Part shown: piece by piece, positions 1-64,000 of the stretch
Layout: every line of letters begins with the position of its first letter
Position numbering within the stretch: the first letter of the stretch is position 1
Source: Candidatus Rifleibacteriota bacterium
GTDB taxonomy: Bacteria; Riflebacteria; Ozemobacteria; Ozemobacterales; Ozemobacteraceae
Reading direction: 5' to 3'
NCBI GenBank assembly: GCA_029565415.1
Contig: JAKQOH010000197.1
Span: 8,196 to 72,195, forward strand
DNA: 64,000 nt
Notes under the pieces: model-generated
Told to the model about the DNA's origin: nothing
What the model saw: the letters and a program-made list of their open reading frames with translations, nothing else
Databases searched by the model: none
Position numbers and translations under genes: made by a program

Positions 1-428
1 GCGTGCCGGCCGGGCATGTCGAAGGCATTGATAGCCCCGAGCACGCCGCAGAGCAGGAACAGCAGCGGCAGGTTGACCAGCCCCGCGAGGGTCAGGCCTG
101 CGAGCACCGTCGCCTGGACGAGGGCGGCGACCTGGGTGATCCAGATGCTCCGGCGCAATTCCCGGCCGTCGAGGATGACGCCGGCCACCGGCATCAGAAG
201 AAACGCCGAGAACTGGCTGACGAAGTCGGCCGCGCCCAGCATCACCGCGGACGACGTGAGGCGGTACACGAGCCAACTTGTCGCGAGCCGCTGCATCCAG
301 GTTCCGACCAGCGACAAGCCGTTCGTTATAAAGTACGCACGATAGTTCGACGAGCCCAGGGCGGGGAACAGCCTCCCCTCTCCCGGTGTCGCCGCCGTGC
401 CTGTCCCGTGCGTTTCGTTCGGCTGCAT
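1..428 (-). CDS. MFS efflux transporter, N-terminal part (cut by window edge)
   Basis: Reading the complement from the ATG at 428 gives about 142 residues with no stop before the edge, so the C-terminal two thirds are missing. A hydrophilic leader of about 30 residues is followed by hydrophobic segments typical of the first helices of a major facilitator protein. The stretches NGLSLVGTWMQ and GAINAFDMPGR are the helix 1 and helix 4-5 signatures of the EntS-like MFS_3 drug and siderophore exporter family. It should sit in the inner membrane and export a small molecule by proton antiport; the substrate cannot be read from the sequence. It is divergent from the histidine kinase gene at 735. The start is the first ATG in frame before the conserved core; only weak G-rich sequence lies in the ribosome-binding position. 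Confidence 0.85.
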   Translation of the reverse strand, partial: MQPNETHGTGTAATPGEGRLFPALGSSNYRAYFITNGLSLVGTWMQRLATSWLVYRLTSSAVMLGAADFVSQFSAFLLMPVAGVILDGRELRRSIWITQVAALVQATVLAGLTLAGLVNLPLLFLLCGVLGAINAFDMPGRH

Positions 429-655
429 GCGTTGCGCAAGATACCCCCGTTCCCGTCGTGAGCGCAAACCCGTTCCTTTCCCCCCATCGTCGAAAAAAAG
501 TTGACGTCCGTCGTTGTCCGCGGATGTCTGCCAACGTGCGAAACGATTCCGGCATGTCCCGCCCCGTACCTGATCATCCGGAATTGAACCCTTCGGAAAA
601 CCGCATTTCGGGCCGAAAAGGTTCATGGTTTTGTTTGCCTCCTTATACTTTCGGG

Positions 656-686
656 CCGGATCTCACAAGATCCGGTCTTTTTTTTT
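656..686 (+). terminator. Intrinsic terminator without an upstream plus-strand gene
   Basis: CCGGATCT (656-663) pairs with AGATCCGG (668-675) around a CACA loop. A near-pure T run follows at 676-686, so the direction is plus. No T run lies on the other side, so it does not serve the minus-strand MFS gene. Confidence 0.75.
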
Positions 687-707
687 CCCGCCGGCCCCGG
701 GTTGTCA

Positions 708-713
708 TATAAT
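708..713 (+). promoter_or_regulatory. Candidate -10 box for the hybrid kinase
   Basis: A perfect TATAAT lies 21 bp before the ATG at 735. No good -35 box is visible 16-18 bp upstream, where the terminator T run lies. If used, transcription would start about 15 nt before the ATG, giving a very short leader. Confidence 0.4.
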
Positions 714-734
714 TCCAGAAGACTCTGTCAGGAT

Positions 735-3700
735 ATGAAGCCAGTGACGCTGATCCCCAGGAAGCCCGCCCTTCCGTGCCAGGCGCACGGTCGGGTGACG
801 CTCCTCATCATCACGCTTCTGACAATCCTGCTTGGGACGGCCACCGGTTTTGCCGCACCAGCCGGCACCGCGACCGGGTCCGAAGAGATCGAGAAGATCG
901 TGGTCGGAATCGACCGGGCGTATCCGCCCTACGAATACACGGCTCCTGACGGTCGCCCGACCGGGTTCACCGTCGAACTCGCGCGGCTCATTGCCGAAGC
1001 CCTTGGGGTCCAGATCGAGTTTCGACACGGCCCCTGGAGCGAGATCATCCCCGACCTCCAGAAAGGCCGGGTCGACCTGGCGGCCTTCTGTTTTTCGGTG
1101 AACCGCACCGACCATTTCTGTTTTTCCGAACCGCTCGCCCCCTCCGTCTACACCTATTTCCGACGGTCCGATGCCGAACCCGTCCGCCGCGAAAGCGACC
1201 TGATCGGCCGCCACGTCGTCCTGCAGCGGGGCGACATGATGGACGATTATCTGTCCGAATCGTCGTTCGGGCGGCGGATCACCCGCCTCGATGACATGCG
1301 GCGCATCCTGCGCCTCGTCAGCGAGGGAAAGGCCGATTACGCTCTCGTGGAGCGGCGCATCGGCCGGGAGCTGGTGCGCGAGATGAAACTGGCCGCACTC
1401 ACCGACGCCGGCAGCATGCATTACGTCAAGGATCTCTGCTTCGGCAGCGGCCTCGCGAGATGCGACCTCATTGCCCGCGTGAACCAGGCGATCCGGGTGC
1501 TGAAAACGGATGGTCGCTACCAGGCGCTCTGGAAAAAATGGTTCGGGGGCGATCCGATCGAGCAGCTGCTGCCGGAACAGCAGGCCCAGCCCTGGGGAAT
1601 CCTCGTCCTGTTCGGTGGTTTTCTCCTGCTCGTTTTCGTCACGATCGTCACGATGGTGTACCAGCGGGCGGGCGAAACGGAAGCCGAGCTCCGCAGCCGC
1701 ATCACCGAACTTGCGCAGACCCGTTCCGATGCTGTCGCCGGCCGGACGCGGCTGCGGGCCATCCTCGCGAACACCCCGACCGCCATCATGCTGATCGATG
1801 CGAGCGGTCGCATCATCGAATCGAACGAACGGTTCCAGGGCCTGTTCGGCTACTCCGCAGAAGACGCACAACGGCTCGATCTCCGGAGCCTCACCACCCA
1901 GGACCAGGCGGCAGAGCAGCTCGACCGGCTCATCAAAGCCACGGGCCGCCCAGAACAACTGCATGTGACGGGACAGTTCCGGTGCCGCGACGGCACCACC
2001 TTCTGGGGGGATCTGCGCGTCCAGCCGCTCCTCCAGACCGAAGGGATCCCCGGCGGCTTCGTCGTCGTCATCCGGGACGTGCGCGAAAGCAAGGAAGTGG
2101 AGGCGATCCTCCGGGAGAATGAGACCCGGTACCGCAAACTCGCGGAAAGCGCCCCTGACCTGATCTACCGGTTAGACCTCCCCTCGGGCCGCTATGAATA
2201 CGTGAACCCGGCGGCATTCCGGATCACCGGCTGCACGCCGGACGAGTTCCTCGCGACGCCCCTGCTCCTCCAGCGACTGATTCCCGAAGATCGCCAGGAA
2301 GCCTACCAGAGCCACATCGAGCGTCTCCAGAAGGGAATGGCCGAGCCGTTCATCGAGTTTCCGATCCTGCACCGCGAGGGCGCGATCCGCTGGCTCCAGG
2401 ACCGGGCCATCCCGATCATCGACGAGACGGGCCGGATCACCGGCGCCGAAGGAATCATCCGCGACATCACCATGGCGCGGCGCGTGGCCGAAGAACTGCA
2501 GCGGTCGGAAGCGAACCTGCGCGCGATGTTCCACAGCACGAAGGATGGGTATGTCCTCGTCGACCGGTTCGGGACCCTGGTGGCCTGCAATCCTCCCGGC
2601 GCCGCCTGGCTCGCGACGTTGGGAAGAACCGCGGGCAGCGCAACGAGCAGTCTGCGCATGAATCCCCCGCCCGCCTGCTGGCCCCAGATCGTCGCCGACC
2701 TGGACGTCGCCCTCGAAGGCACGCATCTGAAGCGGAAGCTTCAGGTCCCCCGTTCCAGCGGCGGGCAGGATGCGCTCGAGATCAACCTCTGGCCGGTCCC
2801 CGAGCCCGGCCACGGCTTCCATGGCGTCTGTCTGCACATGGTGGACGTGACGGAGCGGGAGCGCATCGCCGCCGAACGCCGGGTTCTCGACGAGAAGGTG
2901 CGCAAAACCCAGAAATACGAGAGCCTCGGCATCCTCGCCGGAGGCATCGCCCACGATTTCAACAACCTGCTCACCGGTATTCTGGGGGCCGCCGACCTCG
3001 CGAGGCGGCAGACCGAGCCCGAAAGCATGCTCGAGGGCTTCCTCGACCGCATCATCTCGACGGCCAGGCGGGCTTCCGAACTGACGCAACAGATGCTCGC
3101 CTACTCGGGAAAAGGCTCCCTGGTTCTCCAGTCGTTCGATCTCGCCGGCATGATCCGTGACATGGGAAATCTGCTCGAGGCCTCGATTCCCAAAAAATGC
3201 CGGCTGCAGTTCGAGTTTTCCCCCGACCTCCCGCCGGTCATGGCGGATCTCGCCCAGATGCGCCAGGTGCTGCTGAACCTCGTGGTGAACGCCGCCGAGG
3301 CGATCGGGGAGCGGGCCGGCACGATCACGGTTCGGACGGGCTCGGCGGCCTGCACGGCCGAAACCTTCGCCGAGATCGGCCATGGCCAGGCGCCCGAGCC
3401 GGGGACGTATGTCTCCGTCGACGTGATCGACGACGGCATGGGCATGGACGCCGCCACCCAGGCGCATATCTTCGAGCCGTTCTTCTCGACCAAGTTCACG
3501 GGCCGGGGCCTCGGCCTGGCCGCGGTTCTGGGCATCGTTCAGTCGCTGCGCGGGGCGATCCGGGTCGAGTCCCAGCAGGGAAAGGGCAGCCGCTTCACGG
3601 TGCTGCTGCCAGCGTCGCTTCCGGAGCAACAGCCCCCCGTCGAGGCCCGCCCCTCACGAGCGGCCGACATGGGCAGCGGAACGATCCTCGTCGTGGATGA

Positions 3701-4049
3701 CGAGGAGTTCATCCGGATTCTCGCCACGGAAGTGCTGACCCTCGGTGGTTACACGGTCGAGACGGCCGCCGATGGGGCCGAAGCGCTCGAGATGCTGGGA
3801 AAAAACCCCGAGAAGTACACCGCCGTCCTGCTCGATCTGACAATGCCCGGCATGGACGGCACCGAAGCCTTCGCCGGGATCCGCCGCATCGCTCCGGCGC
3901 TGCCGATCATCATTTCGAGCGGCTACAGCGAATCGAACACCTCGAGCGAGGCCCTGGCCGGTCGCGCCGGCTTCCTGCAGAAGCCGTATGCCGGCGACGA
4001 ACTGCTCGACTGCGTCAACGGGGTCATCGGCCGGTTCACCGGCACCTGA
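735..4049 (+). CDS. Hybrid sensor histidine kinase: SBP-TM-PAS-PAS-PAS-HisKA-HATPase-REC
   Basis: A 1104-residue sensor kinase. A signal peptide is followed by a periplasmic solute-binding domain of the SBP_bac_3 family (about residues 55-275), which suggests sensing of an amino acid or similar ligand. One membrane helix (about 287-310) leads to three PAS domains (about 340-715). The dimerisation domain carries HDFNN with the phospho-accepting H740, then an N box (NAAEA), the glycine boxes DDGMG and GRGLGLA, and a C-terminal receiver with D1034 and a lysine near the end (LQKPY). The start at 735 is chosen because a TATAAT box lies at 708-713; a start at 702 would lie upstream of that box. No response regulator gene is adjacent, so output may go through the attached receiver or a distant partner. 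Confidence 0.9.
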   Translation: MKPVTLIPRKPALPCQAHGRVTLLIITLLTILLGTATGFAAPAGTATGSEEIEKIVVGIDRAYPPYEYTAPDGRPTGFTVELARLIAEALGVQIEFRHGPWSEIIPDLQKGRVDLAAFCFSVNRTDHFCFSEPLAPSVYTYFRRSDAEPVRRESDLIGRHVVLQRGDMMDDYLSESSFGRRITRLDDMRRILRLVSEGKADYALVERRIGRELVREMKLAALTDAGSMHYVKDLCFGSGLARCDLIARVNQAIRVLKTDGRYQALWKKWFGGDPIEQLLPEQQAQPWGILVLFGGFLLLVFVTIVTMVYQRAGETEAELRSRITELAQTRSDAVAGRTRLRAILANTPTAIMLIDASGRIIESNERFQGLFGYSAEDAQRLDLRSLTTQDQAAEQLDRLIKATGRPEQLHVTGQFRCRDGTTFWGDLRVQPLLQTEGIPGGFVVVIRDVRESKEVEAILRENETRYRKLAESAPDLIYRLDLPSGRYEYVNPAAFRITGCTPDEFLATPLLLQRLIPEDRQEAYQSHIERLQKGMAEPFIEFPILHREGAIRWLQDRAIPIIDETGRITGAEGIIRDITMARRVAEELQRSEANLRAMFHSTKDGYVLVDRFGTLVACNPPGAAWLATLGRTAGSATSSLRMNPPPACWPQIVADLDVALEGTHLKRKLQVPRSSGGQDALEINLWPVPEPGHGFHGVCLHMVDVTERERIAAERRVLDEKVRKTQKYESLGILAGGIAHDFNNLLTGILGAADLARRQTEPESMLEGFLDRIISTARRASELTQQMLAYSGKGSLVLQSFDLAGMIRDMGNLLEASIPKKCRLQFEFSPDLPPVMADLAQMRQVLLNLVVNAAEAIGERAGTITVRTGSAACTAETFAEIGHGQAPEPGTYVSVDVIDDGMGMDAATQAHIFEPFFSTKFTGRGLGLAAVLGIVQSLRGAIRVESQQGKGSRFTVLLPASLPEQQPPVEARPSRAADMGSGTILVVDDEEFIRILATEVLTLGGYTVETAADGAEALEMLGKNPEKYTAVLLDLTMPGMDGTEAFAGIRRIAPALPIIISSGYSESNTSSEALAGRAGFLQKPYAGDELLDCVNGVIGRFTGT

Positions 4050-4060
4050 GCGGCACCGGC

Positions 4061-5650
4061 TCAGCAGTGCTCCCGGAACGTCCGGAAGGAAATGGCCGGC
4101 CAGTCGTCGACGATCTTGCCCAGCCGCCAGACATCGGCCGCGAGGTAGGTCAGATGGCCCTCAGAATCGTGGGCCATGCGTGAGCGGTGCTTGCGCTCGA
4201 ACTCCTCGAGCACGTTCTTGTCGTCACAGACGAGCCAGCGCGCCGTCGCGTAATCGACGGGGTCATACACCGCATCGACGCCGTACTCGTCGCGAAGCCT
4301 TGCCATGGTCACGTCGAACTGGAGGGCGCCGACGGCGCCAAGAATATATTCACTACTATTCATAACGGGCCGGAACACCTGGACCGCCCCCTCCTCGGAA
4401 AGCTGGAGCAGCCCCTTCTGGAGCTGCTTCGCCCGGAGGGGGTTTTTCAGCCGCACCTGCTTGAACAGCTCGGGGGCGAAGTTGGGGATTCCCGTGAACT
4501 TGAGCGGCTCCTTTTCGGAGAACGTGTCGCCGATCTTGATGGTGCCGTGGTTGTGGATGCCGATGATGTCGCCGGGCCAGGCTTCCTCGACGTTGGTGCG
4601 GTCCTGGGCCATGAAGATCGTGGCATCCTTGATCACGATCTCCTTGCCGAGCCGGTGGTGCATCACTTTCATGCCGCGGGTGAACCGGCCGGAACAGATG
4701 CGCAGGAAGGCGATGCGGTCGCGGTGCGACGGATCCATGTTGGCCTGGATCTTGAAAACGAAGCCGGAAAACGCCTGTTCGGCGGGCTCGACGATGCGGG
4801 AAACGGCGGCGCGGGGCTGGGGGGCCGGCGAGAGTTCGACGACCGCGTCGAGGAGTTCCCGGACACCGAAATTGTTCAGGGCGCTGCCGAAGAAGACCGG
4901 GGTCTGGTTTCCCCTTCTATAGTGCTCGAAATCGAACGGGTTCGCGGCGCCTTCGAGCAGCTCGATGTCGGTGCGCAGATCGGCCGCCTGGTCACCCAGC
5001 AGCTCGTCGAGTTTGGGATCGTCGATATTCTCGATCAGAACCGTGTCCTGGGGCCGCGTCTCGGAGCCGGCCCGGAACAGCTGGATCTGCTTGCGGTACA
5101 GATTGTAGACGCCCCGGAAGGATTTCCCCATGCCGATCGGCCAGGAAAGCGGGGTGCACTCGATCTGGAGGGTGTCTTCGATGTCCTGGAGGAGATCGAG
5201 CGGCGAGCGGCCTTCGCGGTCGAGCTTGTTGATGAAGGTGATGATGGGGGTGTTGCGCATCCGGCAGACTTCCATCAGTTTCTTCGTCTGCGTCTCGACG
5301 CCTTTCGCGCTGTCGATGACCATCAGGGCGCTGTCGACGGCCGTGAGCACCCGGAACGTGTCTTCCGAGAAGTCCTGGTGGCCGGGTGTGTCGAGCAGGT
5401 TGATCTCGAAATCCCGGTAATGGAACTTCATGACCGAGGTCGTGACCGAGATGCCGCGCTCGCGCTCGATCGCCATCCAGTCCGAGGTCGCGAATTTCGC
5501 GGCTTTGCGTGACTTGACGGCGCCCGCCATCTGGATCGCGCCGCCGAACAGCAGCAGCTTCTCCGTCAGGGTGGTTTTTCCGGCATCCGGATGGCTGATG
5601 ATGCCGAAGGTGCGACGTCTCTCGATTTCGTTCAGATGATTCTCGCTCAT
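4061..5650 (-). CDS. prfC: Peptide chain release factor 3 (RF3)
   Basis: A translational GTPase of 529 residues, the same length as Escherichia coli RF3. It removes RF1/RF2 from the ribosome after peptide release. The G1 motif is SHPDAGKT, switch 2 is [11 protein letters not shown], and G4 is NKLDRE. The C-terminal end contains FPEVEF-independent RF3 features such as GALQFDV. The ATG at 5650 is chosen: AAAGGCGGG lies just upstream, and a promoter at 5694-5722 would start transcription near 5687, downstream of an alternative ATG at 5695. The gene converges on the hybrid kinase with an 11-bp gap and diverges from the coiled-coil membrane gene. Confidence 0.97.
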
Positions 5651-5693
5651 GGTGGTCCCGCCTTTGTGCTGCAATACAGGGTTTGAATCCTCC

Positions 5694-5722
5694 ATATTAC
5701 CACCTTTCGAACTCCCCCGCAA
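5694..5722 (-). promoter_or_regulatory. prfC promoter
   Basis: On the minus strand TTGCGG (5722-5717) and TAATAT (5699-5694) are separated by 17 bp. The predicted transcript starts near 5687, about 37 nt before the prfC ATG. Confidence 0.6.
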
Positions 5723-5776
5723 TGCCGTTCCGGAGCCCGTGTGCGAACGGCGGTCGAACACCGGAACGGTTTCGGG

Positions 5777-5782
5777 TATACT
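5777..5782 (+). promoter_or_regulatory. Candidate -10 box before the coiled-coil membrane gene
   Basis: TATACT preceded by GG (GGTATACT), 35 bp upstream of the ATG at 5817. The same GGTAT form recurs before several genes in this window. The -35 region (near 5754) is weak. Confidence 0.45.
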
Positions 5783-5816
5783 GGTCCGCGAACGGCTGCG
5801 AGAAGGGAGTTCCACG

Positions 5817-6689
5817 ATGTCGATCCGGCGCTGGACCCAGCGAACCTGTGCTGCCTGTGCCTTCTGGCTCATCATGGCAGGCGGCGCCGTGCTCGTGCTG
5901 CTCCTCGTGGTTTCGCGGCTCGCCCTCGATGCCGCCGTCTCGGCGACGCAGGGTTTCTTCTCCTTTTTCTGGGCAGCGGTCACGGCGCTGATCCAGGGCC
6001 TCGCGACCCTTTCGGCCGCCGCGGCCTGGGGCCTCGGCCTGACCGCGCTCGTTCTCGCGGGCTGGCTCTGGATCCGCCACCGCCGGGAACACCTGTGGCG
6101 CCGCCTCGAAACCGTCCGGGACGAGTATGAGCCGCTCCTGGCCCTGCTGAAGCGGAAGGGCATGACCACCTACCGCAAGCGCCTCGAGGCGATGCGCGAA
6201 CGGCTGTTCCTCGAACGCGATCGGGCCGAGGAGCTCGAGGAGCTGCTCGAGGGCGAGCTGCCCCGCATCGAGGAGCGATTCCGCGAGCTGTCCAGACAGT
6301 ATCACCGGCCCGGCCCCGAGGCCGCAAAACGCGAGATCTGGAGCCTGATGGAGTCGCTGACGGCCAACAGTTCCGCCCTGCGCGGCCGCCGCGCAACCAT
6401 CGACCGGTTCGAGGCGGGCAAGATCCAGATCGCCACGAAGCTCAACTGCCTGCGCCTGAAACTCTCGGGAATCGAACAGAACGAAAGCGAGCTGGGAAGC
6501 CTGCTTCGCACGATCGACGATATCTCGTTCGTTGCCGATGCCGTCGACCGGCCCCGGGACGCGGCGAGCGAGCCGCTGGTTCCGCCGCCCGTCTACCGCC
6601 CGATCACCCCGGCCCGGCCAGAAGAGCCGGTCGAGCCGCCGGAAAGCCGTGAGCCGCCGCGCAGACCGGAGCAGCCCCCGACGGCCTGA
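5817..6689 (+). CDS. Membrane protein with cytoplasmic coiled coil, function unknown
   Basis: A 290-residue protein I do not recognise. Two hydrophobic segments (about residues 10-36 and 55-80) are followed by a charged helical region rich in Glu, Arg and Leu (about 85-250), then a proline-rich tail. This fits an inner-membrane protein with a long cytoplasmic coiled coil, perhaps a scaffold or a partner of cell-envelope machinery. The ATG at 5817 is preceded by AGAAGGGAG. It stands alone, divergent from prfC, and a hairpin at 6729-6761 follows the stop. Confidence 0.8.
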
Positions 6690-6728
6690 GGCCCGTTCCC
6701 CAAGCCGCGGCATCTCCCCTTCGAAGAA

Positions 6729-6761
6729 GAGCCCCGCCCGGGTCAGGCCCGGACGGGGCTC
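6729..6761. terminator. Hairpin between convergent genes
   Basis: GAGCCCCG (6729-6736) pairs with CGGGGCTC (6754-6761) and further G/C pairs lie inside. It sits between a plus gene ending at 6689 and a minus gene ending at 6779. There is no clear T run, so it may be a weak two-way terminator. Confidence 0.5.
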
Positions 6762-6778
6762 GTTGAGGCCTGGAAGAT

Positions 6779-7738
6779 TCAGCCGTCGCGATTGATCGCC
6801 TCGGTCAGCTCTTTCAGCACAGCCTCGGCCCGGTCATTGTCGACCTGGCAGGTGCCGGCGGCGTGATGGCCGCCACCGCCGTATTTCAGCATCAGTTCGC
6901 CGATATTGGTCTTCGAGGAGCGGTTGACGATCGATTTTCCCGTCGCGAGAACGGTGTTCTGCTGCTTGAGCCCCCAAAGAACATGAATAGATATATTACA
7001 GTTGGGATACAACGCGTAGATCATGAACCGGTTGCCGGCCCAGATCGTCTCTTCCTTGCGCAGGTCGAGGATGACGAGGTTCTTGTGCACCGTCGAGCAG
7101 CGGCGGAGCTGTTCCTTGAACTTCTCCTCGTGCTCGAAGTAGATGTCGACCCGCTCCTTCACGTCGGGCAGGGCCAGGATGCGTTCGATCGTCATATCCC
7201 GGCAGCAGTCGATCAGGTCCATCATCAGCTGGTAGTTGGAAATGCGGAAGTTGCGGAAGCGGCCCAGACCGGTCCGCGGGTCCATCAGGTAGTTGAGCAG
7301 CGGCCAGCCCGACGGATGCAGGATCTCGTCGATGCTGAACCGGGCGGCATCGGCCTTGTCGACCGCCTCCATCATCTCCTCCGAGACTTTCGGGAACCGC
7401 TTCTTCGCGCCGTAGTAGTTGTAGACGACGCGGGCGGCCGACATCGCGTCGGGGTCGATGATGTGGTTGGGCTGAAGCATCGCGTTGCGCAGCGTTTCGC
7501 TGAGATGGTGATCGAACACGAGATGCGCCCCCTGCACATACGGCAGATTCGTCGTGATATCGTTCGGGGTGATCTCGACCTTGCCGTCCTGCATGTCCTT
7601 CGGGTGGACGAACTTGATGTCGTTGATCAGCCCGAGCTCCTTGAACAGCACGGCGCAGACGAGACCGTCGAAGTCGCTGCGGGTCACGAGACGGAACTTG
7701 CCCTCGGGGGTCGGGGCCATGGCGGCGGTATCGGTCAT
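6779..7738 (-). CDS. DHH-family phosphoesterase
   Basis: A 319-residue protein of the DHH/DHHA1 phosphoesterase superfamily, which cleaves short RNA, cyclic dinucleotides or related phosphodiesters with bound manganese. The N-terminal metal motif reads RSDFDGLVC (usual form DxDG), the name-giving DHH triad is in VFDHHLSE, and the DHHA1 substrate motif GGGGHHAAG is near the C-terminus. The substrate cannot be told; oligoribonuclease (NrnA-like) or exopolyphosphatase-like roles are both possible. The ATG at 7738 has GGAGGAGTGAG upstream. It stands alone and is divergent from the ferredoxin pair. Confidence 0.88.
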   Translation of the reverse strand: MTDTAAMAPTPEGKFRLVTRSDFDGLVCAVLFKELGLINDIKFVHPKDMQDGKVEITPNDITTNLPYVQGAHLVFDHHLSETLRNAMLQPNHIIDPDAMSAARVVYNYYGAKKRFPKVSEEMMEAVDKADAARFSIDEILHPSGWPLLNYLMDPRTGLGRFRNFRISNYQLMMDLIDCCRDMTIERILALPDVKERVDIYFEHEEKFKEQLRRCSTVHKNLVILDLRKEETIWAGNRFMIYALYPNCNISIHVLWGLKQQNTVLATGKSIVNRSSKTNIGELMLKYGGGGHHAAGTCQVDNDRAEAVLKELTEAINRDG

Positions 7739-7818
7739 ATCCTCACTCCTCCGTATCCGGCGAATGTATGGCTCCACTCTATCATGCGCGTAGTCGTGCC
7801 GCCACCGGCGGTTTGCGG

Positions 7819-7824
7819 TATCAT
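7819..7824 (+). promoter_or_regulatory. Candidate -10 box giving a near-leaderless transcript
   Basis: TGCGGTATCAT spans 7814-7824. A start 6-7 nt downstream would fall at 7830-7831, right at the GTG/ATG starts (7830, 7833). No ribosome-binding site precedes those codons, which agrees with a leaderless mRNA. Confidence 0.4.
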
Positions 7825-7832
7825 GTCCGGTG

Positions 7833-8684
7833 ATGACAGATCCCGTCCGTCCCACCGCCTCCGGCCGCGCCTTCTCCGTGGCTGTCGGCGCCCGCCATGG
7901 CGGACTCGGCGCAACGGCGCTGGCCGTCGATCTTGCCCTGCTGCTTGCCGACCGGGGGATTGCGGCGCTGCTCGTCGATGCCGATCCGCTGATGCCGGCT
8001 GCCGCGGCCCGGCTCGAAACGGCCTGGGGTGAGGAAATCGGCGTTGCGGCCCTTTCCCCCACGGTCAACCACGAGCTCTGCCAGCGGTGTGGGGCCTGCT
8101 CCGACTTCTGCGCGTTCGATGCCCTCGAGCTCCGGGAGGCTGGCATCCGATTCTTCCCCGACAGGTGCATCGGCTGCGGGGGGTGCCGGCGGATCTGCCC
8201 ATCCCGCGCGATCACCGAGACCCAGCGGCTTCTGGGAACGGCGCGGCGCGGCATCGTGGATTCCCGCCTCTCGGTGCTCGAAGCCCGGCTTGCCGAGGAC
8301 GCCCTCGGCTGGTCCGCCCCGATGACCGCCTGGCTGCGCCAGTCGGCCCGCCCCGCCCCGTTCCAGATGATCCGTGCCGTTCCCGGCATCGGCCGGACGG
8401 CTCGCGAAGCCTGGCGGGGAGTCGATCGCCTCGTCTTCCTCGATGATGCCGCCACGGACGTCCCCGTCCCGGGCCTGGAAACCGACCGGATCATCCGGAT
8501 CCCGTCGCGTGCCGCTCCCCGGACAGAGCCCGGAGCCGGCATGATCCGGTTCGACGGGTCGGCCGAAACGGCCCGGGCCATCCTCCGGTCCGGGCGCCTG
8601 GCGTCGTCCGGCGGCTCCGTGGCGGATGGCGTCCACCGGCTTGCCGGGAGCCTTGCGGAGCTCGCCGGAGGGGCTCATGGGTGA
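7833..8684 (+). CDS. MinD-like protein with inserted 2[4Fe-4S] ferredoxin, degenerate P-loop (first of a pair)
   Basis: A 283-residue protein with the layout of MinD-superfamily ATPases that carry a ferredoxin insert (COG1149 type). The start of the fold is clear, but the deviant Walker A (residues 20-28) reads RHGGLGATA where KGGxGKTT is expected, so both lysines are missing. Two cluster motifs follow: C83-x2-C86-x2-C89-x3-C93 and C112-x2-C115-x2-C118-x3-C122. Aspartates of a MinD-like LLVDAD strand remain. It is probably an electron-transfer or scaffold protein rather than an active ATPase. GTG at 7830 is an alternative start. It overlaps the next gene by 8 bp. Confidence 0.85.
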   Translation: MTDPVRPTASGRAFSVAVGARHGGLGATALAVDLALLLADRGIAALLVDADPLMPAAAARLETAWGEEIGVAALSPTVNHELCQRCGACSDFCAFDALELREAGIRFFPDRCIGCGGCRRICPSRAITETQRLLGTARRGIVDSRLSVLEARLAEDALGWSAPMTAWLRQSARPAPFQMIRAVPGIGRTAREAWRGVDRLVFLDDAATDVPVPGLETDRIIRIPSRAAPRTEPGAGMIRFDGSAETARAILRSGRLASSGGSVADGVHRLAGSLAELAGGAHG

Positions 8685-9621
8685 AGCCGGGCATGGGATG
8701 AATCCGCAGACGATCCTCGTGGCGGGCGTCAGACCCGGCACCGGGGCAACCACCCTGGCGGCCCTTCTCTGGTCGCGCATCCGTTCCCGTGCCGCCTCGC
8801 TCGTTCTGCTTCGTCCCGAAGGGCTCCCCGACGCGTTCCGCGCGGCGCTCGAACTTGGCACCCCGGAACGGCAGCCTCTCGAAGGTCGCGACCAGGCTCG
8901 GATCACCGAAGCCTGCTTCGGCTGCGGAAGCTGCGCGCTTCTCTGCCGGTTCGGCGCGATCAGGCGCACGTCGGCCCGGCCGGGCGCGTTCGCCGCTCAC
9001 GTGACGGAAAACGCGCCGACAGCATGGACCATCGATCCGCTTTCCTGCACCGGCTGCGGTGTCTGCGCGCGTTTCTGCCCCTCCGGGGCGATCGTCCTGC
9101 GTCAACCCGTCATCGGCTCGCTCGAGATCATCCCCGGCACCTCGCGGAACGCCACGGCCGTTGCGGCGGCCCTCGAGCCCGGCCGCGAACACGACCTGAA
9201 AACCGCCCTGCGGCTGATCCGCGAAGGCCGCAGCCTGGCCTCGGCAGAACCGGGTTCGCCGGTCTTCGTCACGGGAGTTTCTGCCGCCGCTCCGATCTTC
9301 CCCGATCTCTGCGCCGCGAGCAGTCGACTTGTTCTCGTGACCGCTCCGGGCCCCGGAGCCGCCCGGCATCTCGAAACGGCGCTCGTCCGCGCGCATGGGA
9401 GAACCGAAACGATCCGGGTCGCCATTTCCTTCATGGAACAGGACCCCGAAGCCGCCACGCACATCGAAACCGTTTGTCAGACGCGAGGCATCGATTTTCT
9501 GCGCGGGCTTCCGTATACGGAGTCTCTCCACGAGCGGCTGCGTGACGGTCGCCCTCTCGATGCCCTCCCCGCAGAGGATCCGGTCAGGACCGCCGCAGAT
9601 ACGATCCTTTCGTTTCTATAA
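8677..9621 (+). CDS. MinD-like protein with inserted 2[4Fe-4S] ferredoxin, degenerate P-loop (second of a pair)
   Basis: A 314-residue paralogue of the preceding gene with the same plan. The P-loop region (residues 17-25) reads VRPGTGATT, again without the catalytic lysine. The clusters are C80-x2-C83-x2-C86-x3-C90 and C124-x2-C127-x2-C130-x3-C134. The start ATG at 8677 lies inside the end of the first gene (ATGGGTGA) with CGGAGGGG just before it, so the two proteins are probably made in step and may form a heterodimer. The known family partners with radical-SAM or dinitrogenase-cofactor proteins; none is adjacent here. It ends directly against the stop of the convergent gene at 9622. Confidence 0.85.
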   Translation: MGEAGHGMNPQTILVAGVRPGTGATTLAALLWSRIRSRAASLVLLRPEGLPDAFRAALELGTPERQPLEGRDQARITEACFGCGSCALLCRFGAIRRTSARPGAFAAHVTENAPTAWTIDPLSCTGCGVCARFCPSGAIVLRQPVIGSLEIIPGTSRNATAVAAALEPGREHDLKTALRLIREGRSLASAEPGSPVFVTGVSAAAPIFPDLCAASSRLVLVTAPGPGAARHLETALVRAHGRTETIRVAISFMEQDPEAATHIETVCQTRGIDFLRGLPYTESLHERLRDGRPLDALPAEDPVRTAADTILSFL

Positions 9622-10303
9622 TCACTCGAATCCCATCATCCTTCCGATCTGGGCCCAGCCGACGATCATCGACTCCTGGACCAGGAAGGAAGCTCCGAGA
9701 AGAATCGCGACCAGCAGCACGTAGCGGGTGTCGCGCATCTCGAGAATGCGGACGAACAGGATCGAACAGAGCGCGGAGCTGAAGAACACGAGGAGCAGGG
9801 CGAGAACGAAGTCGGCATAGGGACCGAAGGCATTCTCGCAGAAGGGGATGTTTGCCCAGACATGCCGGAGAAGAGGCCAGGACCGGTAGACATTGACCAT
9901 GCCCGGAGTTGCCACGAACAATCCCCAACTGAGCCTGTTGAGAAGGTGCTCCTTCTGGAGGAGAAAGGCATCTTGAACAAGCGTGGTCAGGGGCTGGGAC
10001 TGGAGATAGGCCTCGTATTTGTCGTAATCCGACAGGTCGGGGCGGGGGCCGTCGACGGCCCGCTCCATATCGAGGTTGCGGCCGTGGCGATCCCGCTCCG
10101 GATGCGGAGGGTGGCCGACTCGGGCCGCATGGGCCGATTCGAGTCCGACGGTCTCGATCGCCCCCCCCGCTGTAGGGGAGCTTTTCGCCGTTGTGCTCCG
10201 CAGCCGAGGGGTCCGCCGGCGTTCCGGGTGGTCTGGAAGCAGCCGGATCTTCGCCAGGCATCAGCCGAACGACCTTTCGCGGCTCATCATCGTGCGCAGC
10301 CAC
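9622..10303 (-). CDS. Membrane protein interrupted by a frameshift at a G8 tract
   Basis: The downstream frame (ATG at 10068) encodes about 148 residues with two or three hydrophobic helices and no family I recognise. Upstream, a GTG at 10303 with AGGAGG six bases before it opens a different frame. The two frames join if one base is removed from a run of eight G (complement of 10161-10168), giving one protein of about 226 residues with a hydrophilic N-terminal half. A good promoter (10386-10414) fits the GTG start, which supports the long version. The gene is either off in this copy, phase-variable, or affected by a sequencing error in the homopolymer. Confidence 0.6.
10161..10168. repeat. 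Homopolymer C8/G8 tract at the frameshift
   Basis: Eight consecutive C on the plus strand (G8 in the coding sense). Seven would restore one open frame. Runs of this kind slip during replication and cause phase variation in many bacteria; they are also common sequencing-error sites. Confidence 0.85.
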
Positions 10304-10385
10304 GGGATCCTCCTCATTTCCGGCAGTCCGGCCTTCGGCCAAACGAACTGGGACGCATTCCATGCCGAGGCATCCGGATGATTCG

Positions 10386-10414
10386 AGTATACTCGTTCCC
10401 AGACTCGTTTACAA
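10386..10414 (-). promoter_or_regulatory. Promoter of the G8-tract membrane gene
   Basis: On the minus strand TTGTAA (10414-10409) and TATACT (10391-10386) are 17 bp apart. The transcript would start near 10380, about 75 nt before the GTG at 10303. The -10 lies in the palindrome GAGTATACTC. Confidence 0.65.
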
Positions 10415-10419
10415 TCCGT

Positions 10420-10971
10420 TCACCGCTGAGGTGGAACACGAGACGCTTCAGATGACAGCTTCATCGTAATACCGGAAGAAATAATATCACTCGGAAGGGT
10501 ATCGACCACAGCCCGACCGGCCGCGATCCAGTCCCGGGTACCGCCCGGATAATCGATCAGATTGAGGTATCCTTCGGCGCTGAGGCGCGGCTTCAGGAGC
10601 CGGCGGCAGCCGCAGGCACACCCGTCATACAGCACGACCATCGCCTGTTTCGACGGCAGCCTGGCCAGGATGGCCGACGCGTCGCCGTCGATATCCGCGA
10701 CGAGGGCCCCCGGAATCCGCGGTCCGGCCAGACAGGCGGAGTTCCGGCAGTCGACGAGAAACAGCGGCGCGCCGGCCGTCATCAGGGCGACAAGGGTGGA
10801 CGCGCTGATCGCCGGCTCACTCGCCACGTAGGAAGGGTGGAGGAACGAGTCGGTCGCGATCGTCATGGTCGTGGTGCAAACGCCCTCGCACCCGTCGGCA
10901 CAGGCCGAAACCGCCGGAGGAATCAGGCACGCGATGACGGCGATCACCGCCACGAGCAGCCGCCGGCCCAT
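10420..10971 (-). CDS. Exported rhodanese-like protein, cysteine-rich
   Basis: A 183-residue protein with a signal peptide ending in VSAC (C24), which resembles a lipobox, so it may be a lipoprotein. The next residues hold a cysteine group (C24, C28, C32). A rhodanese-like domain follows (LFLVDCRN near residue 73, IPGAL). Around the expected active-site loop it reads VLYDGCACGCRR, richer in cysteine than usual. Rhodaneses carry sulfane sulfur or bind oxyanions and metals on the active cysteine. Its ATG overlaps the stop of the permease gene (TGATG), so it belongs to the ABC exporter operon and probably delivers or accepts that system's substrate. Confidence 0.75.
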   Translation of the reverse strand: MGRRLLVAVIAVIACLIPPAVSACADGCEGVCTTTMTIATDSFLHPSYVASEPAISASTLVALMTAGAPLFLVDCRNSACLAGPRIPGALVADIDGDASAILARLPSKQAMVVLYDGCACGCRRLLKPRLSAEGYLNLIDYPGGTRDWIAAGRAVVDTLPSDIISSGITMKLSSEASRVPPQR

Positions 10972-12212
10972 CAGATCGTCCTCAGGGCGTCGGCGGGCCG
11001 GGAGCGGCGCAGCAAGAGTGCCGCGACAAAGCCAATCAGGCCGCTTCCGACGAGAGCGAAGACGATGCCGCGCAGAACCAGGCAGCTTCCATCCAGGAGG
11101 GGCACCGGAAGCCCGACCGTTCCGAGCACCCGCACACCGACCGCCAGGGCGAGGCCGACCCCGAGAGCCGCGCCGGCCAGGGCACCAAAAAATGCCGGGA
11201 TCATCGTTTCCCAGACGAGCTGGGCCCCGAGCACTCTCCCCGACCAGCCCACCGCGCGCAGGATGCCGAACTCCCGACGCCGCTCCACCAGAGCCCCGAA
11301 CTGGGTCTTGAGGCCGAACGCGACGGCCGCGAGGTAGAGCAGCCCCGAGACGATCCCGGCGGCGCGCTCGTTGAGCCCGACCACCTTCGCCGCAGGCCGG
11401 AAACAGTTGTAGCTCGTGATCACTCCGCCAGTGAGACGCTTGACGGCCTCCATCGCCTCTTCCTGTCGGCGTGCCGAATCGACCTCGACGAGGAAGAGCC
11501 CCGTCCGTCCGCCGAGAGGCTCGGACAGACGGGAAGCCAGCACGCCCTCGGCATCGGTCCAGGTGAGATACACATCCGCCCGCGACGGCCGGATGCCGGT
11601 GTTGACGATTCCCGTCACAGGGAAGGTGCGTTCCCCGATCGTGATGCGGTCCCCGACCCGGTATTCCTGCACCGAAGCATACCCGTCATCCAGCATGGCA
11701 CCCGGGCCTTCCGGCCCGGTCGCTTCGCCGAGGAACACGCCCGCTATCACGTCCGACGGTGCGCAGCAGGTGCGGGAAACCGCCATCGGCCGGCTCAGAT
11801 CGATGCCGCCGAGGGTGAACAGATGCGGGCCGCGCGGGCTCTTCATGCGGAACTGAAGAACCGGAACGACCTCCGCAACGCCCGGACAACGGCGAAGCTC
11901 GTCGGCCAGGCCCTGCGGCAGAAGGCAGGTCAGAACCGTGCCGACGACGAATCCTTCATCCGCATGCGTGATGCGCGGCAGGGTTGCCGGAGGAGTCGCA
12001 ACGCCCCTCACGGGCAGCGGCGAAAAGGCGACGAAATACCCGCCGACCCGTCGGAGCACCGCTTCCTCGGCCGCGTGCTCGGCCCGGAACAGCAGCGAGA
12101 AGCCGACGAACGAGGCGACGGCGAGCAGGAACCCCAGACCCACCGCGATGGCTCGCCCCGGCCGGCGGCGCTGTTCCCGCCAGGCGATCCGCATCGGCTC
12201 GAGCGCCTTCAT
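10971..12212 (-). CDS. ABC transporter permease, MacB/FtsX-like (second permease)
   Basis: A 413-residue permease with one N-terminal helix (about residues 22-44), a large periplasmic domain, and three C-terminal helices of the FtsX type. The motif RRREFGILRAVGWS is the coupling region that meets the ATPase. The periplasmic part contains SRTCCAPSDVIAG, matching CSPSDIIEG in the other permease, so the two are paralogues and probably form a heterodimer. The start ATG overlaps the ATPase stop by 4 bp, and the gene ends in TGATG with the rhodanese gene. Family members use ATP to push substrates from the periplasm or outer leaflet outward rather than across the inner membrane. Confidence 0.88.
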   Translation of the reverse strand: MKALEPMRIAWREQRRRPGRAIAVGLGFLLAVASFVGFSLLFRAEHAAEEAVLRRVGGYFVAFSPLPVRGVATPPATLPRITHADEGFVVGTVLTCLLPQGLADELRRCPGVAEVVPVLQFRMKSPRGPHLFTLGGIDLSRPMAVSRTCCAPSDVIAGVFLGEATGPEGPGAMLDDGYASVQEYRVGDRITIGERTFPVTGIVNTGIRPSRADVYLTWTDAEGVLASRLSEPLGGRTGLFLVEVDSARRQEEAMEAVKRLTGGVITSYNCFRPAAKVVGLNERAAGIVSGLLYLAAVAFGLKTQFGALVERRREFGILRAVGWSGRVLGAQLVWETMIPAFFGALAGAALGVGLALAVGVRVLGTVGLPVPLLDGSCLVLRGIVFALVGSGLIGFVAALLLRRSRPADALRTI

Positions 12213-12907
12213 CCGGCGGGTTCCAGGATGCCGTCACGCAGCCGGAGAACGCGGTCTCCGGTGGCAACGGGATACGTGCCGTGAGTCACGACGAGCAGGG
12301 CGGCGCCGCGATCGGCCACGGCCGCTTTCAGATGCGCGATGATCTCGGCACCCGTCTCGGGATCGACATCCCCGGTCGGCTCGTCGGCGAGAATCAGCTT
12401 CGGCTCGTTGACAAGGGTGCGAGCCACGGCGACACGCTGCTGCTGCCCCACGCTCAATTCGGCAGGCAGATTCTCGATTCTGTCGCCGATCCCCAGCCGT
12501 TCGAGCCATCGGATCGCGCGTTCCCGGCGTTCGGCCGGCCCGAGCTCCCCATGCATCAGAGCCGCTTCGACGTTCTCGACAGCGCTCCAGGAGGGCAGCA
12601 GATTGAAGTTCTGGAAAATGATCCCGACGGTTTCGCGACGGAGCTCAGCCAGCCGGTCCTGGGAAACGGCCGCCGTGTCGGTGCCGCAGACGTCGATGCG
12701 GCCGGCATCGGGAATGTCGAGGCCACCGAGCAGGGAGAGCAGCGTGGATTTGCCGGTGCCGCTGCGGCCCGTGATGACGAGGGTCTCCCCGGCATCGAGC
12801 CGCAGCGAAACGTCCCGCAGCACCGGAATCTCCCGCCCGGACCGCCAGAAACTCTTTCGGATGCTCACCGCATCGAGCATTGCGGTTCGTTCGGTCATGT
12901 CGATCAT
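12209..12907 (-). CDS. ABC transporter ATPase, MacB/LolD-like
   Basis: A 232-residue nucleotide-binding subunit of the exporter. Walker A is GRSGTGKST, the Q loop is FQNFNLLP, the signature is SVGQQQRVAVAR, Walker B is LILADEPTGD, and the switch histidine is in VVTHG. These are typical of the MacB/LolD group. The ATG at 12907 has AAAGG close before it and lies 4 nt after the stop of the first permease gene; a second in-frame ATG at 12898 is possible. It overlaps the second permease by 4 bp. Confidence 0.93.
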   Translation of the reverse strand: MIDMTERTAMLDAVSIRKSFWRSGREIPVLRDVSLRLDAGETLVITGRSGTGKSTLLSLLGGLDIPDAGRIDVCGTDTAAVSQDRLAELRRETVGIIFQNFNLLPSWSAVENVEAALMHGELGPAERRERAIRWLERLGIGDRIENLPAELSVGQQQRVAVARTLVNEPKLILADEPTGDVDPETGAEIIAHLKAAVADRGAALLVVTHGTYPVATGDRVLRLRDGILEPAG

Positions 12908-12911
12908 CCTT

Positions 12912-14243
12912 TCAATACTGCCGCAGTTGTCGGGCAGGCAGCTCGCGCACGGCACTCCGGCCAGCCGCGGCACCGGCCGCGATGCCGCCCACCACGGCCA
13001 GGAGCGCCCCGGTCATCGCCAGGAGGGGGAGCATCAGCGGATCCAGGCGGGCGGGCACGCCGGTCCAGTATTCCAGCGAGACGAACGGCAGAACGACGGC
13101 CGCGACGGCAGCCCCAACCACCCCGCCGACCGCGCCCGGCAGGAGCGCCTCGAGGGTCATCAGCCGGTGGATCGATCGGCGCGACCAGCCGATCGCCCGC
13201 AGGATTCCCAGCTCCCGGCGGCGTTCGCGGATCGCCGCAAGCTGGGTTTTCAGCCCGAACGCGGCTGCCAGAAGCGCAAGCAGAACAGCCGCCGCGTAGA
13301 TCACGCCCCGGCTCAGCCCGAGAACCTCGGCCGCCGGCTCGTAACAGGCGAACGACGAGATGAGGCCCGTCTGGACGATCTGCCGCATCCGGGCCATCGC
13401 GGCATCCTGGACCTCGGCCTGCGCCACCTCGACCAGGAGCACGTTCATCTCCTGGAACAGCGGCGAGCGGAGCCGGCGACTGATCACCTTTTCGGCATCC
13501 GAAAACGTCAGCAGTACGTCGGCTTTCGCCGGCCTCACGCCGGGCGCGACGACGCCGATCACGATGAACGGCCAGCCCGAAATCGTCACCGCCGATCCGA
13601 GCCGCAGCCCTCGAGCCGCAGCATACCCCTGCTCGACCAGGGCAAGGCCGGTGTCATTCGGGTGAAGAAAAGCACCTTCTATTATATCGCTTGGACTACA
13701 AACAGCGGGCGGCACCGCAACCGTATCCGCCGGATCGAATCCGCCGACGGTGAAGCGGTGGCCGTCCTGCGGATCGCGGCACCGGAACATCAGATACGGG
13801 GAAACACCCCGGAACAGGCCGGGTTCGCGGCGCGCCTGCTCGAGAATCCCGAACGGAAGCAGCTTCGTCTCGACCTGCTGCGCGACGAACGCCTCGTTGG
13901 CGAGATCGAGCGGCTTTTTGTTGCAGCCCGTGCACACCTTGCACTTTTCCTCGCACCGGGGAGGCCGGGTCCCCGAGGCGAGCATCGCGAGCTCTGCCGT
14001 CGTGAGAGAGGCGACTTCGGCGCAGGCGGGGGAGTAGACGATGAAGTGCGTGCCGGTGGAGCCGAGAATGCCGCTCTGGATGTTCCGGGAAAACACGAGG
14101 GCGGCAAGGAGCAGAACACCCATCCCGACGGCGATCGCATACCCGCTCGCGCAAGCGGCGAACCGCCACGGCCTCCGGCGCGCTTCACGCCCGGCAGCCG
14201 CGGCCAGATCGCGCCATGCTGCCGATGCTGCCACGTGCTTCAC
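12912..14243 (-). CDS. ABC transporter permease, MacB/FtsX-like, with periplasmic cysteine cluster (first permease)
   Basis: A 443-residue permease with the same layout as its paralogue: an N-terminal helix, a large periplasmic domain, and three C-terminal helices after RRRELGILRAIGWS. The periplasmic domain has the group CEEKCKVCTGC (C-x3-C-x2-C-x2-C), which looks able to bind a metal or Fe-S cluster and is not a normal MacB feature. The GTG at 14243 with AAGAAGGA upstream is chosen over an ATG at 14321, because the only promoter-like box (14260-14265) lies between them. It is the first gene of a four-gene operon. Confidence 0.87.
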   Translation of the reverse strand: MKHVAASAAWRDLAAAAGREARRRPWRFAACASGYAIAVGMGVLLLAALVFSRNIQSGILGSTGTHFIVYSPACAEVASLTTAELAMLASGTRPPRCEEKCKVCTGCNKKPLDLANEAFVAQQVETKLLPFGILEQARREPGLFRGVSPYLMFRCRDPQDGHRFTVGGFDPADTVAVPPAVCSPSDIIEGAFLHPNDTGLALVEQGYAAARGLRLGSAVTISGWPFIVIGVVAPGVRPAKADVLLTFSDAEKVISRRLRSPLFQEMNVLLVEVAQAEVQDAAMARMRQIVQTGLISSFACYEPAAEVLGLSRGVIYAAAVLLALLAAAFGLKTQLAAIRERRRELGILRAIGWSRRSIHRLMTLEALLPGAVGGVVGAAVAAVVLPFVSLEYWTGVPARLDPLMLPLLAMTGALLAVVGGIAAGAAAGRSAVRELPARQLRQY

Positions 14244-14259
14244 AGTTCCTTCTTCTGCC

Positions 14260-14265
14260 AGTATA
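14260..14265 (-). promoter_or_regulatory. Candidate -10 box of the ABC exporter operon
   Basis: TGCGGTATACT reads on the minus strand, with TATACT at 14265-14260. It is the same TGYGGTATMMT form seen before several other genes here. No clear -35 is visible. Confidence 0.45.
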
Positions 14266-14362
14266 CCGCATCGGACGGTCGGAAGTCTCCTCCCGGCCCC
14301 CATCGAAAGCCCTCGGATCATCCGTGCTCATCTGCAGATAAGCATCCCCTCCCGGTGCAGAA

Positions 14363-16399
14363 TCACTGGTAGAACCAGTAGGCGCAGGAAAGCCGCTCGC
14401 CCGCGATCAGAAGACGTGTTTCGGAGCCCGTGACAAGAGCCCCGGGAACCGTCACGGCAACCTCGCGGAACGATCCATCGGCAGGTTTGAATCCGGCACG
14501 CACGGGGGGAAGCGGGGTTCCGTTCGCCGACACGGCGAGCATGGTGCCGGTCGGAGTGCGGATTTCCCGCCTGGCCGGCCCGGTCGCGTGCAGCGATTCG
14601 ATCCGGGCCGAGGCAGCCAGACGCAGGATGATCAGCAGCTCTTTTCCAGGTGTGGTGGAAACACGGAACTCTTCCCAGCCGGTCAGGAAGCGGCCGACCT
14701 CGCAAATCGGCCGGTCGACAGCCTCGGCCGTCACCGCGAAGGGGAGGGTCAGGATTCCGGGATACCGATCCGAAGCTTGATACGCATGGGTGATCTCGTC
14801 ATGGGCATACCCGACATCGAGGCGGTCACACAGGCTCATCGAGGCAGGCGCATGCCCCTCGCGAGGCTCCCGGGCATCATCGAAGGGACGCCAGTCGACG
14901 CGGCAGAGACGAGGCACCGGCCGGCCGGGAGATTCGAGCGGAAGCGGCAGATCGACCGCCGGCCCCTCGAGCCGCTCGATCCAGCGCCCGTCCTCTCCTC
15001 CGGACAGGATCAACAGCGGAAACCGTTGCTCCGGACGATGCTTGAGATACTCGAGCGTTTCGGCCGTGTCGACGGGAATATCTCGCGTGAAGATCCCCGC
15101 CAGGGTGACCGGAACGAGGTTGTCGAGCCAGGCGGCATAGTGATACTCGTCGTAGAGGCCGATGCGCGTCCCCTGAGGAACGCCCGCAGAGATGGCCCGA
15201 CAGAAACGCCTCTCCTCCTCCATGCGGCGGCACTGCTCGGCATACACGGGGAGGAAACCCGCCACGCCCGCCGCCTGCCAGACCAGCAACACCCCCGTCA
15301 GCACAGGAGCGAGACGGGGCAGGCCAAGACGGCCGGCCAGTTCGCAGGCGCCGATCATTTGATAGAGATAGATATAGGGAACGATCCACCCGAGATACCG
15401 GTCATACGCGGCCCCCTGCCAGCCACCGACCACGATGAGGAGAAGCTGGACCGCCATGCATCCGGCGAACCAGATCTCGACGTCCCGGCTATCCCGGTCA
15501 TCACGGGATTTCAGGCAGAGGCCGCAGATCAGCAGCAGTCCCCCGAGGACCGGCGGCCAGAGCCAGCCCCGCCAGCCGCTTCCGACACCGATGCCGAACA
15601 CCAGCTCCGAGACGAACCGCACGGCGTGCGCGGCGATCGCGGAAGCCGCCGGCAGGGGGGGCAGGAGATACAATCCCTTCCCCGTCAGGGAGTCGAACAA
15701 CGCGTGGCCGGTCACGGCAAGATTGATCCCGACGACGGCTGTGACGCCCAGGAGCCCGGCGATTCCTGCACCCACCGGTCCCCAGCCGGTTTCTCGGCCG
15801 CGACATCTCGCGACGATGGAGAGACCGAGCCACGCCAGCGCGAGCAGAATTCCCTCGGGACGCGCCAGTGCTGCAAGGAAGAGAATGGCCCCCAGCGACA
15901 CATGGCGCCGCTCGAGGGCTGCCGCGCATGCAGCAGAGGCGAGAGCCATGAACAGGGGCATATCCGTCTGTCCCAACGCCGTGAAGGCGACATAGCCGCT
16001 GGAGGCCACGAGGAAGAGCGCCACAGGCGAGGCCTGGGGATGGATGAGACAGGTTGAGCGATGAAATGTGAACAGGAACGCGAGATACAGAGCCACGCCG
16101 GCACCTGCCGCAACCGTCGTCAACCCGTCCTGCGATACGCCGGACCAGGCAGCGAGAGCCAGCAGGAACAGATACAGATGGCTGGTGCAGCCCGTCGACG
16201 CCCCTTCGACCCCGCCCAGCGTGAACGCCCGCCCCTCGGCGAAGGAGCGGGCATACGCATGGTACACGACCGTGTCCGCCTGGCAGGAAGCGGCCGCCGA
16301 AGCATCGCCGTGGAGGAGCGAGGCTCCGAGGAAGAGACAGATGATCAGGGTGACGGCAGCCACAGCGGCTGCGCGCCAGGCACGATCGGGAAGGGGCAT
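14363..16399 (-). CDS. GT-C-like membrane glycosyltransferase
   Basis: A 678-residue polytopic protein with about ten hydrophobic helices (residues 10-445) and a soluble C-terminal third. After the first helix comes a loop with ADTVVYHAYARSFAEG, in the place where GT-C enzymes keep their acidic catalytic residues, followed by a Gly/Thr-rich loop. This fits the mannosyl/arabinosyltransferase-like (PMT/GT39) fold that uses polyprenyl-phosphate sugars on the periplasmic side. The specific sugar cannot be read. The ATG at 16399 has GGAGG upstream and lies 10 nt after the previous gene, so it is the last gene of the long minus-strand train. Confidence 0.72.
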   Translation of the reverse strand: MPLPDRAWRAAAVAAVTLIICLFLGASLLHGDASAAASCQADTVVYHAYARSFAEGRAFTLGGVEGASTGCTSHLYLFLLALAAWSGVSQDGLTTVAAGAGVALYLAFLFTFHRSTCLIHPQASPVALFLVASSGYVAFTALGQTDMPLFMALASAACAAALERRHVSLGAILFLAALARPEGILLALAWLGLSIVARCRGRETGWGPVGAGIAGLLGVTAVVGINLAVTGHALFDSLTGKGLYLLPPLPAASAIAAHAVRFVSELVFGIGVGSGWRGWLWPPVLGGLLLICGLCLKSRDDRDSRDVEIWFAGCMAVQLLLIVVGGWQGAAYDRYLGWIVPYIYLYQMIGACELAGRLGLPRLAPVLTGVLLVWQAAGVAGFLPVYAEQCRRMEEERRFCRAISAGVPQGTRIGLYDEYHYAAWLDNLVPVTLAGIFTRDIPVDTAETLEYLKHRPEQRFPLLILSGGEDGRWIERLEGPAVDLPLPLESPGRPVPRLCRVDWRPFDDAREPREGHAPASMSLCDRLDVGYAHDEITHAYQASDRYPGILTLPFAVTAEAVDRPICEVGRFLTGWEEFRVSTTPGKELLIILRLAASARIESLHATGPARREIRTPTGTMLAVSANGTPLPPVRAGFKPADGSFREVAVTVPGALVTGSETRLLIAGERLSCAYWFYQ

Positions 16400-16409
16400 C
16401 GCAAGCCTC

Positions 16410-17498
16410 CTAGCGGATACGGAGGGCGTCGAGATAGCCCGCCCCACAGACGCAGCACACCGTCGGCCCCGGCAACGACCGGGGCATCCCGCAGATCGAA
16501 CAGACCAGATACTCATCCCGCCACCAACTCCAGACTCCCGGAGCTGCCTGCAAGGCCCGGCACCGGTCATGCAGCCACTCGAGAATCTTCGGGCAAGCCG
16601 CAATGGCATGCCCTGGGGGGAACGACGCCGACACGCTATCGCGCGTGGTCGGCACCACAAAGGTTTTCCGGTCCCGTTCCAGCAGGCCGATGGCCAAGGA
16701 AAGATTATCCTGAGACGAAAAATACTTCTCCGGATGGATCAGGCGGATTTTCACGGGTACCCCACCGAGTTCACGGACCCGCACCCCTGCCTGGGACAGA
16801 AAAACCTCTTCGGTCCGCTTTGCAACGGTGAACAGGGCAACCAGGGCCGGGCATCCCTCCGAGATCGCCGGTTCGACGGAGGAGTGCCACCGTTCATGTC
16901 GCTCGGCGGCGCGATGAGACAGGTCGAGGAGGGCCGTCAACTCTTCCGCCGCCGACAAACCGGCAGGCGCGGCGAACGCGGCCTCCGCCCCCAACACCAT
17001 CGCGATCCCGAGACACACACCGATCCCGCGTTTGCTGGCATGACGATGACGGAAGAACGACCAAGCGGCCGAAACGCCGACGAGCAACAGGAGGAGCCAG
17101 AACGCCCCCCGATCGAGCTGTTCGTACAAGCTCAACTCCGGCCGTTCATACTGTCGGTGAACCAGAAACAGGGCGATGCCGGCCAACAGGAATTTGAGCC
17201 GTTCCCGGCCCGTAACTCCCGTGGGAAAGCCGTCCGGATGCGTTGCTGCGGCCTGTACTGCCCAGGAGCGGTTGACGAGAACCAGCAGCGTCAGATGCAC
17301 CGCCAGTATGCCCAGGAAGCCGGCGGTGAACGCCGTTTCATGACGTCCCGACACGCCGTCGAAATCGAGGGTGAGCGAGAGGATCGGCAGGATGGCGAAG
17401 GCGGCCAGGTGCGGCAGCATCGCCGGCGAACGGCGCCGCAGCACCTGCAACGCCAGGATGAAACACAGGTACCCGAACGTCAGGCTGAAGGTGTCCAT
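16410..17498 (-). CDS. Multi-spanning membrane protein with C-terminal zinc ribbon, unknown
   Basis: A 362-residue protein I do not recognise. The first 175 residues hold about six hydrophobic helices. A soluble domain follows (about 180-330), and the end carries CSICG and CCVCG pairs that look like a zinc ribbon. It lies 33 nt downstream of pcm and 10 nt before the glycosyltransferase-like gene. GGAAGGAG precedes the ATG. A membrane-anchored partner of one of its neighbours is plausible, but nothing in the sequence names a reaction. Confidence 0.75.
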   Translation of the reverse strand: MDTFSLTFGYLCFILALQVLRRRSPAMLPHLAAFAILPILSLTLDFDGVSGRHETAFTAGFLGILAVHLTLLVLVNRSWAVQAAATHPDGFPTGVTGRERLKFLLAGIALFLVHRQYERPELSLYEQLDRGAFWLLLLLVGVSAAWSFFRHRHASKRGIGVCLGIAMVLGAEAAFAAPAGLSAAEELTALLDLSHRAAERHERWHSSVEPAISEGCPALVALFTVAKRTEEVFLSQAGVRVRELGGVPVKIRLIHPEKYFSSQDNLSLAIGLLERDRKTFVVPTTRDSVSASFPPGHAIAACPKILEWLHDRCRALQAAPGVWSWWRDEYLVCSICGMPRSLPGPTVCCVCGAGYLDALRIR

Positions 17499-17531
17499 GT
17501 CCCGCTCCTTCCCGTTTCGATCGCGGCCCGC

Positions 17532-18158
17532 TCAGCGTCGGGCGATATGCACCATCGGCACGAACCGGACCGGCAGATCCTCGTGACGGTCGAATCCCGA
17601 CGCGGTGCGACGGACGAGAACGATCCGCTGATGATCGACCCCGCCGATCGGCATCACAAGCACTCCTCCGATCTTCAACTGGCGGCACAGCGTCTCCGGC
17701 ACCGCATCGGCAGCACAGGTGCCGATGACGGCATCGAACGGTGACTCCTCCGGCCACCCCTCATACCCGTCTCCCAGGCGGATCCTCACGTCATAGCCCT
17801 GGGCGCCCAGGACTTCGCGGGCATGCGTCACCAGCTCGGGCACCACTTCGAGACTGAAGACGGAGGCGCCGAGCTCGGCGAGAATGGCCGCCTGGTATCC
17901 CGACCCGGTGCCGATTTCCAGGAGTTTCCGGCCGGGCCCGGGCTCGACGAGCTCTGTCATATATGCAACGATATATGGCTGGGAGATCGTCTGTCCGTGA
18001 CCGATCGGGAGGGGGTGGTCCCCGTAGGCATCTCCGCGACGTGCAGCGGCGGGGATGAAGGCGTCGCGCGGGACGCGGCCCATCGCGGCAAGCACGCGTT
18101 CGTCGCGGATGCCGTAGGCGCGTAGATCGCGCAGCATCGCCGCGCGTTCCTCCGGCAT
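17532..18158 (-). CDS. pcm: Protein-L-isoaspartate O-methyltransferase
   Basis: A 208-residue SAM-dependent enzyme, the same length as Escherichia coli Pcm. It methylates isoaspartyl residues so that aged proteins can be repaired. It has the family's substrate region TISQPYIVAYM and the SAM-binding motif LEIGTGSGYQAAIL. The ATG at 18158 gives the usual length; a longer frame to 18248 would overlap the preceding gene by 60 bp and adds no conserved sequence. The ribosome-binding site is poor, so it may depend on coupling to the gene that ends at 18188. Confidence 0.93.
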   Translation of the reverse strand: MPEERAAMLRDLRAYGIRDERVLAAMGRVPRDAFIPAAARRGDAYGDHPLPIGHGQTISQPYIVAYMTELVEPGPGRKLLEIGTGSGYQAAILAELGASVFSLEVVPELVTHAREVLGAQGYDVRIRLGDGYEGWPEESPFDAVIGTCAADAVPETLCRQLKIGGVLVMPIGGVDHQRIVLVRRTASGFDRHEDLPVRFVPMVHIARR

Positions 18159-18187
18159 GCCGTTCAGGTGTCCGGCCCCGCCCGTGA

Positions 18188-18904
18188 TCAGAGGTCGACG
18201 TCCGGCAGCTTGATGGCGGGCCGGATCTGAGAATGCGCCACGGGCCACTGGTTCTTCGTCGCGACGACGGACTTGTCGGCCGTGCGGGTCCGGATGAAGG
18301 GCTGCAGGATGTAGAGCAGATCGGGATACACTTCGATCGGCGAAAAATCCGGTGCCGGGGCGAAGTATTCCCGGAGCCGGTCGCGGATCATCTGCGCGAT
18401 TTCATCCGGGCTTTTCCCGGCGATATTCCGGTCGAGATCGGGGATGAGGGGTTTCAGCCGCCCTTTCAGGATTCCGTCCTGGATCGCGACCATGGCATCC
18501 GCCGGCAGGACGGCGATCAATTCGTCGCGGCTTGCGACGGGCATGCGCAGGAACGTTTCGGACAGATCGAGAAGCTCCTTCAGGCCGGCCGTTTCGAACT
18601 GCCGGTCGCCCACCATCCAGATGCCGCCGGCCGAGTCGGGCGGCTCCTCGTTCCGCAGGCGCGGCTGGTCGATCTTTTTCTGATCGGCGAACTGGAAGAA
18701 CACGGTGCGCGCACGCAGCGTGCAGCCAGACCAGTATTTCTGGCTGTATTCCTGCCACATGGTTTCGAGGTTCTCGAACAGGGTGCCACCGACGATCTTC
18801 GCAACGGCGCCAGGCGGGATGCGCCCCTCGGCGATCGCGAGAATGCAGCGCGAGATCGAGAGGCCGACGGCTTCGATGGGGGGTTTCGGGGTGGTGTTCG
18901 TCAT
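18188..18904 (-). CDS. Unknown protein next to the MoxR/VWA module
   Basis: A 238-residue soluble protein with no signal peptide or membrane helix and no family I recognise. It is mostly helical, with two aromatic-rich stretches (METMWQEYSQKYW-like near residue 48 and an FQFADQ region near 70). It lies 63 nt after the 195-residue gene, and its own promoter-like boxes (18932-18961) suggest it can be transcribed separately with pcm. GAGAGG lies upstream of the ATG but rather far away. Confidence 0.75.
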   Translation of the reverse strand: MTNTTPKPPIEAVGLSISRCILAIAEGRIPPGAVAKIVGGTLFENLETMWQEYSQKYWSGCTLRARTVFFQFADQKKIDQPRLRNEEPPDSAGGIWMVGDRQFETAGLKELLDLSETFLRMPVASRDELIAVLPADAMVAIQDGILKGRLKPLIPDLDRNIAGKSPDEIAQMIRDRLREYFAPAPDFSPIEVYPDLLYILQPFIRTRTADKSVVATKNQWPVAHSQIRPAIKLPDVDL

Positions 18905-18931
18905 GGGGGAATCATCCTCTCGTTTTTTGAG

Positions 18932-18961
18932 AGTTTAGCGATCCGGGCCTGTCCAGGTCAA
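18932..18961 (-). promoter_or_regulatory. Candidate internal promoter before the unknown-pcm pair
   Basis: TTGACC (18961-18956) and TAAACT (18937-18932) are 18 bp apart on the minus strand. A small CTCTC/GAGAG hairpin follows. This could let the 238-residue gene and pcm be expressed apart from the MoxR genes. Confidence 0.5.
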
Positions 18962-18967
18962 GCCTCT

Positions 18968-19555
18968 TCATTCTCTTCCGTATGTCGCAGCCGCCTCCGC
19001 CGCCGCCTTGCGGGCCATCGCCTCGCGAATCTCCTGCGCCCGTTTCTCGGCGGCCCGGGCCTCGCGGATGACGCTGGCGCGCTCGATGCTGTCCAGGGAC
19101 ACCAGGCGGTCGGCGGCCTGTTCCTCCGTTTCTCCCGCCGGGCGCAGACCGAGCCGATCCAGGGAAAGCCGCGCCAGCTCTTCCCGGCGATCCGGCTCGG
19201 TCACGAACCTGCCGGCCTTGACTACGCCGGCGAACCGCTCCGGAAGCTCCTGAAACAAAGCAATCGCCCCGTCGGCGAACCTTCCCGGTGTTTTCCGGAA
19301 ATACCCGTCGTGGAGCAGCCATGCGAGGATGAGCGCCGTGCGGGCCCGCTCTTCGTCCGCCTGGAGATGAACCGCCAGTTCTGCCGGAAACGGATCGGGC
19401 TTCGCACCGCCGAGATCCAGCAGAAGGTCATTGAGCACCGCCTCGAGATCCACGCCACCGCTCTGTACCGGCCGCGGCTCCCGGAGAAACACCTCGGCTG
19501 TCTCGGCCAGACGCCTCAGAAGCAGCTCCAGCGGCGGTCCTTCGCGCGTTTTCAT
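18968..19555 (-). CDS. Unknown helical protein coupled to the peptidase-VWA gene
   Basis: A 195-residue protein I cannot assign. It is leucine-rich and helical, with an Ala/Glu/Arg-rich tail (residues about 150-195) likely to form a coiled coil. Its ATG overlaps the stop of the VWA gene by 4 bp, so it is almost certainly a dedicated part of that module. Small helical partners of unknown function are common beside MoxR/VWA pairs. Confidence 0.75.
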   Translation of the reverse strand: MKTREGPPLELLLRRLAETAEVFLREPRPVQSGGVDLEAVLNDLLLDLGGAKPDPFPAELAVHLQADEERARTALILAWLLHDGYFRKTPGRFADGAIALFQELPERFAGVVKAGRFVTEPDRREELARLSLDRLGLRPAGETEEQAADRLVSLDSIERASVIREARAAEKRAQEIREAMARKAAAEAAATYGRE

Positions 19556-21342
19556 GGAACCTTCCTTTCATACTGTCTGCGGCTGAACTCGCGGGCAAAG
19601 GAGACCAGCTCCTCGAGCGTCCGCACCACTGCGATATCCCAGCCGCACCGCTTCGCCTCGACGGCCCAGGCATGCCCTTCGGGGGAGCCGTACAGGTTGA
19701 GTGCCAGCGTCCCGCCGGCCCGCCCCTTCTCGAGAGCCAGGGCCGCCGTCTTCCAGCCGCTGATCCCCCGTTCGTCATCGGCAAACATCGTGTCCACCCC
19801 CTCGTCCGAGATCACCATCACATGAACCGGCCGGTCACGCGGCGTGCGGCTCTCGAACGTGCCACGGAGCAGATGGATCGGAAAACAGGTGCCGCCCCCC
19901 AGGTATCCCGTCAGGACACCGAGCAGAGCGCTCTCGTCCCGCACGAACCCGTCCGTGGAAAGCGTTTCATTCTTGCCGCTCCAGAGCGTTGCCTTGACGC
20001 ACGAACCCGACCGGAGTGCCGAGAGAATGATGATCGCGCCGGCAAGCGCAGTATAGGAGGTGGTATATCTCGGATCCGGCATCGAGCCCGAACAGTCGAT
20101 GTACAAGTCGAGATCGACCGGGCCCGTTTCCGGATCCCGGCCGGGAACGTTGCCGTTCTGCCGTCGGACCGTCGTCACGCCCGGGATGATGCGGGGGGAG
20201 GCGGCAACCGTCTCGAACAGATCCAGTTCCTCGATCGGGGCCCCGATGTCCCAGGATTCCAGCCCCTCGATCTGTTCCTCCCGGGCTTCCGGCGAACGCC
20301 GCCGTGGGAACCGCGCGAGATGGGGCCGGGCACGTTCCCGGTAGTAGGCAATCGCGAGCTGCTCCGGGGTGAGATGGATGCCGAGATCCCGGAGAAGTTC
20401 GCCATACTGGTAGGGCTCCCGATACTGGCCGCCCCCCGTTTTGGAACTCGCCTGGTCCATCTCCTGGACATCACCGCGAGACCGCCCCTCCTTCCCCTGA
20501 CCCTGTTCCTCATCGTCCAAAGCGTCCAGTCCCGTCAGCTCCGGATCGAGCGACGGATGAACCGCCCCCTCGAGCTCCTCGGGATCGATCCCGGCAAGCC
20601 CGTCGGGAATCTCTTCGGCCCCGGCGGAAGCGCGTTCCAGGTCCCGGAACCCGCGCAACCAGGCACCGCTCTCCTGTTCGGAGGCTTTCGCGATATACGG
20701 ATACAGGAGGGAAGCGAACCGGCCGGCCCCCTGGAGCCAGTCACGGCCGTACACCCTCACGATCCTGGCCCCGAGATCCGCATCGGCGCGCAGCCGCGCC
20801 GGCAGTTCGCCGGCAGAGAGCGTCTTTCCCGGAAGCCCCCAGAGCATTTCATAGATATGCATATACAGCGTCCAGGCCGGGTCGGTGCCGCCGGAGCCGC
20901 GCAAAGCCGCGAACAGGGAGGAAAAGGAGATGCCGGCGCTCCGGTGCAGGCGATCGTTGATGAGCAGGTCGGCATACAGGTTCGCGACGAGGCCGGCATG
21001 CCGCTCGAATCCGGGCAAGGCCCGCCGGATGCGGGCAAGAAGGCGGGCCTGGTCAGCCAGATCCCCCGGGCAGAACACATGATGACCGATCTCGTGCGCG
21101 AGAATCTCGAGGGGGAACCCCTCAAGCCCGGCCCGGGCGAGATGCGGGAAACTGATGACGACGGCCTTGTCGGTCAGCCGGATCATCGCGCCCGAATCTC
21201 CGGGCCGGACCCCCTCCCGGGAAGCTTCAGAAGCACTCAGACACCAGCGGGGCTCCCGCAGCATCGTATGCCGGCTCCAGGCGTCCAGCGCCTTCGGCCA
21301 CTGCGCCCGCCACACGGGAACCAGTTCGGCGCCCCGGCTCAT
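19552..21342 (-). CDS. Putative metallopeptidase-VWA fusion (DUF2201-like)
   Basis: A 596-residue protein. The N-terminal part has the zinc motif H83-E84-I85-G86-H87 followed by NLYADLLINDRL (121-132), the N-x-x-x-D-x-x-I-N pattern of predicted metallopeptidases linked to VWA domains (COG3864 type). A middle region is acidic and disordered (about 280-310). The C-terminal VWA domain has the MIDAS motif D416-x-S-x-S, a later Thr in GGGTCFP, and Asp in ISDEGVD. Proteins of this type work with MoxR AAA+ ATPases, which remodel or load metal sites in targets. Its ATG overlaps the upstream stop by 4 bp and its stop overlaps the next ATG by 4 bp. Confidence 0.85.
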   Translation of the reverse strand: MSRGAELVPVWRAQWPKALDAWSRHTMLREPRWCLSASEASREGVRPGDSGAMIRLTDKAVVISFPHLARAGLEGFPLEILAHEIGHHVFCPGDLADQARLLARIRRALPGFERHAGLVANLYADLLINDRLHRSAGISFSSLFAALRGSGGTDPAWTLYMHIYEMLWGLPGKTLSAGELPARLRADADLGARIVRVYGRDWLQGAGRFASLLYPYIAKASEQESGAWLRGFRDLERASAGAEEIPDGLAGIDPEELEGAVHPSLDPELTGLDALDDEEQGQGKEGRSRGDVQEMDQASSKTGGGQYREPYQYGELLRDLGIHLTPEQLAIAYYRERARPHLARFPRRRSPEAREEQIEGLESWDIGAPIEELDLFETVAASPRIIPGVTTVRRQNGNVPGRDPETGPVDLDLYIDCSGSMPDPRYTTSYTALAGAIIILSALRSGSCVKATLWSGKNETLSTDGFVRDESALLGVLTGYLGGGTCFPIHLLRGTFESRTPRDRPVHVMVISDEGVDTMFADDERGISGWKTAALALEKGRAGGTLALNLYGSPEGHAWAVEAKRCGWDIAVVRTLEELVSFAREFSRRQYERKVP

Positions 21343-22394
21343 TCCCGCCGTCCCCGCGTTCCGTCTTCGCCGGGCTCTGCGGCCATCGCAATCAATAAGA
21401 CGCGATGGGAGCGGCTCAGGGTGACGGCGATCGTCGTTCCATCACAGACGATGCCGGACGGCTTCGAGATCCGCTCGAACCGGGCTTTGGCACCGTTCCA
21501 GGTGACCACGCCCTCCGGCGTGACACGCGCGGCAGACGCCGACGTATTGTTTTCAATATTATTCTTATAAGCGTATTTCCGGAAGACCGTTCCGAACACA
21601 TCGGCATGCAGGCGCCAGACGTTCTCCGCATCCCGAACGGCGAGGCTCCCGTCGAGCAGGAACGGGAGCGGAGGCGTGGCGAACGGTCCTCCGAACCCCC
21701 GGAAGCCCCCGGTTTCGGCGACGATCTGCAATCGTTTGCGCCCTCCCCGTCCGGCGGCACCGGCCTTCGCAGGATCCAGCCAGGGATCCGCCCGGAGCTG
21801 GGCCAGATCGTCCGTCGACAGGCCGAGACACGCCCGAAGGATACGCTCGCTCACGCGTCCGGCGGCATCCAGGGCAGCCTCCCGCTGGTGGGCCATGCCG
21901 CACCGCCAGGCCAGGAGACGGCCGGCATCGAACAGCTCGGCGCGGCCAGAAAGGCCGTTCACAACGGCGATCAGCCGGTCGATCCATTCCCCGGTCCGGA
22001 CACCGGGGGTCGCCTCGAGCTGGCAGAGAGCGTTCACGAGTCTCCCGGCCGTCTCCTCCGGAGCGGCGGCCAGATGCACGTGCACCGCCGGAAGCAGCTC
22101 GTTCCAGAGCCGGCCAAAGGCTTCTGGCCGGCCCGGACCGGCCAGAAGTCCCTTCTGATGCAGCATCAGCGTCAGGTCATACAGGGCGGCAACGACGGTG
22201 TCGAGACGGTCCGGCTCATGCCCCGCAATCGTTTCGGCCACCGTTCCGAGCTCGCGCACTCCGTCGGCGAAGGATTCCGGATCGAGAGCCGGGACGGCCT
22301 GGCGCGCGACAAAAAACGCGGCGTTGAACCGGTCCCGGCCCCGCCGCAGCGGTCCGGCCAGCGCCCCGGGGAGAGGCCGCGCGACGGTGTTCAC
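21339..22394 (-). CDS. Unknown protein between MoxR and VWA genes (bpX-like position)
   Basis: A soluble protein of 351 residues with no recognisable motif. The N-terminal two thirds look helical; the C-terminal third looks like strands and turns. It occupies the position between MoxR and VWA where bpX-type partners are found in ternary MoxR-VWA systems, but I cannot show homology. The GTG at 22394 overlaps the MoxR stop (GTGA) and has GGAAAG before it; an ATG at 22418 would add eight residues but has no ribosome-binding site. An AT-rich patch lies at about 21549-21574 inside a conserved-looking stretch. Confidence 0.75.
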   Translation of the reverse strand: MNTVARPLPGALAGPLRRGRDRFNAAFFVARQAVPALDPESFADGVRELGTVAETIAGHEPDRLDTVVAALYDLTLMLHQKGLLAGPGRPEAFGRLWNELLPAVHVHLAAAPEETAGRLVNALCQLEATPGVRTGEWIDRLIAVVNGLSGRAELFDAGRLLAWRCGMAHQREAALDAAGRVSERILRACLGLSTDDLAQLRADPWLDPAKAGAAGRGGRKRLQIVAETGGFRGFGGPFATPPLPFLLDGSLAVRDAENVWRLHADVFGTVFRKYAYKNNIENNTSASAARVTPEGVVTWNGAKARFERISKPSGIVCDGTTIAVTLSRSHRVLLIAMAAEPGEDGTRGRRE

Positions 22395-24019
22395 GCCCCG
22401 TCTTTCCAGGAGAGCCATTTCAGATAGTTGGTATACCGCTGGTGCAGGTATTTCAGCGCCAGAACATCATCGAACAGGTGGCCATACAGTTTGCGGCCCT
22501 TTCCGATCTCGCCGATCAGGCGTTCGATTCCTCCAAGCCGTTTGCGAACCTCGGCCTCCCCCACCCCGTCGAGCCCCTGCCCGATCTCGGCGAGCAACGC
22601 GGCGACCGGATCGTCCCGATCGAGGCACAGCCGGTCGTATTCCTGGCAGGAGAGGTCGAACAGCCTGCGGATCCAGCCGATGCGGTCGGTGCGGAAGGTG
22701 GCATTGCCGGCCTGTTCGAAGAACGGGGAGTCGGGATCCTGGACGAGCTTGTCGTGCAGGACGAACGGAATGATCTGGCGCACATCCTCGAACCCGACCT
22801 CCCCGAAGCCGCGGAACCAGGCCAGGGCCTTCGCGTAGGCCAGAACCGTCATCATCGCCCGCACCGACAATCCGTTGCGCGTCTGGCTTCCGAGGTCCCG
22901 GACCCGGTCCTTGCCCGTGTCCAGGCCGGTGATTGTCTGCCACTCGACCCCGCCGAGCTTTGCGGTGTCCTTGGTCTTGTACTCGATCTGGTCGGCCGCC
23001 ACGTCGCAGAACTCGAAATGCGCGGTGAAAAACTCGATCCGGCGCAGGAGCGTCGGGGGGATCGTGACGGCAAGAATGCCGCGATGTGCCCGGTCCAGTT
23101 CGTCATCGGTGAAGGTCACGCTTCGCGGAACCACCTCCTCGGGCCTGATTCCCTCCTCGATGCGCACCAGAAGATCGCCCAGGAAGCGGGTGTTGAAATG
23201 CAGCGCCTTCACCACGACGTCGATCCGGTCGCGCAGCGCTTCGATCACCTGATACGTGCCGCCACCCGCATCGTCGTTCGCCGTCAGATACCAGGCCGAC
23301 GGGGGGCATTCGAATATCTGATCATATAGTTCCGCATAATCGTCAGCCAGCACCGTCAGCAGCGCAGACTGGGTACGCGTCGGAATGCGGTTGTACTCGT
23401 CGATGATCTTCACGCGCATCCCGAGCCACTTCCGCCACGAGATTTTCACGTCATCCATGGTCTGGGCGTTCACCAGCGACGCGGGAAGCGGGTTGCCGAG
23501 CAGATCGGCGATCGTCATCTGGGGCTGGCCATGCTGGATCGCGCGTCGGATGTCCTTCATCGAATACCCGGCCAGGATACCCATCAGAATGGCGCTGGCC
23601 GTCTTTCCGCGGCCCGGGCCGCCGACGAGCAGGCAGCGGCGGCGCAGAACCAGCGTCAGCAGCGGCAGCAGCACGAAGCTCGAGTAGCTCTGGTCGGTCG
23701 GCAGGATCAGCCGGCTCTTCCGGTCGCCGAGCGTGAAACTCTGGGGAGGTCCGTCGTTGAACTCGATGTCGTAGAACGGGCTGATGATCGCGTGGTTGGT
23801 GATCCAGAAGTAGGCCTGGCGCAGCTTTTCATCGAGTGCCGGGCCTGCAGCGCCCGTTCCGGCATCCCCGGCCGGGACCCCGGCAGGGGCCGGCCCCTCG
23901 TAGAGATCCGCCACGTCGAAGCCGCGTTTCGGCCGTATCCGGCGCGTCAGATGCGTCGGCGCCGCGGATACCTTTCCGAACACCGCCGTGATGCTCGCCA
24001 GCGTATCCTTCAGACTCAT
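22391..24019 (-). CDS. MoxR-family AAA+ ATPase
   Basis: A 542-residue AAA+ ATPase, longer than usual MoxR (about 330) because of an N-terminal extension (1-100) and a long C-terminal part. Walker A is GGPGRGKT (133-140), Walker B is VKIIDE (203-208), sensor 1 is the Asn in LTAND (248), and arginines in ALRDRID (263, 265) fit the arginine finger. MoxR proteins act as chaperones with VWA partners. It begins 7 nt after the ligase gene and overlaps the next gene by 4 bp, placing it at the head of the MoxR-unknown-peptidase/VWA set. Confidence 0.9.
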   Translation of the reverse strand: MSLKDTLASITAVFGKVSAAPTHLTRRIRPKRGFDVADLYEGPAPAGVPAGDAGTGAAGPALDEKLRQAYFWITNHAIISPFYDIEFNDGPPQSFTLGDRKSRLILPTDQSYSSFVLLPLLTLVLRRRCLLVGGPGRGKTASAILMGILAGYSMKDIRRAIQHGQPQMTIADLLGNPLPASLVNAQTMDDVKISWRKWLGMRVKIIDEYNRIPTRTQSALLTVLADDYAELYDQIFECPPSAWYLTANDDAGGGTYQVIEALRDRIDVVVKALHFNTRFLGDLLVRIEEGIRPEEVVPRSVTFTDDELDRAHRGILAVTIPPTLLRRIEFFTAHFEFCDVAADQIEYKTKDTAKLGGVEWQTITGLDTGKDRVRDLGSQTRNGLSVRAMMTVLAYAKALAWFRGFGEVGFEDVRQIIPFVLHDKLVQDPDSPFFEQAGNATFRTDRIGWIRRLFDLSCQEYDRLCLDRDDPVAALLAEIGQGLDGVGEAEVRKRLGGIERLIGEIGKGRKLYGHLFDDVLALKYLHQRYTNYLKWLSWKDGA

Positions 24020-24026
24020 GGTCCCC

Positions 24027-25436
24027 TCACCTCCCCGTTCCCGTTTTCCAGCTCCATGGCCGTTCCATCAGCTCATCCTGCCCGATGTCACTCGTGTAGA
24101 CGATCGCCTTGCCGGCCGGCGGGCCTGACAATAGTTCAATCTTTATATCGTGTCCGGACCCGAACAGACTCTCCAGAGGACGCCGAATATCTTCTTCGTC
24201 GATACCGGTGCCGCGATACCGCAACACCAGCCGCTGGTCCGGCTCCTGGTGCAGGGAAAACTGCGGGATCGGGAGATGGCCCAGGGCCCGGGTGACATCG
24301 ATCGAGTTCACCACCTCCCCCGTATGGGTGAGGAACACGACCGGTTGTCGGCCCTCGAGACCGGCAAGGACGGGCCGGCCGCCCTCCCAGACCAGGGCGG
24401 CCGTATCGCCGGTCCGGTACCGCAGCAGGGGTAAAAACGGGTTCCGGCCGCAGGTCAGGACGATCTCCCCACGATCGCCCGGTGCGCAAATCCGCCCGTC
24501 CCCGCCGAGAATCTCGACATACAGGTCGTGAGGCAGGATCTCATGTCCTCCCGGCCCGGCAACGGCGACGAACCGCGACTCGTTGAGCGAGTAGACATCG
24601 ATCAGGGGACACCCGAAGCGCCGTTCCAGCATCGTCTTCATCCCAGGGGTGACAGCCATCGCCGAGGAGACGAGAGCACGGGGCCGGAGACTCACGGGAA
24701 GCGCGGCGAGCGCCGCGAACGCAACGGGATCCCCGGTGAGTATTTCCGGTGCTATATCATCGAGGAACCGTGCGGGATCCTCGACATTCCGCCACTCTCC
24801 CGGATTCAGGTTGATCTTCACGTAACCCGCGCCGCCGAGATACGAGATGATCGTGGCGTGGGTGAACGTCGAGGCCTGGGCGCACACCTGCGCGATCGCG
24901 ACCCCTTCAGGGGCCGCATCGAACGGCACCCCCGCTCGGCCGAGCAGCACCCGCAGCGCCCCGAGATACGAGCCGGCGGTCACGGGATGCGACAGGATCC
25001 TGACGATGTTTCCCGTCGTTCCCGACGTCGTGTAGGTGAGCAGATCGTCGAGAGGCTGATCGTCCGGCACGAAAGCCCAGGGCGCGCGCCCCAGATCCTC
25101 CCGGCCGCAGGTCGGCAGCTCCTCGAACGGGCCGGTACTGCCGGAGCGCTCCCGATAGAAGGGAACCGTTTTCAGGCACCGCTCCACGAAGGCGTCGAGC
25201 CAGTCGGGTTGCATCCCGGAGCCGGTCCAGCCGCCGGCGGCAGGGCCGTTCCGAAGCTGCGCCTCGAACGAGGCGATCCGGTCACAGGCGGACCGGGTCA
25301 GGCGGTCGCCGCAGGGAAAGGTCCAGCGCGGCGCATGGGGATGCTCCCGCAGCCGGGCAAGCCGGCGCCGGCCGGCATCGTCGAGCAGCGGAAACCGTTC
25401 CTCATCCGTCAGAGGTCGATCTCCGCTCCGGGACAT
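24027..25436 (-). CDS. Adenylate-forming (ANL) ligase, phenylacetate-CoA ligase-like
   Basis: A 469-residue member of the ANL superfamily, which activates a carboxylate as an acyl-AMP. The phosphate loop TTSGTTGN lies near residue 135, and later glycine- and aspartate-containing motifs (YRTGDTAAL, EGRQPV) match the hinge region. The overall shape resembles PaaK and the CapK-type ligases. The acid and the acceptor (CoA, carrier protein or amine) are unknown; no carrier protein gene is adjacent. It lies 22 nt after the flavin-reductase-like gene and 7 nt before moxR, so it is co-transcribed with both. Confidence 0.82.
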   Translation of the reverse strand: MSRSGDRPLTDEERFPLLDDAGRRRLARLREHPHAPRWTFPCGDRLTRSACDRIASFEAQLRNGPAAGGWTGSGMQPDWLDAFVERCLKTVPFYRERSGSTGPFEELPTCGREDLGRAPWAFVPDDQPLDDLLTYTTSGTTGNIVRILSHPVTAGSYLGALRVLLGRAGVPFDAAPEGVAIAQVCAQASTFTHATIISYLGGAGYVKINLNPGEWRNVEDPARFLDDIAPEILTGDPVAFAALAALPVSLRPRALVSSAMAVTPGMKTMLERRFGCPLIDVYSLNESRFVAVAGPGGHEILPHDLYVEILGGDGRICAPGDRGEIVLTCGRNPFLPLLRYRTGDTAALVWEGGRPVLAGLEGRQPVVFLTHTGEVVNSIDVTRALGHLPIPQFSLHQEPDQRLVLRYRGTGIDEEDIRRPLESLFGSGHDIKIELLSGPPAGKAIVYTSDIGQDELMERPWSWKTGTGR

Positions 25437-25457
25437 GCCGTCGGCGTCCAGAGATGG

Positions 25458-26036
25458 TTACCGGGCGGCGGCGACGGACGGCTTCGTGTAGCCCTTTCCG
25501 GCTTGCTGGACGAGGCCGATCGACTCCCCGACGCTCCAGTAGTGGTTGTCGGGCATCGTGAGAACCATGCCCTGCATCTTTGCCAGATCGGGCTTGCCTT
25601 CGGTCAGCACTTCTGGATGGGCATACGCGGCAACGATCTCACCGACAAAGAACCGGTTGCTCGGCAGCTCGACCGTCTGGACGAGTTTGCATTCGAGACA
25701 GAGCTGGCACTCCTCGATCATCGGCGCATGCTTCAGTGAGTTTGTGAACGTCTTGAACACGTCGGCCTTGCTGATCTTGTTTGCCGAGACGGAGCCGCAG
25801 TAATCGACGCGGGCGAGCAGGTCCTTCCCGGGGAGGCAGATGCTGAACTCGCGGTTGCGCTCGATATCGGCCGCGGTCGCGTGGCCCTTGAAGACGCCGA
25901 TCCCGATCATCGGGGGCTGCGCATTCACGCGGGTCACCCAGCCCACCGGCATGAAGTTCGGCACGCCGCCATGCATCGTCCCGACCAGCATGACGGGCAT
26001 CGGAATGAAGGTGTTTTTATCTATAGCTTTCATCAT
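25458..26036 (-). CDS. Flavin reductase-like FMN-binding protein (flavoredoxin type)
   Basis: A 192-residue protein of the split-barrel FMN-binding family (flavoredoxin/DIM6-NTAB type). The N-terminal part MPVMLVGTMHGG and NFMPVGWVTRVNAQPPMIGIG is typical, as is NREFSICLP. It probably carries FMN and moves electrons from NAD(P)H or a ferredoxin. Its ATG overlaps the stop of nadR by 4 bp; another ATG follows immediately (26033). AAGGGA lies upstream. Coupling to NAD salvage genes suggests a role that needs a fresh pyridine nucleotide supply. Confidence 0.85.
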   Translation of the reverse strand: MMKAIDKNTFIPMPVMLVGTMHGGVPNFMPVGWVTRVNAQPPMIGIGVFKGHATAADIERNREFSICLPGKDLLARVDYCGSVSANKISKADVFKTFTNSLKHAPMIEECQLCLECKLVQTVELPSNRFFVGEIVAAYAHPEVLTEGKPDLAKMQGMVLTMPDNHYWSVGESIGLVQQAGKGYTKPSVAAAR

Positions 26037-27121
26037 ATTGTTCGTTCCCTTTCAGGACCCGGCAGACGTTCTGCCGTTCCGTTCCGACCGGAATTGTATC
26101 CGATCGATCGTTCTTCCACAACGGGGACGGGAAGGCCCATGAGGAGGTCTTCGACGGCCGTTGCCGCGACCGAAAACCGTTCCTCCCAGGAGCCCCGGAT
26201 CACCACGTATCTCCGCCCCCGCGCCTCCAGCTCGGCTTTCATCCGCCCGAAAAACGCCCGTCGCTCTTCGAGGGCCGGCTGATAGCGCTGCGGATCGCCC
26301 ACCCAGGGCACATCGCAGTCCAGCAGCAGATACAGGTCGTGACACCGGGCACCGGCGAGTTCCCGGATCCATGGAGGGCATCTTCCGAACAGGATTTCCG
26401 ACCAGAGCACCGTCGTCAGAGTGTCGGTGTCACAGATAAGGAGCCGGTTGGCCTGTCTGGCCAGGGCCTCCTCGGAGGCGATCTGGCCGTGGGCAATCAT
26501 CTCGATGTCCAGGGGGGAGCACTGGTCAGGCTTGGCTTCGAGCAGGTCGCGGGCATACTCGTGGACGAACACCGTGCCAAACTGCTCCGCGAGCCGTCTT
26601 CCGAGCGTCGATTTGCCGGCCGACTCGGGGCCGACGATGCAGACACGCCGGACGAACCAGGGCCGCACGGCCGGAGGTAGATACCGCCAGTGGGCCATCG
26701 GATCCTCGCGGACCTTCGTGCCCGAGACCGGCACCAGGCCGCGAGAGACATTCACGGGCCAGAACCGCGCACCAAGCGTCTCGGCGAGCTTCCAGCCGTA
26801 GGACTCCGAAGCGAACACCACATCCGGATCGGGGCAGAAGCGCCGGATGCTGTCTCTCCAGATCCGCCAGAAGTCGGGGTGCTCATGCGGCTCCTGCGGA
26901 TTCTCGTCGGGGTTGTGCAGCACCTCGACGCCGGGAAACATCTCGCGCATCCACTCCCACCGCTTCACGCCGGGAATGGGTTCTCGCTCGAGCGAGCAGA
27001 CCAGCACCGTCAGCCGCTCGACGCAGTTCCGGGCAAAATCGACGAGATACTGGTGGCCCAGATGCGGCGGAAGGAACTTGCCGATGATCAGGCCGCGCGC
27101 AGGCTTTCTTCCTTCTTCCAT
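26033..27121 (-). CDS. nadR: NadR-type NMN adenylyltransferase / ribosylnicotinamide kinase
   Basis: A 362-residue bifunctional enzyme of NAD salvage. The N-terminal nucleotidyltransferase has GKFLPPHLGH (14-23). The C-terminal kinase has the P-loop GPESAGKS (164-171). The DNA-binding repressor domain of enterobacterial NadR is absent. It phosphorylates nicotinamide riboside brought in by PnuC and adenylates NMN to NAD. The ATG at 27121, preceded by GGAG, lies 34 bp inside the end of pnuC, so the two are tightly coupled. Confidence 0.92.
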   Translation of the reverse strand: MEEGRKPARGLIIGKFLPPHLGHQYLVDFARNCVERLTVLVCSLEREPIPGVKRWEWMREMFPGVEVLHNPDENPQEPHEHPDFWRIWRDSIRRFCPDPDVVFASESYGWKLAETLGARFWPVNVSRGLVPVSGTKVREDPMAHWRYLPPAVRPWFVRRVCIVGPESAGKSTLGRRLAEQFGTVFVHEYARDLLEAKPDQCSPLDIEMIAHGQIASEEALARQANRLLICDTDTLTTVLWSEILFGRCPPWIRELAGARCHDLYLLLDCDVPWVGDPQRYQPALEERRAFFGRMKAELEARGRRYVVIRGSWEERFSVAATAVEDLLMGLPVPVVEERSIGYNSGRNGTAERLPGPERERTI

Positions 27122-27666
27122 GACCGTCTCCAGACGAAATACCCGCAGCCCGCCATCCCCAGGAACAGCACATACAGGGCTGTCGTCGGCCACAACTGCT
27201 TGAAGGCATACATACCAACGCTGACGATGTCGACGAAGATCCAGAGGAACCAGCATTCGAGGTATTTGCGTGTCATCAGATACTGCGCGGCAAGGCTGGC
27301 AATCGTGGCCGTTGCATCGACATAGGGAAGCGCGGCATCGGTGCGCAGATGCATGACCCCGCCCAGCGCCGCCGCGCCGGCCACCGTCGCCGAAATCCAG
27401 GCCGCGAACCGCCATCTTCCCAGCCGTGTGACCGGAGGCTGGGGCCGGTCTTTTCCGCCATACAGCCAGTGATACCAGCCCCAGAACTGCAGCACGACAT
27501 AGATCACCTGCAAGCCCATGTCGCTGTAGAGTTTCGCGTCCCAGAACACCTTGGTGTACAGCGCCACGTTGACGATGCCGACCGGCCAGCACCAGACGTT
27601 TTCCCGGATGGTCAGCCAGACGTTGATGAACCCCAGCAGGGCGGCGACGAGCTCGAGCCAGCTCAT
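27088..27666 (-). CDS. pnuC: Nicotinamide riboside transporter PnuC
   Basis: A 192-residue inner-membrane protein with about seven helices. The start WLELVAALLGFINVWLTIREN and later WFLWIFVDIVSVGMY are strong PnuC family signatures. It imports nicotinamide riboside by facilitated diffusion, and phosphorylation by the overlapping nadR product traps it. It starts 7 nt after the DUF362-like gene. Confidence 0.93.
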   Translation of the reverse strand: MSWLELVAALLGFINVWLTIRENVWCWPVGIVNVALYTKVFWDAKLYSDMGLQVIYVVLQFWGWYHWLYGGKDRPQPPVTRLGRWRFAAWISATVAGAAALGGVMHLRTDAALPYVDATATIASLAAQYLMTRKYLECWFLWIFVDIVSVGMYAFKQLWPTTALYVLFLGMAGCGYFVWRRSWKKEESLRAA

Positions 27667-27673
27667 GGGAACC

Positions 27674-28957
<1,284 letters not shown>

Positions 28958-29037
28958 GCGCGACTCCAGTCTGGCGGTTCGCCCCCGAGGTATCGCATCC
29001 CCGGCGGCTCCCTGCCCCATCACAGATCAGCCCGTCC

Positions 29038-29066
29038 CGGATATCCCTGGGAAGAGCACGAGACAA
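29038..29066 (-). promoter_or_regulatory. Candidate promoter of the DUF362-pnuC-nadR-moxR operon
   Basis: TTGTCT (29066-29061) and TATCCG (29043-29038) are 17 bp apart on the minus strand, about 80 nt before the ATG at 28957. It is the only reasonable promoter in the 115-bp gap before the operon. Confidence 0.4.
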
Positions 29067-29072
29067 CCGGCG

Positions 29073-29816
29073 TCACTCGTCGCCGGCACTCTGCTGCATG
29101 TTTTCCTTCAAGGCTTCCTCACGCTCACGCTCGGCGTCCCGAAGGGCCTCCTCGCGTTCCTTCTCGGCCTCGCGCAGCGCCTCTTCACGCTCCTTCTCGG
29201 CTTCGCGCAGGGCCGCGTCCCGCTCCCGGTCGGCCTCCTGAAGCGCGGCATCACGCTCTGCCGCTCCCGCCTCGAGAGCATCCGAAGTCTGCTGTTCCGC
29301 GGTTCCGAGGGCTTCCTGTGTGGCCTTCTGGCCGGCATCCAGGCCGTCCTGGAGCGCCTTGTTTCCGCTTTCCATCGACGTCTTCACGGTTTCACCGACG
29401 TGCTGCATGGTCTGATCGAGAATCTTCTGCGTGCCCTCCATCGAGGACCGGGTGATGTTGGACACGAGCTCATTCACGGATTTGAGGGTCGCTTCGACCG
29501 ACTTGTTGGTCTGGCTCACCGAGGTCTTGACCAGCTCCCCGACCTGACCGTTCACGGCGGCCAGGGTCTCTTTCACCTGGGCATCCGTCAGCTTCATCGA
29601 GTTGCCGATCATCTCCTGCATCTGCTTCTGCAGTCCCTGAAGGGACTGCTGGACGGCCTGATCGGTCTTGATTTCCGGCATATTCAGGATTTCCGACAGT
29701 TTCCCGTCGACCGATTTCATCCCGTCCACGACCTGGGGATCGACCTGGGCAAAGAGGGGTCCCGCTGCGAGCAGCATCACCACGAGCAGGGGGGATCCAC
29801 GACGGACGATCTTCAT
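29073..29816 (-). CDS. Exported coiled-coil protein with 11-residue repeats
   Basis: A 247-residue protein with a signal peptide (cleavage near AQA/V, residue 24). The rest is predicted helix: a Met/Gln/Thr-rich middle region and, at the end, five near-identical units of the form E-R-x-x-A-L-x-E-A-x-K/R. It is probably a periplasmic fibrous or spacer protein. AGGAGGAG precedes the ATG, and a TATAAT lies at 29858-29863. It lies between a clostripain-like peptidase gene upstream and the DUF362 operon downstream. Confidence 0.82.
   Translation of the reverse strand: MKIVRRGSPLLVVMLLAAGPLFAQVDPQVVDGMKSVDGKLSEILNMPEIKTDQAVQQSLQGLQKQMQEMIGNSMKLTDAQVKETLAAVNGQVGELVKTSVSQTNKSVEATLKSVNELVSNITRSSMEGTQKILDQTMQHVGETVKTSMESGNKALQDGLDAGQKATQEALGTAEQQTSDALEAGAAERDAALQEADRERDAALREAEKEREEALREAEKEREEALRDAEREREEALKENMQQSAGDE
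29103..29258 (-). repeat. Tandem 33-bp repeats coding an 11-residue coiled-coil unit
   Basis: Four full units and one shorter unit in frame, for example EREEALREAEK. An 11-residue period gives a straight, right-handed coiled coil. The DNA units are very similar, so copy number could change by slippage. Confidence 0.8.
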
Positions 29817-29857
29817 GAGCTCCTCCTGAAAGCAGCTGTTTTGATATACCCTATGAT

Positions 29858-29863
29858 ATTATA
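29858..29863 (-). promoter_or_regulatory. -10 box of the exported coiled-coil gene
   Basis: A perfect TATAAT on the minus strand, 42 bp before the ATG at 29816. The -35 region falls in the last codons of the peptidase gene and is not well conserved. Confidence 0.5.
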
Positions 29864-29877
29864 CACGCGACGCCATT

Positions 29878-31341
29878 TCACCGTGTCCGGAGCAGCCCAA
29901 GCAGGCCACGGGCCTCATCTGCCAGAGTGGCGGGTAGCCCGCCTTCGGCGTGGAGCCGGAACGCAACCGCATCGGCGACGGCGCGGCTGATCTCGCGTGT
30001 CGCCGGACCGGCCTGGACTGCCCACTCCCGCAGAGCATCGAGGCAGCCGTGTTCAAGATCCGCCGTCACGCGGGCAACCGCTGATTTGCGGAAATGGTCG
30101 CGAAGCATCTCGTCCCACTGCGAGTCGGCCGCGAACGTCAGCTCCTCGTATGCCGGCAGGTAATTCGCCGGCTTCTCGGGGAAGTAGACGGCAAGCCCGT
30201 TCGCGCAGATCGGGATTTCCCAGCGCGCGGGCCGGTTCCCGTGCAGCCAGTCGGAATCATCGCCCCCCTGGCCGTTTCCGTCGTCCTTCGTACCCGTCGT
30301 TCCGTTCGCGAGGATCGCCTTCCGGAAACTCGCACCCACCTGTGCGATCGCCTCGAGCAGGGCGGGATCCTTCACCAGGGGTTTCAGACTGTCGAGCAGG
30401 TCCTTCAGATCGACGTTGTCGTAATAGGTGAAATGCTCGGCCTTCTTCAGCGCCTCGTTCAGCGCCGGGGCGACATTCCCCGCCATCACGGCCCGGGCGA
30501 AGACGTCGAGCTTGTCTCGCAGTTCGGACAGCTGGGCCGTTTCCAGCAGCGACATCGTCGTCTTCCGGATGACGCGGGCCGACCGGCGGCCCGTGAACTC
30601 CCACGGCCCTTCCTGCGGGATGTCCTTGCTGTAATGGATGCGGAACGCGTTCACGATCGCGGTGCCGAACTCGATCGGCCCCATGCCCGGCTTCAGCGCC
30701 CCCAGCACCTCGGCGTAGGGGTAGCCGTCGCCCGGCACCGTCTCCTCGGAGGCGACGATGTAGTCACAGCCGTCCCGCACCTCCCAGGCGACCTCGAACA
30801 TCTGCATCAGACAGGCATCCATGCAGAACAAATCGATCCTGCGCCCCGTCGCGTCGCGAATCGCGCGCAGCGCCTCACCGAGCTGGCGCGTCGTGATGTG
30901 GTTGTTGCTGGAGTCGTCGTAGGAGATGCCTTTCACGGCCCCACCGGTCCGGAACTTCCAGCCTGCGCCATGGTTCCAGACGACGAGCGCGTACCGTTTC
31001 GCCGGGAAGCGCGCCATCGCGGTCTTCGCGAACCGCACCAACTCGCGCCAGTCGCCCATGTCGAGCTCACCCTCGTCGGATAGCTTCGTGATGCGCCCTT
31101 TTTCGATGTGGTTCATCGTCGCGGGGCCGTCATACCGGTCGATCAGGGTGACGATGTCGAGCCGATCGCTGCTGCCGACCCGGGCCATCTCCTCCTGGTC
31201 GAGCACGCCGTATTCGTCGAGGTTGTTGTCGGCGTTGATGAACACCATGAAGGTCCAGTCCTTCTCGGTAGCCTGGGCCATACCCTGCGCCGCCCAGGCA
31301 AGAACGAACACCGCCATGAGAATCCGGGCAATCTGTTTCAT
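29878..31341 (-). CDS. Clostripain-like cysteine peptidase (family C11)
   Basis: A 487-residue exported protease. A signal peptide (residues 1-25) precedes the caspase-like fold. The catalytic histidine is in VVWNHGAGW and the catalytic cysteine in FCMDACLM. Strand motifs WTFMVFINADNNLD and VASEETVPGDGYPY are typical of the family. C11 enzymes cut after arginine or lysine and are often secreted. The ATG at 31341 has GGGAGAG upstream; a GTG-type start at 31362 is less likely. Confidence 0.92.
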   Translation of the reverse strand: MKQIARILMAVFVLAWAAQGMAQATEKDWTFMVFINADNNLDEYGVLDQEEMARVGSSDRLDIVTLIDRYDGPATMNHIEKGRITKLSDEGELDMGDWRELVRFAKTAMARFPAKRYALVVWNHGAGWKFRTGGAVKGISYDDSSNNHITTRQLGEALRAIRDATGRRIDLFCMDACLMQMFEVAWEVRDGCDYIVASEETVPGDGYPYAEVLGALKPGMGPIEFGTAIVNAFRIHYSKDIPQEGPWEFTGRRSARVIRKTTMSLLETAQLSELRDKLDVFARAVMAGNVAPALNEALKKAEHFTYYDNVDLKDLLDSLKPLVKDPALLEAIAQVGASFRKAILANGTTGTKDDGNGQGGDDSDWLHGNRPARWEIPICANGLAVYFPEKPANYLPAYEELTFAADSQWDEMLRDHFRKSAVARVTADLEHGCLDALREWAVQAGPATREISRAVADAVAFRLHAEGGLPATLADEARGLLGLLRTR

Positions 31342-31380
31342 CGCATCTCTCCCTCTTCGCAAAACGAACCGTATCCCGAC

Positions 31381-31386
31381 ATGATA
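31381..31386 (-). promoter_or_regulatory. Candidate -10 box of the C11 peptidase gene
   Basis: GTGGTATCAT on the minus strand, with TATCAT about 40 bp before the ATG at 31341. It shares the GGTAT form with other promoters in this window; the -35 is weak. Confidence 0.4.
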
Positions 31387-31437
31387 CCACGTCCGCTTTC
31401 ATCCATGATCCAGCTTGGAATCGTCTTTTTCGCACTC

Positions 31438-31466
31438 TTGACTTTTTCATACCAGTAAGTTTAAAT
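31438..31466 (+). promoter_or_regulatory. Promoter of the TetR-efflux operon
   Basis: TTGACT (31438-31443) and TTAAAT (31461-31466) are 17 bp apart. The region is AT-rich, unlike its surroundings. Confidence 0.6.
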
Positions 31467-31476
31467 ATCCAAACTT
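31457..31476. promoter_or_regulatory. Inverted repeat, likely TetR operator
   Basis: AAGTTT (31457-31462) and AAACTT (31471-31476) form a palindrome with an 8-bp centre, overlapping the -10 box. TetR repressors bind such sites next to their own gene, so this probably autoregulates the efflux operon. Confidence 0.5.
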
Positions 31477-31526
31477 TCAAGTTCAGTATTTTTCTTTCCC
31501 CATTCCCGCTCCGGAGATGATCCATC

Positions 31527-32204
31527 ATGGCGACGCCCCGGCAGAAACAGCGCAACGAGCGCATGCTTCACGCTGCGCTCGACGAGTTTTCGCGTCAGGG
31601 ATACCATCAGGCGAGCGTCGACATGATCGCCCGCAAAGCGAACGTCAGCAAGGCAACCATCTACAGCCACTTCGGAACCAAGGAATCGCTGTTCCTGGCC
31701 GTGTTCGACCTCGTCTTGCGCACCACGCTCCGACCGCCCGCCATCGATCTGAATGTCATGTCTCTCGAGGACGGAGTCCGACAGGGAATCCGGCAGCTAT
31801 TCACGCAGGTCGCCGACACACCCGAAGCCCGCTTTTTCTTCCAGTGCATGACCTCCGACGCGGGACTGCTGGATGAGGAACTTCGCAACCATCTCGCGAA
31901 CAGGTTCATCGCGGCAAGCCTCGGCGAGATGAAGGAGCTCGAAAAAGCCCAGAAAGCCGGCCTGGTTTCGCCGCATTTTCATATCGAGCTCATCCATCAC
32001 GCGCTCATCGGCATGGTTCTCCAGGCCTTTCGGTTCTGGTGGTCGCGCGAAAACGTTCTCTCCGCCGAGACTCTCGCCGACCAACTGTCGGACTTTTTCC
32101 TGTTCGGCCTGGCCGGCCAGCATCCCTCCCCAACGCCGTCGAAACAATCCTCCCACGAACGTTCCACGTCGAAAGCTCAGAGCAGAAGAGGCAAACACCC
32201 ATGA
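31527..32204 (+). CDS. TetR-family repressor of the efflux operon
   Basis: A 225-residue regulator. The helix-turn-helix is seen in ASVDMIARKANVSKATIYSH (residues about 31-50). The C-terminal ligand domain ends in a Ser/Lys-rich tail. It is the first gene of the efflux operon and overlaps the TolC-like gene by 4 bp (ATGA). TetR proteins release DNA when a drug or metabolite binds; the pump substrate is the likely inducer. Confidence 0.93.
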   Translation: MATPRQKQRNERMLHAALDEFSRQGYHQASVDMIARKANVSKATIYSHFGTKESLFLAVFDLVLRTTLRPPAIDLNVMSLEDGVRQGIRQLFTQVADTPEARFFFQCMTSDAGLLDEELRNHLANRFIAASLGEMKELEKAQKAGLVSPHFHIELIHHALIGMVLQAFRFWWSRENVLSAETLADQLSDFFLFGLAGQHPSPTPSKQSSHERSTSKAQSRRGKHP

Positions 32205-33601
32205 TCCTCCGTCCCCATTCCACCAGACTCTCCCGGCTCCTCGTCCCGACCTTGTCCCTGATGCTGTTCACCTGCGTGACGGGAATCGCGCAGACAGCCA
32301 CCGAACCGGCAATCCCGGCTTCCTCGCCATCCGCGATCGAGACCCCGATCGGGTCGGCAACCACGGCGGACACGGTCGGCACCGCCCCGACCCTGGCCGA
32401 GTGTCTCGTGTCGGCCCTCGACACGAATCCCGGCGTCCTGTCGGCGGAGGATGAAACCCGGGCGTCGAAGCAGCGCCTGAACCGCGCGAACAGCAACCTC
32501 CTCCCCCGCCTCAAGGCCGAGGAGACGTTCACGAACTTCCGGCACACCTCCGAAATCATGGGCAGACCATTGGGGAAGGAACAACTTCAGCTGAAAGGCA
32601 TCAAGCTCTCCCAGCCGATCTACACCGGTGGTGCGCTCGAAAACGGTGTCAATGCCGCACGAGCGGGCGTGAATATCCAGAAGCATGCCGAAACCCGGCG
32701 CCGCGAGGACATGGTCCGCTCGGTCGCCGAGGCCTGGTTCGGTCTTCTCAGCGCCCGTGCCATGGAGGAAGTGGCGTCGCAGGCCCTGTTCGACACGCTC
32801 GGCCACGAACGGCACGTGCAGAACATGCTCGAAGCCGGCGTCGCCGTTCGCGACGATCTGCTGAAAGTGCAGGTGTCGGTCCTCGAGCGCCGCGAGAACC
32901 TCGTGAAGGCCCGCAACGGCATCGACCTGGCGAAAGCACGCCTGGAGATGCTGACCGGCCTTCCGATCGAACCGACCGCGATCCCCGTTCCCGCGAACCC
33001 CGACACGACGCCGGAACTGAGCGAGGAGCACGCCGTCTCCCTCGCCACCCGCAGTCACCCCCTGCTTCGAGCCGCCCGCGAGGCGGTCCGCATCCAGGAC
33101 TTCTCGGCGAAGGCCGCGAAAGGCGCCCTGCTGCCCAACGTCGCCCTCCAGTGGAACTGGAGTTCGGGCAACCAGTTCAATACGGCCCAGGACAACTGGG
33201 ACGCCACCGTCTACGTCGGCCTGAACGTGTTCGACGCCGGCGAAACCCGCAGCAAGGTGCGGGAAGCGCGAGCCGCCAAAAGCAAGGCGACCCACGATCT
33301 CGAAGATCTCGAACGAAATATATTGCTCGCCATTCATCAGGCCTTTCTCCGCATCGAGGAGGCACGCGCGCGGCTCGAGCTGTCGACCCAGGCGGAAGCG
33401 CAAGCCGCCGAATCCCTGCGCCTCACCGAAGAGCGGTTCAAGGCCGGGGCCGTCACCTCGCAGCACCTGCTCGACGCCGAGTCCGCCCTCGTCTCGGCCC
33501 GCCAGCGCCGCGTCACCGCCGGCTTCGACCAGGCCCTCGCCCGCATCGCCCTCTGGCACGCCGCCGGCGGCCTCGAACACGCCCTTCTTCCCTTGAAATA
33601 G
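32201..33601 (+). CDS. TolC-family outer-membrane efflux protein
   Basis: A 466-residue exported protein with a signal peptide (about residues 1-30) and two repeats of the TolC/OEP fold. Long helical regions carry GEL/GIKLSQPIYTGG and an equivalent VGLNVFDAGETRSKV in the second half. It forms the outer-membrane channel of a tripartite pump with the next two genes. The ATG overlaps the tetR stop; AGAGG is upstream. Confidence 0.92.
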   Translation: MILRPHSTRLSRLLVPTLSLMLFTCVTGIAQTATEPAIPASSPSAIETPIGSATTADTVGTAPTLAECLVSALDTNPGVLSAEDETRASKQRLNRANSNLLPRLKAEETFTNFRHTSEIMGRPLGKEQLQLKGIKLSQPIYTGGALENGVNAARAGVNIQKHAETRRREDMVRSVAEAWFGLLSARAMEEVASQALFDTLGHERHVQNMLEAGVAVRDDLLKVQVSVLERRENLVKARNGIDLAKARLEMLTGLPIEPTAIPVPANPDTTPELSEEHAVSLATRSHPLLRAAREAVRIQDFSAKAAKGALLPNVALQWNWSSGNQFNTAQDNWDATVYVGLNVFDAGETRSKVREARAAKSKATHDLEDLERNILLAIHQAFLRIEEARARLELSTQAEAQAAESLRLTEERFKAGAVTSQHLLDAESALVSARQRRVTAGFDQALARIALWHAAGGLEHALLPLK

Positions 33602-33649
33602 ACGATCACACGTCCGCCCTTCCCGATGACCGACTCGCCAGGAGGCCCC

Positions 33650-34891
33650 ATGACATCGATTTCCCAACGCCAGCGAAACATTAGTATACGCTTCGCTATC
33701 TTATTATTCGCATTTCTCCTGGGCGGGCTCCTTTCCGCCGAGCCGACGGGCGATCCGATCCCCGTGACGCTTCTGACACCCGCGATCGGTTCGGTCGAGT
33801 GGATCGAACGCACGACCGGCGAGCTGATCGCCCCCCAGCGCGCGACGCTTCAGCTCAAGACATCCGGCTTCGTCGACCGCGTGCTGGTCCGCGAGGGGGA
33901 CCGGGTCCGCAAAGACCAGCCCCTCGCCGTTCTCGATCTCGAAGACGCGAACATCTCGCTCGACCAGGCGAAGACGGCTGTCACCTCGGTCGAATCCCAG
34001 GTCGCCGCGGCTTCGGCGGCCCTCGAAACCGCCCGCGTCGCGAAGCAACAGGCGCTGATCCGCCTCGAAACCGCAACCCGCGATTACGACCGCGCGAAGA
34101 GCCTCCGCGAGAAAGACACGATTCCCCAACAGCAGTTCGACCAGATTGAAGGCCAGTTCAAGCTCGCCCAGAACGGCGTCGAGGTGGCCGCCCGGCAGAT
34201 CATGCAGGCCGAGGCGGCCCTGTCGGCGGCCAAAACCCTCGTCGCGACCGCGAACGTCGGCGTTCGCGCCGCCAGACGCCGGCTCGACAACTCGACACTC
34301 CTCGCGCCGTTCGACGGCCTGATCACGTCAAAATCGCTCATGGAGCACGAACCGAGCGACAAGCAGACCCTCACCCTCGTCGATGACTCGGAACTGGAGC
34401 TCCGCATCCGCCTTCCCGAGCGCGTTCTCCCCTTCCTCACGCTCGGGGCACGCGTGATCGTCCGCTCTCCGCTCGTGTCGGAACCGGTGATCACCAGCGT
34501 GAACACGATCATTCCCGCGATCGACCGCAAGACCCTGACGTTCGAAGCGATCGCCATCCTTCCCAATACCGACCACAGGCTGAGCCACGGCGGCTACGCC
34601 GACGTCGACACCGTCGTCCGCGAGAACCTCGGAACCCGCATCGTGCCGGCCGGCATCGTGAGAATCACGAGCGACGGCACCGGTGCGACCCAGGGCGCCG
34701 CCCGTTCCGGCTACGTCTTCACCGTCCGCGACGGGAAAGCCCAAAAAACCCCCGTGACAGTCGGTTTCTCGCGCGGCAACCGCATTTCCATCTTGTCGGG
34801 CCTCGCCAGCGACACGCCGATCGTCGACAGCGGCTTCGACCAGCTCGTCGATGGCGCACCGGTCACGGTCGGGAACGAGGCCGTCCGATGA
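33650..34891 (+). CDS. RND efflux periplasmic adaptor (MFP)
   Basis: A 413-residue membrane-fusion protein. A signal/anchor helix is followed by a lipoyl-like domain (SGFVDRVLVREGDRV), a long helical hairpin (Ala/Gln-rich, about residues 75-190), the second half of the lipoyl motif (APFDGLITS), and a barrel domain. The ATG at 33650 has AGGAGG upstream; an ATG at 33626 is less likely. It overlaps the RND gene by 4 bp. The codons for the signal helix are unusually AT-rich, with ATA and two TTA codons. Confidence 0.92.
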   Translation: MTSISQRQRNISIRFAILLFAFLLGGLLSAEPTGDPIPVTLLTPAIGSVEWIERTTGELIAPQRATLQLKTSGFVDRVLVREGDRVRKDQPLAVLDLEDANISLDQAKTAVTSVESQVAAASAALETARVAKQQALIRLETATRDYDRAKSLREKDTIPQQQFDQIEGQFKLAQNGVEVAARQIMQAEAALSAAKTLVATANVGVRAARRRLDNSTLLAPFDGLITSKSLMEHEPSDKQTLTLVDDSELELRIRLPERVLPFLTLGARVIVRSPLVSEPVITSVNTIIPAIDRKTLTFEAIAILPNTDHRLSHGGYADVDTVVRENLGTRIVPAGIVRITSDGTGATQGAARSGYVFTVRDGKAQKTPVTVGFSRGNRISILSGLASDTPIVDSGFDQLVDGAPVTVGNEAVR

Positions 34892-37800
34892 TTCTCGCCG
34901 ACACCGCCATCCGCCGACCCGTCACCACGATCATGGCCTTTCTGGCCGTGGCGTTGTTCGGCGCGCTCTGCTATCGAGACCTCGGCGTCGACGAGTTCCC
35001 CGAGGTCGAGTTCCCCACCGTCACCGTCACCTGCGTCTATCGGGGCGCCAGCCCGGAAACGCTCGAATCGAAGGTCGTCGACAAGATCGAAGAGCAGATT
35101 GCCGCGCTCAGCGGCATCGAAAGCGTCAAATCCGTCTGCGCGGAAAACGTCGCCCGCGTCATCGCCGAGTTCAAGCTCGATCGCAGTATCGACGTCGCCG
35201 TCCAGGACGTCCGCGACAAGGTCGCCGGCATCCGCAGCGAGCTGCCCGAAGCGATGGAATCGCCCGTCATCGAGAAGTTCGACACCGGCGCCGTCCCGAT
35301 CCTCGCCCTCACCATTTCGGGCCCCCTCTCGGTCGGCGAGTTGTCGAAATACGCCAAGGATGTCGTGAAAAACCGTCTGCAGAGCGTTTCCGGCGTCGGC
35401 GCCATCAAGGAGATGGGCGTCAGGGAACGCGAGATCAAGATCTGGATCGACAACGACCGGCTGAACGCCCACGGACTGACCGCCGCCGAGGTCGTCCAGG
35501 CCGTGCGATCGAAGAATATCGAGATTCCGGCCGGCAAGATCGAGGACGACCGCCGCGAGTTCGTCGTGAAAACGATGGGCGAACTCGCCGACGTCGAGTC
35601 CTTCAGGAGCCTCACGATCGCCACGATCGAAGGAACCCGCATCACCCTGGGCGAAGTGGCCCAGGTCGAAGATGCCATCGAGGATGAGCGGTCGGTGGGC
35701 CTGGTCGACGGCAGGCCGATCGTGGGCATGCAGATCCAGAAGCAGTCCGGAGCCAACGCCGTGAAAACGGCGCAGCTCGTCAAAAAGGCCATCGAAGAAC
35801 TCAGCCAGAGCGCTCCCAAGGGCGTCAGCATCTCGATTCCCATGGATACGACCCCTTTCACGGAGGAATCGATTCACGCCACGATGGTCGACATCGTCGT
35901 CGGGGGTATCCTGGCCGTCCTGATCATCCTCGTGTTCCTTCGAAACCTGCGCTCGACGCTGATCTCCGCCCTGGCGATCCCGACCTCGCTGCTCGCGGCG
36001 TTCGTGATCATGCGTGTTCTCGGCCTGTCGCTGAACATGATGACGACGATGGCCCTCTCGCTGTCGATCGGTCTACTGATCGACGACGCGATCGTCGTCA
36101 TCGAGAACATCTACCGGCACCTGCGCCTGGGAAAATCCGCCGATACGGCGGCCGGCGAAGCGACGGAGGAAATCGGCCTGGCCGTTACTGCAACGACGTT
36201 CTCGCTGGTCGCCGTGTTCCTGCCGGTCGCGCTGATGAGCGGCATCGTGGGGCGGTTCCTGTATCATTTCGGCATCACCGTCACCGCGACCGTGCTCGTC
36301 TCTCTCGTCGTCAGCTTCACTTTGACCCCCATGCTCGCGGCCCGTTACCTCGAGAGTGAAGAGCACGAGAACCGGGTGGCGAGATTCTTCGGACACATGC
36401 TCGATCTGCTCGACGAAGCCTACCGCCGCCTCCTCGGCCTCGTGTTGAGCCACCGTCCGCTCATCCTTGCCGCCGGCGCCGGCGTCATCGCGCTGATCGC
36501 CGCCCTCGCGGGCCAGTTGAACTTCGAGTTCAAGCCCCAGGTCGACAAGAATCTGTTCCTGGTGAATTTCCGCACACCCATCGGAACATCTCTCGAAGGC
36601 TCGAAACGCATCACGAAGCTGGTCGAATCACAAATCACGGCCCCGATCCGGCAGTATATCCTCACCTCGATGGCCACCGTGGCAACGGACCCTCTCGAAG
36701 ACCCGACCAAATGCTCCATCACCGTCACCCTCATCCCGCGCGCCCGGCGGCCGGACGTTTCTCAGACCGTGCTGATGGATCAGGTCAGAAAAATAGTGAA
36801 TACGATTCCAGGCATCGAACGCCGTTCCGTCGAGGAACACGATCCGATGGCCGCCGGCATGGGCATGGCCAACCAGCAGATCACCTACTCGCTGCTCGGC
36901 CCCGACATGACGGTACTCGGAGACCTGGCGGACAAGCTGTCTTCCTGGATGAAACAGGCCGGCGGCTTCGTCGATGTCGCCGACACGCGCGAGCCGGGAA
37001 AGCCGGAACTGCGCGTCCAGCTTCAGCGCGACCGCATGGAGCTGCTCGGCGTCAACGTCGGCGCGCTGGCAACGACGCTGAATCTCCTCGTCGGCGGCCA
37101 GCAGGCCGTTTCCCAGTTCAAGGAGGAAGGGAAACAGTATGACGTCAAGATGCGCCTGATGAAGGCGTTCCGGGAAAGCCCGGAGACGCTGCCGAACCTG
37201 ATGGTGCGCACGATCGACGGGCAGCGCACCGTGCCTCTCGCGAACGTGACCGAACTTTCGGTCAGCCCAGGCGCCGCCACGATCAACCGGTTCAATCGGG
37301 CGCGTGAAGTCCGCATCGGCTGCAATCTCGAGGGAAAATCGCAGGGAACGGCGATGGGTGAGTTCGCCGCCGAGGCCGGGAAACTGTTCCCGCCGGGTTA
37401 TCGCGGCCAGTTCCAGGGGCTTTCCAAGACCAGCGAGGAAACCGTCGGGAACATGGCGTTCGCCGCTATCATCGCAGCAATTCTTGTCTACATGCTTCTC
37501 GCCTCGCAGTTCGAGAATTTCCTGCACCCGCTCTCCATCATGACCTCGGTGCCGCTCGGCCTGGTCGGTGCGATCGGAGCCCTGATCCTGACGCAGGCGC
37601 GCGTCGACATCATGACCATGATCGGGTTTCTGATGCTGATGGGCCTCGTCGTGAAGAACGGCATCCTGCTCGTCGAGTTCATCAACCAGCAGCGGCGAAG
37701 CGGCATGAGCCGGCGCGAGGCCATCATGACCGCCGGGCCGATCCGCCTGCGGCCGATCCTCATGACCAGCGCCTGCATGATCGGCGGCATGATCCCGCCC

Positions 37801-37980
37801 GCCATCTCGACCGGGCCAGGCTCGGAGATGCGCGTCGGCATGGCGATCGCCGTCATCGGCGGCCTGATCACCTCGACGGCCCTGACCCTGCTGTTCGTGC
37901 CCGTCATCTACGAACTGCTCGAGGACATCTGCGCCTGGTTCGGTATCAAGGCCTTCGCCGAGGTCCCCCGGAATGAATGA
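34888..37980 (+). CDS. RND-family efflux pump, HAE1 type
   Basis: A 1030-residue inner-membrane pump of the resistance-nodulation-division family. It opens with an N-terminal helix ([17 protein letters not shown]), a large periplasmic domain, then [17 protein letters not shown] in helix 4 with the two proton-relay aspartates (about residue 397). The second half repeats the plan and contains [14 protein letters not shown]. With the adaptor and TolC it should export drugs, solvents or metabolites using the proton gradient. Its last bases overlap the following MFS gene. Confidence 0.96.
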
Positions 37981-39193
37981 ACCGAACACGTCTTCCTCGG
38001 CTAACCGGACGCAGACAGCCTGGCGCGGGCTGCCGGCCGGGATCTGGGCGATGGGCTTCGCCTCGCTGTTCATGGATATGTCGTCGGAGCTGATCCACAG
38101 CCTTCTGCCGGCGTTCATGGTCACCACCCTCGGAGCCTCGATGGTCACGGTTGGCGTCATCGAGGGTATCGCCGAGGCTACCGCCTCGATCATGAAGGTG
38201 TTCTCCGGTGCTCTCAGCGATTATCTCGGGAAGCGCAAGTTCCTGATGGTGCTCGGATACAGCCTCGCCGCCTTCACCAAGCCGGTGTTCCCGCTCGCGA
38301 ACGCCATCGGCTGGGTATTCGCAGCCCGGTTCATCGACCGTGTGGGGAAAGGCATCCGCGGCGCGCCCCGCGACGCCCTGGTCGCCGATATCACGCCACA
38401 GCCGCAGCGCGGCGCCGCCTATGGCCTCCGGCAGGCTCTCGACTCGGTCGGGGCGTTCCTCGGCCCTCTGCTCGCCGTTCTGTTGATGATGCGACTTTCC
38501 AACGATATCCGGACGGCCATGTGGATCGCGGTGATCCCGGCGTTCGTCTGCGTGGCACTGCTGGTCGTCTGGGTGCGCGAACCCGACCGATCGGCGGAAC
38601 ACACGCAGACACGGAATCCGTTCCGTCTCGCGGATGTCAGGCTGCTTCCCGCCTCCTACTGGTTCGTCGTCCTGCTCGGGGCGGTGATGACCCTCGCCCG
38701 GTTCAGCGAAGCGTTTCTGGTGCTGCGCGCCCAGGATGCCGGCCTCGCCCTGGGGCTCGCGCCGGTCGTGATGGTCGTGATGAACGTGTTCTATGCCGGT
38801 GCGGCCTGGCCTGCGGGCATCGCCGCCGATCGGTTCAGCCGGCGGTCCCTGCTGCTGCTCGGGCTGGGTTTTCTCATCGTCGCGGATCTCGTCCTCGCCG
38901 CCGCGGCATCACCGCTCGCCGTGCTGGCCGGGCTGTGGGGGCTTCATATGGCATTCACGCAGGGCCTGTTGTCGAAACTCGTCGCCGACACGGCTCCGGC
39001 AAAGCTGCTCGGCACGGCTTTCGGCCTCTTCAACCTGGTGAGCGGCCTCGCCCTGCTGCTGGCCAGCGTCATCGCCGGTTCTCTCTGGAACGCCATCGGG
39101 CCTTCGGCCACGTTTTTTGCCGGAGCCGTTTTCACGGCTATCGCCGCTACCGGCCTCGCCTTCGCCCCCCCTTCCCGGAAACCTGTGCCTTGA
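37973..39193 (+). CDS. MFS transporter in the RND operon
   Basis: A 406-residue major facilitator with about 12 helices. The loop motif DRVGKGIRGAPRDALV between helices is clear, and the start FMDMSSELIHSLLPAF is typical of a bacterial MFS subfamily. Its ATG lies inside the end of the RND gene (ATGAATGA), so both are co-translated. Pairing an MFS with an RND pump suggests a two-step export route or a second drug specificity. Confidence 0.9.
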   Translation: MNEPNTSSSANRTQTAWRGLPAGIWAMGFASLFMDMSSELIHSLLPAFMVTTLGASMVTVGVIEGIAEATASIMKVFSGALSDYLGKRKFLMVLGYSLAAFTKPVFPLANAIGWVFAARFIDRVGKGIRGAPRDALVADITPQPQRGAAYGLRQALDSVGAFLGPLLAVLLMMRLSNDIRTAMWIAVIPAFVCVALLVVWVREPDRSAEHTQTRNPFRLADVRLLPASYWFVVLLGAVMTLARFSEAFLVLRAQDAGLALGLAPVVMVVMNVFYAGAAWPAGIAADRFSRRSLLLLGLGFLIVADLVLAAAASPLAVLAGLWGLHMAFTQGLLSKLVADTAPAKLLGTAFGLFNLVSGLALLLASVIAGSLWNAIGPSATFFAGAVFTAIAATGLAFAPPSRKPVP

Positions 39194-39250
39194 CATCGTC
39201 TCCAAAATTCCCATCGTTTTCCGTAGAGGGCAGAGAGGAGATGAGAGGCC

Positions 39251-39439
39251 ATGTTCAAATTCGAGTTGACCGAGGAGAATGTCGCCCTGCTGAAATCCCT
39301 GCTCACCAGAGAGATCGCCGACACCCGGGTCGAAATCTACCACTGCCGCAACGCGTCCGAGTTCCAGTCCTGCCTCAAAGCCCGTGAAACTGAGCTCCAC
39401 GAGCTCCTCGAGCGTCTTATGAGGCTGTTCCCGACCTGA
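39251..39439 (+). CDS. Small conserved-looking helical protein
   Basis: A 62-residue protein with a strong ribosome-binding region (GAGAGGAGATGAGAGG). It appears to be two helices rich in Leu, Glu and Arg, with a HCRN turn, and a good chance of dimerising. I do not know its function. A strong terminator follows at 39515, so it is the last gene of the efflux transcription unit or has its own short transcript. Confidence 0.75.
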   Translation: MFKFELTEENVALLKSLLTREIADTRVEIYHCRNASEFQSCLKARETELHELLERLMRLFPT

Positions 39440-39801
39440 TCGCCAACGTCTTGACGTCCCCGTTCCGATCGGAAGGTTCCCCGATACAACAAATGATCTG
39501 CAGAGGCCCATCGCAACTCCGGCATCACCTACCGGAGTTTTTTTGTTTTCCGGGGAAAAAAAAGCCCAGGTGAGCCCCCGTCCCACTCTCACGCCCTCGG
39601 AAGGCTCTGCCGGTTCAGCCGGGCCATCTCATCGGCATGACCGGCCAGTCCCAGCCTCCGAATCTGCAGGATGCAGGCACGTCGATCCGAGCGGAGGAAA
39701 AACCGATCCCTCTCGATATGAGGTTGTGGGATACCACCGCCTGGCAGGAAATTCGTTCCCCGGGAATAGCGAAGATTCCCTGGATATGGTTTATTGGGAA
39801 C
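39440..39801. other. Intergenic region with terminator and inverted repeat
   Basis: About 360 bp between the small gene and the dNTPase start. It holds the terminator at 39515-39545 and an 11-bp palindrome TTCCCCGGGAA at 39756-39766. The dNTPase frame is open further left to 39637, but that extension has no ribosome-binding site or family resemblance. No other gene is evident. Confidence 0.55.
39515..39545 (+). terminator. Intrinsic terminator of the efflux operon
   Basis: AACTCCGG (39515-39522) pairs with CCGGAGTT (39532-39539), followed by a T run through about 39545. It is a strong plus-strand terminator. Confidence 0.85.
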
Positions 39802-40911
39802 ATGAAGAATCAGATTTCCCCCGAAAAACTCCGTGAACGCCGGTTTCCCCGGGAAGAAGACCTGCGCGGCCCGTTCCTGCGCGACCAGACTGCGATCATC
39901 CACTCGCTGCCGTTCCGGCGGCTCAAGCACAAGACCCAGGTGTTCTCGGCCCCCGAGAATGATCATATCTGCACCCGTATGGAACACGTGATGCACGTGG
40001 CGACGATCGCCGTCTCGATCGTGCGCGGCCTCAACCGGCTCGGCTGGGAGTTGAACGAAGAGGCGGCCTTCGCGATCGGCATCGGCCACGACCTGGGCCA
40101 CCCGCCATTCGGACATGTCGGAGAACATGCCCTGGATGCGATCCTGAAACAGTACGGCGCGGCGTTCATGCATGAGATCAACGGATTGCGGGTCGTCGAC
40201 ATGCTCGCGAACGACGGTCGGGGCCTCAATCTTACCTTCGCCGTACGGGACGGCATCGTCTGCCACAACGGCGAGAAGTTCGAACCCAGCCTCGTCCCTG
40301 CCGAAACGGCAAATATACCAGACGATATTCATGACCGGAACGCCCGTCCGTCGACCTGGGAAGGCTGCATCGTGAGGTTCTCGGACAAGATCGCCTATCT
40401 GGGTCGAGATATAGAAGACGGCATAGATGCCGGTCTGATCTCGGAGAAAGACGTCCCAGAGCTGGTCAGGAGGGAACTCGGCAGCCGCAACGGCGAGATC
40501 ATCAACACGCTCGTGGTCGACCTGATCGCCTCTTCCAGCGACAGCGGCGCGATCCGGTTCTCCCCCGAACGATTCGCCATCATCAACGAACTGCGCCGGT
40601 TCAACTATGAACGGATCTACTTCCATTCGCGGCTTCAGGACTACGGCCGATATATTTCCGAGATCGTGCGCCGCCTCTTTGCGCATCTCCACGAACTGGC
40701 CGTGCGCCTGCAGAAGGAGCCCGAAGCATACCGGTCCTGGACGCTTCCGCTGGACAAGGCGTTCGGCGAGTATCTCGTCCGCATGGAAAGCGCCTATAGA
40801 CGCGAAAATGCTGGCCCGGAGCGGAAAGCAGCCGACTATCTCTCCGGCATGACCGACGAGTTCGCGCTCTCCTGCATCCGTCAGATCACCTTCCCGCCCC
40901 CGATCTGCTGA
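39802..40911 (+). CDS. dGTPase-like HD-domain dNTP triphosphohydrolase
   Basis: A 369-residue HD-superfamily enzyme that splits dNTPs to deoxynucleoside and tripolyphosphate. The metal-binding set is seen in TRMEHVMHV, GIGHDLGHPPFGH and the later DKIAYLGRDIEDG, and the start region LRDQTAIIHSLPFRRLKHKTQVF is the family's N-terminal signature. The ATG at 39802 begins just before this conserved part. Such enzymes balance dNTP pools and also limit phage replication in some hosts. Confidence 0.92.
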   Translation: MKNQISPEKLRERRFPREEDLRGPFLRDQTAIIHSLPFRRLKHKTQVFSAPENDHICTRMEHVMHVATIAVSIVRGLNRLGWELNEEAAFAIGIGHDLGHPPFGHVGEHALDAILKQYGAAFMHEINGLRVVDMLANDGRGLNLTFAVRDGIVCHNGEKFEPSLVPAETANIPDDIHDRNARPSTWEGCIVRFSDKIAYLGRDIEDGIDAGLISEKDVPELVRRELGSRNGEIINTLVVDLIASSSDSGAIRFSPERFAIINELRRFNYERIYFHSRLQDYGRYISEIVRRLFAHLHELAVRLQKEPEAYRSWTLPLDKAFGEYLVRMESAYRRENAGPERKAADYLSGMTDEFALSCIRQITFPPPIC

Positions 40912-40927
40912 TCAGAAGCGTTTCCGG

Positions 40928-41782
40928 CTAGCGCACCGGGGCGGAAGCGACCAGGCCCGCGGCGGAGACGGCTTCGAGGACCTCGGCGGCGGCGGCATCC
41001 GAAATGCTCGCGACGTCGGAGCGGCCGACCGTGTATTTCTGCATGCGCGCGATCACCCGTTCCCAGGATTCCCGGGTGCGGGACTTCTCGTTCGTGGTCC
41101 GCTGCCGGTCGTGGCACCCGATACAGTACCGGTCGATCGCATCGACCGTTGATGCCGCCATGGCTGACTGTGTCGGCGGAACCGGTGCCGCCGCCGTCGC
41201 GAGAACCGCTGCAAGCGCCCCGCGGGTTTCCTCCCGGTCGCAGGCTCCGGCCCAGGCCATGGGCTCGACGATCGCGATCCACCGGGGGATGGCTCGCCGG
41301 CCGAGCCCCTCGACGGCCGTGTCGCGATCATGGCAGGAAATGCAGATCCGGTTGAATGCCGCCTGATCGGGGCGTTCGACGACCTCAGACGGCGTCAGAG
41401 ACTGCCAGGCCCGGGCGCACTGGGCATACGGAACGATCATGCCGAACGCCACGAGCGGAAACAAGATGGTCAGAGCATATCCGATTGCGATCATGCGCTT
41501 GGGGGAGAACAGGATGTTTCGGCGCGAAAGGAATTTGGCTGCGAACAACAAAAACGTCACGGCCCCAACCACAAGGTGCACGCGAGACGGGGACCGCAGC
41601 GGAACCTGATAATGGACGGCCCGTGCAATCATGCCCGCCAGAAGCAACAGCGCGGGAATGGCTGCCAGCCTCCCGCCCCAGCGATGAAGAGGACTCGCAG
41701 GCCGCCACCATTTGATCATCCCGAGACAAACGGCGCTGCATCCGAGGATTCCGCCCAGCCAGACGCCCAGCGTTGGTTCCAT
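40928..41782 (-). CDS. Membrane-anchored diheme cytochrome c-like protein
   Basis: A 284-residue protein with four hydrophobic helices in the first 125 residues, then a periplasmic domain with two heme-binding motifs, CISCH and CIGCH. The membrane part resembles small cytochrome-b-like or DUF2231-like domains. It probably moves electrons between the quinone pool and a periplasmic partner; the exported rubrerythrin, encoded just upstream on the same strand, is one candidate. GAGGCGGAAG precedes the ATG. Confidence 0.8.
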   Translation of the reverse strand: MEPTLGVWLGGILGCSAVCLGMIKWWRPASPLHRWGGRLAAIPALLLLAGMIARAVHYQVPLRSPSRVHLVVGAVTFLLFAAKFLSRRNILFSPKRMIAIGYALTILFPLVAFGMIVPYAQCARAWQSLTPSEVVERPDQAAFNRICISCHDRDTAVEGLGRRAIPRWIAIVEPMAWAGACDREETRGALAAVLATAAAPVPPTQSAMAASTVDAIDRYCIGCHDRQRTTNEKSRTRESWERVIARMQKYTVGRSDVASISDAAAAEVLEAVSAAGLVASAPVR

Positions 41783-41831
41783 TCTTCCGCCTCTTTTCGT
41801 GTGTTGATGGATGAACCCGACAGGTCCGGTT

Positions 41832-41874
41832 CAAAAATGAACGGCGTGGAATGCCGAAGCCGTTCCACGCCGTT
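41832..41874 (-). terminator. Intrinsic terminator after the rubrerythrin gene
   Basis: On the minus strand a 12-bp stem (AACGGCGTGGAA with TTCCACGCCGTT) is followed by CATTTTTG. It lies directly after the rubrerythrin stop and before the diheme gene, so the two are probably separate transcripts. Confidence 0.8.
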
Positions 41875-41888
41875 CCGGGTGAACGAGA

Positions 41889-42569
41889 TCAGTCGACCTT
41901 TTCGAACTTTTCCTTCGGGGAAAGGCAGACAGGGCATTTATCCGTAGGCGAAACATTGGTGGTGTAGCCGCAGACCATGCAGACGAAAAACTCTTTCTTG
42001 GCAGCCTTGGAGGCATCGAGATTCGCGAGGGCATCGGCATACATCGAGGCATGATCGCCTTCGACCTTGCCTGCGCCGCCGAACAGGATGACGGCCATGT
42101 CCTGCTTCTCTGCTTCAGCCGCGGCCTTGAACTCGGGATACATGGTCTCGTTTTCATGCTTTTCACCAGCCATCGCCGCTTCGAGATTCTCTTTCGTCGA
42201 TTTCACGACGGGCGTCTCGAGCTTGGGCTCGGCCTTGCCACCCTGCTTCTCGATCTCGGTCTTGAGGTTGGCCGCATGGACGCCTTCGGCCTTCGCAGCA
42301 GCGCGGAACAGACTGCCGACAGCGAGAAATCCCTCTTCGTCAGCCTTCTTCGCGAACTCGGCATACTTCGCCTGCGCATTGGACTCGCCATTGAACGCGG
42401 TCAACATGTTTTCCAGCGTTTTGCCGGGTACAGGAACCGCATCGGGAGCCAAGGAAGCGACGGCAGGCTCCTGTACGGCAGCGGGGGCCACGGGAGCGGC
42501 ATCCTGCGCAAAAGCGAACCCACACAGCACCAGAGAGATGAGAATAACGGAAACTATTGTACGAATCAT
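41889..42569 (-). CDS. Exported rubrerythrin-like protein
   Basis: A 226-residue protein. A signal peptide (residues 1-22, cut at FAQ/D) is followed by a Pro/Ala/Val linker and a rubrerythrin ferritin-like domain. Glutamates are found in FNGESNAQAKY, AEGVHA, AGEKHENE and VEGDHA, and a C-terminal rubredoxin-like domain has CMVCG and CPVC. Rubrerythrins reduce hydrogen peroxide; nearly all are cytoplasmic, so a signal peptide is unusual. AGGAGG precedes the ATG. It is divergent from the Rrf2 regulator. Confidence 0.9.
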   Translation of the reverse strand: MIRTIVSVILISLVLCGFAFAQDAAPVAPAAVQEPAVASLAPDAVPVPGKTLENMLTAFNGESNAQAKYAEFAKKADEEGFLAVGSLFRAAAKAEGVHAANLKTEIEKQGGKAEPKLETPVVKSTKENLEAAMAGEKHENETMYPEFKAAAEAEKQDMAVILFGGAGKVEGDHASMYADALANLDASKAAKKEFFVCMVCGYTTNVSPTDKCPVCLSPKEKFEKVD

Positions 42570-42607
42570 TGTTTCCTCCTCAAAAGATGTCAGATCTTGT
42601 ATGGGGG

Positions 42608-42637
42608 ACGATATCCCCTCCCCTCCCACCGTGTCAA
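42608..42637 (-). promoter_or_regulatory. Rubrerythrin promoter
   Basis: A perfect TTGACA (42637-42632) and TATCGT (42613-42608) are 18 bp apart on the minus strand, about 40 bp before the ATG. Confidence 0.5.
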
Positions 42638-42837
42638 GGGATCCCCGTTGGGAACCCCCAGCTCCGCCTTCCCCTTGGTCGCCATCGCCGGCACTCTCCC
42701 TGCACACTCGGGGAAATTCTGTGCCGCGAGCTCTTGCAGCCATCCGCAGATTTGACGAGGTTCACCTCCGGAATACCCCGCGATCCTCGCTCCGATGCCC
42801 CTCAAAGCCCCGTCTCCACCCGGCAGGAAAATTCCCA

Positions 42838-42866
42838 TTGACACCTTCAGCTTATTCTAGTATTCT
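42838..42866 (+). promoter_or_regulatory. Rrf2 regulator promoter with overlapping inverted repeat
   Basis: A perfect TTGACA (42838-42843) and TATTCT (42861-42866) with 17-bp spacing. TATT and AATA flank the -10, and TATTCTA occurs twice in tandem, which suits binding by an Rrf2 dimer. Confidence 0.7.
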
Positions 42867-42896
42867 AATACCACAATAAAACAAAGGATGCGCGGA

Positions 42897-43334
42897 ATGG
42901 CTGAAATCGTGAAATTCTCGGATGCGGTGGTTCTGGGATTCCATGCGATGATCGATCTTGCCGAACATCCCGGGCATGAAGTCCCTCTTCATGATATCGC
43001 CGTTCGGCTGCGGGTTTCGGAAGCGCATCTTTCGAAAGTTCTCCAGCGCCTCCGCAAGGTCGGCCTCGTCCAGGCCAGCCGGGGGCCGAGCGGCGGATAT
43101 CGGCTCGCCCACCCCCCCGCCGGGATCACCTTCGCATGTATATTTGAAGCTATTGATGGTCCCATCCAGCCCCAATTCTGTCTCTTCGGCACTCCCGTCT
43201 GCACGAATCCCTCGTGCTGGATGGGAAGTTTCATCGGACAGATCAATCAGCAGGTCAAGAACTTCCTCGAACAGACCACGCTCGCCGACCTTCCGATCCG
43301 GGGCTTTCACCCTCTCGGCCAGCATGCCGCCTGA
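42897..43334 (+). CDS. Rrf2-family iron-sulfur regulator
   Basis: A 145-residue regulator of the IscR/NsrR group. The winged helix includes VPLHDIAVRLRVSEAHLSKVL and RGPSGGYRLA. Three cysteines near the C-terminus (C95, C102, C107) could hold a [2Fe-2S] or [4Fe-4S] cluster that senses nitric oxide or redox state. The second ATG is chosen because AAAGG lies at correct spacing; the first ATG (42888) is too close to it. It lies 21 nt before the ferredoxin and hcp genes, so a role as their NO-responsive repressor is likely. Confidence 0.9.
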   Translation: MAEIVKFSDAVVLGFHAMIDLAEHPGHEVPLHDIAVRLRVSEAHLSKVLQRLRKVGLVQASRGPSGGYRLAHPPAGITFACIFEAIDGPIQPQFCLFGTPVCTNPSCWMGSFIGQINQQVKNFLEQTTLADLPIRGFHPLGQHAA

Positions 43335-43355
43335 CGTCAGCAAAGGAGCGACACC

Positions 43356-44111
43356 ATGAAACGCAAGATCATCAGGATCGACGAGTCGAAGTGCAACGGC
43401 TGCGGCCTCTGCATTCCCGGATGTCACGAAGGCGCCCTCCAGATCGTCGACGGAAAGGCCAAGCTCGTGGCCGACGTGTACTGTGACGGTCTCGGAGCCT
43501 GTCTCGGCGAGTGTCCCCAGGGGGCTCTCACGATCGAGGAGCGTGAGGCGGTCGAGTTCGACCAGACGGTTGTCGACCAGCGGCTGACGGCTCTCAAAGC
43601 CCAGAAGGCCGGCGGATGTCCCTCCCAGGCGCACGGTCATGCCCACGGCGGCGGCTGCCCGGGAAGCGCCCTTCGACAGATGCAGCGCCCGGCGCCGTCT
43701 GTTCCGGCCGATGCGGCGAGCGGTTCGATCCAGTCCCAGCTCGGTCAATGGCCCGTCCAGTTGATGCTCGTCCCTCCCGCGGCCCCCTTCCTGCAAGAGG
43801 CCGACATTCTCCTCTGCGCGGACTGCGCCCCGTTTGCCCTGCCCGACTTCCATACGCGGTATCTGGCCGGCAGGGCGGTTCTCGTCGGCTGCCCCAAGCT
43901 CGACGACAGCGATCATTACCTGAACAAGCTGATCGAGATGTTCAAAACTTCACGACCGAAGCGTGTCACCGTGCTGCGCATGGAAGTCCCCTGCTGCGGC
44001 GGGCTGGCCTGGCTGGCCGAAGAGGCCCGCCGCGCCTCGGAACTTGACTTCCCGCTGGAAATCCATACCATAGGAATACAAGGGGGCGTCATCAGCAAAA
44101 AGGACGCCTGA
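43356..44111 (+). CDS. 4Fe-4S ferredoxin with C-terminal domain, hcp partner
   Basis: A 251-residue protein. The N-terminal ferredoxin has C13-x2-C16-x2-C19-x3-C23 and a second, less regular set in YCDGLGACLGECPQGAL (C43, C49, C53). A His/Gly-rich linker with two cysteines follows, then a domain with CADCAPF, VGCPKLDD and VPCCGG. This type of protein is known from gene pairs with hybrid-cluster protein and probably feeds it electrons. AGGAG lies upstream. Confidence 0.87.
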   Translation: MKRKIIRIDESKCNGCGLCIPGCHEGALQIVDGKAKLVADVYCDGLGACLGECPQGALTIEEREAVEFDQTVVDQRLTALKAQKAGGCPSQAHGHAHGGGCPGSALRQMQRPAPSVPADAASGSIQSQLGQWPVQLMLVPPAAPFLQEADILLCADCAPFALPDFHTRYLAGRAVLVGCPKLDDSDHYLNKLIEMFKTSRPKRVTVLRMEVPCCGGLAWLAEEARRASELDFPLEIHTIGIQGGVISKKDA

Positions 44112-44173
44112 CGAGAGAGATCCGGTATTCCCAACCATCACCCCGTTACGAGCGCGCGGCATCTGGCTGGGCG

Positions 44174-44201
44174 TTGAGGCCGACCGCAAATATTTTACCA
44201 T
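44174..44201 (+). promoter_or_regulatory. Candidate hcp promoter
   Basis: TTGAGG (44174-44179) and TACCAT (44196-44201) are 16 bp apart; the sequence after it is AT-rich. It would give a short leader of about 15 nt before the AGGAGG of hcp. No clear FNR or HcpR box is visible. Confidence 0.35.
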
Positions 44202-44222
44202 ATATTTCAGGAGGAATCGATC

Positions 44223-45905
44223 ATGGGTATGTTCTGCTATCAGTGTGAACAGACGGCGCAGGGCAAGGGTTGTACGATGGCCGGCGTGTGCGGCAAGGAT
44301 GCCACCACGGCCTCCCTGCAGGATCTCCTGCTCGAAGTGACCAAGGGCATCGCGATGTATGCGCACCGGGCCCGCACGCTGGGAGCGGTCGACGCCACGA
44401 TCGACCGGAAGGTCGTCGAGAACCTGTTCACCACCGTCACGAACGTGAATTTCGATCCCGACCGCCTTTCCGGCCTCATCCACGCCGCCGTCGAGAAGCG
44501 CGCCGCCGCCCGCAAGCTGTATGAAGCTGCCTGCGCCAAGGCCGGCAAACAGCCCGAAACGCTGAGCGGCCCCGCCGCCGTCGCTCCCGCTTCCGACATC
44601 CCCGGCATGGTCGCCCAGGGCGCCCAGGTCGGCATCGAACATCGCAAGAAGCTGTTCGGCGAAGATATCACCGGCCTGATGGAACTCCTGACCTACGGTC
44701 TGAAGGGCATGGCCGCCTACGCCGACCACGCGCTCGTGCTCGGCAAGGAAGACGCGGCCGTGAACGCGTTCTTCCTCGATGCGCTGGATCTGCTGACCCA
44801 CGAGAAGCAGACCGTCGACGAGCTGTTCACCTACAACATGAAGGCCGGCGAAGTGAACCTGAAGATCATGGGTCTGCTGGATGCCGCCAACACCGAGACC
44901 TACGGCCATCCCGAGCCGACCAGCATGCGCATCACCCCCGTGAAGGGCAAGTGCATCCTCGTCTCCGGCCATGACCTGAAAGACCTCTACGCGCTGCTCG
45001 AGCAGACCGAGGGCAAGGGCATCAACATCTACACCCACGGCGAGATGCTTCCCTGCAACGCGTATCCGAAGCTGAAGAAGTTCAAGCACCTCGTCGGCAA
45101 CTACGGCGGCGCCTGGCAGGATCAGGCCAAGGAGTTCGACGCCTTCCCCGGCGCGATCCTGATGACCACGAACTGCATCCAGAAGCCGCGCGACACCTAC
45201 AAGGGCCGCATCTTCACCTGCGGGCTGGTCGCCTGGCCAGGCGTGAAGCACATCTCCGACCGCAACTTCGCCCCGGTCATCGAGGCCGCCCTCGCCGCCC
45301 CCGGCTTCACCGCCGACGAGCCCGAGAAGCGGATCATGATGGGCTTCGCCCGCAACGCCGTGCTCGGCGTGGCCGACAAGGTCATCGACGCCGTGAAAGC
45401 CGGCGCCATCAAGCACTTCTTCCTGATCGGCGGCTGCGACGGCGCGAAGAGCGGCCGCAACTACTACACCGACTTCGCCCAGGCCGTTCCGAACGACTGC
45501 GTGATCCTGACCCTCGCCTGCGGCAAGTTCCGGTTCAACAAGCTGGAATACGGCACCATCGGCGGCATTCCGCGCCTGCTCGACATGGGCCAGTGCAACG
45601 ACGCCTACTCGGCCATCCAGGTCGCCGTGGCGCTCTCGAAGGCGTTCAATACCGACGTGAACAGCCTGCCGCTCTCGATGGTACTCTCCTGGTACGAGCA
45701 GAAGGCCGTCTGCATCCTGCTCACCCTGCTCTCGCTGGGCATCAAGAACATCCGCCTCGGGCCGACGCTGCCGGCGTTCGTCACCCCGGCCGTCCTCAAG
45801 GTGCTCGTCGAGAAGTTCAGCATCATGCCCACCACCACCGCAGAGGCCGACCTCAAGGCCATTCTGCCCAACGCCCAGATCAAGATCGCGGCGGCCAACG
45901 CCTGA
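44223..45905 (+). CDS. hcp: Hybrid-cluster protein (hydroxylamine reductase)
   Basis: A 560-residue iron-sulfur enzyme. The N-terminal cluster cysteines are C5-x2-C8-x8-C17-x5-C23, the class I pattern seen in anaerobes. Later motifs such as HGEMLPCNAYP, NCIQKP, CDGAKSGRNYYTDF, LACGKFRFNK and the end IRLGPTLPAF fit the hybrid [4Fe-2O-2S] cluster pocket. Hcp is now thought to reduce nitric oxide to nitrous oxide and protects anaerobes from nitrosative stress. AGGAGG precedes the ATG. Confidence 0.97.
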   Translation: MGMFCYQCEQTAQGKGCTMAGVCGKDATTASLQDLLLEVTKGIAMYAHRARTLGAVDATIDRKVVENLFTTVTNVNFDPDRLSGLIHAAVEKRAAARKLYEAACAKAGKQPETLSGPAAVAPASDIPGMVAQGAQVGIEHRKKLFGEDITGLMELLTYGLKGMAAYADHALVLGKEDAAVNAFFLDALDLLTHEKQTVDELFTYNMKAGEVNLKIMGLLDAANTETYGHPEPTSMRITPVKGKCILVSGHDLKDLYALLEQTEGKGINIYTHGEMLPCNAYPKLKKFKHLVGNYGGAWQDQAKEFDAFPGAILMTTNCIQKPRDTYKGRIFTCGLVAWPGVKHISDRNFAPVIEAALAAPGFTADEPEKRIMMGFARNAVLGVADKVIDAVKAGAIKHFFLIGGCDGAKSGRNYYTDFAQAVPNDCVILTLACGKFRFNKLEYGTIGGIPRLLDMGQCNDAYSAIQVAVALSKAFNTDVNSLPLSMVLSWYEQKAVCILLTLLSLGIKNIRLGPTLPAFVTPAVLKVLVEKFSIMPTTTAEADLKAILPNAQIKIAAANA

Positions 45906-45920
45906 TCCCATGATCTCCAG

Positions 45921-45950
45921 CGGCCGGCCCCCCGGGGCCGGCCGTTTTCT
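45921..45950 (+). terminator. Intrinsic terminator after hcp
   Basis: A near-perfect 11-bp GC hairpin (45921-45944, CGGCCGGCCCC with GGGGCCGGCCG) is followed by TTTTCT. Some read-through to the next genes is possible. Confidence 0.75.
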
Positions 45951-45971
45951 CTGCCCGGGAACTATATACCC

Positions 45972-46601
45972 ATGACAATAGATAACCCTGTCCAGCTTCA
46001 CGCATGCAGAGGCGCAACCTCCACCTGTCCGAACGCCCTGGTCGGCACGGGCGAACTGCTCGCCGGCATCGACACGGTGCTCGCAGCGTTCGACGCCCGC
46101 TCGGCCGACACACCCGCAGCTCCGGCCGGCCATGCGCATCTGCGATTCACGATCGGGATCGCCGCCTGTCCGAATGCCTGCTCCCGGCCCCAGATCATGG
46201 ATGTCGGCTTCATCAGAGCCGAGTATCCCGCCTTCGAGGCCGAACGCTGCACCGGCTGCGGGGCCTGCGTGCGAGCCTGTCGCGAAGGCTGCCTCTCGAT
46301 CGAAGGGAAGCGCCTTTCGTTCAGCCCCGCCTCGTGCGTCGGGTGCGGGGACTGCCGACGGGCCTGCCCGGTGAACGCGATCACCCGGGCCAGAACGGGA
46401 TTCCGCGTCCTGGTTGGCGGGCGGCTCGGCCGCCATCCGCGACTCGCGACGGAGCTGCCGGGCATCTGCACGACAGAGCTGGCGTGTGATCACCTTTCGG
46501 CCTGTCTCAATGCGGTGCACACCGCCGCCCGCCCCGGAGTCCGGCTGGCCACTCTTCTGGAGGCCGGAAATCCGGCTCTCCGGCGACGGCTCGGCCTGTG
46601 A
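45972..46601 (+). CDS. Small siroheme-type/ferredoxin protein
   Basis: A 209-residue protein. Residues 1-80 resemble the core of the sulfite/nitrite reductase half that binds siroheme and a [4Fe-4S] cluster: C12-x6-C19 and C66-x3-C70 (in AACPNAC). Two ferredoxin clusters follow: C93/C96/C99/C103 and C122/C125/C128/C132. It lacks the extra half-domains of full-length sulfite or nitrite reductase. It may be a small reductase or an electron-transfer protein for nitrogen or sulfur oxyanions. It overlaps the next gene by 4 bp (GTGA). Confidence 0.8.
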   Translation: MTIDNPVQLHACRGATSTCPNALVGTGELLAGIDTVLAAFDARSADTPAAPAGHAHLRFTIGIAACPNACSRPQIMDVGFIRAEYPAFEAERCTGCGACVRACREGCLSIEGKRLSFSPASCVGCGDCRRACPVNAITRARTGFRVLVGGRLGRHPRLATELPGICTTELACDHLSACLNAVHTAARPGVRLATLLEAGNPALRRRLGL

Positions 46602-47581
46602 GCCGACTCTTCCGGGGAAAGGCCCCGGCCGCCGTGTTCATCGGCATCACCGGGCTTCTCTCCTTCGCCGCCTGGAAAGCCCGGATTCCGCTCCTGCTGG
46701 CCGACCGGTTCCTGCCCGGCGCCGGCATCCTCGAGATCCTCCTCCTTGCATCCTACGGCACCTGGATCCATAGCCTTCTCCAGGATCCCCGGCGGGCCCC
46801 CGCCATCCGCGGCCGGATCTGGGGACTGTTTTCGGCCGTGTTTTTCGCGCAACTGGCGCTGGGCCTTGCGGGCTTCGAGCGGTTTCTGATGACCGGCGCG
46901 CTCCATCTTCCCGTGCCCGCCCTGATCGTCGGCGGCCCCCTGTATCGCGGGGAAGGACTGTTCATGCCGATTCTCTACGGCACGACCCTGCTGCTGGCCG
47001 GAAGCGCCTGGTGCAGCCATCTCTGCTATATCGGCGCCTGGGACCACGCCTGCGCAGGCTCGAACAACGCTACCCGCAGAGAGTATCCGGCTGCGGCCCC
47101 GTGGTTCCGCCTGATCACGCTCACTGCAACCGTCGGCCTCGCGCTCGGCCTGCGCTGGATCGGCGCCGCACGGGAAACCGCTTTCGCGGCCGCAGTGACA
47201 TTCAGCCTTGGGGGTATCGCCGTGATGCTCGTTCTCTCACGCCGCATGGGACGGATGATGCACTGCACCGCCTACTGCCCGATCGGCCTGCTCAGTACTG
47301 TTCTCGGCCGACTGAATCCGTTCCGGATCCGCATCGCACCCACCTGTGACGCCTGCGGTGCGTGTTCCCGGAGTTGCCGATACGGAGCGCTCGACCCCGA
47401 ACACCTCCGCCGGCAGGATCCCGGCCAGACCTGCACATTGTGCGGGGACTGTCTCGCCGCATGCGCCCGGGGCAACCTGGGCTATGCGTTTCCGGGCCTC
47501 GACCGGGAGAGGGCGCGGAGCCTGTTCCTCGTGATCGTCGTCATCCTTCACACCGTTTTTCTCGGCGTGGCCCGCATCTGA
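46598..47581 (+). CDS. NapH-like membrane polyferredoxin
   Basis: A 327-residue inner-membrane protein with about six helices and cytoplasmic cysteine pairs CSHLC and CTAYCPIG typical of NapH/RnfB-type 4Fe-4S binding domains. A C-terminal ferredoxin has CDACGACSRSC and CTLCGDCLAAC. It probably draws electrons from quinol or a periplasmic donor to the overlapping siroheme/ferredoxin protein. The GTG start lies in the previous stop (GTGA). Confidence 0.87.
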   Translation: MSRLFRGKAPAAVFIGITGLLSFAAWKARIPLLLADRFLPGAGILEILLLASYGTWIHSLLQDPRRAPAIRGRIWGLFSAVFFAQLALGLAGFERFLMTGALHLPVPALIVGGPLYRGEGLFMPILYGTTLLLAGSAWCSHLCYIGAWDHACAGSNNATRREYPAAAPWFRLITLTATVGLALGLRWIGAARETAFAAAVTFSLGGIAVMLVLSRRMGRMMHCTAYCPIGLLSTVLGRLNPFRIRIAPTCDACGACSRSCRYGALDPEHLRRQDPGQTCTLCGDCLAACARGNLGYAFPGLDRERARSLFLVIVVILHTVFLGVARI

Positions 47582-47588
47582 CCGGTAT

Positions 47589-47789
47589 TTACCGGCAGGA
47601 GGCAGGCGGGGCGGAGTGACTCACGACATGGTGCAGGACGCCGGTCCGGCCAGCCGCGGGCTCGAAAGCGCCCGCCGAGCGGATCGCCGCCAGCAGCGCC
47701 GCGACCAGGATGACCCAGCCGATGACACCAACCAGCAGGGAACGGCGGACACGGTCATTCGCGAACGGATACCGGCGCATCATGGTCAT
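47589..47789 (-). CDS. Small single-helix membrane protein, uncertain
   Basis: A possible 66-residue protein with one central hydrophobic helix (about residues 16-36) and a Cys near the end. GAGGGATCC precedes the ATG at 47789. It converges on the polyferredoxin gene with an 8-bp gap. No family is recognised; coding potential rests on the ribosome-binding site and helix only. Confidence 0.4.
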   Translation of the reverse strand: MTMMRRYPFANDRVRRSLLVGVIGWVILVAALLAAIRSAGAFEPAAGRTGVLHHVVSHSAPPASCR

Positions 47790-48119
47790 GGATCCCTCAC
47801 TTCCCCGATTACACGGGCATTCAACGGCATTCCGACCGCACCCCGGATAGCCCGGCTGCGATCGCCACCGTTCGTACGCAACTTCCGTTCCAGGTTCGAT
47901 CATCGGTGAAAATCCGCCTGGATAGCCAAGAACCGAGACGATGGTCCGGAAAAGCCGTCATTTTTTTGACACCCGCCCGATGAAAATCGATCAGGCCCGG
48001 CAAGAAGCCTTGGATCGGTGTCTTCGGAGACCCCGCATATCGCTATTTTCATCCATATATGATACTGTGCCTGGGCAGACATTTCTCGAACTGCCACCCA
48101 TCTTCCCATCGAGCCGATC
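47790..48119. other. Gap with long-range inverted repeat, possible structured RNA
   Basis: About 330 bp without a convincing gene. GATGAAAATCGAT (47979-47991) can pair with ATCGCTATTTTCATC (48039-48053), a 13-bp stem with a 2-nt bulge; inside it lies a small hairpin with GTCT-TCGG-AGAC. TTGACA occurs at 47966-47971. It may be a leader or small RNA ahead of the outer-membrane gene. Confidence 0.4.
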
Positions 48120-48809
48120 GTGACCCAGCGCATCTATGCCGTTCCCATTTCCCCATTCCTCCCATCCCGTTCCCTTCTTCTATCCAGCTTTCTGTTCCTT
48201 TTCCTTGTCATGACTCCAGCCCTGCCTGGAGCCGACACGGAGTATTGGCATGAATCCATTTTTGCGTTCGATCTCGACGAAGGCGCCTCGATGGAAATCG
48301 GCTTCGAGCAGCAGTTCGTCGATCAATGCTCGAAGTTCGCGCTGTATAATTTCACCCTCGAACCCTCTTTCAGACTGGACGCCAGGTCCTCGATGGGCTT
48401 CGGCTTCCGTCATGAGCGCGAGAAGGAAGACGGCATCTGGACGACGGAAGACCGGTATTGGCTCCATTATGCCTCCAAGCACCGCGCGGGGAAATGGACC
48501 TTCAAATTCAGACCCCTGCTCGAGTATCGAAATCTCGCCGAGCGCGATGCCTGGCTACTGCGCCCGAAGCTGTTCATCCAGCACCCCGCCCGGATTGGCA
48601 AGAAAGCGGTGAAGTTCTCCATCGTCGGTGATCCCTACTACGCATTCTACGCAGGAGCCGTCCGCCAGAAGCGGATTTCCGCGGGCATCACCTTCGATCT
48701 CGCCAGAAAGACCGAATGCTCGCTCTACTATCTGCGCAAGCTGAAATGGTCCGGCGACGACTGGAAGACCACGCATGTGATCGGCTCCGAGCTCGTATTT
48801 TCCTACTGA
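48120..48809 (+). CDS. DUF2490-like outer-membrane beta-barrel protein
   Basis: A 229-residue protein with a signal peptide (about residues 17-38, ending LPGAD). The rest alternates polar and aromatic residues, with repeated short strands such as SMEIGFEQQFVD, SMGFGFRHER and an end in Phe/Tyr (VFSY), which is typical of small beta-barrels of the DUF2490 type. The start is uncertain: GTG at 48120 has no good ribosome-binding site. Confidence 0.75.
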   Translation: MTQRIYAVPISPFLPSRSLLLSSFLFLFLVMTPALPGADTEYWHESIFAFDLDEGASMEIGFEQQFVDQCSKFALYNFTLEPSFRLDARSSMGFGFRHEREKEDGIWTTEDRYWLHYASKHRAGKWTFKFRPLLEYRNLAERDAWLLRPKLFIQHPARIGKKAVKFSIVGDPYYAFYAGAVRQKRISAGITFDLARKTECSLYYLRKLKWSGDDWKTTHVIGSELVFSY

Positions 48810-48962
48810 CACAGGCGGCCGGGCTGCATCTGGATCGCAGCGGTGTCGCTCCACCGGGTTCGTATTCGGTGCAGTATCTCCGGGAAAACCGGGACTCGCC
48901 AATTTGGGAAAAATCGCGTAGCATGGAGGGAAACCTTCTCATCGAATGGAGGCAGGGAAAGA

Positions 48963-50042
48963 ATGTATAAAAATAAATATATTTCGCTCATCGCCGTTTT
49001 GTTTCTCGTGTTCAGCAGCTTCGGCGCCGCTCTCGATGCGCGGGACTGGAACCGGGATCCGGCATGCGTCATGGTTCCCTTCGCACCGAAGGTGATCGCG
49101 GTCGGGGACATCCATGGCGCGTTCAAGCAGTTCGCGGACACGCTCGAAACGGTCGGAATGGCGAAGCGCGTCACTCCGGATGGATTCGAGATGACCTGGA
49201 CCGGCGGAAAAGACGTCCTGGTCTTCACGGGTGACCTGACGGACCGCGGCGAGAACACGAAGCAGGTCTACGATGCCGTCATGAGCCTCGAGAAGCAGGC
49301 CGACGCCGCCGGCGGCCACGTGTTCCCGATGTTCGGCAACCACGAGGCGCTGCTGCTCAACGGCACCGTCGAGAAGTGGGCCAAGACCCTGACCTCGCAC
49401 AAGCAGAAGTGGTATCAGAACACGCTCGACTCGTTCACCAAAGCCGGCCTTGATTTCCATCAGGCCATCTCCCCGGAGGGCACCTACGGCTCCTGGATCC
49501 GCCGCCGGCCGCTGTTCGCGGTCATCAACGGGTATATGTTCGTTCACGGCGGGCTGCAGGCCGAACCCCAGGGCCTCACCGCGATCGCGACCCGGTTCCG
49601 GATCGACATGGAGAAAGGCGACTTCAACGCCGGCATCTTCATGGATGAGAAGGGCCCCCTCTGGAACCGCGACTGGTGGAACGACGCCACGCTGATCGAA
49701 CGCAGTCTCCAGATCATGGGCATCCGGGGCGTGGTGTTCGGTCACACCGTCGGCGCCATGGGCACCGAGGGCGAGATCAATGTGAAGAATAACGAGCTGA
49801 TCGGCATCGACATCGGCATGTGCCCCGCCTACGGAAAGAGCCAGGGCGGCGCCCTGGTGATGACCGCGACCTCCGACGGCGGCATCGCGGCCGAAGCGAT
49901 CTATACCGACAGGCCTTCCGTAAAGCTGTTCTCGATCGCCGGAACCGGCCGCCGCGCCCCGCGCCCCGGATCCCGCCCCCAGCGCCGGCCCGTTCTCGTT
50001 CCCGCGAACGAGCAGCTCCCACGCACCGGCACGGACAACTGA
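48963..50042 (+). CDS. Exported metallophosphoesterase
   Basis: A 359-residue protein with a signal peptide (residues 1-24) and a calcineurin-like phosphoesterase domain. The metal ligands follow the family order: VGDIHG, GDLTDRG, GNHE, FVHGG and VFGHT. The tail is basic and Pro/Arg-rich. It resembles the Shewanella-like and bacterial PPP-type phosphatases and acts in the periplasm. ATGGAGGCAGGG precedes the ATG at 48963. A strong terminator follows. Confidence 0.92.
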   Translation: MYKNKYISLIAVLFLVFSSFGAALDARDWNRDPACVMVPFAPKVIAVGDIHGAFKQFADTLETVGMAKRVTPDGFEMTWTGGKDVLVFTGDLTDRGENTKQVYDAVMSLEKQADAAGGHVFPMFGNHEALLLNGTVEKWAKTLTSHKQKWYQNTLDSFTKAGLDFHQAISPEGTYGSWIRRRPLFAVINGYMFVHGGLQAEPQGLTAIATRFRIDMEKGDFNAGIFMDEKGPLWNRDWWNDATLIERSLQIMGIRGVVFGHTVGAMGTEGEINVKNNELIGIDIGMCPAYGKSQGGALVMTATSDGGIAAEAIYTDRPSVKLFSIAGTGRRAPRPGSRPQRRPVLVPANEQLPRTGTDN

Positions 50043-50067
50043 CCGGTTTATCCCCGTTTCCACCCCG

Positions 50068-50092
50068 GCCCCGCCAAACGGCGGGGCTTTTT
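50068..50092 (+). terminator. Intrinsic terminator after the metallophosphoesterase gene
   Basis: GCCCCGCC (50068-50075) pairs with GGCGGGGC (50080-50087) around AAAC, followed by TTTTT. Confidence 0.9.
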
Positions 50093-50113
50093 CATTCTCC
50101 CGGTTGCCTGTGG

Positions 50114-50119
50114 TATCAT
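50114..50119 (+). promoter_or_regulatory. Candidate -10 box of the kinase-receiver-RsbW operon
   Basis: TGTGGTATCAT ends at 50119, of the recurring TGYGGTATMMT form. The transcript would begin near 50126, with a leader of about 100 nt before 50228. Confidence 0.45.
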
Positions 50120-50227
50120 GAACGGGTGAGAGCCTCCGAGGGCTGCCCTCTGGCTGCGGCCTGGCCCCGGAGGGTATGCAGCGCATGGGCGCCGCTCCCA
50201 GAACGAGACAAGAGACGGGAGGCCTGA

Positions 50228-51757
50228 ATGGCGAACGCCATGGAAACGAAGAAGACAATCCTGGTCGTCGACGATATTCCGGACAACATCGAAGTGCTTC
50301 GCGGGATTCTCTCCCGCAGTTACCGCATCAAAGTGGCGACCTCCGGCGCAAAAGCCCTGTCGATCGCAACCGGAGACGATCCGCCCGACCTGATTCTTCT
50401 GGACATCATGATGCCCGGCATGGACGGCTACGAGGTCTGCGCACATCTGAAAGCCCACGACAGGACGCGGAACATCCCGGTCATCTTCGTCACGGCAAAG
50501 GACGAGGTCGTTGACGAGGAGAAAGGCTTCATGACCGGAGCGGTTGACTATATAGCAAAACCTATTATTCCTCGCATCACCGAAGCCCGGGTCGCCACGC
50601 ATCTCGCCCTCCGCCAGGCGATGCGCGACCTCGAGCGCCAGAACGATATCCTGACCGAAAACGCCAGGCTCCGGGACCAGGTCGACCGGATCATGCGGCA
50701 CGATCTGAAAGCCCCTCTGACCGCCTTCATCGGGATACCATCCCTCCTGAAAACCCGCAGCGACCTTCCCCCGGATGTCCTGGAGGCCGTTGGAATGATG
50801 GAGAAATCCGGCCGACGAATGCACGAGATGATCAACAAATCCCTGGACCTGTTCCGGCTGGAATCGGGCACCTACGACCTTCACCCGGTCCCGGTGGATC
50901 TGTTGAAAATCTCCCGCCAGATCCGCTTCGAGTTGAGCGAGCTCCTGATCGCCAAATCGGCAGGGATCCGATTCATGGCGAACGGGGCGGGGGCGGAAGA
51001 ATACGGCAGCTTCCTGCTTCCGGGGGATGAAACGCTCTGTTACTCGATGCTGGCGAATCTCGTCAAGAACGCTGCCGAAGCATGTCCCGTCGGGGGGAGC
51101 GTCACGGTCGCATTCGACGAGAAGCCGATTCCCCGTGTTTCCATTCATAATCCGGGGGTCATTCCCATCGAAATCCGGGAGACGTTCCTGCAGAAATACG
51201 CCACCCACGGCAAGGCGGGAGGAACGGGCCTTGGCTGTTACTCGGCCCGACTCATGGCCGGAGCAATGGGCGGGGTGATGAAGTTCACCACTGACGAGGC
51301 TTCGGGAACGACGATCATCATCGAATTCTCCGGCACCAGCCCCCGCGACCGGCATCAGCGGGGCATGGACGAGCTGAGCGTTCTCCTCATCGACAGCAAC
51401 GACATGGTCCTGTTCACCATCCGGCAGCTCCTGCGCAGCCTGGGGCTGCACCGCATCCTGCAAGCCAGGGATGCCGCCGAGGCCAGGGCCGCCCTGCTCA
51501 ACAACCCGCCGGTCCAGCTCATCATCTGCGACTGGCTCATCCCCGGCATCAGAGGCGAGGAGTTCATCGCCTGGGTCCGGTCCGCGCCCAACTACGGGGA
51601 GCTTCCCATCATCGTGATGGCATCCGATGTCCGCCGGGTCGAGGAAAAGATTCCGACGCGGCCGGGCATTCAGGAAATCGTCATGAAGCCGCTCTCGACT
51701 GACATCATGAAGAGCAGGATCGAGTCCCTCCTCGACCGGATGAAGGATCTCACCTGA
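50228..51757 (+). CDS. Hybrid regulator: REC-HisKA-HATPase-REC
   Basis: A 509-residue cytoplasmic protein. The N-terminal receiver has D59 in LLDIMMPG; the kinase core has H158 in MRHDLKAPLTAF, an N box (NLVKNAAEA), and a glycine box GKAGGTGLG. A second receiver (from about residue 380) has D435 in ICDWLIPG. There is no membrane or input domain, so it works as a relay between phospho-donors. It lies upstream of a lone receiver and an RsbW-like ATPase, forming one operon. Confidence 0.92.
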   Translation: MANAMETKKTILVVDDIPDNIEVLRGILSRSYRIKVATSGAKALSIATGDDPPDLILLDIMMPGMDGYEVCAHLKAHDRTRNIPVIFVTAKDEVVDEEKGFMTGAVDYIAKPIIPRITEARVATHLALRQAMRDLERQNDILTENARLRDQVDRIMRHDLKAPLTAFIGIPSLLKTRSDLPPDVLEAVGMMEKSGRRMHEMINKSLDLFRLESGTYDLHPVPVDLLKISRQIRFELSELLIAKSAGIRFMANGAGAEEYGSFLLPGDETLCYSMLANLVKNAAEACPVGGSVTVAFDEKPIPRVSIHNPGVIPIEIRETFLQKYATHGKAGGTGLGCYSARLMAGAMGGVMKFTTDEASGTTIIIEFSGTSPRDRHQRGMDELSVLLIDSNDMVLFTIRQLLRSLGLHRILQARDAAEARAALLNNPPVQLIICDWLIPGIRGEEFIAWVRSAPNYGELPIIVMASDVRRVEEKIPTRPGIQEIVMKPLSTDIMKSRIESLLDRMKDLT

Positions 51758-51773
51758 GCAGGAGAGGATCGCC

Positions 51774-52187
51774 ATGGACAGACAGCCTGGAAAACTGAAA
51801 ATCCTCGTCGTGGACGACGACGAGCCATCCCGACTGATCATCACGACCCTGGCGGCAAGGGAAGGGCACGAGGTGTTCGAAGCCGGGACCGGAGCCGCGG
51901 GGTTGAAGCTTTTTGATATTATTCAACCTGATATTGTATTTTCAGATATTTCCATGCCGGTCATGGATGGTCTTCAGATGCTGGAGCGTATCCGGGAACG
52001 CTCCCACACGGCCGTGGTCATCATGACGACGGCGTTCGGAGCCGCCGAATTCACCCTGAAAGCCCTGCGGCTCCGGGCCAACGATTATCTCGTGAAGCCG
52101 ATCGCGCTCGGGGACATCACGTCTGCGCTCCGGAAATACGCGGATGTGATCGCCTCCCGCTCGGAGGAGCGGGAGGTGCTCGCCTGA
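51774..52187 (+). CDS. Single-domain response regulator
   Basis: A 137-residue receiver domain with VVDDDE, D58 in SDISMPVMDG, a Thr in MTTAFG and a lysine in LVKPI. It has no DNA-binding domain. It probably acts on the downstream ATPase or shuttles phosphate between the kinases. The middle of the gene has an AT-rich codon patch at about 51912-51950. Confidence 0.92.
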   Translation: MDRQPGKLKILVVDDDEPSRLIITTLAAREGHEVFEAGTGAAGLKLFDIIQPDIVFSDISMPVMDGLQMLERIRERSHTAVVIMTTAFGAAEFTLKALRLRANDYLVKPIALGDITSALRKYADVIASRSEEREVLA

Positions 52188-52201
52188 TTCTCCAGCGGCA
52201 G

Positions 52202-52684
52202 TTGCAGATGCAGGTTGGCAACGTTCCGGAGATCGTCGGAAAAGTCGCCGATCGCCTGATGCAGGAAACCGAGGGCAGGATTCGTCCGGCAGAGCGTCTC
52301 GGCATCCGTCTCGGCCTGATCGAAATCATTCGCAACGCCATAGAACACGGCAATCTCGGCATCACGTATGACGAGAAAACAGCGGCGCTCGACGGCGACC
52401 CCTCTGCCTTCGAACGGCTGATTTCCGAACGCATGGCCGATCCGTCACGCAAGGAGCGGCACGTCGACATCCGCTTTCAGATGGACGGCGCACAGTGTGA
52501 ATGGATCATCTCCGACGAGGGGGCGGGATTCGACTGGCAGAGCGTGCCCGACCCGAACGATCCGGCAAATCTCCTTTCCACGCACGGCCGGGGAATCCTG
52601 CTGACCCGCCTGAACTTCGATGCCGTTTCCTACTTCGGACGGGGGAACCAGGTGTCTCTCCGCAAGAGCCTCCCCGCGACCTGA
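52202..52684 (+). CDS. RsbW-like anti-sigma/serine kinase ATPase
   Basis: A 160-residue GHKL ATPase: the N box is IEIIRNAIEHGN, the G1 box is SDEGAGFDW, and HGRGILLTR is the G2 box. This is the HATPase_c_2 family used by anti-sigma factors and partner-switch kinases. The start is uncertain. TTG at 52202 or ATG at 52208 give it a short N-terminus; the frame stays open upstream, and an unusual ATT or CTG start next to the previous stop would agree better with GGGAGG at 52170-52175. A CHASE2-SpoIIE phosphatase at 58420 could be its opposite number. Confidence 0.82.
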   Translation: MQMQVGNVPEIVGKVADRLMQETEGRIRPAERLGIRLGLIEIIRNAIEHGNLGITYDEKTAALDGDPSAFERLISERMADPSRKERHVDIRFQMDGAQCEWIISDEGAGFDWQSVPDPNDPANLLSTHGRGILLTRLNFDAVSYFGRGNQVSLRKSLPAT

Positions 52685-52685
52685 A

Positions 52686-55600
52686 TCAGGGAACGCTTCT
52701 CCGAGCCTTGAGCAGGCCGTCGAGAACCCCCAGGGCCTTGTCGAAATCGTAGGAACGGATGGCATCGGCCAGCTCGGGGAATCCCTGCGGAAACGCCGCG
52801 CGGAGGAGGCCATTCGTCTCGTCGATGAGACTGCACGCCATCGCGTCGGAATCCTCGAGCAGGCGCCGCAAGCGGTCGCATGTTTCGGTGAGGGCCGATT
52901 CATCCGCGGGTCCGACAGGCTCTGGCCGATCCCCCGGCTCCTCCCGGATCTTCTCCAGCTCTTTCTCCACACGGAAGAGTTCGGCCACGACGTCCTCGAG
53001 CAGCGCATCGATCGTTTCCGGCGCAGCCCCGGCCCCGCATGCCCGTTCCAGCTTCGCGGCACGATCCTGGACGCCGGATGCGCCGATATTGGCCGCGGTC
53101 CCCTTCAGCGTGTGGGCACAGCGGACAGCCGCCACCGAACCATCTTCCTTCCAGGCCTGGCAGAATTGTGTCCGGAACTGCCTGTTCGACTCCCGGAATC
53201 TCATCAATAATGATCGGTATACTTTGGCATTCCCCATGACCGTCGCGAGGCCGCGGCGCACATCGATTCCGGAAAGGGGCGGGAACCCCGTCTCGGACGA
53301 AGCCACCGCCGGAGCCGGCACGGCAACCCGGGTTCCGGGGGTGATCCATCGTGCCATCACGGCGAACATCGCCTGAACCATCAGCGGCTTGGCAATATGA
53401 TCGTTCATCCCCGCCGCCAGCACCTTTTCCCGGTCGCCGACCATGGCGTTGGCGGTCATGGCGATGATCGGGATCTCCCGGAATGCCGGCATCTTCCTGA
53501 TTTCCCGGGTTGCCTCATACCCGTCCATCACCGGCATCTGACAGTCCATCAGGATGCCGTCGAACCGGCCGTCCCTCGCCAGGATATCGAGGGCTTCGCG
53601 GCCCGTTCCGGCGACGACCGAACTCATTCCGGACTGACGAAGCAGCTCCACGGCAAGTTCCTGGTTCATCACGTTGTCTTCAACCAGCAGAATCCTGGCC
53701 CCGCCAAGCTTCGCCATATTGTTCGTGAGGGTTTCGCTCCAATCCTTCGACCGGGGCTCGACGGTCGCTGGGCGGCGCCCCATCAGCTCCCCAATCGAGT
53801 TCAGCAGGACCGAAGGCGTCACCGGCTTGCTCATGATCTTGAGGGCAGGAACCCCCACCCGCTCGGCATCCGTGCGAACGTCGTCCCGCCCGTAGGACGT
53901 CACCATGATCACGACCGGCGCCTTGTCGAGATGCGAGGTTCGGATCCGATGCGCGCACTCGACGCCGTTCATGCCGGGCATCATCCAATCCATCAGGATG
54001 AGATCATACGACCGTCGCTGTTCCGCCAGACGCTCGATCATCTCGATCGCGCGAAACCCGTTCTCGGCGGCATCGACGCGAAGATGCAGGCCGGAGGCGA
54101 TCGTCGACAGAATCTCCCGGGCGTTCGCATTGTCGTCCACGACGAGCACATGCAGCCCCGCCAGCTCATCAGCCGTGAAGGCGGTCCGGCGACGCTGGTT
54201 CGTCTGGGTTCCCATTCGCACGGTGAAATGGAACGTCGATCCCCTGCCCGGCTCGCTTTCCACCCAGATGCGGCCGCCCATCAGCTCGACGAAATGCTTG
54301 GAAATCGCCAGGCCAAGCCCGGATCCGCCGTATTTCCGCGTCGTCGAGACGTCGGCCTGGTTGAACGATTGGAACAGGTTCGCCTGCTGCTCCGGCGTCA
54401 TCCCGATCCCGGTATCCTTCACCCAGAAATGGAACTCCGCGGAAGTCTCGTCGATCGGCCTGGAATCAACGCCGATGATGATTTCCCCCCGCTCGGTGAA
54501 TTTCACGGCATTATTGCCGAGGTTGAGCAGCACCTGGCCCAGGCGCAGAGGGTCGCCCACGAGGCCGTTCGGGACATCCGGGCATGGCTTGAACAGGAAC
54601 TCGATCCCCTTCCCTTCCGCCTTCAGATCTATAAGACTTGCGATATTATCAAACACGTCGTCGAGCCAGAAGTCGGTTTTCTCGAGAGCGAGCTTTCCGG
54701 CCTCGATCTTCGAAAAATCGAGAATGTCGTTGATGATGCCCATCAGGTTCTCGGCGGCACGATGCACCTTCTCGATATAATTGCGCTGCTGGGCGTCCAG
54801 ATTGGTCTGCAGGGCGAGCCGCGACATGCCGAGGATTGCGTTCATCGGGGTCCGGATCTCGTGGGACATGTTGGCAAGAAAACTCGATTTTGCCCTGGTG
54901 GCCGACTCGGCCATCTCCTTGGCGGCTGACAGGGCCGACTCGACCTGCTTCTGCGGATCGAGATCCATGTGGATTCCCACCATCCGGCGCCCCTGGCCGT
55001 TTGCATCCCGCTCGACGCACCGGGCGATGTTGAGAATCCATTTCCAGGCACCGCTTTTGGTCTTCATGCGCAGCTCACAGCGGTATTCCGGAGTCTTCCC
55101 GGCCAGATGATCGCGGCCCATCTGCCAGACCCGCTCGAAATCATCCGGGTGGACAAGCGCTTCCCAGCGTTTCGAGCTTTTGCCGCTGAGCGCCTCGAGT
55201 TCACGCGAGGTATACCCGAGCATTTCCGCCCAGATCTCGTTGGTGATCATTTCCTCCGCATCGACCCGCCAGTCCCAGAGGCCCAGCCGGGCCCCCTGCA
55301 GCGCAAGATCGAGCCGTTCGCGGCTTTCGCTCAGATCCCGCTGCGCTATCACCTGATCGGTGACATCCTGGCTCACCCCAAACAAATCCGTCGGCTGGCC
55401 ATGGGCATTCTTCGTCAGGTATCCCAGGGCGTGTATCCAGATGATCCTGCCATCGACCGGGCGTTTGTAGGCGTAGACGATATCGAATTTCGGATAACGC
55501 CCCTCGATCACCCCGTGGAACATCTCTCGCGTTTTCCGGGCCAGCTCCGGATCGGCAGCTTCGAGATTGGCGAGCCATTCCCGTTCGAGATGGTACCGCA

Positions 55601-56597
55601 GCCCCGGCTTCGGGAAGTCACCATAGATTTTCACCACCTGCTCCGAAGCATTACAGTATCCCGAGCCATCCAGGGGAATGTGCCAGTATCCCGACTTCGT
55701 CAGCTCCATGGCATTGTCGGCAAGGAAGTTCGCCCTGGCAAGCCGTTCCCGCGCCTCGTTTCTATCCGTCAGGTCGCGCTGACTGGTGATGAGAACCGCT
55801 TTCCCATGAAGGAAGATCGGCACCAGCGTCACCTCGGTGGGAAACACCTCCCCGTTGAGGCGACGATGCAGCCAATCGAATCGTATCGTCCGGCGTGTTT
55901 CGAGCGCACGGCTGATATACCCCATGCCGGCCTCTGCCGACGTGCGCCCATCCGCCTGGAACTCCGGAGACATCGGGAAGAGATGAGCCTTCATCCCGAC
56001 AAGCTTCTCGGGAGATGCGAATCCGAACATGTTGGCGGCAGCCGGATTTGCCTGGACGATTCCTTCTTCCCGGGAAAGGATTTCCAGGGCGTCGTTGGAA
56101 TGCTCAAAAAAAGCCCGTTCCTTCTCTTCGGCCATCCTTCTCGCGCTGATGTCGCGGAATGACACGATCGCTCCGGCAACCTTCCCGGAATGGAAAATGG
56201 GGGAGGAGGAGTAGGTGACGGGGAACGCGACGCCATCCTTTCGCCAGAACACCTCGGTGTCACAATGGCAGGCCACCCCATCTTTCATAGACTTCTTTAT
56301 ATTACAATCGTCTTTTGAGCAGGGGGTGCCGTCCGGGCGGGAGTGATGGAACAGGTCGTGGCCGATTTTTCCCAGCACCTCGTCGAGACTGGCATACCCG
56401 ATCAGGCGCAGGCCGGCAGGATTGACGAACGTGATGGCGCCCTCTTCATCGATGATGCAAAATCCTTCGGCCGTATGCTCGAGCAGGAGGCGGATCCGCT
56501 CCTCGCTCTTGCGGAGCTCTTCCTTCCCGGATTTCACCGGTTCTTCCGGGGTGCCTGCATCCTGTTTCGGAATATCGGAAACACAAGAATCGTTCAT
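52686..56597 (-). CDS. Large hybrid kinase: multiple PAS-HisKA-HATPase-REC-REC-Hpt
   Basis: A 1303-residue soluble kinase with a BarA-like relay. Four PAS or PAC domains (about residues 25-560) are followed by HisKA with H579 in [15 protein letters not shown], HATPase ([17 protein letters not shown]), receiver 1 (LMDWMMPG), receiver 2 (LMDCQMPV) and an Hpt domain with H1162 in [12 protein letters not shown]. The phosphate can pass His-Asp-His. The first PAS contains several cysteines (near SKDDCNI and ACHCD) that may bind a redox cofactor. It converges on the RsbW-like gene with a 1-bp gap. AGAGG precedes the ATG. Confidence 0.93.
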
Positions 56598-56720
56598 TGT
56601 ATATATCCTCTGTCACGACTGGCATGGAGCTGCCGGCGGCTCATCTGTGGAGCCCATCTTCATGGTATCCCTCCCGGGGCCGCCGTGCAAGAACACGGAT
56701 GGATTGGAAGCATCCCGAGC

Positions 56721-56750
56721 TTGCAGGTTCAAGAGGGTTGCGGGTATGGT
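56721..56750 (+). promoter_or_regulatory. Promoter of the TupA-like gene
   Basis: TTGCAG (56721-56726) and TATGGT (56745-56750) are 18 bp apart. The transcript would start near 56757, leaving a short leader with GAAGGAG before the ATG. Confidence 0.5.
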
Positions 56751-56785
56751 ATCTGCTGTACGACTTCATTTCCGAAGGAGAAACC

Positions 56786-57634
56786 ATGCGGCACATCCGT
56801 CTTTCGTTCGTTCTTCTGACCCTCGCCATCAGCCTGATCGCCTGCGGCAGCGTGTTTGCGGCCGAGGCCCCTGCCGTTCCCGTTCGCGCCAGCGGGACGA
56901 TCATCCTGGCCACGACGACCTCGACCCAGGCCACCGGCCTGCTCGACGTGCTGCTCGCCGCCTACGCGAAGGATTCCGGCATCACGGTCAAGGCTGTCGC
57001 GGTCGGCACCGGTCGCGCCCTCGAACTCGCGAAGAACGGCGATGCCGACGTGGTGATGGTTCACGCCAGGTCGCTGGAAGACGCGTTCGTCGCGGATGGC
57101 TTCGGCGTTCATGCATACGATTTGATGTATAACGATTTCGTCATCGTCGGCCCCGCATCCGACGCAGCTCTCGTCAAAGGTGCTCCCGCCGCTTCCTCCG
57201 CTTTCGCCCGCATCGCCAGCGGCTCCACGCGGTTCATCTCCCGTGCCGACAAGTCCGGCACGCACGAGCGGGAGCTGGGCATCTGGAACTCCGTCGGCAT
57301 CAAACCCTCCGGCACCTGGTATGTCGAGGCAGGGCAGGGAATGGCCGAGACGCTCAAGATGGCCGACGAAATGCAGGGCTACACGCTGACGGATCGGGCC
57401 ACCTGGCTCTCGATGCGCAGCAAGCTGAACCTGGCCGTCGTCTACGAAAAGCCCGAGGAGCTCAAGAACCCCTACGGCGTGATCGCCGTGAACGCCGCGA
57501 AGGTTCCCCAGGCGAAAACCGACCTGGCCGTCGCCTTCATCGACTGGCTCGTCGGCCCCAAAGGCCAGGAGATCATCAAGGGGTTCAAGATCGACGGCAG
57601 CGAGATCTTCCATCTCTCGGTCGGGAAGCGGTGA
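56786..57634 (+). CDS. TupA-like tungstate/molybdate-binding protein
   Basis: A 282-residue exported binding protein (signal peptide 1-25, FAAE). The N-terminal ILATTTSTQATGLLDVLL with two Thr-Ser-rich turns is the TupA oxyanion-binding signature, and SRADKSGTHERELGIW is a second family motif. It should bind tungstate or molybdate in the periplasm. No TupB/TupC permease or ATPase is adjacent, so it either pairs with distant genes or acts as an oxyanion sensor for its neighbours. The ATG at 56786 has GAAGGAG upstream. Confidence 0.85.
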   Translation: MRHIRLSFVLLTLAISLIACGSVFAAEAPAVPVRASGTIILATTTSTQATGLLDVLLAAYAKDSGITVKAVAVGTGRALELAKNGDADVVMVHARSLEDAFVADGFGVHAYDLMYNDFVIVGPASDAALVKGAPAASSAFARIASGSTRFISRADKSGTHERELGIWNSVGIKPSGTWYVEAGQGMAETLKMADEMQGYTLTDRATWLSMRSKLNLAVVYEKPEELKNPYGVIAVNAAKVPQAKTDLAVAFIDWLVGPKGQEIIKGFKIDGSEIFHLSVGKR

Positions 57635-57640
57635 CCGGCG

Positions 57641-58423
57641 ATGAACGCCCGATCCCTGCGCGGCCTGTTCCTGATCCTCGCCCTCATCGTCCTCGTCCCG
57701 TGCGCGTTCGCCGCCGATCCGGCAACGGCGAGCGGCTCGAACACGATCACGATCGTGAACGGCACGGCGACGACGGTGCTCACCCTCGCCGAGCTGCAGA
57801 AACTCCCGGTCGAGACGGTCTCCGGATACGAGCCCGTCGGCACGAAGAAGGGGCCGCTCGGGAAGCATGATTGGGCCGGCGCCGACCTGCGCGCTCCGCT
57901 GCTCTCCGCCGCACCGGGACTGGACAACCCCGAAGCAGCGCAGAAGCGGATCGTCGTGAAGAGCATCGACGGCTGGACCGTCTCGTTCCGCGCCGGCGAG
58001 CTGTTCGGCGACTTCTCCGGCGGCCGGGCGCTGTATGCCGTCAAGGGGTGCAACGAGTGCCACGGTGCCGATGGCGAGGGAAGCGCCCCGCCCGGGAAGA
58101 AGGCCGCCCCGGCCCTCGTGAACCGCTCCCTGCCCGCCCCTCTCATCGGCGCCCTGCTCCGCGCCAACCATGGGGACGTGAAGTTTTACGGCCCCGAGCG
58201 GGTGAGCGAGGACGAGATCGCCCAGATCACCGCCTGGTTGAACGCCCCCGACACCGCAACCGGCAGTTTCCGCATCGACCCCGCGAAGAACCGCATCCTG
58301 CTCGCCTGGCAGCGGGACGGCCAGCCCCTCTCCCCGGCCGACGGCCTCATCCAGCTCGTGGTCGAGCATGACCAGTTCGCCGGCCGCTTCTCCCACTGGG
58401 TCGACCGCATCGAGATCGAGTGA
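57641..58423 (+). CDS. Molybdopterin-type (SUOX-like) domain with inserted cytochrome c
   Basis: A 260-residue exported protein. Residues 35-130 and 205-260 together resemble the oxidoreductase molybdopterin-binding (sulfite-oxidase-like) fold: TLAELQKLP, a W-x-G-x-x-L-like WAGADLRAPLLSAAPG, VVKSIDGWTV, and an end VDRIEI. Between them (about 135-203) a c-type heme domain is inserted, with CNECH at 137-141. No cofactor-ligand cysteine is visible in the outer fold. It may pass electrons from a bound cofactor to the heme, or use the fold for structure only. It begins 6 nt after the TupA gene. Confidence 0.72.
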   Translation: MNARSLRGLFLILALIVLVPCAFAADPATASGSNTITIVNGTATTVLTLAELQKLPVETVSGYEPVGTKKGPLGKHDWAGADLRAPLLSAAPGLDNPEAAQKRIVVKSIDGWTVSFRAGELFGDFSGGRALYAVKGCNECHGADGEGSAPPGKKAAPALVNRSLPAPLIGALLRANHGDVKFYGPERVSEDEIAQITAWLNAPDTATGSFRIDPAKNRILLAWQRDGQPLSPADGLIQLVVEHDQFAGRFSHWVDRIEIE

Positions 58424-60366
58424 GCTCCATCACACCGACCTCGCCCGGAAGCGGAGAAGAGGTCACCCGGGCCCGGCTCGAAGCACTTCTGGGGCGGAAG
58501 CGGCTGCTGTCGTGGATTGCGGCGGCAGCCGCGGTCCTGCTCGTCGTTGCCGGGATTCCCGACCTCGGTGCCGGGTTCGACCGGGCGGCGCTTGATCTGG
58601 TCACGCGGCTCGCCACGCCCTGGCGGGCACCGCATCCCGACCTGGTCATCGTCGGAATCGACACCGAGACGCTGGCCGCCGTGACCGACCGGTGGCCCTG
58701 GCCCCGGGACCGGTATGCGCGGCTTCTCGCGGCCGTCGGCGCGGCGGGACCGCGTGCGATCGTGTTCGACATCCTGCTGCAGCACCTCGAACCGGCCGAC
58801 GGCGGGGCCGGCGATCGGGCGCTGGCCGAGACGCTGCGCCGGTTGGGGAATGTCCATCTCATTTCTCTGCTCGAGCGGCAGGAGACCGAGTTCGGCCGAC
58901 AGAAACGGCACTTCCGCAGCGCCCCTCTCTTCCGCCAGGCCGCGGCCGGCGAGGGGTTCGTCTGGGCCTGGGTCGATCCCGACGGCATCGTCCGTTCCTT
59001 CGTGCTCCGCGATGGACAGATGGAGCTGAACAGTTGCGCGTTGTCCATGGCCCGTCTCCTGGGCTCGGAGCCTTCCCCCCTGCCCCCCCCCGACGAGGAA
59101 GGCCGCTCCCGCGGCCTGATCGCCTTCGCCGGCCGCGGTGGGGCCGTTCCCACGCTCTCGGCACGGGATTTTCTCGAAGGACGCATCCCGGCCGGGGCAC
59201 TCACCGGGAAAACCGTGTTTCTGGGCGTCACGGCGCCGATCCTCCACGATTTCCACCGAACCTGCCATGGACTGATGGCGGGCACGCGCCTGCTGTCCGC
59301 CTGTACCGACACCCTGGTGCAACGGCGCCTGATCGTCCAGCACGAGGGGCGCGGCTGGCGGCTGGTGCTGGTCCTTCTCGGCTTCCTGGCCGGTGCCGGC
59401 CTCGTCCGGGCCCGCCCCAACCGGCCCTGGTCGGCCCTCACCGCCGGAACGGCCCTCGGCGGCCTCGGCTGGGCGCTCGCATTGTTCGCCGCCGGCCACG
59501 CCCTGCCGCCGTTTCCCCTGCTGGCCGGGCTTCTGGTGGCCGGGCTGTCGGGCATCGCCCTGGTACGCCTCGTGCAGCTCCTCTCGCTGCAAACCCTTCA
59601 GGCCGAAGCGGCCGCGGCAGGACAGGTCCAGCGCCAGCTCTTTCCCCCGCCCATCTGGAATAGCGAAGAGTATACAAGCTACGGCTGCTGCCAGCCATGC
59701 AGCGCGGCCGGCGGTGATTACTTCGACGTGCTCCCCGTCGGCGAGGAGGAGACGGTGTTTCTGGTCAACGACGTCGCCGGCCACGGGATCGGAGCGGCGA
59801 TGGTCGCCTCGATACTCAAGGCGTCGATCACCCTGCAGCAAGACCGGGAATCGTTTTCCCTCGACCAGGCGGTGGACCGGCTGAACGCGCTGCTGTTCCG
59901 CCTGTTCCGGGGCCGGAAGATGGTGACCGGCGTCTTCTGCCGGCTCGAACATCGGGCGCACCGGCTCACCCTGATATCGGCCGGGCATGTCGCGAGCATG
60001 ATCGTCCGCGCCGGGGGCACGGTCGAGGAGATCGGGAAACCCGGGCTGCCTCTCGGTGTGCGGGCAGCCACGCGTGTCATACCGGTCGAAATGGAATTCT
60101 TTCCCGGAGACACCCTGGTGTTGTATACTGATGGGGTGGTCGAAATGATCGACCGCCAGGGGGCCCCTCTGGGGTACCCTGCATGGAAGGATCTGCTTGC
60201 TGCCCGGGCGCCTCTCGTTCCGAATGCCGAGACGGTCGGGGAGCTGTTGGGAAAGGTGCGGGCGCACGGCCAGGGACTTGAGCCGGGTGACGACGTGACG
60301 CTGCTTCTGCTCCATCGGCGAGCCGCCGCGACCGCACAAGAGAAGGATGGACGACCGGAGGAATGA
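58420..60366 (+). CDS. CHASE2-SpoIIE serine phosphatase
   Basis: A 648-residue membrane protein. An N-terminal helix is followed by an extracytoplasmic CHASE2 domain (about 65-290, PDLVIVGIDTETL and WPWPRDRYA), three helices, and a PP2C-type SpoIIE domain (from about 400) with GGDYFDV, DVAGHGIGAAMV and YTDGVVE metal-binding motifs. It would dephosphorylate an anti-anti-sigma factor on sensing an outside signal. The GTG at 58420 overlaps the previous stop. The RsbW-like ATPase at 52202 is a candidate partner. Confidence 0.92.
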   Translation: MSSITPTSPGSGEEVTRARLEALLGRKRLLSWIAAAAAVLLVVAGIPDLGAGFDRAALDLVTRLATPWRAPHPDLVIVGIDTETLAAVTDRWPWPRDRYARLLAAVGAAGPRAIVFDILLQHLEPADGGAGDRALAETLRRLGNVHLISLLERQETEFGRQKRHFRSAPLFRQAAAGEGFVWAWVDPDGIVRSFVLRDGQMELNSCALSMARLLGSEPSPLPPPDEEGRSRGLIAFAGRGGAVPTLSARDFLEGRIPAGALTGKTVFLGVTAPILHDFHRTCHGLMAGTRLLSACTDTLVQRRLIVQHEGRGWRLVLVLLGFLAGAGLVRARPNRPWSALTAGTALGGLGWALALFAAGHALPPFPLLAGLLVAGLSGIALVRLVQLLSLQTLQAEAAAAGQVQRQLFPPPIWNSEEYTSYGCCQPCSAAGGDYFDVLPVGEEETVFLVNDVAGHGIGAAMVASILKASITLQQDRESFSLDQAVDRLNALLFRLFRGRKMVTGVFCRLEHRAHRLTLISAGHVASMIVRAGGTVEEIGKPGLPLGVRAATRVIPVEMEFFPGDTLVLYTDGVVEMIDRQGAPLGYPAWKDLLAARAPLVPNAETVGELLGKVRAHGQGLEPGDDVTLLLLHRRAAATAQEKDGRPEE

Positions 60367-60367
60367 G

Positions 60368-61045
60368 ATGATCGGACACGAGCCAGCACGTCGCAATATC
60401 CTTTTGCATACCTATCATAATGCATTTAGATTTTCTCGTATGTTTCTTGTTCTTTCCCTCCTGGCATCGGCCCTGATCGCTGCGGGGTGCGGCGGAAGCG
60501 GCGGGGGCACCCCCGTTGCATCACTGAAAGCCCTCCAGGGCAAGGTCGAAATCCGTCTGGCCGGCTCGACGGCGTTCGCCGCCGTTACCGCCGATCAGCA
60601 GCTTGCCGTCGGCAGCGCCATCCGGACGGGAGAGGACGGCCAGGCCCTGATCCGGTATGCCGATGGAACCGACGTCGCCCTTCAGCCCGAAACCTTTTTC
60701 GAGATCAAAGCACAGACCGCCCTCGGCCGCCAGGAAACGGGTTCGGCGCGGTATCGCGTCACGCCCCAGCAGAACTCCGTCGGCGTCGAGACCCCGCACG
60801 GCGTCACCGCCGTCCTGGGCACGGTGTTCCGCCTCGATGTCACGGCCCAGCAGACCGTGGTGACCCTGCAGGAAGGCAAGGTGCGCTTCACCGCCGCCGC
60901 CGGCGGCTCGGTCGAGTTGACACCGGGACAGCAGGTGACTACCGCTGCCGGAGCCGCTCCGGGCAAGCCCACCGAACTCGATCCCTTCACGCTGGAATCC
61001 CTGTTCAACCCTGGAAGTAAAGCACCTGCTATCAATCAGCGCTGA
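60368..61045 (+). CDS. FecR-domain lipoprotein
   Basis: A 225-residue protein. GGAGGAATGAG sits just before the ATG at 60368, giving a long charged leader before the hydrophobic signal; an ATG at 60440 would give a more ordinary signal peptide but has no ribosome-binding site. A lipobox-like LIAAGC precedes a Gly-rich spacer. The FecR domain is in residues 55-200 (VGSAIRTGEDGQALIRYADGT, TPHGVTAVLGTVFRLDV). FecR proteins regulate or scaffold in the envelope; here it lies between a SpoIIE phosphatase and pseudopilin genes. Confidence 0.85.
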   Translation: MIGHEPARRNILLHTYHNAFRFSRMFLVLSLLASALIAAGCGGSGGGTPVASLKALQGKVEIRLAGSTAFAAVTADQQLAVGSAIRTGEDGQALIRYADGTDVALQPETFFEIKAQTALGRQETGSARYRVTPQQNSVGVETPHGVTAVLGTVFRLDVTAQQTVVTLQEGKVRFTAAAGGSVELTPGQQVTTAAGAAPGKPTELDPFTLESLFNPGSKAPAINQR

Positions 61046-61066
61046 CATCCATCCGGGAGGATACGC

Positions 61067-62536
61067 ATGATCGCCTCCGGCACGAACTCCCGCCGTCGCG
61101 GGGTGGCTCTCCCCATCGCGTTCCTGGCCCTCATCCTGGTGATCGGCATGGTCACCTCGATCTCGACCATGAACCAGGGGCTCAAGAGCCAGGTGTTCCA
61201 TTCCAGCAACAATCAGTGGTCGTTTCTGCTGGCCTACTCGGCCATGTCCAGACTTCTGGCAAAGATCCATGCCGGCGCCTGGGCCCAGCGCCCCTTCGCC
61301 ACCGCCCCATACCGGGAAACCGGGGTGCCGCTGCAAGGGGGCACCTACGATCTGTTCGTCGAGAACACTCCCGGTCACCCGTTCCAGGCCGACATCTACG
61401 TCAAGACCTCGCTGGCCGGCGCATCGCGCCTGTATTTCTGGCGCATCACCTTCAACGACGATCTGCTCGACGTCTCGAACCGGATCATCGTCGAGTTTTT
61501 CAAGGCGGGCGAGTCGGGTGACTTCCCTGCAGCCGCGGGTCCCTCGCGCTTTTCCCGGACCGTCGACGATCTGCTGGCCGAGCGCGCTGCGAACCAGAAG
61601 AAATCCGACGAGATGGCCGTGACGCTGGACCCGGTGACGACGGCGAAACAGGCGCTGGAACAGCTCGGGGGCCGGGCACCGACCCCCTTCACGAAGACGT
61701 ATCCGTCGAATCCCGGGGACACCCCTTACCCCAACAGGCCGGCGCCCACCTTCCCCGTCGTTCCTCCGCCCACCAACGGCGAGGTGCCCACCAGTCCCGG
61801 CCCCGGCCCTTCGACCCCGCTTCCGGTTGATCCGTCGTTCCCGACGATGCCCGCTGCCCCCATCCCCACCGACGCGTCGATGTTCGATCTGAACAAGCAG
61901 GTCAAGACGATCACGGATGCGGCGAAGCTCGCGAACGAGAAATACAACACCGGCAAGGACGTTGCCGATGAGGGAACGGGAGGCAACTGGGCAGAGGCCA
62001 ATCCGATCCTGAACGAAGCCGAGGAAGCGCGCTACAAAGCCATGGCCGGCATGAACGAGCTGGTGTCGCTGGCCAGTTCCAACCTTCTGAACGCGCCCAG
62101 CGCAGAAGCGGCACGCGCGACCGAGGAGATGGTCTCCTCCACGATGGTCACGGCCTATCAGGATATCGTCGGGGGCGTTTCCCGGGCCTTCGAGGATTTC
62201 GGCAAGAGCAAGGAGATCACAGCAGGACTGACGAACTCAGCCGCCGCCCAGGAGCTCCTCGATGGCTGGGTCGGGACGCTGGACGGCCTCACCAAGTCCC
62301 AGCAGGCCACGAACGATCTGATGGACAAGATCGACACGTTTTCCAAAACCCCCGAGGTCGCCACGGCGCAGGCCGAGGCGGAAAAGGCTCTCCAGGCCGT
62401 GGTGGACTCGGTGAAACAGGCCATCGAGGACGCCAAGGCGAAGCTCGCGGAGTTGAAAGCCAAGGAAGAGGCTGAAAAAAAAGCCCAGGAAGAGGCCGAA
62501 GCTGCAGCGAACGGCGGCACACAGGGGGGAAGCTGA
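61067..62536 (+). CDS. PilX-like pseudopilus-assembly protein with Pro-rich linker
   Basis: A 489-residue protein with one N-terminal helix (GVALPIAFLALILVIGMV) after a short basic leader, as in minor-pilin or PilX-type proteins, but with no clear Glu5. A globular domain (about 45-165) is followed by a proline-rich linker (about 205-270) and a long helical region ending in an Ala/Glu/Lys coiled coil. It probably belongs to the pseudopilus tip or scaffold. GGGAGGATACGC lies before the ATG. Confidence 0.78.
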   Translation: MIASGTNSRRRGVALPIAFLALILVIGMVTSISTMNQGLKSQVFHSSNNQWSFLLAYSAMSRLLAKIHAGAWAQRPFATAPYRETGVPLQGGTYDLFVENTPGHPFQADIYVKTSLAGASRLYFWRITFNDDLLDVSNRIIVEFFKAGESGDFPAAAGPSRFSRTVDDLLAERAANQKKSDEMAVTLDPVTTAKQALEQLGGRAPTPFTKTYPSNPGDTPYPNRPAPTFPVVPPPTNGEVPTSPGPGPSTPLPVDPSFPTMPAAPIPTDASMFDLNKQVKTITDAAKLANEKYNTGKDVADEGTGGNWAEANPILNEAEEARYKAMAGMNELVSLASSNLLNAPSAEAARATEEMVSSTMVTAYQDIVGGVSRAFEDFGKSKEITAGLTNSAAAQELLDGWVGTLDGLTKSQQATNDLMDKIDTFSKTPEVATAQAEAEKALQAVVDSVKQAIEDAKAKLAELKAKEEAEKKAQEEAEAAANGGTQGGS

Positions 62537-62540
62537 CGTG

Positions 62541-63101
62541 ATGAACGAGTTCTCCGCTTCTCGCCAGCGTCGCGACCTGTGGATCCGTGCCGGCGTGACG
62601 ATGATCGAGCTGCTGGTCGTGATCGGCATCGTCGTGTCGGTATCGACGATCGGCATGCGGTTCATGCAGTCGGTCGGCAAGTCGCAGAAAGCGATGTCGG
62701 CCCAGACGAACTTGCAGATGGAGGCCCGGCGCGCGTTCGACAAGGCCGTCGAGCAGGTCCGGGAGGGGACGGAACTGGTCCGGCCGTATACCGGCGAAAC
62801 GCTTCCCTTCCTGATCTTCAAGGACATCGTGAACCGCACGACCATCCTGTATCTCGAGCCGAACAATCCCGCATCGGAGAAGCTGAACCGGCGCGTCTAC
62901 AAGCTCGTTTCGTATCGCACGAATTATACTGGCTCATATGATTCCAGGAACGAGAAGGTGCTTCTCGACGCGGTTCGCGGCATGACCTTCACGAGCCTTT
63001 CGCCCAACGGCGTCCAGGTCAACGCAGCGGTCATCCACGAGCAGGACGAGTTCCAGTTCCTGGCTCACATCGGCCTGATGAACCTGGGAGGGCTCGAATG
63101 A
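62541..63101 (+). CDS. Type IV prepilin-like minor pseudopilin
   Basis: A 186-residue protein with the prepilin cleavage motif AGVTMIELLVVIGI: the leader is cut after Gly and Glu sits at +5. A small globular domain follows, with aromatic strands and an NYTGSYDSRNEK turn. An alternative GTG at 62538 would add one residue. It overlaps the next pseudopilin gene by 4 bp (ATGA). Part of a type II secretion-like or type IV pilus operon. Confidence 0.88.
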   Translation: MNEFSASRQRRDLWIRAGVTMIELLVVIGIVVSVSTIGMRFMQSVGKSQKAMSAQTNLQMEARRAFDKAVEQVREGTELVRPYTGETLPFLIFKDIVNRTTILYLEPNNPASEKLNRRVYKLVSYRTNYTGSYDSRNEKVLLDAVRGMTFTSLSPNGVQVNAAVIHEQDEFQFLAHIGLMNLGGLE

Positions 63102-64000
63102 ACCGTTCCCGCCGGCGCGCCGTGACTCTCGTCGAGATCCTGGTCGGCCTCGGGATCCTGGCCGTGATCGGAACCATGCTGGTTTCCACCCTGCGTTCCG
63201 GCCGGAAGGAGATCCAGTTCTCCTCGGATCACCTGAACGCGATCATCCTCTCGCAGAAGGTGCTCGAGGACCTGATCGAGGAGATGGCGATGAATCCCTA
63301 CGGCCTCGAGACCATCGGGGTGGAAGGCACGTCACCCGTTCCCCAGGAGATCACGGACGGGCGTTCCGTGTTCTTCTCGTATCTCGAGGATCGCAAGGAG
63401 CCCTGGGGCACCATCGACCCGGTCGTGGATGGTTCTATAGGCAAGCAGATGCAACCTCTCTATGACGACATCCGGAAGTTCAAGTTCGGCCTGTCGGGGA
63501 ATCGTATCGCCCCGCCGGGAAACGGCGAAGACAGCAATCTCGTCACGTGCAGACTGGACTTCACCTGGCAGACCCAGACGGGCAAAGGCGAGTTCGGATC
63601 GACCTGCCAGTTGTTTTCTCCGGCCGAGGAGAAGAAAGCCGACCTGGCCGCCGCCGTCGACGAGCCGGCCCTCGACGCCCGCATTCCCGCCGAGGTGTAT
63701 GGCCGGTCGGGCAAAACGATCCCGGAACTGGCCACGGAGATTGGGGAAAACGTCGAGACGATTCGGGCACTCGGCCGAATCGCTCTGCTGACGCAGGATT
63801 TCATCGGCTCCGAGGGGTTCCGCCGCCAGAAGGAGAAGATCGCCGAAACGAAGCAGCGGCTGTGCCTGACGCCGGCCACGAGCCTGGACGCTCAGTATGA
63901 GCACCGGCTCACCCTCGCCCGCCTCTGGTATGAACTCGCCAAGCGGTGTTTCCAGGTGGTCGCGTATCTGGTGCCCGCCTTCACCGAGCTGAAGCAGCAG
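63098..64000 (+). CDS. Type IV pseudopilin (GspI/PilV-like), N-terminal part, cut by window edge
   Basis: An open frame of 301 codons running to the edge, so the C-terminus is missing. The N-terminal RAVTLVEILVGLGILAVIG is a prepilin motif, with Glu at +5 after the predicted cut. It is longer than usual minor pseudopilins (about 120-200 residues); the extra part is a helical, charged region from about residue 180. It is translationally coupled to the preceding gene. Confidence 0.88.
   Translation, partial: MNRSRRRAVTLVEILVGLGILAVIGTMLVSTLRSGRKEIQFSSDHLNAIILSQKVLEDLIEEMAMNPYGLETIGVEGTSPVPQEITDGRSVFFSYLEDRKEPWGTIDPVVDGSIGKQMQPLYDDIRKFKFGLSGNRIAPPGNGEDSNLVTCRLDFTWQTQTGKGEFGSTCQLFSPAEEKKADLAAAVDEPALDARIPAEVYGRSGKTIPELATEIGENVETIRALGRIALLTQDFIGSEGFRRQKEKIAETKQRLCLTPATSLDAQYEHRLTLARLWYELAKRCFQVVAYLVPAFTELKQQ

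Follow-up and report, generated by a model that had tools for sequence, protein, structure and literature searches.

We found that the genes for five proteins, namely a MoxR AAA+ ATPase, P2, a zincin-VWA protein, P4 and the adenylate-forming enzyme LIG, are co-inherited, and that LIG (often with P4) is separable from MoxR-P2-VWA. The partnership of the five proteins is well supported. Tentatively, and with somewhat less than even confidence, we propose that they could make up an ATP-driven remodelling machine whose client is a P4-LIG adenylating enzyme. We know of no client for many MoxR-VWA pairs; here the pair comes with a likely dedicated enzyme, one-to-one with LIG across many phyla, and with P2 and P4, two conserved families that lack a convincing Pfam or NCBIfam model.

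Gene order in the window

The window is the whole stretch of 64,000 nucleotides that was analysed. On its minus strand lie the genes for MoxR (24019-22391, 542 aa), P2 (22394-21339, 351 aa, GTG start), zincin-VWA (21342-19552, 596 aa) and P4 (19555-18968, 195 aa). The ORF coordinates place a 4 bp overlap at each of the three junctions, as the initial annotation of this DNA had described. An alternative in-frame ATG at 22418 would lengthen P2 to 359 aa.

That annotation treated the four genes as a complete module. They are indeed conserved, but MoxR is not the first gene of the run, the module is incomplete at its 5' side, and a fifth, equally regular gene was missed. This gene, LIG (24027..25436, minus strand, 469 aa), encodes a divergent PaaK-like adenylate-forming enzyme of the ANL superfamily. 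It lies 7 bp upstream of MoxR in the window; elsewhere it is usually found directly after P4.

The minus-strand run from 29023 to 18968 comprises nine genes, with every gap ≤21 bp, in the order DUF362, PnuC, NadR, flavin-reductase-like, LIG, MoxR, P2, VWA, P4. The PnuC nicotinamide riboside transporter (27088..27666, minus strand) scored 98.2 bits with TIGR01528 (cut-off 42.45). It is followed on the same strand by a NadR-like NMN adenylyltransferase/ribosylnicotinamide kinase (26033..27121, start likely 27121) and, between NadR and LIG, by the flavin-reductase-like protein (25458..26036, minus strand; PF01613, 85.7 bits). Judged by gene spacing, the nine-gene run may be a single transcription unit; a promoter and terminator scan gave about as many sites as shuffled sequence.

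Distribution, co-divergence and neighbours

We compared 80 loci from about eleven phylum-level groups, and gene order was largely conserved among them. VWA and LIG occurred in identical genomes in two evenly drawn sets, 5/119 and 14/145 (Fisher's tests, p = 5 × 10−9 and 9 × 10−20, respectively). These draws were searched for VWA, LIG and NadR, and the 145-genome draw also for P4, which was found in the same 14 genomes. No LIG was found without VWA in either set, a result that is slightly less firm because a part of the initial candidates was scored, for LIG ≤14 per genome in the 119-genome draw and ≤11 in the 145-genome draw.

LIG was present in all 38 chosen VWA-bearing genomes, split into two frames in one: 30 of 30 in the first set (478-662 bits, next best 127) and 8 of 8 in the second (418-591 bits, one in two pieces). 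One stop lay within the matched stretch in four LIG and some NadR genome-search matches; for the four LIG matches, the loci (L050, L052, L053 and L060) carry intact ORFs. In 8 genomes LIG lies outside the VWA locus, and P4 adjoins it in five of them.

Divergence of the five proteins was strongly correlated for all ten pairs (Mantel r = 0.74-0.87, highest permutation ≤0.38). The identity and Mantel sets exclude ten Janthinobacterium loci, and any sequence was dropped that contained internal stops, was unsuitable in length or was truncated by a contig end. A chance array of ORFs was rejected, since the order recurs across phyla and divergence is correlated. The proposal that the four genes act as one machine thus stands as far as conserved order and correlated divergence define a unit, but that unit is larger and includes LIG. 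We also examined whether homologues usually lie apart, or whether P2 and P4 fall into ordinary metabolic families, and saw neither.

NadR was strongly associated with the module: it was found in 14/14 module genomes versus 6/131 others in the 145-genome draw, and in 4/5 versus 4/114 in the 119-genome draw. At the threshold used, however, it was present in 29 of 38 module genomes and absent in 9, and NadR as an obligatory member was rejected. Its assignment is based on TIGR01526 (265 bits, cut-off 341), on PDB NadR (E = 1 × 10−37) and on motifs, as GKFxPxHxGH and the Walker glycines and lysine occur in 35/35 sequences, with F in 34. PnuC was present in 19/80 loci. NadR and PnuC are associated with the module as optional members. 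The flavin-reductase-like gene falls outside the recurrent neighbour families recognised.

The flanks were checked with 90 of 147 candidate flanking ORFs, taken by a longest-ORF rule and with no background set; 37 loci were chosen, and the 90 come from fewer. Radical SAM proteins made up 9/90 flanking proteins, and two such families recur in 9/80 (F8) and 6/80 (F12) loci. The flanking proteins that match viperin models are probably radical SAM proteins.

These neighbours bear on another reading, in which the unit would be a maturation chaperone of the CoxDE/NorQD type that supplies a metalloenzyme encoded elsewhere with its metal or cofactor, while LIG-P4, with radical SAM and NadR, makes or attaches the cofactor. 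MoxR-VWA pairs insert metals, according to PMC13036017; radical SAM genes adjoin the module in some loci, and the NAD-precursor genes are associated with it. However, radical SAM genes are found in a minority of loci, and no client enzyme family was widely recurrent among the clustered neighbours within 10 kb of the 80 loci. We consider this reading possible but rather unlikely.

Features of the five proteins

The identification of MoxR as an AAA+ ATPase was borne out. AAA_lid_2 scored 32.9 bits (cut-off 22.7), AAA_3 was slightly below its cut-off (26.3 versus 27), and Walker A (GGPGRGKT) and Walker B (IIDEYN) were near-invariant in 68 aligned sequences. The long MoxR extensions, which had been read as the sign of a variant, are present but ordinary for the family, as they also occur in 24 aligned relatives (57-73% identity to the window protein).

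P2, P4 and zincin-VWA of the window had no Pfam or NCBIfam match, which agrees with the earlier description of P2 and P4 as uncharacterised. The zincin-VWA protein has a zincin-like N-terminal part (HEIGHH) fused to a C-terminal VWA domain with a MIDAS. The HExxH residues that had been pointed out, H83/E84/H87, were confirmed and are invariant in all 80 sequences aligned, one being that of the window and 79 coming from the 80 loci. We suggest that this site may be a peptidase or may have a structural role, and both readings are kept. The VWA assignment also holds, through the MIDAS residues and through VWA_2 in relatives (28/36 at E up to 5, best 7.8 × 10−4), but for the window protein itself, with no Pfam match, it is weak. 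The MIDAS residues of the window protein are D416, S418, S420, T485 and D513, conserved in 79, 80, 80, 65 and 80 of the 80 sequences, respectively. At the T column the remaining 15 carry Y, in a loop that is mostly GTGY. T and Y forms differed in how often P4 ends in Arg-Glu (50/56 versus 4/12, Fisher's test, p = 1.4 × 10−4). This association possibly reflects kinship, because the Y forms all fall within a single clade of 17 leaves, where the tree shows 3 changes.

P2 consists of a helical N-terminal part (about 10-215) and a beta-rich C-terminal domain (about 220-339), with an FRGFGGPF motif (AlphaFold2 model, mean pLDDT 93.6). It is the fastest-diverging member (mean pairwise identity 0.31), and Pfam matches among 67 family members were scattered and weak.

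LIG scored 66.9 bits with NF045666 (cut-off 300), about 31 bits with the PaaK models and 18.2 with PF00501 (29.9), and its PDB match was the phenylacetate-CoA ligase 9s3l (E = 5.3 × 10−8). The ANL motifs are well kept in 54 sequences: G139 and E286 in 54/54, RYRTGD nearly so and K443 in 48/54, the C-terminal lysine being missing or unaligned in the other 6. LIG forms its own orthologous group, apart from the curated PaaK/DVU_1553 models.

P4 is predicted to be all-helical, with a long C-terminal helix (156-192) and a conserved terminal Arg-Glu (AlphaFold2 model, mean pLDDT 91.9). The terminal Glu was found in 117/120 homologues and 60/68 loci. The last residue is non-acidic in 6/68 loci, being Val in four actinobacterial ones, Trp in one and Lys in one. 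We rejected the explanation that the Glu is a by-product of an ATGA overlap with the next gene, since it is present in 35/43 loci without this overlap. Weak Pfam matches of P4 members (DUF4158 in 6/66, best 7.6 × 10−6; NPHP3 in 9/66, best 0.0034) were given no weight, and VMAP-M8 matched one of the 66 (E = 0.13).

The near-invariant C-terminal Glu could suggest that P4 is a modifier similar to Pup, with its C-terminus activated by LIG, attached to targets and processed by MoxR and the zincin. It would also be in accord with this that LIG always occurred with P4 in the 145-genome draw, the one searched for both, and that an AAA+ protein and a putative peptidase belong to one unit. However, P4 is predicted to be a folded helical protein of 195 aa, actinobacterial tails end in Val, and no Pup or ubiquitin-like similarity was found in PDB (P4 profile) or Pfam (66 members). 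ANL enzymes usually act on small acids. Such a role is very unlikely in our opinion, and less likely still is the full protein-modification machine, in which LIG would adenylate the terminal Glu, P4 would be linked to targets, MoxR, P2 and zincin-VWA would unfold or remove them, and the NAD-precursor genes would be accessory.

Possible function and comparison with known systems

In the remodelling machine that we favour, MoxR would form an AAA+ ring, zincin-VWA would be its partner that grips the client, and P2 would be a fast-evolving adaptor. The dedicated client would be the P4-LIG adenylating enzyme, with the acidic C-terminal tail of P4 held by the VWA MIDAS. ATP hydrolysis could then remodel P4-LIG by activation, by removal of tight-bound adenylate, or by metal or cofactor insertion. 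We consider a metabolic pathway probable, with a link to NAD precursor salvage (NadR, PnuC and sometimes a radical SAM enzyme). The contact between tail and MIDAS is what we infer from the conservation of the P4 tail, and it may be wrong, because actinobacterial P4 ends in Val while the MIDAS of these loci stays intact. The invariant HExxH counts against a pure activase model, which does not account for it.

Among known systems, CbbQ-CbbO is similar in having a MoxR ring and a VWA protein with an intact MIDAS. According to PMC4660213 and PMC6624252, an acidic residue on the client binds to the MIDAS in both CbbO and Rea1, and the P4 tail may be the analogue in our unit. However, the VWA protein here carries a zincin-like N-terminal part, P2 and P4 are added, and what is co-inherited is an adenylating ligase, whereas the client of CbbQO is Rubisco. 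NorQ-NorD and CoxD-CoxE are likewise MoxR-VWA pairs that remodel an enzyme (PMC13036017), but our unit has LIG and P4, and no NOR or CO-dehydrogenase family was recognised among its clustered neighbours. No description of the unit was found among the literature matches listed, as far as their available text goes. MoxR-VWA pairs are known; on sequence grounds the unit, with LIG, P2 and P4, may be a further variant of MoxR-VWA machinery.

The MoxR-vWA ternary conflict systems (VMAP, iSTAND, FtsH, beta-propeller) also combine MoxR, VWA and a third fast-evolving protein, according to PMC7159879. Kinship with them had been proposed, and an anti-phage role with P2 as a fast-evolving sensor would fit the rapid change of P2, the patchy distribution of the module and the resemblance of its MoxR-VWA core. 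However, the kinship was not upheld. VMAP systems have the order VMAP-MoxR-vWA, whereas ours is MoxR-P2-VWA; VMAP models matched 0/67 P2 sequences, and no effector domain was seen. In the ternary system with a propeller, this lies C-terminal to vWA, whereas our VWA is itself the C-terminal domain and no propeller was seen. The main text of PMC7159879 contains none of the terms 'adenylat', 'AMP-ligase', 'HExxH' or 'NadR', and 'zincin' occurs once, for the peptidase of a linked peptide-processing system.

PADLOC 2.0 gave no match for MoxR, P2, VWA or P4 (E up to 1). For the 90 flanking proteins (25 of 37 families shown) it gave two viperin models with 8 and 7 members, a mad2 model, a PD_DExK model and numerous single-member PDC-S02 models. 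No match was found in phages (MoxR query), plasmids (VWA query) or viral contigs (VWA alignment), and housekeeping genes (SmpB, RNase E/G, FtsW-type) lie close by. Hosts include Janthinobacterium, Massilia and Dyella, and in Janthinobacterium inheritance looks vertical, because flanking families are common to different species. A conflict role has gained no support and seems improbable to us; the patchy distribution and the fast change of P2 are compatible with it.

Two further families resemble single members of the unit. Proteins that combine the putative metallopeptidase DUF2201 (PF13203) with a VWA-like part also have a zincin-like half followed by VWA, and by eye they share similar HExxH and A-x-D-x-x-I-N motifs. 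However, the hhalign match between a six-sequence DUF2201 alignment and zincin-VWA was short and confined to the VWA part (23% probability, 46 columns), and 0/36 zincin-VWA relatives had a DUF2201 match in Pfam. LIG shares the ANL P-loop, the RYRTGD motif and the C-terminal lysine with AMP-dependent ligases of the PaaK and DVU_1553 families, but it lies far under their curated cut-offs and scores 418-662 bits with its own profile.

Gene run around the module

We found the four minus-strand genes, encoding MoxR, P2 (351 aa), the zincin-VWA protein (VWA, 596 aa) and P4 (195 aa), where the initial annotation had placed them, with a 4-bp overlap at every junction. However, the module boundary had been drawn too narrowly, because more genes lie upstream of MoxR at gaps of at most 21 bp. 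These encode LIG, a divergent PaaK-like adenylate-forming enzyme (25436–24027, minus strand), a flavin-reductase-like protein, the NAD-precursor salvage proteins NadR and PnuC, and a DUF362 protein. The DUF362 gene (27674–29023, minus strand), 7 bp upstream of PnuC, possibly opens the same run; its protein was absent from the recurrent neighbour families recognised by clustering around relatives' loci.

At the other end, 63 bp past P4, lies a gene for a 238-aa protein that has no Pfam match above cut-off, and next comes PCMT, a protein-L-isoaspartate methyltransferase (17532–18904, minus strand). By eye, a 247-aa protein (29073–29816, minus strand) carries charged REREEAL-type repeats at its end, which likely form a coiled coil. 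Protein searches showed that the closest named relatives of the window proteins belong to Candidatus Ozemobacteraceae, a group within Riflebacteria.

Conservation of the module and of LIG

At least 146 relatives were confirmed when bacterial genomes were scanned with a profile, and the best 80 loci, spanning about eleven phylum-level groups by record titles, were kept as the sample. Using tblastn with window queries, MoxR was detected in 71 loci, P2 in 75, VWA in 80 and P4 in 68, several absences being due to contigs that end there. Successive genes were considered adjacent if they shared a strand at a spacing of −60 to +150 bp; this held for MoxR–P2 in 56/70 loci, P2–VWA in 67/74, VWA–P4 in 52/68 and P4–LIG in 54/61. 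In the acidobacterial locus L001, a YhcG-type PDDEXK nuclease (PADLOC PDC-S02, 8822–9931) lies between P2 and VWA.

The ligase (about 457 aa) was present in 61 of the 80 loci by neighbour clustering and in 64 by tblastn. In 30 genomes chosen, not randomly, from the 80 loci, LIG was always found (478–662 bits; next best match, 127 bits), with a second strong copy in four. The LIG search covered the genomes of 11 of the 16 LIG-less loci (L001, L058 and L070 within the 30), and in the remaining five the contig stops 2–1045 bp past the VWA gene. All eight genomes searched for LIG outside a LIG-less locus carried it elsewhere, one copy being split in two frames.

VWA, LIG and NadR were then scored in two draws of genomes. 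One took 119 from the phylum to which an acidobacterial carrier of the module belongs; the other, in which P4 was scored too, took 145 from the family around a Janthinobacterium carrier. Both draws count the centre genome, and the former also two previously known carriers. VWA and LIG occurred in the same five genomes of the first draw (Fisher p = 5e-9), and VWA, LIG and P4 in the same 14 of the second (Fisher p = 9e-20), p-values that overstate the significance because related genomes are not independent. Absences are limited by the candidates scored per genome, part of the first-look set (VWA, at most 9 in the 145-genome draw; P4, at most 22; LIG, at most 14 and 11 in the 119- and 145-genome draws).

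The five proteins are inherited as a set and diverged together: in 35 complete sets (34 loci and the window), distance-matrix correlations for the ten protein pairs were 0.74–0.87 (permutation maximum 0.38, 999 each). Mean pairwise identity was 0.66 for MoxR, 0.50 for VWA, 0.42 for P4, 0.41 for LIG and 0.31 for P2.

Separable halves and the NAD link

LIG and VWA lie on separate contigs in two genomes and 31 kb apart in a third. Among the eight genomes with LIG outside the VWA locus, P4 immediately precedes LIG in five loci, same-contig status being settled for part of them only; one reads P4–LIG–PnuC–NadR. A second P4–LIG pair, whole or part, occurs in L004, L005 and L041. Two MoaA-like radical SAM genes stand side by side near LIG in L006, L055, L071, L073 and L076, and nine loci carry a different radical SAM gene, on its own, within the module or close to it.

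Of the 80 loci, 36 have NadR and 19 have PnuC, with several arrangements and strands represented. Full-length NadR occurred in 14/14 module genomes versus 6/131 others (145-genome draw) and in 4/5 versus 4/114 (119-genome draw). Overall, 29 of 38 module genomes had NadR, one as a partial match, and its active-site motifs are intact.

Folds, active sites and a candidate mechanism

MoxR is clearly an AAA+ ATPase. The window P2, P4 and zincin-VWA had no Pfam, NCBIfam or PADLOC match at E up to 1, and none is an orphan: at E ≤ 1e-3 among scored candidates, the window's own included, there were 11 P2, 2490 VWA and 1337 P4 homologues, the best 120 of each of the latter two being listed. Against solved structures, the VWA profile had no match, P4 one (E 0.22) and P2 three viral fusion glycoproteins (E 0.07–0.1), all unconvincing. 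Confident AlphaFold2 models predict that P2 is helical in its N-terminal part and has a beta-rich domain after it (pLDDT 93.6), and that P4 is all-helical, its C-terminal helix being long (pLDDT 91.9). DUF4158, an N-terminal region of Tn3-type transposases, was weakly matched by 6 of 66 P4 family members (best E 7.6e-6).

MoxR-VWA machinery as such is known; in the parts of the literature covered, including PMC7159879, no pairing with an adenylating ligase, P2 and P4 was found. A conflict function, one of the two roles suggested initially, gained no support and seems improbable. In CbbO and Rea1, a client's acidic residue reportedly completes the metal of the MIDAS, the metal site of the VWA domain (PMC4660213, PMC6624252), and in NorQD the metal is reported to be inserted through twisting of a linker (PMC13036017). 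Here, MIDAS and HEIGHH residues are kept in essentially all aligned VWA sequences. The last residue of P4 is Glu in 117 of the 120 database homologues listed. Over 68 loci it was acidic in 62 (Glu in 60, Asp in 2), whereas four actinobacterial loci have Val, and Trp and Lys occur once each. Given these conserved sites, the acidic end and the precedents, we favour by analogy a reading in which MoxR–P2–VWA would remodel P4–LIG. The proteins would form a complex in which the P4 tail may contact the MIDAS, and we infer both an effect of remodelling on P4–LIG and a substrate for LIG.

The loop at VWA residue 485 has two MIDAS types, T or Y (the latter mostly GTGY). The Y type is confined to one clade, and P4 ending in Arg-Glu is less frequent with it.
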